DNA of 36,674 nucleotides, taken from Bordetella hinzii LMG 13501 (GTDB lineage Bacteria; Pseudomonadota; Gammaproteobacteria; Burkholderiales; Burkholderiaceae_B). The stretch covers positions 1 to 36,674 of the forward strand of contig NZ_LRUJ01000044.1 of the NCBI RefSeq assembly GCF_001548475.1. Direction: 5' to 3'. Each line of letters begins with the position of its first letter. Positions within the stretch are counted from its first letter, which is position 1. The notes under the pieces were generated by a model. The model made no database searches, had not been told where the DNA came from, and saw nothing but the letters and a program-made list of their open reading frames with translations. Positions 1 to 36,674 of the stretch are shown piece by piece. A program made the position numbers and the translations under genes.

Positions 1-543
1 GGCCAACCCCGCGGGCGTGCCGATGAAAGACAGCGTCCAGGTGGCCTGGACCGGACGACCCAGGGGCTGGCCCGTGCGCGCCGACAGGCCGCTGGGCACG
101 TCCAGCGCCAATACCGGCACCTGCCAGCGGTTGACGGCATCGGCCAGGCTTTGCCAGGGCTCGCCCAAGGGCCGCGCCAGGCCGATGCCGAACAATCCGT
201 CGATGACCACGCCGGGCGCGGATCTGGGCAGGGCGGGATCCTCGACGCCGCCGGCGGCGCGCCAGCGCGCATAGGCCCCGGCCGCATCGGCCGGCAGGCG
301 CGCGGGGCCGCCCGGCATCACGACCTGCACCGCATAACCCTGACGCAGCAGATGGGTGGCCGCGACCAGGGCGTCGCCGCCGTTATTGCCGGGCCCGGCC
401 AGCGCCAGCACATGGCTGGCGGGCTCGTGGCGTTCGGCGATGAATTCGGCCGCCGCGCGGCCGGCACGTTCCATCAGGTCCATGCCCGCGCTTCGGGCGG
501 CTGCCTCGATGCGACGCAACTGCTCCAGTGTGTAGACCGCCAT
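1..543 (-). CDS. nnr: NAD(P)H-hydrate epimerase (YjeF N-terminal domain), 3' end outside the window
   Basis: The first 181 codons are visible. The product epimerises the R and S forms of damaged, hydrated NAD(P)H so that a partner dehydratase can repair the S form. Translation from the ATG at 543 gives a YjeF_N domain: an N-terminal helix starting [13 protein letters not shown], the phosphate-binding motif GPGNNGGD, then [10 protein letters not shown] and LDVPSGL. In many proteobacteria this domain is fused to the ADP-dependent dehydratase (Nnr); the missing 3' part would decide whether that is so here. The start is supported by a GGGAGG Shine-Dalgarno sequence about 8 bases upstream. The gene is divergent from the LysR gene at 627, with 83 bases between them. 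The frame runs open to base 1, so this is a window-edge truncation and not a broken gene. Confidence 0.9.
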
Positions 544-626
544 GCCTGCGCCTCCCTACGAGCCGGAACCAGTATCGCACAGCCCGGAGACTGGCATAAT
601 CGATCCACTATCAGGCGCGGGCATCC

Positions 627-1532
627 ATGCAGGACCTCAACGACCTTTATTACTTCGTCCAGACCGTCGAGCACCGGGGCTTCGCCCCCGCGGGCCGCGC
701 CCTGGGCATGCCCAAATCCAAGCTCAGCCGCCGCGTGGCCATGCTGGAAGAGCGCCTGGGCGTGCGGCTGATCCAGCGCTCCACCCGGCACTTCCTGGTC
801 ACCGATATCGGCCAAAGCTATTACGAACGCTGCAAGGCCATGCTGGCCGAAGCCGAAGCGGCGCAGGAGGTGATCGACGCGGCCCAGGTCGAACCGCGCG
901 GCGTGGTGCGCCTGAGCTGTCCGGTGGCGCTCCTGCACGTCTACGTCGGCGATATGCTGGCCGAATTCATGCGCCGCTACCCGCGGGTGGTCGTCCAGCT
1001 GGAGAGCACCAACCGGCGCGTGGATGTGCTGGCCGAGGGGGTGGATATCGCCATCCGCGTCCGCCCGCCCCCGCTCGAAGACAGCGACCTGGTCATGCGC
1101 ATCTTCGCCGACCGCGGGCAATGCCTGGTCGCCAGTCCCGACCTGGTCAAGGCGCATGGCATGCCGGGCGCCCCCGAGGATCTGCTGCAATGGCCCCACC
1201 TCGCCCTGGGCATCCCCAACCAGCCGCTGCGCTGGCAATTGCTGGGCCCGCAAGAACGGCAGGCCACGGTGCCGCTTACGCCAAGGCTCATCACCACGGA
1301 CATGATCGCGCTGCGCGATGCGGCGCTGGCCGGCGTGGGCGTGGTGCAGTTGCCCCGCCTCATGGTGCGCGAGCAGATCGCCGGGGGCCAGCTGGTGCAA
1401 GTGCTGCCGGGCTGGGAACCCCGGCGCGAGATCGTCCACGCCGTATTCCCCTCGCGGCGCGGCCTGCTCTCATCGGTCCGGGCGCTGGTGGACTTCCTGG
1501 CCGAGCGCTTCGCCGCCCTGGACGCGGATTGA
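627..1532 (+). CDS. LysR-family transcriptional regulator
   Basis: The product is 301 residues, a normal LysR length. Residues 1-60 form the winged helix-turn-helix (FVQTVEHRGFAPAGRALGMPKSKLSRRVAMLE, a typical LysR recognition region, quoted in part as RALGMPKSKLSRRVAMLE). Residues about 90-300 form the periplasmic-binding-like effector domain, with VDIAIRVRPPPLEDSDLVMR matching the group of AaeR/CrgA-like regulators. The target is unknown. LysR regulators often control a divergent neighbour; the divergent gene here is nnr, a housekeeping repair gene, so that pairing is not convincing. A perfect inverted repeat upstream of ycaC (2172-2193) is another possible target. The ribosome binding site is weak (AGGCG, about 10 bases upstream). 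A CATAAT sequence at 595-600 could be the -10 element. The gene ends one base before the convergent orphan gene. Confidence 0.93.
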   Translation: MQDLNDLYYFVQTVEHRGFAPAGRALGMPKSKLSRRVAMLEERLGVRLIQRSTRHFLVTDIGQSYYERCKAMLAEAEAAQEVIDAAQVEPRGVVRLSCPVALLHVYVGDMLAEFMRRYPRVVVQLESTNRRVDVLAEGVDIAIRVRPPPLEDSDLVMRIFADRGQCLVASPDLVKAHGMPGAPEDLLQWPHLALGIPNQPLRWQLLGPQERQATVPLTPRLITTDMIALRDAALAGVGVVQLPRLMVREQIAGGQLVQVLPGWEPRREIVHAVFPSRRGLLSSVRALVDFLAERFAALDAD

Positions 1533-1533
1533 A

Positions 1534-2079
1534 TCAGGCCAGCGCCAGCGCATAGGCGTCGCTGGCCGCCGTCACGCGCAGATCCCGGCCGGCGGCGCCC
1601 AGCACGGCCAACTGCGGCGCGCGCAGGCGCACCTCGTGGTTCAGGCGCAACTCGCCGGCCAGCACCACCAGGCCGGCCGGCAGACAGGCCGCCATGGGCA
1701 ACACGGCATCGCAGCCGCGCGCCAGGCTCAGCTGCACCAGCCTCACACCGGCAAAAACCAGAATTTCCGTCGCCCCCCGCCCGGCCCGCGGCCAGGGCCA
1801 GGACCGCGCCGCGCCGCCCGCGGCCAGGCATAGCCTCAGGCTGCGGGCCTCGGGTTGGCGCGCGGGGGACTGCCCGGCCGGCGTCCAGTCCATCCAGCCC
1901 TCTTCCCAGGCCAGCGTCAGTACGCCCAGCCCGTCCGGCGCGGCCGGTCCGGCGCCCGCGCCGGTCCAGACCCGCCTCACCGGTCCCAGTTCCGGGCCAT
2001 GGCTGGCGGCGTCGAAAAGCTGCTGGGCGCCCGGGCCGGCGCCGCTTACGATGCGGGGGTTCTTATGTTTGTCATTCAC
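1534..2079 (-). CDS. Conserved-looking hypothetical protein, cupin-like C-terminal half
   Basis: I do not recognise a named family with certainty. The product is 181 residues from a GTG start; there is no in-frame ATG near it and no clear ribosome binding site, so the start is uncertain. Residues about 100-180 alternate short beta-strand-like stretches (EILVFAGVRLVQLSLARG, then PAGLVVLAGELRLNHEVRL, then DLRVTAASDAYALALA). This is the rhythm of a small beta-barrel such as the C-terminal cupin domain of pirins or the HutD/Ves proteins. No metal-binding histidine cluster is visible, so catalysis is not supported. The protein is rich in alanine, tryptophan and proline in the first half. It is convergent with the LysR gene (one base between stops) and divergent from ycaC. 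Confidence 0.6.
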   Translation of the reverse strand: MNDKHKNPRIVSGAGPGAQQLFDAASHGPELGPVRRVWTGAGAGPAAPDGLGVLTLAWEEGWMDWTPAGQSPARQPEARSLRLCLAAGGAARSWPWPRAGRGATEILVFAGVRLVQLSLARGCDAVLPMAACLPAGLVVLAGELRLNHEVRLRAPQLAVLGAAGRDLRVTAASDAYALALA

Positions 2080-2171
2080 ATGGGCGATGGTAGGAGACGG
2101 ATCCGCACGCCGCTAGCCTCGGGAAGGCGGACACAGCGTCCCAAATCCGGGCCCTCTCCCGCCTTCCAAGT

Positions 2172-2193
2172 ATCGTCCTATTTTCAGGACGAT
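2172..2193. promoter_or_regulatory. Perfect 22-bp inverted repeat, candidate operator upstream of ycaC
   Basis: The arms ATCGTCCT and AGGACGAT are exact reverse complements with a 6-base AT-rich spacer (ATTTTC). The element lies about 100 bases upstream of the ycaC start, in the 214-base gap between two divergent genes. Its symmetry and AT-rich centre fit the site of a dimeric repressor or activator. It is not followed by a T-run, so it is not an intrinsic terminator. Which protein binds is unknown; the LysR product at 627-1532 is the only regulator encoded nearby. Confidence 0.5.
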
Positions 2194-2293
2194 GAAGGAC
2201 TCGATTCTGGGCTACCGGCCTGCAAGACCGCCGCCTAAGATGGTTTGCACGGTCTTCAACCGCGGCAAACGCCGTCAAACCCAGGAGTGCATG

Positions 2294-2926
2294 ATGAGCA
2301 AACCCTACGCCAAACTCGACAAGAACAATGCCGCCGTCTTGCTGGTGGACCACCAGGCCGGCCTGCTGTCGCTGGTGCGCGATTTCCAGCCCGATCAATT
2401 CAAGAACAACGTGTTGGCGCTGGCCGACCTGGCCAAGTATTTCAAGCTGCCGACCATCCTGACGACCAGTTTTGAACAGGGACCCAACGGCCCGCTGGTG
2501 CAAGAACTCAAGGACAGCTTCCCCGACGCGCCCTATATCGCGCGCCCCGGCCAGATCAACGCCTGGGACAACGAAGATTTCGTCAAGGCGGTCAAGGCCA
2601 CAGGCAAGAAGCAGCTCATCATCGCCGGCGTGGTCACCGAGGTGTGCGTCGCCTTCCCGGCGCTGTCGGCCCTGGAAGAAGGCTATGAGGTCTTTGTGGT
2701 GACCGACGCTTCGGGCACCTTCAATGAAGTCACCCGCAACGCCGCTTGGGACCGCATGTCGGCCGCCGGCGCCCAACTGATGAGCTGGTTCGGCGTGGCG
2801 TGCGAACTGCACCGCGACTGGCGCAATGATATCGAAGGCCTGGCCGCGCTGTTTGCCAACCACATCCCGGACTACCGCAACCTCATGGCCAGCTACAGCG
2901 CCGTGCAGGCCGCGGGCAAGAAGTAG
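2294..2926 (+). CDS. ycaC: YcaC-type cysteine hydrolase of the isochorismatase superfamily
   Basis: The product is 210 residues with the YcaC architecture. The expected active-site residues are Asp19 (LLVDHQAG), Arg84 (YIARPGQINAW) and Cys118 (GVVTEVCVAFPAL), in the positions known for YcaC. From memory the protein is close to enterobacterial YcaC along its whole length, unusually so for a distant class. The physiological substrate of YcaC is not known; family relatives cleave amides or vinyl ethers. Two adjacent ATGs exist at 2291 and 2294. AGGAG at 2283-2287 is better spaced for the second, so 2294 is chosen. The gene is a single transcription unit, convergent with orn, and the 22-bp inverted repeat at 2172-2193 probably regulates it. 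Confidence 0.93.
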   Translation: MSKPYAKLDKNNAAVLLVDHQAGLLSLVRDFQPDQFKNNVLALADLAKYFKLPTILTTSFEQGPNGPLVQELKDSFPDAPYIARPGQINAWDNEDFVKAVKATGKKQLIIAGVVTEVCVAFPALSALEEGYEVFVVTDASGTFNEVTRNAAWDRMSAAGAQLMSWFGVACELHRDWRNDIEGLAALFANHIPDYRNLMASYSAVQAAGKK

Positions 2927-2961
2927 CATGACGGCGGGCGGCCTGGCCGCCCTGCCCGCCG

Positions 2962-3507
2962 CTAGACCTTCAGGAAGTGTTCGCGGTAGTACTTGAGTTC
3001 GTCGATGGACTCGTAGATGTCGGCCAGCGCCTCGTGGCGGCTCTTTTTCTCGAAGCCCTTGTAGACGGCGGGCGCCCAGCGCCGCGCCAATTCCTTCAGG
3101 GTGCTGACATCCAGGTTGCGGTAATGGAAAAAACGCTCCAGGTTCGGCATATAGGCGAACATGAAGCGGCGGTCCTGGCTGATGGTATTGCCGCACAGCG
3201 GCGACTTGCCGGCCGGCACATGCTGGGCCAGGAAATCGATGAGCTGCTGCTCGGCCTGGGCTTCGGTCAGCGTCGAGGCCCGCACCTTCTCGATCAGGCC
3301 GCTCTTGCCATGGGTGGACTTGTTCCAGTTGTCCATGGCGTCAAGCACGCTGTCATCCTGGTGCACGACCAGGACGGGCCCTTCGGCCACGACCGTCAGA
3401 TCCGGCTCGGTCACCACGACGGCGACTTCGATGATGCGTTCTTTCTCAGGATCCAGCCCCGTCATTTCCATGTCGAGCCAGACCAGGCGATTTTCGTTGG
3501 CAGCCAT
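2962..3507 (-). CDS. orn: Oligoribonuclease
   Basis: The product is a 3'-5' exoribonuclease that degrades RNAs of two to five nucleotides, including pGpG from cyclic-di-GMP turnover. It is 181 residues, the standard length. All DEDDh catalytic residues are present: Asp12 and Glu14 in LDMEMTGL, Asp112 in NTISQDRRF, and His158 and Asp163 in SRHEALADI. The frame is open further upstream, but the ATG at 3507 gives the family N-terminus ([17 protein letters not shown]), and an AAAGG sequence precedes it. It is divergent from the M48 protease gene with 60 bases between starts, so both promoters must share or overlap this gap. Orn is often essential in proteobacteria. Confidence 0.97.
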
Positions 3508-3567
3508 ATAATTTGCCTTTAAAACACGCGATTTTCGCACACCCCTGCCCGAGGCGCCCGCCAGTCC

Positions 3568-4821
3568 ATGTTCACCCTGCTGTTCGTTGCCCTGCTGATT
3601 GCCGATACCGGCGTGCGCCTGTGGCTGGCCAGCCGCCAGATCCGCCACGTCGCCCAACACCGCGACACCGTGCCGGGCGAGTTTTCCGCCCGCATCGGCC
3701 TGACCAGCCACCAGCGCGCCGCGGACTATACCGTCGCGCGTGTGCGCCTGGGCATGTTCGAACGCATCTACGACGCCATGATACTGGTCGGCCTGACCCT
3801 GTTCGGCGGGCTGCAATGGCTGGATACCAGCCTGGCCCAGCTGACCCAGGTGGACTTTCTCCGACAGCTGCTGCTGCTGGTCTGCGTCGCCCTCCTGCTG
3901 GGGCTGGCCGGCCTGCCGTTCACGCTATGGCGCCAGTTCAGGCTGGAAAGCCGTTTCGGCTTCAACCGCATGACGCCGGGGCTTTTCGTTTCGGACACGC
4001 TCAAGGGCCTGGCGCTGGCCCTCTGTCTGGGCCTGCCCCTGGCCTCGGCCATCCTGTGGCTCATGGCGAGCGCCGGTTCACTGTGGTGGCTGTGGGCCTG
4101 GGGCCTGTGGACGGCCTTCAATCTGCTGCTCATCTTCATCGCCCCGACCTATATCGCGCCGCTGTTCAACAAGTTCACCCCGCTCGATGATCCCGAGCTC
4201 ACCGCCCGCATCCGCGGCCTGGCCCAGCGCTGCGGCTTCACCCTCAACGGCCTGTTCGTGATGGACGGCTCCAAGCGCTCGGCCCACGGCAATGCCTATT
4301 TCACCGGCTTTGGCAAAAGCCGGCGCATCGTGTTCTTCGACACCCTGCTCTCGCGCCTGAACGCCGACGAAATCGAGGCCGTGCTGGCCCATGAGCTGGG
4401 GCATTTCAAGCGCCACCACATCCTCAAGCGCATCGGCCTGAGCCTGTTCATGGCCCTGGTATTTTTCGCCGTGCTGGGATGGCTGGCGCAGCAGCCCTGG
4501 TTCTACGTGGGCCTGGGTGTGCTGCCGCAGCTGGGTGGGCGCAATGACGCCATGGCGCTCATCCTTTTCTTCCTGGTGATCCCCGTGTTCACCTTCATGT
4601 TCACGCCGCTGGCCAGCTGGTATTCGCGCCGCGACGAGTTCGAGGCCGACCGCTACGCGGCCGTGCAAAGCTCATCCGGCAACCTGGTCTCCGCGCTGGT
4701 CAAGCTCTACGACGACAACGCCGCCACGCTGACGCCGGACCCCGTGCACTCGGCCTTCTACGACAGCCATCCGCCGGCTGCCGTGCGCATCCGTCACCTC
4801 CTGGCGGGTGCCACCGCATGA
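3568..4821 (+). CDS. M48-family (Ste24-type) membrane zinc protease
   Basis: The product is 417 residues, with several hydrophobic membrane segments (near residues 1-20, 70-90, 100-120, 145-195, 290-310 and 328-348). The zinc site is HELGH at 275-279 with the third ligand expected at Glu357 in the RRDEFEAD motif. This arrangement, with the active site at a membrane and an N-terminal multi-helix domain, is that of CAAX prenyl protease 1 (Ste24). Bacteria do not prenylate proteins this way, so the likely role is membrane protein quality control; that is inference. The gene overlaps rsgA by four bases (ATGA) and is probably cotranscribed with it. The ribosome binding site is weak. Confidence 0.93.
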
Positions 4822-5720
4822 GCGCCGATCACGAAGGCCGCATTATTGCCGCCCACGGGCGCCATTACAGCGTGGAACTGGCCGACGGCAGCCTGCGCAA
4901 ATGCTTCCCGCGCGGCAAGAAAGCCGGGCCGGCCGTCGGCGACCGGGTGCGCATCACGCCGCAAGGCGCCGATGAAGGCGCCATCGACGCCGTGCTGCCC
5001 CGGCGCAACCTGCTGTTCCGTTCCGACGAAATGCGGTCCAAGCAGTTCGCCGCCAATGTGGACCAGCTGCTCATCGTGGTGGCCGTCGAACCCACTTTCT
5101 CGGAAGATCTGCTCGGGCGCGCCCTGACCGGCGCCTGGAGCGCGGGCATCGAGCCGCTCATCATCCTGAACAAGATCGACATCGCCGCCGGCCTGCCCGC
5201 GGCGCGCGAACGCCTGGCCCCGGTGCGCGCGCTGGACGTGCCGGTCATCGAACTGAGCGCGCAGGACGCCCAGGCCGTGCATCGCGAACTGGCGCCGCGG
5301 CTGGCCGGCCGCGTCAACCTGCTGCTGGGCCAAAGCGGCATGGGCAAATCCACCTTGCTCAACACCCTGGTGCCAGACGCCCAGGCGGCCACGCGCGAGC
5401 ACTCGACCGCGCTGGACATGGGCCGCCACACCACCACCAGCACCCGCCTCTACCACCTGCCGGCGCCGGGCGGCGATCTGATCGACTCCCCGGGCTTCCA
5501 GGCCTTCGGCCTGCAGCACCTGAGCGGCGAAGACATCCTGCGCGGCTTTCCCGAATTCAAGCCCTATATCGAGCACTGCCGCTTCTACAACTGCACCCAC
5601 AGGCATGAGCCCGGCTGCGGCGTGGTGGGCGCGCTCAAGCAGGGGTTGGTCGATCCCGGCCGCTACGCGCTGTACGAACGCATCCTGGCCGAGACCGAGG
5701 CGGCGCGCCAGCGCTACTAG
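4818..5720 (+). CDS. rsgA: Small ribosomal subunit biogenesis GTPase RsgA
   Basis: The product is a circularly permuted GTPase that checks the decoding centre of late 30S subunits. Domain order is an OB-fold at residues about 1-80, the G domain in the order G4-G1-G3, and a C-terminal zinc finger. NKID is at 118-121, the P-loop GQSGMGKS at 171-178 and DSPG at 223-226. The zinc ligands are Cys254, Cys259, His261 and Cys267 ([14 protein letters not shown]). Its 300 residues are somewhat shorter than the E. coli protein, which carries a longer N-terminus. Translation is coupled to the protease gene by a four-base overlap. Confidence 0.97.
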
Positions 5721-5744
5721 CGGCCGTGCGCCTGCCCCGGGGCC

Positions 5745-5773
5745 CTCACAGCGGCCCGCGAGCACGATACACT
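5745..5773 (+). promoter_or_regulatory. Candidate sigma-70 promoter of the hydroxypyruvate isomerase gene
   Basis: CTCACA (5745-5750) and TACACT (5768-5773) are separated by exactly 17 bases. Each matches the consensus at four of six positions. Transcription would begin near 5780, giving a leader of about 22 bases before the ATG at 5802. This is a sequence-based guess in an 81-base intergenic gap; readthrough from rsgA remains possible. Confidence 0.35.
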
Positions 5774-5801
5774 GCGGCTTTCAGGGTCATGGGAAGCCGA
5801 C

Positions 5802-6599
5802 ATGCCGCGTTTCGCCGCGAATCTTTCAACGCTCTATCAAGACATTGAAATGCTGGACCGTTGCGCCGCCGCCGCGCGCGATGGGTTCAGGGGGGTCGAA
5901 ATGCAGTTCCCCTACAGCCACTCCACCGCGCAGTGGCGCGAGCGGCTGCAAAGCCACGATCTCGAACTGATACTGATCAACGCCCCGGCCGGCGACGCCC
6001 GCCAGGGCGAGCGTGGCCTGGCCTGCCTGCCGGGCCGCCAGGAGGATTTCCGCGCCGGGCTGGAGCAGGCCCTGGAATACGCCGTGTCGCTGATGTGCCC
6101 GCGCGTGCACGTCATGGCGGGCTGCCCGGCCAGCGGCAGCGATCCGCGGGCGCTGCGCGAGACCTATATCGACAACCTGGCCTATGCCGCCCGCCTGGCC
6201 GCGGCCGTCGACGTCGAGATCCTCATCGAACCCATCAATCCGCGCGACATGCCGGGCTATTACCTCAACCACCAGGCCGAGGCCCATGCGGTGGTCCAGG
6301 CCACGGGCGCGGCCAATGTCAAAGTGCAGATGGACCTCTATCACTGCCAGATCGTCGAAGGCGATGTCAGCATGCGCCTGCGCCACTACATCCCGCAGGG
6401 CCGCGTGGGCCACGTCCAGATCGCCGGCGTGCCCCTGCGCCAGGAGCCGGATCACGGCGAACTCAACTACCCCTATCTGTTCCAGTTGCTCGATGAGCTG
6501 GGCTACGCCGGCTGGGTGGGCTGCGAGTACCGGCCGGCGGGCGACACCCGCGCCGGACTGGGCTGGCTGCACGCCGCCCGGCGCGCCTCCACCCACTGA
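5802..6599 (+). CDS. hyi: Hydroxypyruvate isomerase family protein (Hyi/OtnI-like)
   Basis: The product is 265 residues with a TIM-barrel xylose-isomerase-like fold. Such enzymes interconvert hydroxypyruvate and tartronate semialdehyde, or 2-oxo-tetronates in the OtnI branch. Candidate metal and catalytic residues are Glu143 in ILIEPINPRDMPGYY, Asp178 in VQMDLYHCQ, His204 in VGHVQIAGVP and Glu242 in GCEYRPAGDT. The start at 5802 has a GGGAAG ribosome binding site. No glyoxylate carboligase or tartronate semialdehyde reductase is encoded nearby, so neither the glyoxylate nor the tetronate role can be chosen from context. It is convergent with the Nudix gene, with 12 bases between stops. Confidence 0.88.
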   Translation: MPRFAANLSTLYQDIEMLDRCAAAARDGFRGVEMQFPYSHSTAQWRERLQSHDLELILINAPAGDARQGERGLACLPGRQEDFRAGLEQALEYAVSLMCPRVHVMAGCPASGSDPRALRETYIDNLAYAARLAAAVDVEILIEPINPRDMPGYYLNHQAEAHAVVQATGAANVKVQMDLYHCQIVEGDVSMRLRHYIPQGRVGHVQIAGVPLRQEPDHGELNYPYLFQLLDELGYAGWVGCEYRPAGDTRAGLGWLHAARRASTH

Positions 6600-6602
6600 C
6601 AG

Positions 6603-6621
6603 GCCGCGCGTTCAGCGCGGC
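6603..6621. terminator. GC-rich hairpin at a convergent gene end
   Basis: GCCGCGC (6603-6609) and GCGCGGC (6615-6621) form a 7-bp stem with a 5-base loop that includes the Nudix stop codon. No T-run follows on either strand. It may help end transcription between the convergent genes, but it lacks the features of a strong intrinsic terminator. Confidence 0.3.
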
Positions 6622-7322
6622 GCCAGGCTTTTGTAGAGGTTGCGCAGCATGCCGGCGGTCGCGCCCCAGATAAAACGCTCTCCCCAGGGGATGGCGTAAT
6701 AGCGGCGCACCCGGCCGTCGGGCAATCGCGCCTCATAAAGCCGGTGATTGGACGGATCCATCAGGAAGTCCAGCGGCACCTCGAAAATATCCGCCACCTC
6801 GAAGACATCCGGCGCGGGAGCGAAGTCCGGGCGCACCAGCGAAACCACCGGCGTGATGGAAAAACCTGTCGAGGTCAGATACTCCGGCATGCTGTTGAGC
6901 ACTTCCACCCTGTCTTGCGGCAGGCCGGTTTCTTCCTGGGCCTCGCGCAAGGCCGTATCCACCGGCGTCGGGTCGGCCAATTCGACCCGGCCTCCCGGGA
7001 AGCTGATCTGGCCGGCATGGTCGTGCAGATGGGCGGCGCGCTGCGTCAGCATCACGCGGACCCCTTCGGGCCGCATCACCATGGGAATCAGCACGGCGGC
7101 CAGCACCGGCGGCCCTTCGCGGCCCGGATAGCGGTCTTTTTCCGTGCCCAGGGGGTCCAGCGTCCACTCGCGGGCGGGCCGCAGCGCGCCGCGCAGGGCA
7201 TCGGGCGTGAGCAGCTCGGGATTGACCCGCAGCAGCCCGCTATCGGCGACCTGCCAGGGCTGCTCCTTGGGATCGAAATTGGGCCGGACGATGGGCCGGC
7301 GTGCAGGCAATGAGTCAGACAT
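6612..7322 (-). CDS. Nudix hydrolase, CoA pyrophosphatase (NudL/YeaB) type
   Basis: The product is 236 residues. It should cleave CoA and acyl-CoA to phosphopantetheine and 3',5'-ADP. The Nudix box runs from FPGG (108-111) through ALREAQEETGL (124-134). It is preceded by the CoA-specific signature LTQRAAHLHDHAGQISFPGG (92-111), which separates this subgroup from other Nudix enzymes. The frame stays open for 75 codons upstream of 7322, into the intergenic terminator region, but that part has no family resemblance, so the ATG giving MSDSLPARRP is chosen. No strong ribosome binding site is visible. It is downstream of rplS on the same strand, separated by 237 bases with an intrinsic terminator. 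Confidence 0.92.
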   Translation of the reverse strand: MSDSLPARRPIVRPNFDPKEQPWQVADSGLLRVNPELLTPDALRGALRPAREWTLDPLGTEKDRYPGREGPPVLAAVLIPMVMRPEGVRVMLTQRAAHLHDHAGQISFPGGRVELADPTPVDTALREAQEETGLPQDRVEVLNSMPEYLTSTGFSITPVVSLVRPDFAPAPDVFEVADIFEVPLDFLMDPSNHRLYEARLPDGRVRRYYAIPWGERFIWGATAGMLRNLYKSLAPR

Positions 7323-7452
7323 GAGCCCGGAAACAAGAAAAGTCCCCCCGGCGGCGCACGCCATGCGTGCCTGCTGCTCCCGAAAGAGCGCTGTCTGCCT
7401 TGGGGCGGTCCGGCGGCGCAAGCGCCGCGCTGCGCGCGCTACTGCGAAAAAC

Positions 7453-7481
7453 AAAAAAAGCACCCTCGCAGGTGCCTTTTT
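7453..7481 (-). terminator. Intrinsic terminator downstream of rplS
   Basis: GCACC (7460-7464) pairs with GGTGC (7471-7475) around a 6-base loop. On the minus strand the stem is followed by seven T residues (complement of 7453-7459); on the plus strand five T residues follow after one C. It therefore can act in both directions, but its gene context makes it the rplS terminator. Confidence 0.75.
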
Positions 7482-7492
7482 AACTCGGAATG

Positions 7493-7535
7493 CCCTCCAG
7501 GCAACGCCGGCAGGATGCCGGCGCGGCCTGGAGGG
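7493..7535. repeat. Long nested hairpin between rplS and its terminator
   Basis: CCCTCCAGGC (7493-7502) pairs perfectly with GCCTGGAGGG (7526-7535). Inside it, CGCCGGC (7505-7511) pairs with GCCGGCG (7517-7523) around a 5-base loop. The total is 17 base pairs broken by one small internal loop. No T-run follows, so it is not itself a terminator. It lies 24 bases after the rplS stop codon and could protect the mRNA 3' end or help terminate; the function is not shown. Confidence 0.7.
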
Positions 7536-7559
7536 TCCGGGCAGCATTCAAGCCGGGGA

Positions 7560-7940
7560 TCAACCCTGGGCGGCTTGCTTGCTGACCAGCTTTTCCTTGA
7601 TGCGAGCCGACTTGCCCGAGCGGTTGCGCAGGTAGTACAGCTTGGCACGGCGCACGTCACCACGGCGCTTGACTTCGATGCCGGCGATCTGCGGCGAGTA
7701 CAGCTGGAACGTACGCTCCACGGCCTCACCCGACGAGATCTTGCGGACGATGAAGGAGGAATTCAGGCCACGGTTGCGCTTGGCGATGACCACGCCTTCG
7801 AAGGCCTGGACGCGCTTGCGGGTGCCTTCGACCACGTTCACGCTCACGATCACGGTGTCGCCGGGGGCGAACTCGGTCACGGGCTTGTCGCCGGTCAGGC
7901 GCTTGATTTCTTCCTGTTCAAGGATAGCGATAAGGTTCAT
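7560..7940 (-). CDS. rplS: 50S ribosomal protein L19
   Basis: The product is 126 residues, slightly longer than E. coli L19 (about 115) by a basic C-terminal tail. It lies at the interface of the ribosomal subunits. The start [12 protein letters not shown] is typical of the family. So are [22 protein letters not shown], seen in the first third, and the C-terminal [19 protein letters not shown]. The ATG at 7940 follows GGAG. The frame is open upstream to 8138 but without L19 character. In the usual proteobacterial arrangement rplS is last in rpsP-rimM-trmD-rplS; here the upstream gene is a divergent exporter, so rplS needs its own promoter. Confidence 0.97.
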
Positions 7941-8241
7941 GAGAACTCCAGAGTCATCTTGTCTTTGCAGGCGTTTTTTTGCCGGGATAGTATCGATGCG
8001 CAAAGCCCGGCCCAGCCGAAGATGCATCGGGGTGTTGCTGGTCCGCCCACTTGGCCCGACCCGCCACACTCCCGCCGCATCCAGCCTGCCTTGCCTCGCG
8101 CATGTTTCGTATGCCGCAAGCAGAGGATGAGTTGGCAAACCAGCAATTCTACCTCAGTGCTCTTTTTTTAACCAGTCCAGTCATATGGGCTCCGCCCCCG
8201 TTTCGGGTACGCTTGCGCCTTTCCCAGGCGGTGCTCTGCTC
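7941..8241. promoter_or_regulatory. 301-base divergent intergenic region between rplS and the EamA gene
   Basis: No gene is supported here. On the minus strand TAGAAT (complement of 8146-8151) has a 17-base spacer to TGGTTA, a weak but possible rplS promoter; it would leave a leader of about 200 bases. A run of seven T residues lies at 8163-8169. No clear promoter for the plus-strand exporter stands out. I see no L19-binding structure that I can name, but the long leader would leave room for one. Confidence 0.35.
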
Positions 8242-9114
8242 ATGACCTATACGTCCCTGCTTCTTGTCATCCTGGCCGCCATGGCCCATGCGACATGGAA
8301 TCTGCTGGCCAAGCGCGCCGCCATGGTGGGGCCGGTGTTCGTCTTTGCCTACGGGCTGGCGGCCAGCCTGCTCTACGCCCCCTGGGTGATCTGGGTGCTG
8401 GCGCACGAGGGCATGACATGGAGCTGGCCGGTGGTGCTCTGCATCCTGGCCTCGTCGCTGTTGCACCTGGGCTACAGTCTTTGCCTGCAACGCGGCTATC
8501 AAGTGGCCGATCTCTCGGTGGTCTACCCCATCGCACGCGGCACCGGACCGCTGCTATCCACCCTGGGCGCCTTTACCCTCTTGAACGAAGCCGCCACGGG
8601 CACGGGCATCCTGGGCATGCTGTGCGTGGTGGGCGGGGTATTGCTCATCGCCACGCAAGGCCGGCTGAGCATGTTCCGTTCGCCGCAAGCCTGGATAGGC
8701 GTGCGCTGGGGGGTGCTGATCGGCCTGTTTATCGCCGCCTATACCGTGGTGGACGCCTATGGCGTCAAGAGCCTGCTCATCATGCCCGTCTTGTTTGACT
8801 GGTTCACCTGCGTGACGCGCACCGTCATGATGACGCCCCATGTGATACAACGGCGCGCCCAGTATTTTCCGGCCATGCGGGGTTACTGGCACCTGGCCCT
8901 CGCGGTCGGCCTGCTCTCGCCCCTGGGCTACATCCTGGTGCTTTATGCCTTGCGCATGGGGGCTCCGCTAAGCCTGGTGGCCCCCGCAAGAGAAATGTCC
9001 ATGATGCTGGGCACGCTGGCGGGCATGTTCTTGCTGCGTGAGAAAGTCGGCCCCGGACGTCTGGCCGGCTGCGGCGCGATCTTGCTGGGCGTGGTCTTGC
9101 TGGGCTCGAGCTGA
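8242..9114 (+). CDS. EamA-family (DMT superfamily) transporter
   Basis: The product is 290 residues, with about ten hydrophobic helices arranged as two EamA repeats, the usual size for this family. The first helix begins MTYTSLLLVILAAMAHATWN, and the second repeat begins near residue 150 (RWGVLIGLFIAAYTVVD). Such inner-membrane carriers export amino acids, nucleosides or other metabolites; the substrate cannot be told. The start at 8242 is chosen because the membrane segment begins at once; an in-frame ATG at 8185 would add 19 residues without a better ribosome binding site. It is divergent from rplS and convergent with the small membrane protein gene, with 16 bases between stops. Confidence 0.9.
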   Translation: MTYTSLLLVILAAMAHATWNLLAKRAAMVGPVFVFAYGLAASLLYAPWVIWVLAHEGMTWSWPVVLCILASSLLHLGYSLCLQRGYQVADLSVVYPIARGTGPLLSTLGAFTLLNEAATGTGILGMLCVVGGVLLIATQGRLSMFRSPQAWIGVRWGVLIGLFIAAYTVVDAYGVKSLLIMPVLFDWFTCVTRTVMMTPHVIQRRAQYFPAMRGYWHLALAVGLLSPLGYILVLYALRMGAPLSLVAPAREMSMMLGTLAGMFLLREKVGPGRLAGCGAILLGVVLLGSS

Positions 9115-9130
9115 GCCATCCCGCCCGGGT

Positions 9131-9400
9131 TCAGAAACCTGCCGCCGCGCCCAGCCACATCAGCCCGGGGATAAGCGCCCCCCAGGACAGCACCATGACC
9201 ACGTCCCAAACCATGCGGCGACGCATTTCCTTGGCCTGGGCATCGCCCTGGGCCCCGGTGCTGCGCCCGGCATCCACGGGAACGGGCACGGTCGGAGCAG
9301 GGAAAGGCCAGGCCGGCTTGCGGCTCGCACGCGGCGGGGGGCACGGACGCTGCGCCGCCGGGGCCAGCAATGCATCAGCAGAAAGCGAAACCGTCGTCAT
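9131..9400 (-). CDS. Small single-helix membrane protein of unknown function
   Basis: The product is 89 residues. Residues 1-58 are rich in alanine and proline with no clear fold. A basic patch (KEMRRRM) precedes a hydrophobic C-terminal segment of about 25 residues (VWDVVMVLSWGALIPGLMWLG). This is the layout of a tail-anchored inner-membrane protein, with the basic patch on the cytoplasmic side. The reason to accept so short a frame is a strong Shine-Dalgarno sequence, AAGGAG, seven bases before the ATG. It lies downstream of the SOS-controlled radical SAM gene on the same strand with an 81-base gap, so it may or may not share that transcript. I do not recognise a family. Confidence 0.6.
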   Translation of the reverse strand: MTTVSLSADALLAPAAQRPCPPPRASRKPAWPFPAPTVPVPVDAGRSTGAQGDAQAKEMRRRMVWDVVMVLSWGALIPGLMWLGAAAGF

Positions 9401-9481
9401 GATGACTCTCCTTGTAGCGCCTGCCGGGCTTGGTCCGGCAAAGCGGTCCGCTGGCGGACATTCTGGGAAAACTGTCTTGGT

Positions 9482-10831
9482 TCATTCGTCGAACAAGGCC
9501 ATCTGGCCCGCCTGGCGCGCGGCTTCGCTGGCGCTTGCCCGCGCCCGGCGGGCCGCCGGCGCCGGTGGCACAAAGCGATCGATAGCCAACTCCGGCCGCC
9601 ACCCGGCCAGGCCCAGATTGCGGGCGGCCACCTGAAAGCGCTGCCGCAACAGATCGGCCCAGATGCCTGTGCCGCGCATGCGGGTGTCGAAACTGCTGTC
9701 GTTGCGTTTGCCGCCCCGCATATCCTCGATGCGATGCAGCACGCGCTGCGCCCGGTCAGGGAAATGCGTATGCAGCCAGGTTTCAAAGACTTCTTTCACT
9801 TCCCAGGGCAGGCGCACGACCGTGTAGCTGGCCGAACAGGCGCCCGCGCCGGCGGCCGCCTCGAGAATCTGCTCCATGGACTCGTCATTGATGAAGGGGA
9901 TGACAGGCGCCACCAGCACACCCACGGGCACACCGGCCTCGGCCAGCTTGCGCACCGTCTCGACCCGGCGCCAGGGCGCCGACGCCCGGGGCTCCAGCGT
10001 GCGCGCCATGTCGGCATCCAGCGTGGTGATGCTGATGAAGACCGTGACCAGGCGCTCTCGCGCCAGCGTGGTCAGCAGGTCCAGGTCGCGCTCGACCAGG
10101 GAATTCTTGGTGACCAGGGTCAGGGGATGGCCTGTCTCGACCATGAGCTCGAGCAGGCCGCGTGTCAGCCGCCAGGTACGCTCGATGGGCTGGTAGACAT
10201 CCGTGGCCGAGCCGATATTGATGGGTGACACCTTGTAGCCCGGCCGTGCGAGCTCGGCCCGCAGCGCCTGGACCGCGTTGGCCTTGGCGACCAGCCGGGT
10301 CTCGAAATCCAGGCCGGGCGAATAGCCCAGGTAGGCATGGGTGGGCCGGGCGTAGCAATAGACGCAGCCGTGCTCGCAGCCCCGATAGGGATTGACGGCG
10401 ACATCGAAGGGGATGTCGGGGGAATCGTTGCGCGACAGCAGCTTGCGTGCCTGCTCGGGCTTGACCGTGGTGCGGGGCGCGGCCACCACGGGGATGTAGC
10501 GCTGGGTGGCCGCCGGGGGCAGGCCCACCGCTTCGGGCGAGGCACCGGCCGGCAGGGCGGCCGCGGAGACGGCGGAATGCGCATCCTCCCCGCCCTCCGG
10601 GTCGTCCGAGGCCGGCAGGCGCCGGGGCTCGTCCTGGATGTCATCGAGGGACACATCGAAGGCGGCAGGCGCGTCATGATCGCCGCCAAACCAGCCATCG
10701 TCGAAAGCCTCACGCTCGGTTTGCTCGAAGCGGTGGCGAACATTAGTAACCGCACCCCGACCGCGCGAGGCGGCGGGGGCGGCAGCCGGGGACCCAAAAC
10801 CGGCGGAAAGCGAATGTTCGGTGCTCATCAT
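9482..10831 (-). CDS. PA0069-family radical SAM protein, SOS-regulated
   Basis: The product is 449 residues. The radical SAM cluster motif CxxxCxxC is at Cys152, Cys156 and Cys159 (YRGCEHGCVYCYARP). The N-terminus carries the RGRGA signature (23-27) seen in the PA0069 group, then a low-complexity stretch of about 80 residues. The group is related to spore photoproduct lyase, a DNA repair enzyme, which suits the SOS control seen here, but its own substrate is not known. Later motifs include INIGSATDVYQPIE and TLVTKNSLVERDLDLL. Two adjacent ATGs, 10831 and 10828, are possible starts; no Shine-Dalgarno sequence exists because the promoter lies directly upstream. A GTG at 10852 inside the LexA box is rejected. 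Confidence 0.92.
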   Translation of the reverse strand: MMSTEHSLSAGFGSPAAAPAASRGRGAVTNVRHRFEQTEREAFDDGWFGGDHDAPAAFDVSLDDIQDEPRRLPASDDPEGGEDAHSAVSAAALPAGASPEAVGLPPAATQRYIPVVAAPRTTVKPEQARKLLSRNDSPDIPFDVAVNPYRGCEHGCVYCYARPTHAYLGYSPGLDFETRLVAKANAVQALRAELARPGYKVSPINIGSATDVYQPIERTWRLTRGLLELMVETGHPLTLVTKNSLVERDLDLLTTLARERLVTVFISITTLDADMARTLEPRASAPWRRVETVRKLAEAGVPVGVLVAPVIPFINDESMEQILEAAAGAGACSASYTVVRLPWEVKEVFETWLHTHFPDRAQRVLHRIEDMRGGKRNDSSFDTRMRGTGIWADLLRQRFQVAARNLGLAGWRPELAIDRFVPPAPAARRARASASEAARQAGQMALFDE

Positions 10832-10833
10832 GG

Positions 10834-10866
10834 AAGTACTGTACAAAAACACAGTACTTTTGACAA
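10834..10866 (-). promoter_or_regulatory. LexA (SOS) box overlapping a sigma-70 promoter
   Basis: CTGT (10839-10842), eight AT-rich bases and ACAG (10851-10854) match the LexA consensus CTGT-N8-ACAG exactly. The symmetry extends to perfect 9-bp arms, 10834-10842 and 10851-10859. On the minus strand, -35 TTGTCA (complement of 10861-10866, five of six matches) and -10 TACAGT (complement of 10838-10843) are 17 bases apart, so LexA bound here would cover the spacer and -10. The start of transcription should fall near 10831, at the ATG itself. Confidence 0.88.
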
Positions 10867-11015
10867 GCCCCTAAGTCCCTGGGAGGACCACGTTTCGACT
10901 GTACCGCAACTCCCGCCGGGCGTGCGCGGAATTCATTCCACGACTTGGAAAACGCCTGGAAACCCGCGCCAGACAAGGGTTTGGACGAAAAACAACAAGG
11001 TTTCCAGGGCCTGCG

Positions 11016-12320
11016 TCAGCGTCGGATGAGCATGCCGGCCGCGGCCGTCTGGTGGGTGGCGGCATCGATCAGGATGAAGGCGCCCGTGGCCGGCACATCG
11101 CGATAATCATCGACCGCCAGCGACTCGCGCGTGATGAAGGACACCCGCCCGATGTCGTTCATCTCGAGCTTGTCCTGCGCCTCGCTCACCTCCTGCAGCT
11201 CGTGGATGTCGCGCCGCGTATGCACGGCGCGTATCTTGGCCGACGTCAGCCGCGTGCCCTGCTTGAGCAGATACTTGCGCGCCGGGTTCAAGGGCTGGTT
11301 GTCGAGCCAGCAGACTTCGGCCTCGAACTCGCGCGCCACCGCGGCCGGCGCGGCGGCATGCGTGATGATGTCGCCGCGCGAGACATCGACGTCGCGGTCC
11401 AGGACCACGGTGATGGACTCGCCGCTCACGGCGCGGGGCACGTCGCGGTCGAACACCCGCAGCGCGGCCACGCGCGCGGTCACGCCCGAAGGCTGCACCA
11501 GGATCTCATCGCCCACGGACAAGGCGCCGCTGGCCACGCGGCCCGCGTAGCCGCGGAAATCCTCGGCGCGGTCGCCGTCATGGCGCATGACCCACTGCAC
11601 CGGGAAACGCAAGGGCAGCGCCGAGCCGTCATCGCCCTGCTCCAGGCTTTCCAGCAGGCCGAGCAACGGCTGGCCGTCATACCAGGGCGTGCGCGGCGAA
11701 GCATGCACGACATTGTCGCCATTGAGCGCCGACAGCGGCAGGATGTGGAAGTCCGGCAGGCCCAGCTTGCCCGCCAGGTCGCGGTACGACGCGGCGATGC
11801 GCTCGAACACGGCCGGATCCCAGTCCACCAGGTCCATCTTGTTGACGGCCACCACGATATGGCGGATGCCCAGCAGCCGCGCGATGGTGCTGTGCCGCTT
11901 GGTCTGCGGCAGCAGCTTGCCATCGGCCGCCCGGGTCGCGTCGATCAGGATGATGGCCGCATCGGCCGTGGATGCGCCCGTCACCATATTGCGCGTGTAC
12001 TGCTCATGGCCGGGCGCATCGGCCACGATGAATTTGCGCGACGGGGTGGCGAAGTAACGGTAGGCCACATCGATCGTGATGCCCTGCTCGCGCTCGGCCT
12101 CCAGGCCGTCGGTCAGGAGGGAAAGGTCGATGCCGTCGCCGGCCACGCGCTTGTGCTTGGCGCGGGCGATCGCATCGAGCTGGTCGGCGAACACGCCCTT
12201 GCTGTCATAGAGCAGGCGGCCGATGAGGGTCGACTTGCCGTCGTCCACCGAGCCGGCGGTGATCAGGCGCAGCACACCGCGATCGGCGCCCGACAGGAAA
12301 GAATCGTTCAGTGCATTCAT
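11016..12320 (-). CDS. cysN: Sulfate adenylyltransferase subunit 1 (GTPase)
   Basis: CysN hydrolyses GTP to drive formation of APS from sulfate and ATP by CysD. The product is 434 residues with an EF-Tu-like G domain: GSVDDGKS at 23-30, DAPGH at 101-105 and NKMD at 160-163. Two beta-barrel domains follow. The length shows that there is no C-terminal CysC (APS kinase) domain, unlike the NodQ/CysNC fusions. It is the last gene of the sulfate operon, starting 13 bases after the cysD stop. No obvious intrinsic terminator follows in the 184 bases before the radical SAM gene. Confidence 0.97.
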   Translation of the reverse strand: MNALNDSFLSGADRGVLRLITAGSVDDGKSTLIGRLLYDSKGVFADQLDAIARAKHKRVAGDGIDLSLLTDGLEAEREQGITIDVAYRYFATPSRKFIVADAPGHEQYTRNMVTGASTADAAIILIDATRAADGKLLPQTKRHSTIARLLGIRHIVVAVNKMDLVDWDPAVFERIAASYRDLAGKLGLPDFHILPLSALNGDNVVHASPRTPWYDGQPLLGLLESLEQGDDGSALPLRFPVQWVMRHDGDRAEDFRGYAGRVASGALSVGDEILVQPSGVTARVAALRVFDRDVPRAVSGESITVVLDRDVDVSRGDIITHAAAPAAVAREFEAEVCWLDNQPLNPARKYLLKQGTRLTSAKIRAVHTRRDIHELQEVSEAQDKLEMNDIGRVSFITRESLAVDDYRDVPATGAFILIDAATHQTAAAGMLIRR

Positions 12321-12333
12321 GATGTCATCCGGT

Positions 12334-13242
12334 TCAGAAATAGCCTTCGCGCTTGCGCCGCTCCATCGACGCCTCCGAGGTCTGGTCGTCCATGCGGGTG
12401 GCGCCGCGCTCGGTGATGTCGGTCACCGCCGTCTCGGCGATGATGGCCAGCGGGTCCGCGGCTTCTGAAGCGACCGGGCAGGTGCAGGAAATGTCGCCCA
12501 CGGTGCGAAAGCGCACGGCCAGCGTCTCGACCGTCTCGTCCTCGGCCGGCGGCGTCAGGCGCGTGACCGGCACCAGCAGGCCACGGCGGCGCACGACCTC
12601 GCGCCGGTGGCTGTAGTAGATCGATGGCAAGGCCAGGTTTTCGCGATGGATGTATTGCCAGACGTCCAGTTCGGTCCAGTTCGAGATCGGAAAGACCCGG
12701 ATGTTCTCGCCCGGATGCACGCGCGTATTGAACAGATTCCAGAGCTCGGGACGCTGGGCCTTGGGATCCCACTGGCCGAATTCGTCCCGGAACGAAAAAA
12801 TGCGCTCCTTGGCGCGCGCCTTCTCCTCGTCGCGGCGCGCGCCGCCTATGCAGGCGTCGAAGCCGAACTCTTCGATGGCTTCCAGCAGGGTGACGGCCTG
12901 GGCCGCATTGCGTGAATCCGTGGCGCGGCGCAGCACCACGCTGCCGCGCGCGATGGAGTCCTCGACGCTGCGCACGATCAGCTGCTCGCCCAGCTGGGCG
13001 GCGCGGGCATCGCGAAAGGCAATGACTTCATCGAAGTTATGCCCGGTATCGATATGCATCAGAGGAAAGGGAAAGCGTCCCGGCCGAAAGGCCTTTTCCG
13101 CCAGCCGCAGCAACACCACGGAATCCTTGCCGCCGGAAAACAGCAGCACCGGCTTGGCGCACTCGGCGGCCACCTCGCGCAGGATAAAAATGGCCTCGGA
13201 TTCCAGCCAATCCAGATGGCTGCGTTGGGCAACTAAAGACAT
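12334..13242 (-). CDS. cysD: Sulfate adenylyltransferase subunit 2
   Basis: CysD is the catalytic subunit of ATP sulfurylase, forming APS and pyrophosphate. The product is 302 residues, the family length. The PP-loop SGGKDS is at 36-41, followed by HIDTGHNFDEVI. The C-terminus ERRKREGYF is the usual ending of CysD. It lies between cysH and cysN with 13-base gaps on each side, which indicates cotranscription and a stable CysD-CysN pair. Confidence 0.97.
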   Translation of the reverse strand: MSLVAQRSHLDWLESEAIFILREVAAECAKPVLLFSGGKDSVVLLRLAEKAFRPGRFPFPLMHIDTGHNFDEVIAFRDARAAQLGEQLIVRSVEDSIARGSVVLRRATDSRNAAQAVTLLEAIEEFGFDACIGGARRDEEKARAKERIFSFRDEFGQWDPKAQRPELWNLFNTRVHPGENIRVFPISNWTELDVWQYIHRENLALPSIYYSHRREVVRRRGLLVPVTRLTPPAEDETVETLAVRFRTVGDISCTCPVASEAADPLAIIAETAVTDITERGATRMDDQTSEASMERRKREGYF

Positions 13243-13255
13243 GGTCGTTCCTTTC

Positions 13256-13980
13256 TCAATTCACGGCTATCGGAATATGGCGGCGGTTGCCTTCATGCAG
13301 ACCGCATTCCTTGGAGTCCGAGTTCTCCCACCACCAGCGGCCGGCGCGCAGGTCTTCGCCGGGCCGGATCGCGCGCGTGCAGGGATCGCAGCCGATAGAG
13401 GGATAGCCCTGGTCGTGCAAGGGGTTATAGGGGATATCCATGGCCCGGATGGCGTTCCAGACTTCATCCTCGCTCCAGGCGGCCAAGGGGTTGAACTTGT
13501 ACAGGCCGAAGACCGGATCCGCCTCCTCGGCCGGCAGTTCGCCGCGCGTGACGGCCTGGGCCCGGCGCTGTCCGGTGATCCAGGCGCTGCGCCCGGCCAG
13601 GGCGCGCGACAGCGGCTCGACCTTGCGAATCTGGCAACAGGCTTTACGCAGCGCCACGCTTTCGTAAAACGCGAAAGCGCCGTGCGCGGCCACGTGCTCG
13701 CGCACAGCCTGCTCCTGCGGCCGCATGACGGTGATGTCGCGCCCATAGCGCTCGCGCACCTTGTCCAGCATGCCCAGCGTCTGCGCATGCAGGCGCCCGG
13801 TATCCAGCGTGAAGATCTCCAACGGCAGCCCGCCGTCATAGATGGCGTGGGTCAGCAGCATATCCTCGGCGGCCAGCGAGGAGGCCAGGGCGGCGTCGGG
13901 ATGCCGCCGGACAATATCGGCCAGCGTGGCCTTCAGCGCCTGCCAGCGCCCGGCCGTCTCGGGGGTCAGGATGGTATCGC

Positions 13981-13984
<4 letters not shown>
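13256..13984 (-). CDS. cysH: Assimilatory adenylylsulfate (APS) reductase
   Basis: The enzyme reduces APS to sulfite and AMP with thioredoxin or glutaredoxin. The product is 242 residues. Cys116-Cys117 and Cys199-Cys202 (KACCQIRK and CDPCTRAI) form the [4Fe-4S] site that separates APS reductases from the PAPS reductases of enterobacteria. The catalytic cysteine is Cys227 in SKECGLH. This agrees with the lack of an APS kinase gene in the operon. The start codon overlaps the cysA stop by four bases (ATGA). Confidence 0.96.
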
Positions 13985-15045
<1,061 letters not shown>

Positions 15046-15059
15046 GTGTTTCCCCCGGG

Positions 15060-15944
15060 TCAGGCCGCCTGCGGCTGGCGGGCCGACAGCGGCGGCGCTT
15101 CCAGCGGCTGCTCGCTCTGCGCCAGCAGCCGGTGATTGCGCCACTCGATGAAGTTCTTGGCCACCAGCGTCACCAGGGCCAGCAAGGCCAGCAGCGAGGC
15201 CACCGCGAAAGAGGCCGCGAACTGGTACTCGTTGTAGAGAATCTCCACGTGCAAGGTCATGGTGTTGGTCAGCCCGCGCACTTGCCCGGACACCACCGAC
15301 ACCGCACCGAACTCACCCATGGCGCGGGCATTGGCCAGGATGGCGCCGTACAACAGGCCCCATTTGATATTGGGCAGGGTGATGCGCCAGAAGATCTGCC
15401 AGCCGCTGGCGCCCAGCGTCAGCGCGGCCTGCTCTTCTTCGCTGCCCTGGGCCTGCATGAGCGGGATCAGCTCGCGCGCGACAAAGGGAAAGGTGACGAA
15501 CAGCGTGGCCAGGATGACGCCCGGCACCGCGTAGACGATCTTCAGATCATGCGCCTGCAGCCAGGGGCCGAACCAGCCCTGGGACCCGAACAGCAGGACA
15601 AAGATCAGCCCCGCCACCACCGGCGAGACCGAAAACGGCAGATCGATCAGCGTGATCAGAAACTGCTTGCCGCGGAACTGGAACTTGGTGATCGCCCAGG
15701 CGGCCGCCACGCCGAACACCAGGTTGACCGGCAGGGAAATCACCGCCACCAGCAGCGTCAGGCGGATGGCCGACAGGGCATCGGGCTCGGTGATCGCCGC
15801 CAGATAGGTCTCCCAGCCCTTGCGCAAGGCCTCGGTGAACACCGCCGCCAGGGGCACGAAAAGAAACAGCGTCAGGAAGGCCAGGGCCAGCAGGAGCAGG
15901 ATGGCGCGCACCCAGCGCGGTTCGGTCAGATGGCCGGGTCTCAT
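15060..15944 (-). CDS. cysW: Sulfate ABC transporter permease CysW
   Basis: The product is 294 residues with six expected membrane helices, the first starting at [18 protein letters not shown]. The cytoplasmic EAA loop that contacts CysA is near [21 protein letters not shown]. The start overlaps the cysT stop by four bases (ATGA), so the two permease subunits are translationally coupled. The C-terminal 25 residues are rich in proline and alanine. The gene is followed after 14 bases by cysA. Confidence 0.95.
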
Positions 15945-16819
15945 GTCAGTTTTCCTCCGCGCCGCGCCTGCCAGCCTTGCAGCAGATTGATGATGAACAG
16001 GAGCACGAAGGACACGGCCAAGAGGACGGTGGCGATGGCCGCGGCGCCCGCGTAGTCGAACTGCTCCAGCTTGACGATGATGAGCAGCGGCGTAATCTCC
16101 GACACCATCGGCATATTGCCCGCGATGAAGACCACCGAGCCGTACTCGCCCACCGCCCGCGCAAAGGCCAGCGCGAAGCCGGTCAACAGCGCCGGCGTCA
16201 AGGCCGGCAGCAGCACCCGCCGTATGGTCTGCCAGCGGTTGGCGCCCAGGCTGGCCGCCGCCTCCTCGATCTCGCGCTCGATATCCTCCAGCACCGGCTG
16301 CACGGTCCGCACCACGAAGGGCACGCCGATGAAGATCAGCGCCACCACGATGCCCAGCGGCGTGAACGCCACCTTCAGGTCCAGCCATTGTTCCAGCGGC
16401 GCGCCCAGCCAGCCGTTCTTGGAGTAGAGCGCGGTCAGGGCGATACCCGCGACCGCGGTCGGCAGCGCAAAGGGCAGGTCCACCAGGGCATCGACGATTT
16501 TCTTGCCCGGGAAGCGATAGCGCACCAGCACCCAGGCCACGATGGTCCCGAACACCAGGTTGACCAGGGCCGCCAGCAGCGCCGCGCCAAAGGTGAGCTT
16601 GTAGGAAGCCAGCACGCGCGGCGCGGTCACCGCCTCCCAGAAACCGGTCCAGCCCAGTTGCGCGCTCTTGATCGGCAACGCCGCCAGCGGAATCAGCACC
16701 AGCACGCTGAGGTAGAACACGGCATAGCCCATGGAAATGCCGAAACCCGGCAGCACGCCGGGCCTTTTGCGGGCGGGGCGGGCCGCCGGGCCCGCCGCCG
16801 GATGAAGAATGGCGCTCAT
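15941..16819 (-). CDS. cysT: Sulfate ABC transporter permease CysT (CysU)
   Basis: The product is 292 residues with six expected membrane helices. The N-terminal 25 residues are basic and cytoplasmic. The EAA loop is in [20 protein letters not shown] (residues about 180-200), and the family motif [16 protein letters not shown] follows. It forms the permease heterodimer with CysW. It begins 15 bases after the sbp stop in the same operon. Confidence 0.95.
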
Positions 16820-16834
16820 CGCGTGCCCGTTCCC

Positions 16835-17860
16835 TTATTTGGGTTGATAGACCTGGTCAAAGGTCCCGCCGTCGCTGAAGTGTTCCTTCTGGGCCTTGCG
16901 CCAGCCGCCGAAGATGGGATCGTCGATGGTCACCAGGTTGAGCTTGGGAAAGCGGCTCTCGTACTTGGCCGCCACGGCCTTGTCGATCGGGCGGTAGTAA
17001 TTCTTGGCGATGATCTCCTGCGCTTCGGGCGTATAGAGGAACTCCAGATAGGCCTGCGCGGCCGGTCGCGTGCCCTTCTTGTCGACCACTTTGTCCACCA
17101 CGGCCACGGGCGGCTCGGCCAGGATGGACAGCGAGGGCACGACGATGTCGAACTTGTCCGGACCCAATTCTTCGAGCGCCAGGAAGGCTTCGTTTTCCCA
17201 GGCCAGCAACACATCGCCCACGCCGCGTTCGACGAAAGTGGTGGTCGAACCGCGCGCACCCGTATCCAGCACCGGCACATGCTTGAGCAGGTCGCCCACG
17301 AACTGGCGCGCCGAGGCTTCGCTGCCGCCCGGCTTCTTCAGGGCATAGGCCCAGGCCGCCAGATAGTTCCAGCGCGCGCCGCCCGAGGTCTTGGGATTGG
17401 GCGTGATCACTTGCACGCCGGGCTTGAGCAGGTCGTCCCAATCCTTGATCTGCTTGGGATTGCCCTTGCGCACCAGGAACACGATGGTGGAGGTATAGGG
17501 CGAGCTATTCTGCGGCAAGCGCTTCTGCCAGTCCTGCGGCAGCAGGCCGCGGTCCGCGATGGCGTCGATGTCGTAGGCCAGGGCCAGCGTCACCACATCG
17601 GCGTCCAGGCCGTCGATGACCGAGCGGGCCTGGCGGCCGGAACCGCCGTGCGATTGGCGGATCGTCAACTCGACGCCGGACTTGTCCTTGTAGTGCTTGA
17701 TGAAGGCGTCATCGACGGCGCGATAGAGTTCGCGCGTGGGATCATAGGAGACGTTGAGCAGCGTCTGCTTGGTCTGTGCCTGGGCTTGCGGCAGACCAAG
17801 AATGAAAGTGGCTGCCAGGGCGATGGCGGCGGTCCAGGATCCTGCGACACGGGAGGGCAT
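16835..17860 (-). CDS. sbp: Periplasmic sulfate-binding protein
   Basis: The product is 341 residues with a Sec signal peptide of about 29 residues, likely cut after AQA. The mature part starts [17 protein letters not shown], typical of Sbp/CysP. Other family motifs are [18 protein letters not shown] and [22 protein letters not shown], the latter at the ligand-binding cleft. The protein captures sulfate, possibly thiosulfate too, and delivers it to CysTW. A good ribosome binding site (AAAGGAAG) precedes the ATG at 17860. It is the first gene of the sulfate operon, so the main promoter and regulatory sites must lie in 17861-17980. Confidence 0.96.
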
Positions 17861-17883
17861 ACTCGCTTCCTTTCTTGTTGGAG

Positions 17884-17898
17884 TGGCAATGGTTGCCA
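17884..17898. promoter_or_regulatory. Perfect inverted repeat in the sbp leader, proximal
   Basis: TGGCAA and TTGCCA are exact reverse complements separated by three bases. The element lies 24 bases upstream of the sbp ATG. The 6-3-6 layout could be an operator or a small mRNA hairpin near the ribosome binding site. Confidence 0.4.
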
Positions 17899-17928
17899 GT
17901 GTGCAAGCCCGCCCAACTGAAAGGAACG

Positions 17929-17943
17929 AATCATTTTTTGATT
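17929..17943. promoter_or_regulatory. Perfect inverted repeat in the sbp leader, distal
   Basis: AATCA and TGATT are exact reverse complements around five T residues on the plus strand. It lies about 70 bases upstream of the sbp ATG in an AT-rich patch, where an activator such as CysB or Cbl would be expected to bind. I cannot match it to a defined CysB consensus. Confidence 0.4.
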
Positions 17944-17980
17944 ACTCATCGCCTGAAGACATATAGCCGACCCGGCCCCT

Positions 17981-18011
17981 AAAAGCAGACGGGCCGCCCG
18001 AAGGCGGCCCG
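17981..18011 (-). terminator. Intrinsic terminator of the peroxiredoxin gene
   Basis: CGGGCCGCC (17990-17998) and GGCGGCCCG (18003-18011) form a 9-bp stem with a CGAA loop. On the minus strand a short T-run (complement of 17981-17984) follows after five bases. It insulates the sulfate operon promoter from the peroxiredoxin transcript. Confidence 0.65.
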
Positions 18012-18030
18012 CGGCGCATGCCTGCCCGGT

Positions 18031-18672
18031 TTACTTGTTGGGCTGGGGCGTGATGCGCAGATAGGGACGCACGGCCTTGTAGCCCTTGGGGAATTTTTCC
18101 TTGATGACGGCCTCGTCTTTCAGGGACGGGACGATGATCACGTCGTCGCCATCTTGCCAATTGACCGGCGTGGCCACGCTGTAGTTGTCGGTCAGCTGCA
18201 AGGAATCGATCACCCGCAGGATCTCATTGAAATTGCGCCCCGTGCTGGCCGGGTAGGTGATGATCAGGCGAATCTTCTTGGCCGGATCGATGATGAACAC
18301 CGAACGCACGGTCAGCGTGGCGTTGGCGTTCGGGTGGATCATGTCGTAGAGCTCGGAGACCTTGCGGTCCTCGTCGGCCAGGATGGGAAAATTGACGCGG
18401 GTCGACTGGGTGTCGTTGATGTCGTCGATCCACTTGTTGTGCGACTCCTCGCCATCGACCGACAAGGCCAGCACTTTCACGTTGCGCTTGGCGAATTCAT
18501 CGGCCAGCTTGGCGGTGTAGCCCAGCTCGGTCGTGCAGACCGGCGTGAAGTCGGCGGGGTGCGAAAACAGCACGCCCCATTTGTCGCCAAGGTAGTCATA
18601 CAGACGCAGCGTCCCGATGGACGATTTCTGTTCGAAGTCGGGCGCGGTGTCGCCCAGACGGAGGTGAGCCAT
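18031..18672 (-). CDS. 1-Cys peroxiredoxin (Prx6 type)
   Basis: The product is 213 residues, the length of the Prx6 group. It reduces hydrogen peroxide and organic hydroperoxides. The peroxidatic cysteine is Cys46 in the motif PADFTPVCTTE. The long C-terminal domain (ending PYLRITPQPNK) is that of Prx6/AhpC-TSA proteins without a resolving cysteine. The ATG at 18672 is preferred over an in-frame one at 18702 because AGGAGA lies seven bases before it and homologues start with the equivalent of MAHLRLGD. Its promoter should lie in the 106-base gap upstream, where CATA-N6-TATG symmetry is visible but no exact OxyR motif. Confidence 0.95.
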   Translation of the reverse strand: MAHLRLGDTAPDFEQKSSIGTLRLYDYLGDKWGVLFSHPADFTPVCTTELGYTAKLADEFAKRNVKVLALSVDGEESHNKWIDDINDTQSTRVNFPILADEDRKVSELYDMIHPNANATLTVRSVFIIDPAKKIRLIITYPASTGRNFNEILRVIDSLQLTDNYSVATPVNWQDGDDVIIVPSLKDEAVIKEKFPKGYKAVRPYLRITPQPNK

Positions 18673-18778
18673 GAGAATCTCCTGCTTGAGGTTGGCGGCC
18701 ACATGATTCTTGCATCAAACCCACATCGGGGGAAATAAGCAAGCCATATAACCTTATGTTGTATTGCAAGTATGGCCT

Positions 18779-20605
18779 TCAGGCCACCCCGGCCCAGTCG
18801 GCGGCGGTGTCCGCCACCTGTCCCGCCCTCACCGCCGCCGACAGCGACAGGGCGCGCGGCAGGATGTGGGCGCCATAGAACAGGGCCGTGCCCAGCTTGT
18901 GGCGATAGAAACTGTCATCGCTGCCCTCGGCCAGCCGGCGGCGGCTGACCAGCGCCGCGCGCACCATCTGCCAGCCGCCATGCGTCACGCCGGCCAGCAT
19001 CAGATAGGGCACGCTGCCCGCGAACACCGCCCGCGCATGGTCGGCGGCATGCTGGAGGATGAACTCCACCGCGTCCTGGTAGGCCTGGATGGCCTGGTCG
19101 AAGTGGTCGCGCAGCAGGCACAGCCCTTCGCGGCTTTCGACATCGGCGCGGCTGGCCTCGGCCTGGAGCATCTTGAGGGTGTCGCGCATTGCCGCGATCG
19201 AGGCATGGGCGGCCGCGCCGCCGTCGCGCAAGGTCTTGCGGCCGACCAGATCGTTGGCCTGGATGGCCGTGGTGCCCTCGTAGATGGGCAGGATACGGGC
19301 ATCGCGGTAGTACTGCGCCGCCCCGGTTTCCTCGATGAACCCCATGCCGCCGTGCACCTGCACGCCCAGCGAGGCGACCTCAACGGCCGACTCGGTCGAG
19401 AAGCCCTTGACGATGGGCACCAGATACTCATAGAAGGCGCGGTTGCGGGCCCGCACCTCGGCATCCGGATGGTGGTCGGCCTTGTCATGCGCGGCCGCCG
19501 CGACATACGACACGGCCCGGGCCGCCTCGGTCAAGGCGCGCATGGTCAGCAACATGCGCTGCACATCGGGATGATGCGAAATCGTCACCGGGCCGGCCGA
19601 TCCCTCGATGGCGCGGCCCTGGACGCGGTCGCGCGCATAGGCCTGGGCATGCTGGTAGGCGCGCTCGGCCAGGGCGATGCCCTGCTGGCCGACCGAATAG
19701 CGTGCCGCGTTCATCATGATGAACATGTACTCCAGGCCGCGATTGGCCTCGCCCACCAGATAACCGATGGCGCCCTCGCCCACTTCGCCCTTGCCCGCGC
19801 CGTACAGCAGCACCGCCGTGGGACTGCCGTGTATGCCCAGCTTGTGCTCCAGCGAGGCGCACCAGACATCATTGCGCTTGCCCAGCGAGCCGTCGTCATT
19901 GACCAGGATCTTGGGCACGATGAACAGCGAAATCCCCTTCACGCCCGCCGGCGCATCCGGCAGGCGCGCCAGCACCAGGTGGATGATGTTCTCGGCCAGG
20001 TCATGCTCGCCATAGGTGATGAAGATCTTCTGGCCCGAAAGGCGGTAGCTGCCATCCGGCTGGGGCACGGCCCGGGTCTTGACCAAGGCCAGGTCGGAAC
20101 CGGCCTGCGGCTCCGTCAAATTCATCGTGCCGGTCCAGCGCCCGCCGATCAGATTGGGCACGTAGGCGCGCCGTTGCTCTTCGGAACCGACCGCCAGCAA
20201 TGCCTCGATCACGCCATCGGTCAGCATGGGGCAGAGCGAAAACGCCAGGCTGGCGGCCTGGATATTCTCGGCCGCCGGCGCCGCCACCAATTGCGGCAAG
20301 CCCTGGCCGCCCCATTGCACCGGATGCTGCAGGCCCTGCCAGCCGCCGGCCGAGTAATCGGCGAACGCCTTGGCGAAACCCGGCGTCGCCGTGACTGCGC
20401 CGTCTTTCCAGACCGGCGGCTGGCGGTCGCCGGTCACGTTCAAGGGAGCCACCACTTCCTGCACAAAGCGCGCATTCTCGTCGAGAATGGCGTCGACCAG
20501 ATCCGGCTCGGCCTCCTCGAAACCGGGCAGCTTGAGGATCTCATCAAGGCCGGCCAGCTCCTTCATGGCAAAGCGGATGTCGCGCAGCGGCGTGGTGTAG
20601 CTCAT
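18779..20605 (-). CDS. Acyl-CoA dehydrogenase (DmdC/AcdB-like)
   Basis: The product is 608 residues, about 200 longer than short-chain acyl-CoA dehydrogenases. It belongs to the large group that includes 3-methylmercaptopropionyl-CoA dehydrogenase. The FAD and substrate motif TMNLTEPQAGSDLALVKTRA is at 160-179. The catalytic glutamate is Glu443 in LPIYEGTTAIQANDL. A C-terminal extension with a helical domain follows (residues about 470-600). It introduces a 2,3-double bond and passes electrons to ETF, encoded by etfB-etfA at 22586-24267. The acyl specificity cannot be read from sequence. The ribosome binding site is CGGAGA. Its gap to aspT holds a hairpin, so cotranscription with aspT is uncertain. 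Confidence 0.93.
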   Translation of the reverse strand: MSYTTPLRDIRFAMKELAGLDEILKLPGFEEAEPDLVDAILDENARFVQEVVAPLNVTGDRQPPVWKDGAVTATPGFAKAFADYSAGGWQGLQHPVQWGGQGLPQLVAAPAAENIQAASLAFSLCPMLTDGVIEALLAVGSEEQRRAYVPNLIGGRWTGTMNLTEPQAGSDLALVKTRAVPQPDGSYRLSGQKIFITYGEHDLAENIIHLVLARLPDAPAGVKGISLFIVPKILVNDDGSLGKRNDVWCASLEHKLGIHGSPTAVLLYGAGKGEVGEGAIGYLVGEANRGLEYMFIMMNAARYSVGQQGIALAERAYQHAQAYARDRVQGRAIEGSAGPVTISHHPDVQRMLLTMRALTEAARAVSYVAAAAHDKADHHPDAEVRARNRAFYEYLVPIVKGFSTESAVEVASLGVQVHGGMGFIEETGAAQYYRDARILPIYEGTTAIQANDLVGRKTLRDGGAAAHASIAAMRDTLKMLQAEASRADVESREGLCLLRDHFDQAIQAYQDAVEFILQHAADHARAVFAGSVPYLMLAGVTHGGWQMVRAALVSRRRLAEGSDDSFYRHKLGTALFYGAHILPRALSLSAAVRAGQVADTAADWAGVA

Positions 20606-20628
20606 GGTGTCTCCGTTCTATAAACAAG

Positions 20629-20648
20629 CGGGCGGCTCGCGCCGCCCG
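20629..20648 (-). terminator. Hairpin between the antiporter and dehydrogenase genes
   Basis: CGGGCGGC (20629-20636) and GCCGCCCG (20641-20648) form an 8-bp stem with a 4-base loop. On the minus strand only an interrupted T-run (CTTGTTTA) follows. It may partly terminate aspT transcription and so attenuate the dehydrogenase gene 24 bases further on. Confidence 0.45.
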
Positions 20649-20668
20649 GTTTTCCAGCTTGGGGCGTT

Positions 20669-22366
20669 TCAGCCCAGGCGATAGGCCAGCGCCACGATGA
20701 GTGGTCCCAGCACCGGCAACAGCACGTTGGCAATGGCATAGGTCACGGTATAGCCGAGGATGGGCACCGAACTGCCTGCCTGGACGATCACGGCGCTGAC
20801 CGTGGGCGTGCTCACATGCTGGCCCGCGATCGCGCCCAGCAGCAACGGCCCCTCGATCTTGAGGAACTTATGCCCGACCCAGAGCGAGGCGCAGGCCGGC
20901 CCCAGCGATACCGCCAGGCCGATCACGGGCAGGACCAATCCGTGCTCTTTCAAAAGGGTAATCGCCTCCGGCCCCGCCGACAAGCCGACGCAGGCAATAA
21001 ATACGGCCAGCCCCAGCTCCTTCAGCAGGTTCAGGGCCGGGCCCGGTATATGGCCCAGCGATGGACGCTTGGCGGAAATCCAGCCGCAGATCAGGCCGCT
21101 CACCAGCGCCCCGCCGCCGCTGCCCAGGGACAGCGGCAAGCGCGCCACGGTGACAATGAGACTGCCGATCAGAAGGCCCACCAGGATGCCGGCGCACATG
21201 AACACCAGATCCGTCGTGCCGTCGCGGCGCAATTCGCTGCCCAGATGGCCGACGGCCACGCTGAGGTTGGGATCGGTTCCGACCAGCTTGACCACATCGC
21301 CGTACTGCAGCACGGTCGAGGGCGTCATGGGAATGGTGTGTCCGCTGCGTTCGATGCCTTGCAGAAACACGCCCCGCGCGGCACGCGCGTTCGGCGTCTG
21401 GGCCAGTTCGGCCAGGGTGCGGCCGTTGACGCCCTTGCGGTTGACGACGACCTGGCGCTCTTGCAGATTGAGCGCATCGGCATGGGCGGGCGGCACCTGG
21501 ATTTCCGGGCCGATCACATCGTCGCCGCGCAGGGCGTAAAACCGCAGGCCCACGATCACGAGGATGTCGCCGGCCTGCAGGATTTCATCGGGGCTGGGCG
21601 CGAGCGACGCGCCATCGCGCAGCACGCTGGTCACCACGGTGCGGCCCGCGAGCTTGCGCTCGACCTCCAGCACGCTCATGCCCTCGGCCTCGCGCACGAT
21701 ATGGGCCCGGCCCACCAGGCGCGGCAGCGCGGGCAGGCTGCTGTCGCCCTCCTCCGGGATCCCGCCCAGCTTGGCCTCCAGCTCCTTGGACGCCTGGCGC
21801 AGGTTGATGCCCAGCAGCAAGGGCGCCACCTGGCTGGTGAACAACACGATGCTGATCGTGCCCACCAGATAGGTCAGCGTGTAGGCCGTGGCGATGTTGG
21901 CCTCCTGGACCCTCACCTCTTCGGCCGACAGGCCCAGGTGGCGCAAGGCCTCGGAGGCCGTGCCCACCACGGCCGACTCGGTGGCCGAGCCCGCGGCCAG
22001 GCCGGCCGTGGTCCCCGCATCAAAGCCGAAGAGGCTGGCGGCCACCAGGGCAATGGTCAGCACCAGCACCACCTCGATGAGGGGCAACAGCATGAAGCGC
22101 AGGCTGGAGCGATTGAGATTGGCGAAAAAGCCCGGGCCGCCGGAGTAGCCCATGGCGAAGATGAAGAGCACGAAAGCGATTTCGCGCAGCGGACCTTCGA
22201 CCTTGCACCCCGTCTGGCCCAGCAGCATGGCCACGATAAGGGTGCCGCACACGCCGCCCAAGGCGACAGGCCCAAGCCGGAACTTGCCTATGAAATGGCC
22301 CAGGCCCACCGCAATGAAGACGATGGCGATAGGCACCGACTGAAAAAATCCGACGGAGCAGGTCAT
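20669..22366 (-). CDS. AspT/YidE-type aspartate:alanine exchanger family antiporter
   Basis: The product is 565 residues with two membrane halves of about five or six helices each and a central cytoplasmic region. The central region (residues about 200-370) has two RCK_C/TrkA_C-like domains. The first half carries AAGSATESAVVGTASEAL, and the second carries the matching GAIAGQHVSTPTVSAVI, which is the internal duplication typical of the family. The prototype swaps aspartate for alanine to drive a proton motive force through decarboxylation. No aspartate decarboxylase gene is near, so the substrate is unknown. The ATG at 22366 has a G-rich stretch before it. Confidence 0.88.
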   Translation of the reverse strand: MTCSVGFFQSVPIAIVFIAVGLGHFIGKFRLGPVALGGVCGTLIVAMLLGQTGCKVEGPLREIAFVLFIFAMGYSGGPGFFANLNRSSLRFMLLPLIEVVLVLTIALVAASLFGFDAGTTAGLAAGSATESAVVGTASEALRHLGLSAEEVRVQEANIATAYTLTYLVGTISIVLFTSQVAPLLLGINLRQASKELEAKLGGIPEEGDSSLPALPRLVGRAHIVREAEGMSVLEVERKLAGRTVVTSVLRDGASLAPSPDEILQAGDILVIVGLRFYALRGDDVIGPEIQVPPAHADALNLQERQVVVNRKGVNGRTLAELAQTPNARAARGVFLQGIERSGHTIPMTPSTVLQYGDVVKLVGTDPNLSVAVGHLGSELRRDGTTDLVFMCAGILVGLLIGSLIVTVARLPLSLGSGGGALVSGLICGWISAKRPSLGHIPGPALNLLKELGLAVFIACVGLSAGPEAITLLKEHGLVLPVIGLAVSLGPACASLWVGHKFLKIEGPLLLGAIAGQHVSTPTVSAVIVQAGSSVPILGYTVTYAIANVLLPVLGPLIVALAYRLG

Positions 22367-22506
22367 CCGCGCCCCCCCGTTGGTTCATCCGCCCATTTTC
22401 TTGCCGAGCCTGCACTTCCCATCACGAATCTCCGTCGCGGTGTATCGGGCCTACCGTGCGCCAAAGACATTATCAGAATTGGAAAGAAAAACCAAAGCCT
22501 GCCGTC

Positions 22507-22523
22507 GCCGCCCTTCGGGCGGC
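22507..22523. repeat. Short GC-rich hairpin next to the etfA terminator
   Basis: GCCGCCC and GGGCGGC form a 7-bp stem with a 3-base loop, just beyond the T-run of the etfA terminator on the minus strand. It may be a back-up structure. The rest of the 219-base gap 22367-22585 holds this, the terminator and presumably the aspT promoter. Confidence 0.4.
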
Positions 22524-22530
22524 AGGGGCG

Positions 22531-22560
22531 AAAAAAAAAGCCGCGGCAACATGCCGCGGC
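22531..22560 (-). terminator. Strong intrinsic terminator after etfA
   Basis: GCCGCGGC (22540-22547) pairs with GCCGCGGC (22553-22560) around the loop AACAT. On the minus strand nine T residues follow. It lies 25 bases after the etfA stop and should prevent most readthrough into aspT and the dehydrogenase gene. Confidence 0.88.
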
Positions 22561-22585
22561 TTTTGTGACACCCTCGGTCAGCGCA

Positions 22586-23515
22586 TCAGAGCGCGCCGGC
22601 CAGCTCGGGCACCACCTGGAACAGATCGCCGACCAGGCCGTAATCGGCCACGCCGAAGATGGGCGCCTCGGGATCCTTGTTGATGGCCACGATGACCTTG
22701 GAGTCCTTCATGCCCGCCAGGTGCTGGATGGCGCCGGAGATGCCAACGGCCACATAGAGCTGCGGCGCGACGATCTTGCCGGTCTGGCCGACCTGCCAAT
22801 CGTTGGGCGCATAACCCGCGTCCACCGCCGCGCGCGAAGCGCCCAGCGCCGCGCCCAGCTTGTCGGCCAGCGGATCCAGGATCTTGAAGTTCTCGGCGCT
22901 GCCCAGGCCCCGGCCGCCCGAGACCACCACGCGCGCGCCCGCCAGCTCCGGACGGTCGCTCTTGGCCACCTCGCGGCCCACGAAGCTCGACAGCCCCGAA
23001 TCGGCCACCGCCTCCACCGCTTCGATCGCCGCCGAGCCGCCCGTGGCCGCCACGGCGTCAAAGCCCGTGGTGCGCACCGTGATCACCTTGACCGCATCGC
23101 CCGACTGCACCGTGGCAATGGCATTGCCCGCGTAGATGGGACGCTGGAAGGTGTCGGCCGACTCCACGCCGATGATGTCGGAGATCTGCGCCACGTCAAG
23201 CTTGGCGGCCACCCGGGGGGCCACGTTCTTGCCCGAGGCCGTGGCCGGGAACAGGATGTGGCTGTAGGCCGGGGCCACCGCCAGCACCTGCGCGGCCAGG
23301 TTCTCGGCCAGCCCGTCGGCCAGCTGCGGCGCATCGGCCAGCAGCACCTTGGCCACGCCGGCCGCGGCGCCAGCCTGCTCGGCCACCGCGCGGGCATTGC
23401 TGCCCGCCACCAGCACATGCACCTCGCCGCCCAGCTTGGCGGCCGCGGCGATCGTGTTCAGGGTCGCGCCCTTCAACTGGGCATTGTCGTGTTCGGCAAT
23501 AACAAGCGTCGTCAT
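22586..23515 (-). CDS. etfA: Electron transfer flavoprotein, alpha subunit
   Basis: The alpha subunit carries the FAD that receives electrons from acyl-CoA dehydrogenases and passes them to ETF-ubiquinone oxidoreductase. The product is 309 residues, the usual length. The C-terminal FAD-binding domain shows SGGRGLGS (199-206), GQTGK (243-247) and GISGAIQH (258-265). The gene starts two bases after the etfB stop, so the subunits are made together. Confidence 0.97.
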
Positions 23516-23517
23516 TG

Positions 23518-24267
23518 TTAGATCACCTTCGCTTCATTCTTCAGTTTGTCCACCAGCGCGGCCACGTCGGCCACCTTGATGCCAGCCTTGCGCGCGGGGG
23601 GTTCGGTGACCTTCAGGGTCTTCAGGCGCGGCGCCGGGTCCACGCCCAGATCCTGCGGCGTGACCGTCTCCAGCGGCTTTTTCTTGGCCTTCATGATGTT
23701 GGGCAGCGTCACATAGCGCGGCTCGTTCAGGCGCAGGTCCGTCGTCACGATCGCCGGCAGCTTCAGCGTCAGCGTCTCCAGGCCGCCATCGACCTCGCGC
23801 GTCACCGTCACCTTGCCCTCGCCCAGCTCCACCTTGCTGGCAAACGTCGCCTGCGGCCAATCCAGCAGCGCGGCCAGCATCTGCCCGGTCTGGTTGGCGT
23901 CATCGTCGATCGCCTGCTTGCCCAGGATCACCAGCTGCGGCTGCTCCTTGTCCACCAGCGCCTTGAGCATCTTGGCCACCGCCAGCGGCTGCAGCTCGGC
24001 GTCCGTCTGCACCAGCACCCCACGGTCCGCGCCGATGGCCATGGCCGTGCGCAGCGTCTCCTGGCATTGCGCCACCCCGCAGGACACCGCGATGACCTCG
24101 GCCACGCTGCCCTTCTCCTTCAGGCGCGTCGCCTCTTCGACGGCAATTTCGTCAAAAGGGTTCATCGACATCTTCACGTTCGCGATGTCCACCCCGGTTT
24201 GATCAGATTTCACGCGCACCTTGACGTTGTAGTCAACGACGCGCTTGACGGGTACCAATACCTTCAT
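23518..24267 (-). CDS. etfB: Electron transfer flavoprotein, beta subunit
   Basis: The product is 249 residues. It binds structural AMP; the motif [10 protein letters not shown] is in the AMP region. The loop that docks on partner dehydrogenases is visible as [17 protein letters not shown], with the leucine and lysines known to matter in this loop. The ATG at 24267 is chosen for the family start [17 protein letters not shown] and a GGAGG ribosome binding site seven bases upstream. A small hairpin sits in the leader. Confidence 0.97.
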
Positions 24268-24291
24268 CCAGCAGCCTCCAAACAATAATTT

Positions 24292-24308
24292 CCCGGCGGA
24301 GTGCCGGG
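24292..24308 (-). other. Hairpin in the etfB leader
   Basis: CCCGGC and GCCGGG form a 6-bp stem with a 5-base loop, 25 bases upstream of the etfB start. No T-run follows on the minus strand (AAATTATTG instead). It may be an mRNA 5' stabiliser, or nothing. Confidence 0.3.
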
Positions 24309-24336
24309 AGTTGCATTGCACAATTTTTTCTCGATT

Positions 24337-25260
24337 CTACAACTTCGAGAGCGATCTGATGTGGGCGACCACGCTGCGGCCCAATGCCGACAGGTTGTAA
24401 CCGCCCTCCAGCGTGCTGACGATGCGCCCCTGGGCATGGCGGTCGGCCACCTCCACGAGCTGGTCGGTGATCCAGGCGTAATCCGCCTCCACCAGCCCCA
24501 TCTGGGCCATGTCGTCCTCTCTGTGGGCATCGAATCCGGCCGAAATCAGCACGAGCTGCGGCGCGTGCGCGTGCAGGCGCGGCAACCATTGCTGGCGCAC
24601 GATGTCACGCACCGCGGCCCCAGTCGAATAGGCCGCCACCGGCACATTCAACATATTGTCCGCAGGATGGTCGAAACCACTGTTGGGAAAGAAGGGATGC
24701 TGGAAAAAACTGCACATCAGCACTCTGTCGTCGCCCGCGAAGGCCTCCTCGGTGCCATTGCCGTGATGCACGTCGAAATCGACGATGGCAATGCGCGCGA
24801 GGCCATGCTTATGCATGGCATATTGCGCCGCAATAGCCACGTTATTGAAAAAGCAGAAGCCCATGGCCCGGCTGTGCTCGGCATGGTGGCCGGGCGGACG
24901 CACCGCGCAGAACGCCGTGGTGGCTTCGCCCGCCATCACCGCGTCGACCGCCGCGATTCCCGCGCCGGCCGCGTGATAGGCCGCCTCCAGGGTGTGGGGA
25001 TTCATCAGGGTGTCGGGGTCTATCTCCGCATAGCCGTGCTCGGGCGACAGGCCGCGCAGACGATCGAGATGATAGGCGCTGTGCACGCGCAGGATGTCTT
25101 CGCGCGTGGCCGCCGGCGCCTGTTTTTCACCCAGGTAGGGCATCAGGCCGTTGGCCAGCAACTGGTCGGAAATGGCGTCCAGCCTCTGCGGACATTCGGG
25201 ATGCCAACTGCCCATTTCATGCAGCTTGCACGACGGGTGGGTAAGATACATGGTCTCCAT
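24337..25260 (-). CDS. Histone deacetylase family protein (class II HDAC/AcuC-like)
   Basis: The product is 307 residues, a zinc deacetylase acting in bacteria on acetyl-lysine, acetylpolyamines or similar amides. The active site shows RPPGHHAEH with His125-His126, and DFDVHHGNGT with zinc ligands Asp163 and His165. The third ligand is Asp244 in SAGFDAHRED. C-terminal LEGGYNLSALGRS is also typical. Candidate starts are 25278, 25260 and 25251; 25260 gives METMYLTHPSC, closest to the family N-terminus, while GGAG just before 25251 would suit the third. It is head to head with mltB, only 10 bases apart. Confidence 0.93.
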   Translation of the reverse strand: METMYLTHPSCKLHEMGSWHPECPQRLDAISDQLLANGLMPYLGEKQAPAATREDILRVHSAYHLDRLRGLSPEHGYAEIDPDTLMNPHTLEAAYHAAGAGIAAVDAVMAGEATTAFCAVRPPGHHAEHSRAMGFCFFNNVAIAAQYAMHKHGLARIAIVDFDVHHGNGTEEAFAGDDRVLMCSFFQHPFFPNSGFDHPADNMLNVPVAAYSTGAAVRDIVRQQWLPRLHAHAPQLVLISAGFDAHREDDMAQMGLVEADYAWITDQLVEVADRHAQGRIVSTLEGGYNLSALGRSVVAHIRSLSKL

Positions 25261-25270
25261 AGGGAAGATT

Positions 25271-26410
25271 ATGTTCATCACCCGGCGTTTCCTGCAAATC
25301 GGCCTTGCCGCAGTCCTGCTGGGAGGCTGTGCCTCCCCCGCCCCCAAACCCGATGCTTCCGCCGCTTCGCCCGCCGCGACCGAGGGTAAACCCCAGGCCA
25401 TACGCATTGGTCCCGACACGCCCGCGGCCGAACCGTCCGCCACGCTGACCCCGGGAGGCAAGATGCGGCCCGAGGTGCGCAGCTTCGCCGAATCCGTGGC
25501 CGGCGAGCGGTCCCTGCCTCTGGAGCCCGTGCTCGCCATGCTGGCGGACTCCCGCTACAGCAGCACCGTGGCGCGCCTGATCGCCCCCTCGGTACCGGGC
25601 CGCAAGGTCTGGCGCAGCTGGCTCACCTATCGCTCGCGTTTCGTCGAACCCAAGCGCATCGCCTGGGGAGTGACATTCTGGAACGAACACCGCGCCGTCA
25701 TCGAGCGCGCCGCCCAGCAATACGGCGTCCCCGCTTCCATCATCGTGTCCATCATCGGGGTCGAAACCCTGTATGGCCGCAACATGGGCAATTTCCGCGT
25801 GATCGACGCGCTGGCCACGCTGGCTTTCGACTACCCCGAACCGGTCAAGCCCGAACGGGTGGAGATGTTCCGCAAGCAGCTGGCCGACTTCATCACGCTG
25901 ACGCTGCAAGGCAAGCTCGAGCCCGGCGCCCTGGGCTCTTTCGCGGGCGCCATCGGCATGCCGCAGTTCATGCCCACCAGCATCGCCAACTACGCCGTGG
26001 ACGGCGACGACGACGGGCATATCGACCTGGCCAACAGCGTGCCCGATGCCGTCATGTCGGTCGGCAGCTTTCTGCAAAAGCACGGCTGGCAGCGCGGTCT
26101 GCCGGTGTTCGCGCCGGTCATCCTGCCGGCCGATCCCTCGGCCCTGGTCGACGGCGGCCTGACGCCCGGACTGGATTGGGCCCGCCTGCAGCAAGCCGGC
26201 GCCCGGATGTCCCCCGGAGGCGCGGCGGGCAGCTGGCAGTCCAGCCCGCTGGGTGTCGTGGACCTGGCCGAAGAAGCGCGCGGCACGGTCCAGTACCGCA
26301 CCGGCACGGCGAACTTCTTCGTCATCACCCAATACAACCGCAGCTATTTCTATGCGACCGCGGTGGCCGACCTGGCCGCCGAACTGCAGGCCCGCGTCGG
26401 CCGCCCCTGA
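25271..26410 (+). CDS. mltB: Membrane-bound lytic murein transglycosylase B (lipoprotein)
   Basis: The product is 379 residues. It cleaves peptidoglycan glycan strands to 1,6-anhydro-muropeptides (GH103 family). The first 20 residues form a lipoprotein signal with lipobox LGGC, so Cys20 would be lipidated and the enzyme anchored in a membrane. The catalytic glutamate is Glu165 in IIGVETLYGRNMG. GAIGMPQFMPTSIANYAVDG is the next conserved block. The C-terminal domain with QYNRSYFYA ends the protein. The start is fixed by the signal peptide and an AGGGAAG sequence. Its promoter must overlap the 5' end of the deacetylase gene. Confidence 0.95.
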   Translation: MFITRRFLQIGLAAVLLGGCASPAPKPDASAASPAATEGKPQAIRIGPDTPAAEPSATLTPGGKMRPEVRSFAESVAGERSLPLEPVLAMLADSRYSSTVARLIAPSVPGRKVWRSWLTYRSRFVEPKRIAWGVTFWNEHRAVIERAAQQYGVPASIIVSIIGVETLYGRNMGNFRVIDALATLAFDYPEPVKPERVEMFRKQLADFITLTLQGKLEPGALGSFAGAIGMPQFMPTSIANYAVDGDDDGHIDLANSVPDAVMSVGSFLQKHGWQRGLPVFAPVILPADPSALVDGGLTPGLDWARLQQAGARMSPGGAAGSWQSSPLGVVDLAEEARGTVQYRTGTANFFVITQYNRSYFYATAVADLAAELQARVGRP

Positions 26411-26423
26411 TCGTCCAACAAGC

Positions 26424-26447
26424 AAAAGCCCGCCGGCTGGCGGGCTT
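26424..26447. terminator. Bidirectional hairpin terminator between mltB and cysM
   Basis: AAGCCCGCC (26426-26434) and GGCGGGCTT (26439-26447) form a 9-bp stem with a GGCT loop between the convergent stops at 26410 and 26465. The T-runs are short on both strands. Confidence 0.65.
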
Positions 26448-26464
26448 GCCCGGGCGGCGCGCGG

Positions 26465-27376
26465 TCAGTTGAACACGCCCGTGGACAGGTAACGGTCGCC
26501 CCGGTCGCAGACGATGAAGACGATGGTGGCGTTTTCCACCCTTGCCGCCACCCGCAAGGCGGCCACCAGGGCGCCGGCCGACGAGATCCCCCCGAAAATG
26601 CCTTCCTCGGCGGCCAGGCGGCGAGCCATGGTCTCGGCTTCGGCCTGGACGATGGACTCATAGGCATCGACCAGGGAGCGGTCGAAGATCTTGGGCAAAT
26701 AGGCCTCGGGCCATTTGCGGATGCCGGGGATCTGCGAGCCCTCGGCCGGCTGGGCCCCCACCACCTGGACGGCCGGATTGCGCGACTTGAGGTAGGTGGA
26801 CACACCCATGATGGTGCCGGTCGTGCCCATGGCGCTGACAAAATGCGTGACTTGGCCTTGGGTCTGGGTCCAGATCTCCGGGCCCGTACCCTCGACATGG
26901 GCGCGCGGGTTGTCCGGGTTGGCGAACTGGTCCAGCACCTTGCCCTTGCCCTCGGCCTGCATGGCCATGGCCAAGTCGCGGGCGTACTCCATGCCGCCCT
27001 TGTCGGCCGGGGTCAGGATGAGTTCGGCCCCGTAAGCCGTCATGGCCGCGCGACGCTCCACCGAGAGATTGTCGGGCATGATGAGGACCATGCGGTAGCC
27101 GCGCATGGCGGCCGTCATCGCCAGGGCGATGCCGGTGTTGCCGCTGGTGGCCTCGATCAGCGTGTCCCCGGGGGAAATCTCGCCGCGCTCCTCGGCGCGC
27201 AGGATCATGGAAAGCGCGGGACGGTCTTTCACGGAGCCGGCCGGGTTATTGCCCTCCAGCTTGGCAAGAATGACATTGCCGCGGGCCTGGCCGAGCTCGC
27301 CAGGAATACGTTGCAGGCGCACCAGCGGCGTATTGCCGACGGTTTGCTCGACGGTGGGGTAGGTGATGGCGTTCAT
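26465..27376 (-). CDS. cysM: Cysteine synthase B
   Basis: The enzyme makes cysteine from O-acetylserine and sulfide, or S-sulfocysteine from thiosulfate. The product is 303 residues. The PLP lysine is Lys50 in NPAGSVKDRPA; TSGNTG (77-82) binds the cofactor phosphate region. The C-terminal DRGDRYLSTGVFN is the CysM type and not the CysK type. No good ribosome binding site precedes the ATG at 27376; a TATTAT sequence six bases upstream might be a -10 element, which would again mean a very short leader. It completes the pathway begun by the operon at 11016-17860 but is not linked to it. Confidence 0.95.
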   Translation of the reverse strand: MNAITYPTVEQTVGNTPLVRLQRIPGELGQARGNVILAKLEGNNPAGSVKDRPALSMILRAEERGEISPGDTLIEATSGNTGIALAMTAAMRGYRMVLIMPDNLSVERRAAMTAYGAELILTPADKGGMEYARDLAMAMQAEGKGKVLDQFANPDNPRAHVEGTGPEIWTQTQGQVTHFVSAMGTTGTIMGVSTYLKSRNPAVQVVGAQPAEGSQIPGIRKWPEAYLPKIFDRSLVDAYESIVQAEAETMARRLAAEEGIFGGISSAGALVAALRVAARVENATIVFIVCDRGDRYLSTGVFN

Positions 27377-27437
27377 GCCGGGATAATAACCGCCCTGCCC
27401 GCCCCCGACGGGCCAAACCCGCGCTCCGGGCAGGGGC

Positions 27438-27791
27438 TCAGGGACGGCGCGCGGCCGCGGGCGCCTTGGCCGGGGCTCCCGGCGCGGGCTTGGCGGCGGG
27501 AGCGCCCGCGGCCGGTTTGCCCACCGTCAGGCCGGCCTCGGCCAGGCGGGCCGCCTTGCGCGTGCCGATGCCGCGCACACGCTCGCTCAAGTCTTCCAGC
27601 GACCGATAGGGGCCGCCTCTTTCGCGCTCGTGCACAATGAGCTCGGCGCTGCGGGGCCCAAGCCCTTTCAATTCGCGCAGCTGCGCCGCGGTGGCGCTAT
27701 TGAGGTCCAGGGCGGCGGCCGGCGCCGCGGGGCTGAGCAACAGGGCCGCGGCCAGCAGCCGGCCCGGCAAGGAAACGGGAAACACACGCAT
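27438..27791 (-). CDS. ComEA-like helix-hairpin-helix protein
   Basis: The product is 117 residues. A signal peptide occupies residues about 1-27, with likely cleavage after an Ala-rich site. Residues 28-88 form paired helix-hairpin-helix motifs (LDLNSATAAQLRELKGLGPR and RVRGIGTRKAARLAEAG), which bind DNA non-specifically. ComEA proteins bind incoming DNA in the periplasm during transformation. The last 28 residues are a low-complexity Ala/Pro/Lys tail. GGAG six bases before the ATG supports the start. No other competence gene is present, so uptake function is inference. Confidence 0.85.
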   Translation of the reverse strand: MRVFPVSLPGRLLAAALLLSPAAPAAALDLNSATAAQLRELKGLGPRSAELIVHERERGGPYRSLEDLSERVRGIGTRKAARLAEAGLTVGKPAAGAPAAKPAPGAPAKAPAAARRP

Positions 27792-27847
27792 GTGACACTC
27801 CGGAAGAAAAGACGGCGATTGCCGCCGGGGTCTCCAGAATGCGCCAA

Positions 27848-27866
27848 CGGGCCCGCGAAGGGCCCG
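27848..27866. repeat. GC hairpin between hldD and the ComEA-like gene
   Basis: CGGGCCC and GGGCCCG form a 7-bp stem with a GCGAA loop in the 115-base gap. No T-run follows in either direction. It may contribute to 3'-end formation of the hldD transcript. Confidence 0.35.
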
Positions 27867-27906
27867 CCAGTGCCGCGTTCTGACGCAGCGTACAAGCCCC
27901 TGGGTT

Positions 27907-28896
27907 TTATTTGCGCGCCCGCCAGTAGCGCACGTACTCGCTCACGCCGGTCTGCACATCGCGCATGGGCGCGGTAAAACCGGCTGCGCGCAGATTGTCC
28001 ACATTGGCCTGGGTAAAGCTCTGGTAGCGTCCCTTCAGGTCATCGGGGAAGGGAATGTAGCGGATCAGGCCTTCGCTCACGAGCGTCTCCAGCGGCAGCG
28101 CGGCTTCGCCCTTCTCGGCGCGCAGGCTGTTCACCACGGCGGCGGCCACGTCATTGAAGGGCTGGGCGCGTCCCGTGCCGCAATTGAAGATGCCCGAGAT
28201 CTGCGGGTGATCCAGGAAGTGCAGATTGACGTCCACCACGTCCTGGACCGAAATAAAGTCCCGGCTCTGGCCGCCATCGGGATAGCCATCCCAGCCCGCG
28301 AAAAGGCGCACATGCCCTTCGGCCAGGAACTGGTTCATGTTATGGAAAGCCACCGAGGCCATGCGCCCCTTGTGCTGCTCGTGCGGGCCATAGACGTTGA
28401 AATACCGCAGCCCGACGACCTGGGCCGTGAGTCGGTCCAGGCGCGTGCGCAGGACCTGGTCGAACAACAGCTTGGAATAACCATAGACGTTGAGCGGACC
28501 CTCATTGGCCGGGTCTTCGACATACACCGTCGAGGCGCCGTACACGGCGGCCGAGGAGGCGTACAGGAAGGGCACGCGCTGCGCCTGGCAATACTCGAAC
28601 CACTCCAGGGTGACGCGGTAGTTGTTGTCCATCATGTAGCGGCCATTGCGCTCGGTGGTATCCGAGCAGGCGCCTTGATGCAGCACGGCCCGCAGCCGCG
28701 GCAGCTTGCCGGCGCGCAGCCATTCGCGCACATCCTCGTGGTGCATGTAGTCGGCGATCTTGCAGTCCACGAGATTGAGGAATTTATCGCCCTGGGTCAG
28801 GTCATCGACGGCGATGATGTCGTGAATGCCGCGGCGGTTGAGCCCGCGCACCAGGTTGCTGCCGATGAAACCGGCCGCGCCAGTGACAATGATCAT
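27907..28896 (-). CDS. hldD: ADP-L-glycero-D-manno-heptose 6-epimerase
   Basis: The enzyme carries out the last step in ADP-heptose formation for the LPS inner core. The product is 329 residues, an extended short-chain dehydrogenase with the NADP-binding GAAGFIG at 6-12. The catalytic residues are Ser114-Ser115 region (YASSAAVYG) and Tyr138/Lys142 in the YxxxK motif (VYGYSK). The start overlaps the hldA stop by four bases (ATGA). The gene is also called rfaD. Confidence 0.97.
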
Positions 28897-29834
28897 ATTG
28901 CTTCTCCTGCGAGTTCGGCGCCGGTCACCACAGATGTGCCCAGCTTGCCGACGACGATGCCGCCGGCGCGGTTGGCCCAGCGCATCGCGTCCAGCCAGGA
29001 CAGGCCGGCGGCGCGCATGACGGCCAGGGTCGCCAGCACGGTATCGCCGGCGCCCGACACATCGAACACCTCGTGGGCCTGGGCCTCGACATGCTCGCGG
29101 CCCGCCTGGGTGAACAGCGTCATGCCCTGTTCCGAACGGGTCACGAGCAAAGCCTCCAGGTCCAGGTCCTGGCGCAGGGCCTGGGCCCGGTCGGTAAGCT
29201 GGGACTCATTGGACCAGCGGCCCACGGCCTGCTGCATCTCGGCGCGGTTGGGCGTGACCAGGGTCGCGCCCCGATAGCGGGTGTAGTCGTCTCCCTTGGG
29301 ATCGACCAGCACGGGGATGTTGCGGGCCCGGGCCTGGGCGATCAGGCCTTGCACGCGGGCCAGCGCCCCCTTGGCGTAATCGGACAGCACCAGCACGTCA
29401 CAGGCCGGCAGCTCGCGCGCCAGGGCGAGATCCACGCCGTCCAGCATGGCCGGGCCGGGCTCTTCCTCGAAATCCACGCGCAGCAGCTGCTGCTGGCGGC
29501 CCAGCACACGCATTTTCAGCGTCGTGTGGCGTTCGGGGTCGGCCACCAGATCGGTGCGCACCCCTGCCTCGGCGGCCAGCGCGGCGATGCGGTCGCCGGC
29601 CTCATCGGCACCCACCACGCCGACCAGCGTCGCCTGCGCGCCCAGCGCGGCGATGTTGCGCGCGACGTTGGCCGCGCCGCCCAGCCGGTCCTCGCGGCGC
29701 GCCACGCGCACCACGGGCACGGGGGCCTCGGGCGAGATACGCTCGACTTCGCCGAACCAATAGCGGTCCAGCATGACATCGCCAACCACGAGCACGCGGG
29801 CGCGCGCGACGGCTTGGGCGGGAAAAGACATCAT
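28893..29834 (-). CDS. rfaE1: D-glycero-beta-D-manno-heptose-7-phosphate kinase, monofunctional
   Basis: The product is 313 residues, a PfkB/ribokinase-fold kinase. GGAANVARN is at 52-60, and the catalytic Asp264 lies in [10 protein letters not shown]. In E. coli the HldE protein (about 477 residues) also carries a C-terminal ADP-heptose synthase domain. That domain is absent here, so a separate hldC/rfaE2 gene is expected elsewhere. Two adjacent ATGs exist at 29834 and 29831. The first overlaps the lapB stop, giving tight coupling with lapB on one side and hldD on the other. Confidence 0.95.
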
Positions 29835-31060
29835 TCAAGTTCTTCCAGACGACGCGGGGTATAGGTTTCCCAGGCATTGCAGCCCGGGCACTGCCAGTAG
29901 AACCGGCGCGCCTGGAATCCGCAACTGCGGCAGGCGTAGCGGTCCAGGCGCTGCGTATGCTTGTGTATCAGGCTGCGCAACAAGCTCATGTCGGCGCCCG
30001 GCACGGGGCTGCTCTGCGCCTCGCCGCCCGGCTGGGCGGCCAGCTCGGCCTCCAGCAAGCGGTCCAGGCCCAGCAGGGAGGGATGATGGCGCAGCGCCGC
30101 GCGCGCGAAGGCCCAGGCAGGCTCGCTGCCCTGTTGGGCGCGCAGTTCGCGGAACACCACGTTGAACAGGTCCAGCGAGGCGTGACGCTCGTACTGCGCC
30201 CGCAGGCGCTCCAGGCCCTGCACGACCTCGCCGGCCTGGCGGTAGTTGGCCAGCAGCTGCTCGGCGACCAGGCCGGCGTACTCGGGGGCATCGGCCAGGA
30301 TGCTCTCCAGGTACATGCGCTCGCGCTTGCTATCGTTCTCCAGCGCGGCCAGGCGGGCGCGCAGCAAGGAGGTCCGCACCTTGGAGCCATGGCTCATGCC
30401 CTCGCCTCGGCCGGCGCCTTCGACGGCATGATCGGCCGCATCCAGGGCTGCCAGGGCCGCCTCGATATCGGGCGGCTTGGCCGACAGCGCGCCCTGGGCC
30501 TGTTCGCAGTAGTAATGGACCAATTGCGGCACAGGCTCGTCGACCAGCCCGTGCAGGGTCTTGACCGCCTCGATGGCGCGCGGCCAATCGTGTTCGGATT
30601 CGTAGATGCGGATCAGCGAGCGCAGCGCAGGCAGCGCATAGCGGGTATCGGTGTCCTTCAATTGCTCGAAGGCGGCTTCGGCGCGATCGAGCATGCCGGC
30701 CTTCAGGAAGTCCTGGGCCAGCTCGTGCTGGGCATGCTCGCGCTCGGCCTGCGGCAGATCGGAACGGTTCAGCAGGCTCTGGTGCACGCGGATGGCGCGT
30801 TCCATTTCGCCGCGGCGCCGGAACAGGCTGCCCAGCGCGAAGTGCAGCTCCGTGGTTTCCGGATCCAGCTTGGCGACCTCGACAAAGGCGTCGATCGCCC
30901 GGTCGGGTTGTTCGTTCAGAAGGAAATTCAGGCCACGGAAATAGGAATCCGGCAAGGTGCGCGTCTCGCGCAGCATCTGCCGGAAATCAAAACGCGCCGC
31001 CAACCAGCCCAGTGCAAACAGCACGGGCACGAAAATCAGCCACCAGGGTTCAAAGTCCAC
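29831..31060 (-). CDS. lapB: LPS assembly protein LapB (YciM)
   Basis: LapB is an inner-membrane adaptor that brings LpxC to the FtsH protease and so limits LPS synthesis. The product is 409 residues. Residues about 5-22 form one membrane helix, followed by TPR repeats (about 35-340). A C-terminal rubredoxin-like metal site has Cys377, Cys380, Cys391 and Cys394 (CRSCGF and CPGC). The start is GTG at 31060. Its place directly upstream of the heptose genes joins LPS synthesis with its control. Confidence 0.96.
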   Translation of the reverse strand: MDFEPWWLIFVPVLFALGWLAARFDFRQMLRETRTLPDSYFRGLNFLLNEQPDRAIDAFVEVAKLDPETTELHFALGSLFRRRGEMERAIRVHQSLLNRSDLPQAEREHAQHELAQDFLKAGMLDRAEAAFEQLKDTDTRYALPALRSLIRIYESEHDWPRAIEAVKTLHGLVDEPVPQLVHYYCEQAQGALSAKPPDIEAALAALDAADHAVEGAGRGEGMSHGSKVRTSLLRARLAALENDSKRERMYLESILADAPEYAGLVAEQLLANYRQAGEVVQGLERLRAQYERHASLDLFNVVFRELRAQQGSEPAWAFARAALRHHPSLLGLDRLLEAELAAQPGGEAQSSPVPGADMSLLRSLIHKHTQRLDRYACRSCGFQARRFYWQCPGCNAWETYTPRRLEELE

Positions 31061-31096
31061 GGTCCAGACTCTTGCAATGCAATCAAAAAAGCCGCG

Positions 31097-31411
31097 TTAC
31101 AGCGGCGACATCGGCGCGACCGCTTCGGGCGCGACAGGCGGTTGGCTGCCGTTGGCGGCGGCTTGCAGACGTTCGACCTCGCGGCGCAGGCGCTGCGCTT
31201 CGCGGCGGCGGCGCATCGACGCCGGCACGGTCAGCAGCAGGCCGAACAGGGCGCCCAGCACGAAGGTCGCCAGCATGACCACGATCAGCGGCACGTCCTG
31301 CACCACATAATCGGCATAGAACTTGACAGCCACCGGGTCGGTGTTCTTCAACGCGAACATCAACACGGCGATAAAGACGAGCAATCGCAGGGCCCAGACA
31401 AGGTAGCGCAT
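31097..31411 (-). CDS. lapA: LapA-family (DUF1049) membrane protein
   Basis: The product is 104 residues with two membrane helices (about residues 5-22 and 40-62) and a charged coiled-coil tail (MRRRREAQRLRREVERLQAA). The family is found next to lapB and is thought to help LPS assembly. The ATG at 31411 gives the family start MRYLVWALRLLVF; a TGGAGC sequence lies upstream. It is first in the lapA-lapB-hldA-hldD unit, 36 bases before lapB. Confidence 0.9.
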   Translation of the reverse strand: MRYLVWALRLLVFIAVLMFALKNTDPVAVKFYADYVVQDVPLIVVMLATFVLGALFGLLLTVPASMRRRREAQRLRREVERLQAAANGSQPPVAPEAVAPMSPL

Positions 31412-31441
31412 GGCGCATGCTCCAGATGAATAAGACATTTA

Positions 31442-31469
31442 ATTGTAAGCGCAAGCCGGACCGAATCAG
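31442..31469 (-). promoter_or_regulatory. Candidate sigma-70 promoter of the lapA operon
   Basis: On the minus strand TACAAT (complement of 31442-31447, five of six matches) is preceded by CTGATT (complement of 31464-31469) with a 16-base spacer. Transcription would start near 31435, leaving a leader of about 24 bases. The strong ihfB terminator directly upstream means lapA needs a promoter here. Confidence 0.5.
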
Positions 31470-31518
31470 TACGGACCGGCAGGCTTTTGTCGGGATCGCG
31501 CGGGTTGCGCGGGCAGGC

Positions 31519-31555
31519 AAAAAAACAAAGCCCCTTGAAACCTCAAGGGGCTTTG
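31519..31555 (-). terminator. Strong intrinsic terminator after ihfB
   Basis: CAAAGCCCCTTG (31526-31537) and CAAGGGGCTTTG (31544-31555) form a perfect 12-bp stem with a 6-base loop. Seven T residues follow on the minus strand (complement of 31519-31525). It closes the tyrA/aroA-cmk-rpsA-ihfB block 25 bases after the ihfB stop. Confidence 0.92.
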
Positions 31556-31579
31556 CGTCGCGACGACCGCGCAGTGACG

Positions 31580-31939
31580 TCAGTGCATGGCATGCATATC
31601 CATCACGGACTGCAGGGGGTCGGACGATTCATGGGAGGAATCGCCACCCGGTTCGTTGCCAGCCAGATCCACGCGCTCTCGCAACTCCTTGCCCGCCTTG
31701 AAGTGCGGCACCTGTTTGCCAGGCACCAGCACTTGTTCGCCGGACTTGGGATTGCGCCCCACGCGCGGAGACCGCTGCGACAACGAAAAGCTGCCAAAAC
31801 CACGGATTTCGATGCGCTGGCCCGAGGCCAGGGCCTGGGTCATGGCGTCAAGCATGGTCTTGACCGCGTAATCGGTGTCGCGGGCGGCCAGCTGGGGATA
31901 GCGGGCCGCCAGAGCGGCGATCAGCTCCGACTTGGTCAC
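31580..31939 (-). CDS. ihfB: Integration host factor beta subunit, with extended C-terminus
   Basis: IHF bends DNA sharply at specific sites and forms a heterodimer with IhfA. The product is 119 residues, against about 94 in E. coli. Residues 1-93 are the normal fold, with RGFGSF at 46-51 and the DNA-intercalating proline Pro64 in GRNPKSG. Residues 94-119 are an added tail rich in Ser, Asp and Glu that ends MDMHAMH. The start is GTG, one base after the rpsA stop, so translation is coupled to rpsA. Confidence 0.95.
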
Positions 31940-31940
31940 G

Positions 31941-33653
31941 TCAACCGTCGTTGCGCTGTTGATCCAGCTTGGCCTTGAGCAGCGCGCCCAGGTTGGTCGT
32001 ACCCGACGAGGCGCTGGCTTCGGACATGCGCTGGATGGTTTCAGCGGTCTCGGCGTTATCGCGAGCCTTGATCGACAGCTGGATCGAGCGCGCCTTGCGG
32101 TCGATGTTGATGATCATGGCTTCGATGTTTTCGCCGGCGTTCAGCACGGTGGTGGCATCTTCGACACGGCCCGAGGAGATCTCGGAAGCGCGCAGATAGC
32201 CTTCGACGTCGACCGACAGGGTCACGACAGCACCCTTGGGCTCGACCGACTTGATCGTGCCGGGGACCACGGCGCCCTTGTCATGCGTGGCGACGAAGTT
32301 GTTGAACGGATCGCCTTCGAGCTGCTTGATGCCCAGCGAGATGCGTTCCTTCTCGGTGTCGATGCCCAGGACCACGGCTTCGATCTCGTCGCCCTTCTTG
32401 AAGTTGCGCACGGCTTCTTCGCCGGTTTCCGTCCACGACAGGTCGGACAGGTGAACCAGGCCGTCGATGCCGCCAGGCAGGCCGACGAACACGCCGAAGT
32501 CGGTGATCGACTTGATGGCGCCGCGCACCTTGTCGCCGCGCTTGAAGTTCGTGGCGAACTCTTCCCAGGGATTCTGGCGGCACTGCTTCATGCCCAGCGA
32601 GATGCGGCGACGGTCTTCGTCGATCTCCAGGACCATGACTTCGACTTCTTCGCCCAGGGTCACGACCTTGCGCGGATCGACGTTCTTGTTGGTCCAGTCC
32701 ATTTCGGAGACGTGCACCAGGCCTTCGATGCCGGCTTCGACTTCCACGAAGGCGCCGTAGTCGGTCAGGTTGGTCACCTTGCCGAACAGGCGGGTGCCTT
32801 GCGGGTAGCGGCGAGCCAGGCCCACCCACGGATCTTCGCCCAGCTGCTTGACGCCCAGCGACACGCGGCTCTTTTCCTGGTCGAACTTGAGGACCTTGGC
32901 TTCGACTTCCTGGCCCACTTGCAGGACTTCGGAGGGGTGACGCACACGGCGCCAGGCCATGTCGGTGATGTGCAGCAGGCCGTCGATGCCGCCCAGGTCC
33001 ACGAACGCGCCGTAATCGGTGATGTTCTTGACCACGCCCTTGACCACGGCACCTTCGTGCAGGGTCTCGAGCAGCTTCTGGCGCTCTTCGCCCATGCTGG
33101 CTTCCAGCACCTGGCGGCGCGACAGCACGACGTTGTTGCGCTTGCGGTCGAGCTTGATGACCTTGAACTCGAGGGTCTTGCCCTCGTAGGGGGTGGTGTC
33201 CTTGACCGGACGCAGGTCGACCAGCGAACCCGGCAGGAAGGCGCGGATGCCGTTGGTCATGACGGTCAGGCCGCCCTTGACCTTGCCCGTGATGGTGCCG
33301 GTGACCAGCTCGCCATTTTCCAGGGCCTTTTCGAGTTGCAGCCAGGCCGACAGGCGCTTGGCGCGGTCACGCGACAGGATGGTGTCGCCGTAGCCGTTTT
33401 CCAGCGAATCGATCGCCACGGAGACGAAATCGCCGGGTTGTACTTCGAGCTCGCCCTGGTCGTTCAGGAACTCTTCCAGGGGGATCAGTGCCTCGGACTT
33501 CAGGCCGGCGTTCACGACCACGAAGTTGTGATCGACACGAACGACTTCAGCGCTGATGACCTCGCCGGACTTCATGTCCTGGCTCTTGAGGCTCTCGGCA
33601 AACAGGTCGGCAAAGCTTTCGCCGCCGAAGGCGGGAGTGGAAACGGAAGACAT
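31941..33653 (-). CDS. rpsA: 30S ribosomal protein S1
   Basis: S1 brings mRNA to the 30S subunit. The product is 570 residues with six S1 OB-fold repeats; repeats 3 to 6 are the clearest, with recurrent [18 protein letters not shown]-like stretches. The start [21 protein letters not shown] is the family N-terminus. No Shine-Dalgarno sequence precedes the ATG (ATTAACCTA instead), which agrees with the known SD-less, autoregulated rpsA leader of E. coli. Codon use is more uniform than in the neighbours, as expected for high expression. Confidence 0.98.
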
Positions 33654-33835
33654 TAGGTTAATAATCCATTAGGCCAAAATCGGCCGTTGATACACACCGC
33701 AACGGCTTGCCCGCCGCAGTGGAGTCAAAAAACCTGCCGGTTGCGCCGCTCTTGCGGGGTGACCCGTGGGAACGTACACATGGCCGTCAGGGCCAAGAAA
33801 CGGCGTCCCGAAAGACACCGCGAACTGCATTCACA
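33654..33835 (-). promoter_or_regulatory. rpsA leader and upstream region
   Basis: This 182-base gap between cmk and rpsA should hold the rpsA promoter and its translational control region. A TTGACT hexamer (complement of 33720-33725) follows a T-rich stretch, but no good -10 stands at the right distance. GGCC-N6-GGCC symmetry is near the rpsA start. I cannot define the promoter with confidence. Confidence 0.3.
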
Positions 33836-34522
33836 TCATGAGGCCGGGGCCTGCCTGGCGCGCCAGCGCTCAAGCACGGCCTGCACCGTCTGCTCGATCG
33901 TCAGGTTGGACGAATCCAGCACCTCGGCGTCGGCTGCCGGCGCCAGGGGCGCCACGGCCCGCTGCGTATCGCGCGCATCGCGCTCGCGCATATCACGCAA
34001 GAGGTCGGCTAGATTAGCAGAAATTCCCTTATCGATCAACTGCTTATAGCGCCTCTGCGCCCGCGCCTCAACATCGGCGATCAGGAAAATTTTCAGGGAC
34101 GCATCTGGAAAGACCACCGTGCCCATGTCGCGGCCGTCCGCCACCAGCCCCGGGGGCTGCCGGAAGGCCCGTTGCCGCTCGAGCAGGGCCTGGCGCACGG
34201 CCGGGTAGGCGGCCACGCGCGACGCATAATTGCCCACATGTTCCTGGCGGATGTCATGGCCCACCTCCCTGCCCTTCAGATACATATGGGGGCCGTCGAA
34301 GCGGACATCAAGCGCCTGGGCCACGCCGGCCACGGCGGCCTCGTCCTCGGGCCGCACGCCGCCGTCCAGCGCCGCCAGGGCGGTCAGGCGATACAGCGCG
34401 CCGCTGTCGAGCACGGTGAATCCCAGCGCCTTGGCCACCCGGTGGGCGATGGTGCCCTTGCCCGAAGCGGTAGGGCCGTCGATGGTGATGACCGGCGCCG
34501 GGCCGGCAGATTCGGAATGCAT
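33836..34522 (-). CDS. cmk: Cytidylate kinase
   Basis: The enzyme phosphorylates CMP and dCMP. The product is 228 residues, the usual length. The P-loop is GPTASGKG at 16-23; LDSGALYR (38-45) and [15 protein letters not shown] (127-141) are the CMP-binding motifs. The ATG at 34522 has a GAGGGA ribosome binding site and starts 17 bases after the aroA stop. The longer open frame upstream overlaps aroA and is not used. Confidence 0.97.
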
Positions 34523-34539
34523 GGAATATCCCTCGGACG

Positions 34540-35859
34540 TCAAGCGCCGACCAGGCGGGCGTAAACGTCGAAGTAATTGGGAAAGGTCTTGCTCACGCAG
34601 CCCGGATCCAGGATGCGCACCGCGGCCGGCCCGAATGCCGCCAGCGAGAAACACATGGCCATGCGATGGTCGTCCCAGGTGCCGATATGGGCATCGCGCC
34701 ACTGGCCTGCCGCCGGCGGCGTGACCGCCAGCCAATCGGGGCCGCTGTCGACCGTGGCTCCCAGTTTAGCGAGTTCGGTCTGCATCGCGTGGATACGGTC
34801 GGTTTCCTTGACGCGCCAGCTGCCGATATTGCGCAGGCGGCAAGGCCCGTCGGCAAACAATGCCATGGCCGCGGCCGTCATGGCCGCATCGGGGATGAGG
34901 TTGAAATCAGCGTCGAACGCCTTGATCCGTCCGCCGCCGGCCACCGCCGGGCCGCTGGCTTCGATCCACTCGGGCCCCCGGGTGATCGTGGCGCCCATGT
35001 CGGCCAGGGTGTCGGCAAAGGCGACATCGCCCTGGATGCTGTTCTCGCCCACCCCGGTGACACGGACGGGTCCGCCGCCCAGCACGCCCAGGGCCAGGAA
35101 GTAGGAAGCCGTCGAGGCATCGCCCTCGACGGCGATGCGGCCCGGGCTGCGGTAGCGCGCCCCGCCTTCGATGGTGAAGGCCCGCCAGCCGTCGCGCCGC
35201 ACCGTCACGCCGTAGCGCGCCATCAGGTTGAGCGTGATCTCGATATAGGGTTTGGAAATGAGTTCGCCGATCACCTCGATGGTGACCGCCCGGCCGCTGG
35301 CGCCCGCCTCGATGGGCGCGGCCATCAACAGCGCCGTCAGGAACTGGCTGGACACCGACCCCTGGACGCGCACCGTATCGGCCTGGGCCTGTCCGCGCCC
35401 CAGGCGCAGCGGCGGATAGCCTTCCTGGCCAAGATAGTCGATCCGGGCGCCCCAGCCCCGCAGGGCGTCGACCAAGTCGCCGATGGGCCGCTCGTGCATG
35501 CGGGGCACGCCCGAGAGCCGGTAGTCCCCGCCCATCAGGGCCAGCGCCGCGGTCAGCGGCCTGAAGGCGGTGCCCGCATTGCCCAGAAAGAGTTCGGCCT
35601 GCGCGACCGGAAAGCGGCTGGCCCCTTCGACGGCCACCCTGCCCTCGCCCAGATCCGTCACCGCGACGCCCAGCTGACGCAGGGCCGCCAGCATGACGCG
35701 CGTGTCGTCGGAATCGAGCAGGCCGGTGATCTCGGTGCGGCCCTCGGCCAGCGCGGCGATCAGCAGCACGCGGTTGGAAATACTCTTGGAGCCGGGCAAG
35801 GCCACCACGCCACGGGCGTGGCGTGCGCGGGGCAGGTCCAGATAGGCCTGGGCATTCAT
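34540..35859 (-). CDS. aroA: 3-phosphoshikimate 1-carboxyvinyltransferase (EPSP synthase)
   Basis: The enzyme makes EPSP from shikimate 3-phosphate and PEP in the shikimate pathway. The product is 439 residues. PGSKSISNR (22-30) and [11 protein letters not shown] (92-102) are the substrate-binding motifs; their form is that of the class I, glyphosate-sensitive enzymes. Later motifs are [10 protein letters not shown] and KETDRIHAM. The start overlaps the tyrA stop by one base (TGATG), so the two are translationally coupled. Confidence 0.97.
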
Positions 35860-36674
35860 CAGGAAGACTCCTTGCGCCAGGCGCGCCGGGCCAGCGCGGC
35901 ATCCTGCAGCCATTGCTGCAGGCTCGCGCCGTCGCCGGCGGCCAGGGCGGCTTCGGTTCGGTCCAGCACGGCGCGCAGCGCCGCCAGCTCGGCCAGCATG
36001 GCCGAACGGTTGGACAGGAAGATGTCGCGCCACATTTCGGGCGAACCGGCGGCGATGCGGGTGAAATCGCGAAAGCCCGAACCGGCCAGCGCCAGCCTGG
36101 TCTGGGCGTCCTCGGCCTCGCAGACCTGGGCCATATAGGCGGCCGCCAGAAAATGCGGCATATGGCTGACCGAGGCCAGCACACTGTCATGTTCCTCGGG
36201 CGTCATGTCCAGCACCTGGGCGCCGCAGGCCTGCCAGGCGGCGCGCACGCGAGCCACGGCTTGGGGCGGGTTTTCCGCCAGCGGCGTCAGGATGACCTTG
36301 CGCCCCTCGTACAACCGGGCATCGGCGGCTTGCGGACCCGTGCGCTCGGCGCCGGCAATGGGGTGGCCCGGCACGAAGGCCGCGATGCGTTCACCCAGCG
36401 CCTGGCGCGCGGCCTGGACGACCTCGGCCTTGGTGCTGCCGCCATCGGTGATCAGGCCGTCCGGGCGCAGATGCTCGCGCATGCGCGCCAGCATGGGGCC
36501 CAGGCTGCCGACCGGCGTGGCCAGCAGGATGAGATCGGCCTGCGCCGCGGCGTCCTCGGGGCTCACGGCCTCGTCGATGAGGCCCAGCGCCTGGGCCTGG
36601 GCCAGCGACTCCGGATTGCGCCCCACGCCGAGCACGCGCCCGACCTGGCCGGCCCGGCGCAGCGCCGCAGCAAA
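35859..36674 (-). CDS. tyrA: Prephenate dehydrogenase, 5' end outside the window
   Basis: 271 residues are visible. The enzyme oxidises prephenate to 4-hydroxyphenylpyruvate for tyrosine synthesis. The Rossmann glycine motif lies beyond the window edge. Visible family motifs are [44 protein letters not shown] and [19 protein letters not shown]. The frame is open to base 36674, so a start at the internal GTG 36635 is rejected. No C-terminal ACT domain is present; the C-terminus ends soon after the helical domain. Confidence 0.96.

Follow-up and report, generated by a model that had tools for sequence, protein, structure and literature searches.

The radical SAM gene on the minus strand at 9482..10831 (stop included) of the window, by which we mean the whole 36,674-nucleotide stretch of Bordetella hinzii LMG 13501 DNA that was analyzed, has a LexA-type operator lying almost against its start codon. 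This raises the question of whether it is an SOS gene whose transcript begins at the start codon itself. Its 449-aa product belongs to the PA0069 family, scoring 461.4 bits against the NCBIfam model NF033668 (curated cut-off of 360) and 59.3 bits against PF04055 (cut-off of 29.5). The CX3CX2C radical SAM cluster motif is present as CEHGCVYC (residues 152 to 159; 10355..10378, minus strand), and its three cysteines, C152, C156, and C159, are invariant in 45 aligned homologs. PA0069 itself is said to be under LexA control in Pseudomonas aeruginosa; a literature search for such control returned no report.

The operator, of the form CTGT-N8-ACAG, occupies 10839..10854 on the minus strand and is the core of a perfect 26-nt palindrome with 9-bp arms, AAGTACTGT GTTTTTGT ACAGTACTT (10859 to 10834, minus strand). 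It is the single occurrence of this pattern in the window (mean of 0.31 in shuffled sequences, 28 of 100 of which have one or more). Across the 5.0-Mb genome, the pattern is found at 23 places versus 14 for a reversed-pattern control, and the exact extended form, TACTGT-N8-ACAGTA, occurs at just two, namely, at the radical SAM gene and beside an imuA-like gene. The palindrome occupies most of the spacer of a promoter with the −35 hexamer TTGTCA (10861..10866, minus strand) and the −10 hexamer TACAGT (10838..10843, minus strand), the latter being made up of the right arm of the LexA box and the next base. This TTGTCA-17-TACAGT arrangement is the sole sigma-70-type match within 9800 to 12500 (mean of 0.3 in shuffles). 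Since a LexA box brings its own TACAGT, the operator by itself accounts for the −10 match, and what is informative about the promoter is the −35 hexamer together with the fixed distance to the start. The TTG of the −35 hexamer is 94 to 99% conserved over 99 upstream rows, 3 of which (L060, L072, and L082) come from outside the GTDB family of the window. As a separate observation, the left half-site reads CTGG instead of CTGT, with the arms otherwise largely kept, at L020, L027, L029 to L035, L037, and L045, as well as at L126, L127, L132, L145, L217, and L235; LexA at these loci may tolerate or even prefer CTGG.

Read along the minus strand, the elements follow in the order TTGTCAAAAG, TACTGTGTTTTTGTACAGT, ACTTCC, ATGATGAGC. 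Between the last base of the −10 hexamer, 10838, and the ATG at 10831 lie six bases (ACTTCC), so that the standard +1 position is the A of that ATG; both the sigma-70 spacing and the promoter model thus place the predicted transcription start on the first base of the start codon (10831..10831, minus strand). An mRNA starting there would be leaderless and would have to be initiated without a Shine-Dalgarno sequence. The best duplex with the anti-Shine-Dalgarno sequence in the 20 nt upstream has an energy of +0.7 kcal/mol. The first-pass annotation had described the perfect box with 9-bp arms, the promoter that it overlaps in the spacer and the −10 hexamer (10866 to 10838, minus strand), and the missing Shine-Dalgarno sequence, and all three are found as described; its prediction of a transcription start on the first ATG is favored by the spacing. 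On these grounds, we regard the leaderless state of this mRNA as strongly indicated.

A second in-frame ATG adjoins the first (ATGATG), and by reading, no further in-frame ATG, GTG, or TTG occurs from that second ATG to the conserved GRG motif. The TTG directly before GRG was rejected as a start, being replaced by TCG or ATA in other sequences. The longest open reading frame call starts at a GTG within the box (10852), which is absent from relatives with CTGG-type boxes. The distance of 7 nt from box to start is also short for this genome: six other strongly boxed genes have gaps of 19, 44, 52, 143, 134, and 34 nt, and we take these, from their translated starts, to be, respectively, imuA-like, lexA, DUF72-like, uvrA, recA, and dinB-like genes. 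The genome would therewith have its own lexA and recA, both boxed.

All 268 genomes of the GTDB family of the window were searched, and the 5′ regions of all carriers of the gene were read; the counts that follow are phylogenetically dependent. The PA0069-type gene is found in 119 of the genomes, and every one of these 119 has a box in which no more than one of the eight fixed positions is mismatched. The same box-to-ATG spacing in related genomes had been named in the first-pass annotation as something to look for, and a gap of 7 or 8 nt is indeed found in 88 of the 119 (7 nt in 37 and 8 nt in 51), which lends support to the leaderless reading put forward there. The remainder comprises 29 genomes with gaps of 12 to 23 nt and 2 ambiguous loci that were counted apart from the clear short-gap genomes, L140 (TTG at 2 and GTG at 8) and L232 (5/8, with GTG at 8). 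The sequence of the gap varies (e.g., TACTTCC, TAGTTTTT, TATTAGC, and TACTCGA), and in five loci (L138, L139, and L141 to L143) GTG takes the place of ATG at the same gap. Short gaps occur in the genera coded g1, g4, g6, g9, g10, g12, g16, g34, and g43, with g4 contributing 43 of 90 genomes when the two ambiguous ones are included; among named relatives, Bordetella, Achromobacter, and Pigmentiphaga are included, and Candidimonas has a gap of 17.

The two gap classes also differ in their predicted leaders and Shine-Dalgarno sequences. An SD-like anti-Shine-Dalgarno energy of −4.5 kcal/mol or lower is seen in 20 of the 29 long-gap loci of the family and in none of the short-gap family loci compared with them. 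Weak energies, from −2.2 to −4.0 kcal/mol, are seen at ten short-gap loci, nine of which have a GGA in the center of the box, by reading far upstream. The promoter model, a simple one with a hand-written matrix, predicts a leader of 0 nt in 33 and of 1 nt in 27 of the 60 distinct short-gap upstream regions with enough flank, versus 20 to 31 nt in 21 of 28 distinct long-gap ones; with a gap of 8 nt, the model taken strictly sets +1 one base ahead of the ATG. In a quick protein tree of 81 family and 18 other rows, to be read with its arbitrary root and a long-branch warning in mind, 52 short-gap family rows form one clade (SH-aLRT of 100), and 28 of the 29 long-gap rows form another. Of the 52, 51 carried the short label, and the last, G176, proved on later reading to have a gap of 7. 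Across all tree rows, the label switches between short and long six times. The only long-gap row within the short-gap genera, L146 (G135) of g43, groups with Comamonadaceae-type rows, and its homolog was thus probably acquired from outside, likely by horizontal replacement.

Homologs beyond the family suggest that the two properties, LexA control and leaderlessness, have different histories. The CTGT-N8-ACAG box is perfect in 29 of 80 loci from named genomes; a further 12 have one mismatch and a usable start, 1 is boxed with no start found, and 38 are devoid of a CTGT-type box, including all 12 from Alphaproteobacteria. The gene scores over the cut-off in 205 of 397 evenly drawn genomes of the phylum. 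From these, 109 upstream regions were read, being the 30 best matches plus 79 picked among the matches listed, mostly one per genus; 106 were usable (L272, L280, and L282 were dropped), with doubtful starts in several f98 loci. An alpha-type LexA box, GTTC-N7-GTTC or its complement, is present within 250 nt in 69 of 78 loci from other classes versus 0.7% in shuffles. Together with the box present throughout the family, this supports the LexA control claimed in the first-pass annotation. We infer that LexA binds at the operator in the window and that the gene is induced by DNA damage.

In the same other-class set, 22 of 77 loci have a TANNNT hexamer ending exactly 6 nt short of an in-frame ATG, compared with a mean of 1.19 and a maximum of 4 at spacings of 8 to 44; spacing 1 is also occupied, in 9 of 77. 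With one locus per genus, spacing 6 accounts for 13 of 57 (mean of 1.0 and maximum of 3 elsewhere), and it is found in 1 of 51 neighboring open reading frames. When any in-frame ATG is counted, 10 of 21 named gammaproteobacterial loci (other spacings at most 2) and 5 of 11 named alphaproteobacterial loci have the hexamer at spacing 6. The peak is not clear in the same-class set, where 4 of 22 equals the maximum of 4 elsewhere, and spacing 6 is found in 0 of 4 loci of the same-order set; f55 loci are leadered by reading, and most other-class loci are not leaderless by a strict test. For 12 distinct short-gap loci from outside the family, the predicted leader is 0 in 4 and ranges from −5 to 19 in the other 8; three of four loci with a gap of 1 (L064, L072, and L089) have the hexamer TATATT, again with a leader of 0. 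As the spacing signal is seen in some sets and absent from others, the leaderless state would be recurrent rather than universal, and LexA control looks both older and wider.

Taking these findings together, we propose that LexA, bound to an operator that makes up the spacer and −10 hexamer, would repress the only recognizable promoter of this PA0069-family gene. Upon DNA damage and cleavage of LexA, RNA polymerase would start at the A of the start codon or one base before it, and translation would be initiated in the absence of a Shine-Dalgarno sequence by direct recognition of the 5′-terminal AUG (GUG in some relatives). We consider it very likely, judging from the sequences compared, that the gene is repressed by LexA and transcribed from its start codon into a leaderless mRNA free of a Shine-Dalgarno sequence, and it is from the conserved spacing that we infer the 5′ end of the RNA and its leaderless initiation.

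A different possibility is that the gene is under LexA control and still has a leader, transcription starting upstream of or within the box or reading through from cysN, with an ATG recognized independently of a Shine-Dalgarno sequence (e.g., in an S1- or A/U-dependent manner). The genomic setting would permit this: the neighboring cysN (11016..12320, minus strand), 184 nt upstream in the same orientation, is a possible source of read-through, no terminator-like site is found within 9800 to 12500, and cysN is directly upstream in 34 of 38 loci with enough flank that share a constrained coding block described below, versus 1 of 40 other loci of an 81-genome set, an association that is confounded by descent. 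Yet there is no second promoter match in the same interval, and a leader fails to explain why the gap stays at 7 to 8 nt while its sequence and the start codon change. Moreover, any RNA running through the palindrome, such as cysN read-through RNA, could form from it (10834 to 10859) a 9-bp hairpin that ends two bases short of the AUG, which might keep read-through RNA untranslated. We therefore hold a leadered transcript to be unlikely. Less probable still, to the point of being hardly credible, is that the 7- to 8-nt gap is a legacy of common descent that serves no function. The short-gap rows of the family do form one clade on the tree, but within it the bases of the gap vary and the start codon switches to GTG, and even so the gap is only ever 7 or 8, two ambiguous loci aside; furthermore, the same −10-to-ATG spacing is seen again in other classes, where the operators differ. 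As an observation on the intergenic region itself, an inverted repeat with no T run, CCTGGAAACC ... GGTTTCCAGG, was noticed by eye between cysN and the promoter (10955 to 11008, minus strand).

Parts of the proposed arrangement have precedents. A radical SAM protein is named in the LexA regulon of Gram-positive bacteria and Balneolaeota (PMC7739468), such that the SOS aspect as such is no novelty; the portions of that paper that were available leave the radical SAM family unspecified and hold nothing on leaders. In Mycobacterium tuberculosis, transcription and translation of lexA are reported to start at the same place (PMC2897130). As proposed for the radical SAM gene, this is an SOS gene with coincident starts; it differs in being the repressor gene itself, in an actinobacterium, with experimental support, and the available part of the report gives no operator-to-start spacing across genera. 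Within Burkholderiales, leaderless transcripts with a promoter motif directly upstream have been described for Burkholderia cenocepacia (PMC4603805) and Cupriavidus metallidurans (PMC7563307), in the latter with an enrichment in replication, recombination, and repair genes. These are genome surveys; the terms LexA and radical SAM are absent from the available text of the former, as are SOS and LexA from that of the latter. Escherichia coli tisB and symE likewise combine LexA/SOS control with control at the RNA level (PMC7708055 and PMC1891008), but as far as the accessible parts of these papers go, they do so via a standby site on a structured mRNA in the first case and a small RNA encoded in cis in the second, and not via a leaderless enzyme mRNA.

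The NF033668 family model is silent on regulation. Many of the homologs in that family likewise have LexA-type boxes upstream, and in the clade of the window, the operator abuts the start codon with no leader predicted. A literature search for a leaderless mRNA of the PA0069 family found none, which is no proof of its absence in print. The surveys compared here identify leaderless mRNAs for individual genes, by RNA mapping; what we describe is a regulated gene family in which the leaderless state is predicted for a whole clade and other members within the same bacterial family are leadered, so that the switch and its effect on SOS output would be directly comparable. A repressor operator, a promoter, and a start codon are here tied into one short element. 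If Shine-Dalgarno-dependent initiation is indeed bypassed, expression after DNA damage would respond differently to the state of the ribosome or of the initiation factors. Leaderless mRNAs are resistant to kasugamycin.

Downstream of the start codon, the gene has a block in which synonymous sites are constrained (10742..10807, minus strand). Over 11 sequences from across genera, synonymous identity is 0.907 in codons 9 to 30, and none of 329 other windows exceeds 0.654; conservation is higher in the block at the amino acid level, too, with 77% of the columns invariant versus 48%. In 44 short-gap-clade loci with GGGTCCCCGGC in the 5′ coding part (41 distinct coding sequences), 15-codon windows starting at codons 1 to 16 have a synonymous identity of 0.90 to 0.95, which falls to 0.79, 0.73, and 0.63 at subsequent starts and then lies at 0.33 to 0.67 from codon 36. 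The block is found in 82 loci of the 99-row upstream set, in which a few genomes are counted under two handles, and is absent from the members of g12, g34, and g43 that were read. A search of 250 evenly drawn genomes of the order recovered four family members at about 95 bits and five others at 22 to 29 bits, near the threshold. The genome has one full copy, the next best match being 21 nt long, which rules out a repeated or mobile element; nor is the block a known RNA, as the window has no Rfam match at gathering, and two matches nearby lie far below it (E values of 0.4 and 3). We claim, as a new finding, that codons 9 to 30 carry a hidden constraint at the nucleotide level.

What this constraint serves poses a concrete and testable question. 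A structured RNA element at the 5′ end of the mRNA is a possibility that we hold to be somewhat less likely than not. The predicted fold has a tentative 14-bp hairpin with two bulges (10749..10783, minus strand) and a tentative 5-bp hairpin with a 10-nt loop (10785..10804, minus strand), perhaps closed by a long-range helix. Variable columns make up 3 of the 38 paired versus 10 of the 19 unpaired positions of this two-hairpin fold (Fisher p = 0.0003), a contrast that weakens to p = 0.057 for third codon positions alone. Pairing of the outer arms is stronger within than between sequences (−7.17 versus −6.22 kcal/mol; permutation p = 0.0004), a result that, with 30 distinct arm pairs and no correction for phylogeny, is suggestive only. 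Against such an element, pair counting finds no pair with changes in both partners, and its observed values are all reached in each of 500 shuffles; relative to synonymous-codon draws, all 12 sequences have positive z scores (0.25 to 2.38), i.e., they are no more stable than the draws; the dinucleotide-shuffle z score is only −1.6; and GGGTCC, which belongs to the loop of the first hairpin, does not vary either. In view of the missing compensatory pairs and the lack of extra fold stability, our claim is limited to constraint at the nucleotide level. Dual coding through an overlapping reading frame is a far more remote prospect: in 35 of 36 rows, a stop is present in frame +2 (TAA at the end of the block in the consensus), and the conservation of one antisense frame is close to that of the coding frame (5 of 21 versus 6 of 22 residues variable; 12 silent and 10 altering site changes versus 11 and 11), but none of the alternative frames stays open throughout the 36 rows, the conserved antisense frame having a stop in 3, and dual coding was rejected since each such frame is interrupted in some row. 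More broadly, and with considerably more reserve than for the leaderless mRNA in itself, one may imagine that PA0069-family genes fuse an SOS operator to the start codon such that the enzyme is made only from leaderless mRNA, giving an alternative route of initiation under stress, and that in the Bordetella-Achromobacter group the first 30 codons act on this leaderless mRNA as a cis element for translation, stability, or the rejection of read-through from the cys operon.

As for the protein itself, a role in relation to DNA damage is suggested by the regulation alone. It has a weak profile likeness to spore photoproduct lyase in the radical SAM core, and its scores (21.8 bits versus a cut-off of 400 for TIGR04070 and 22 versus 27 for PF20903) exclude membership, as does that for the Rv2578c family (NF038135; 222.2 versus a cut-off of 430). 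A search by sequence for a solved relative gave only SkfB, at an E value of 0.031, and was not taken further as a match; assignment to a defense system was discarded, there being no PADLOC match at an E value of 0.01. Three Bordetella-type homologs (L018, L027, and L028) are enlarged by long additional segments that separate the GRG motif from the radical SAM core, with open frames of 557, 777, and 875 aa.
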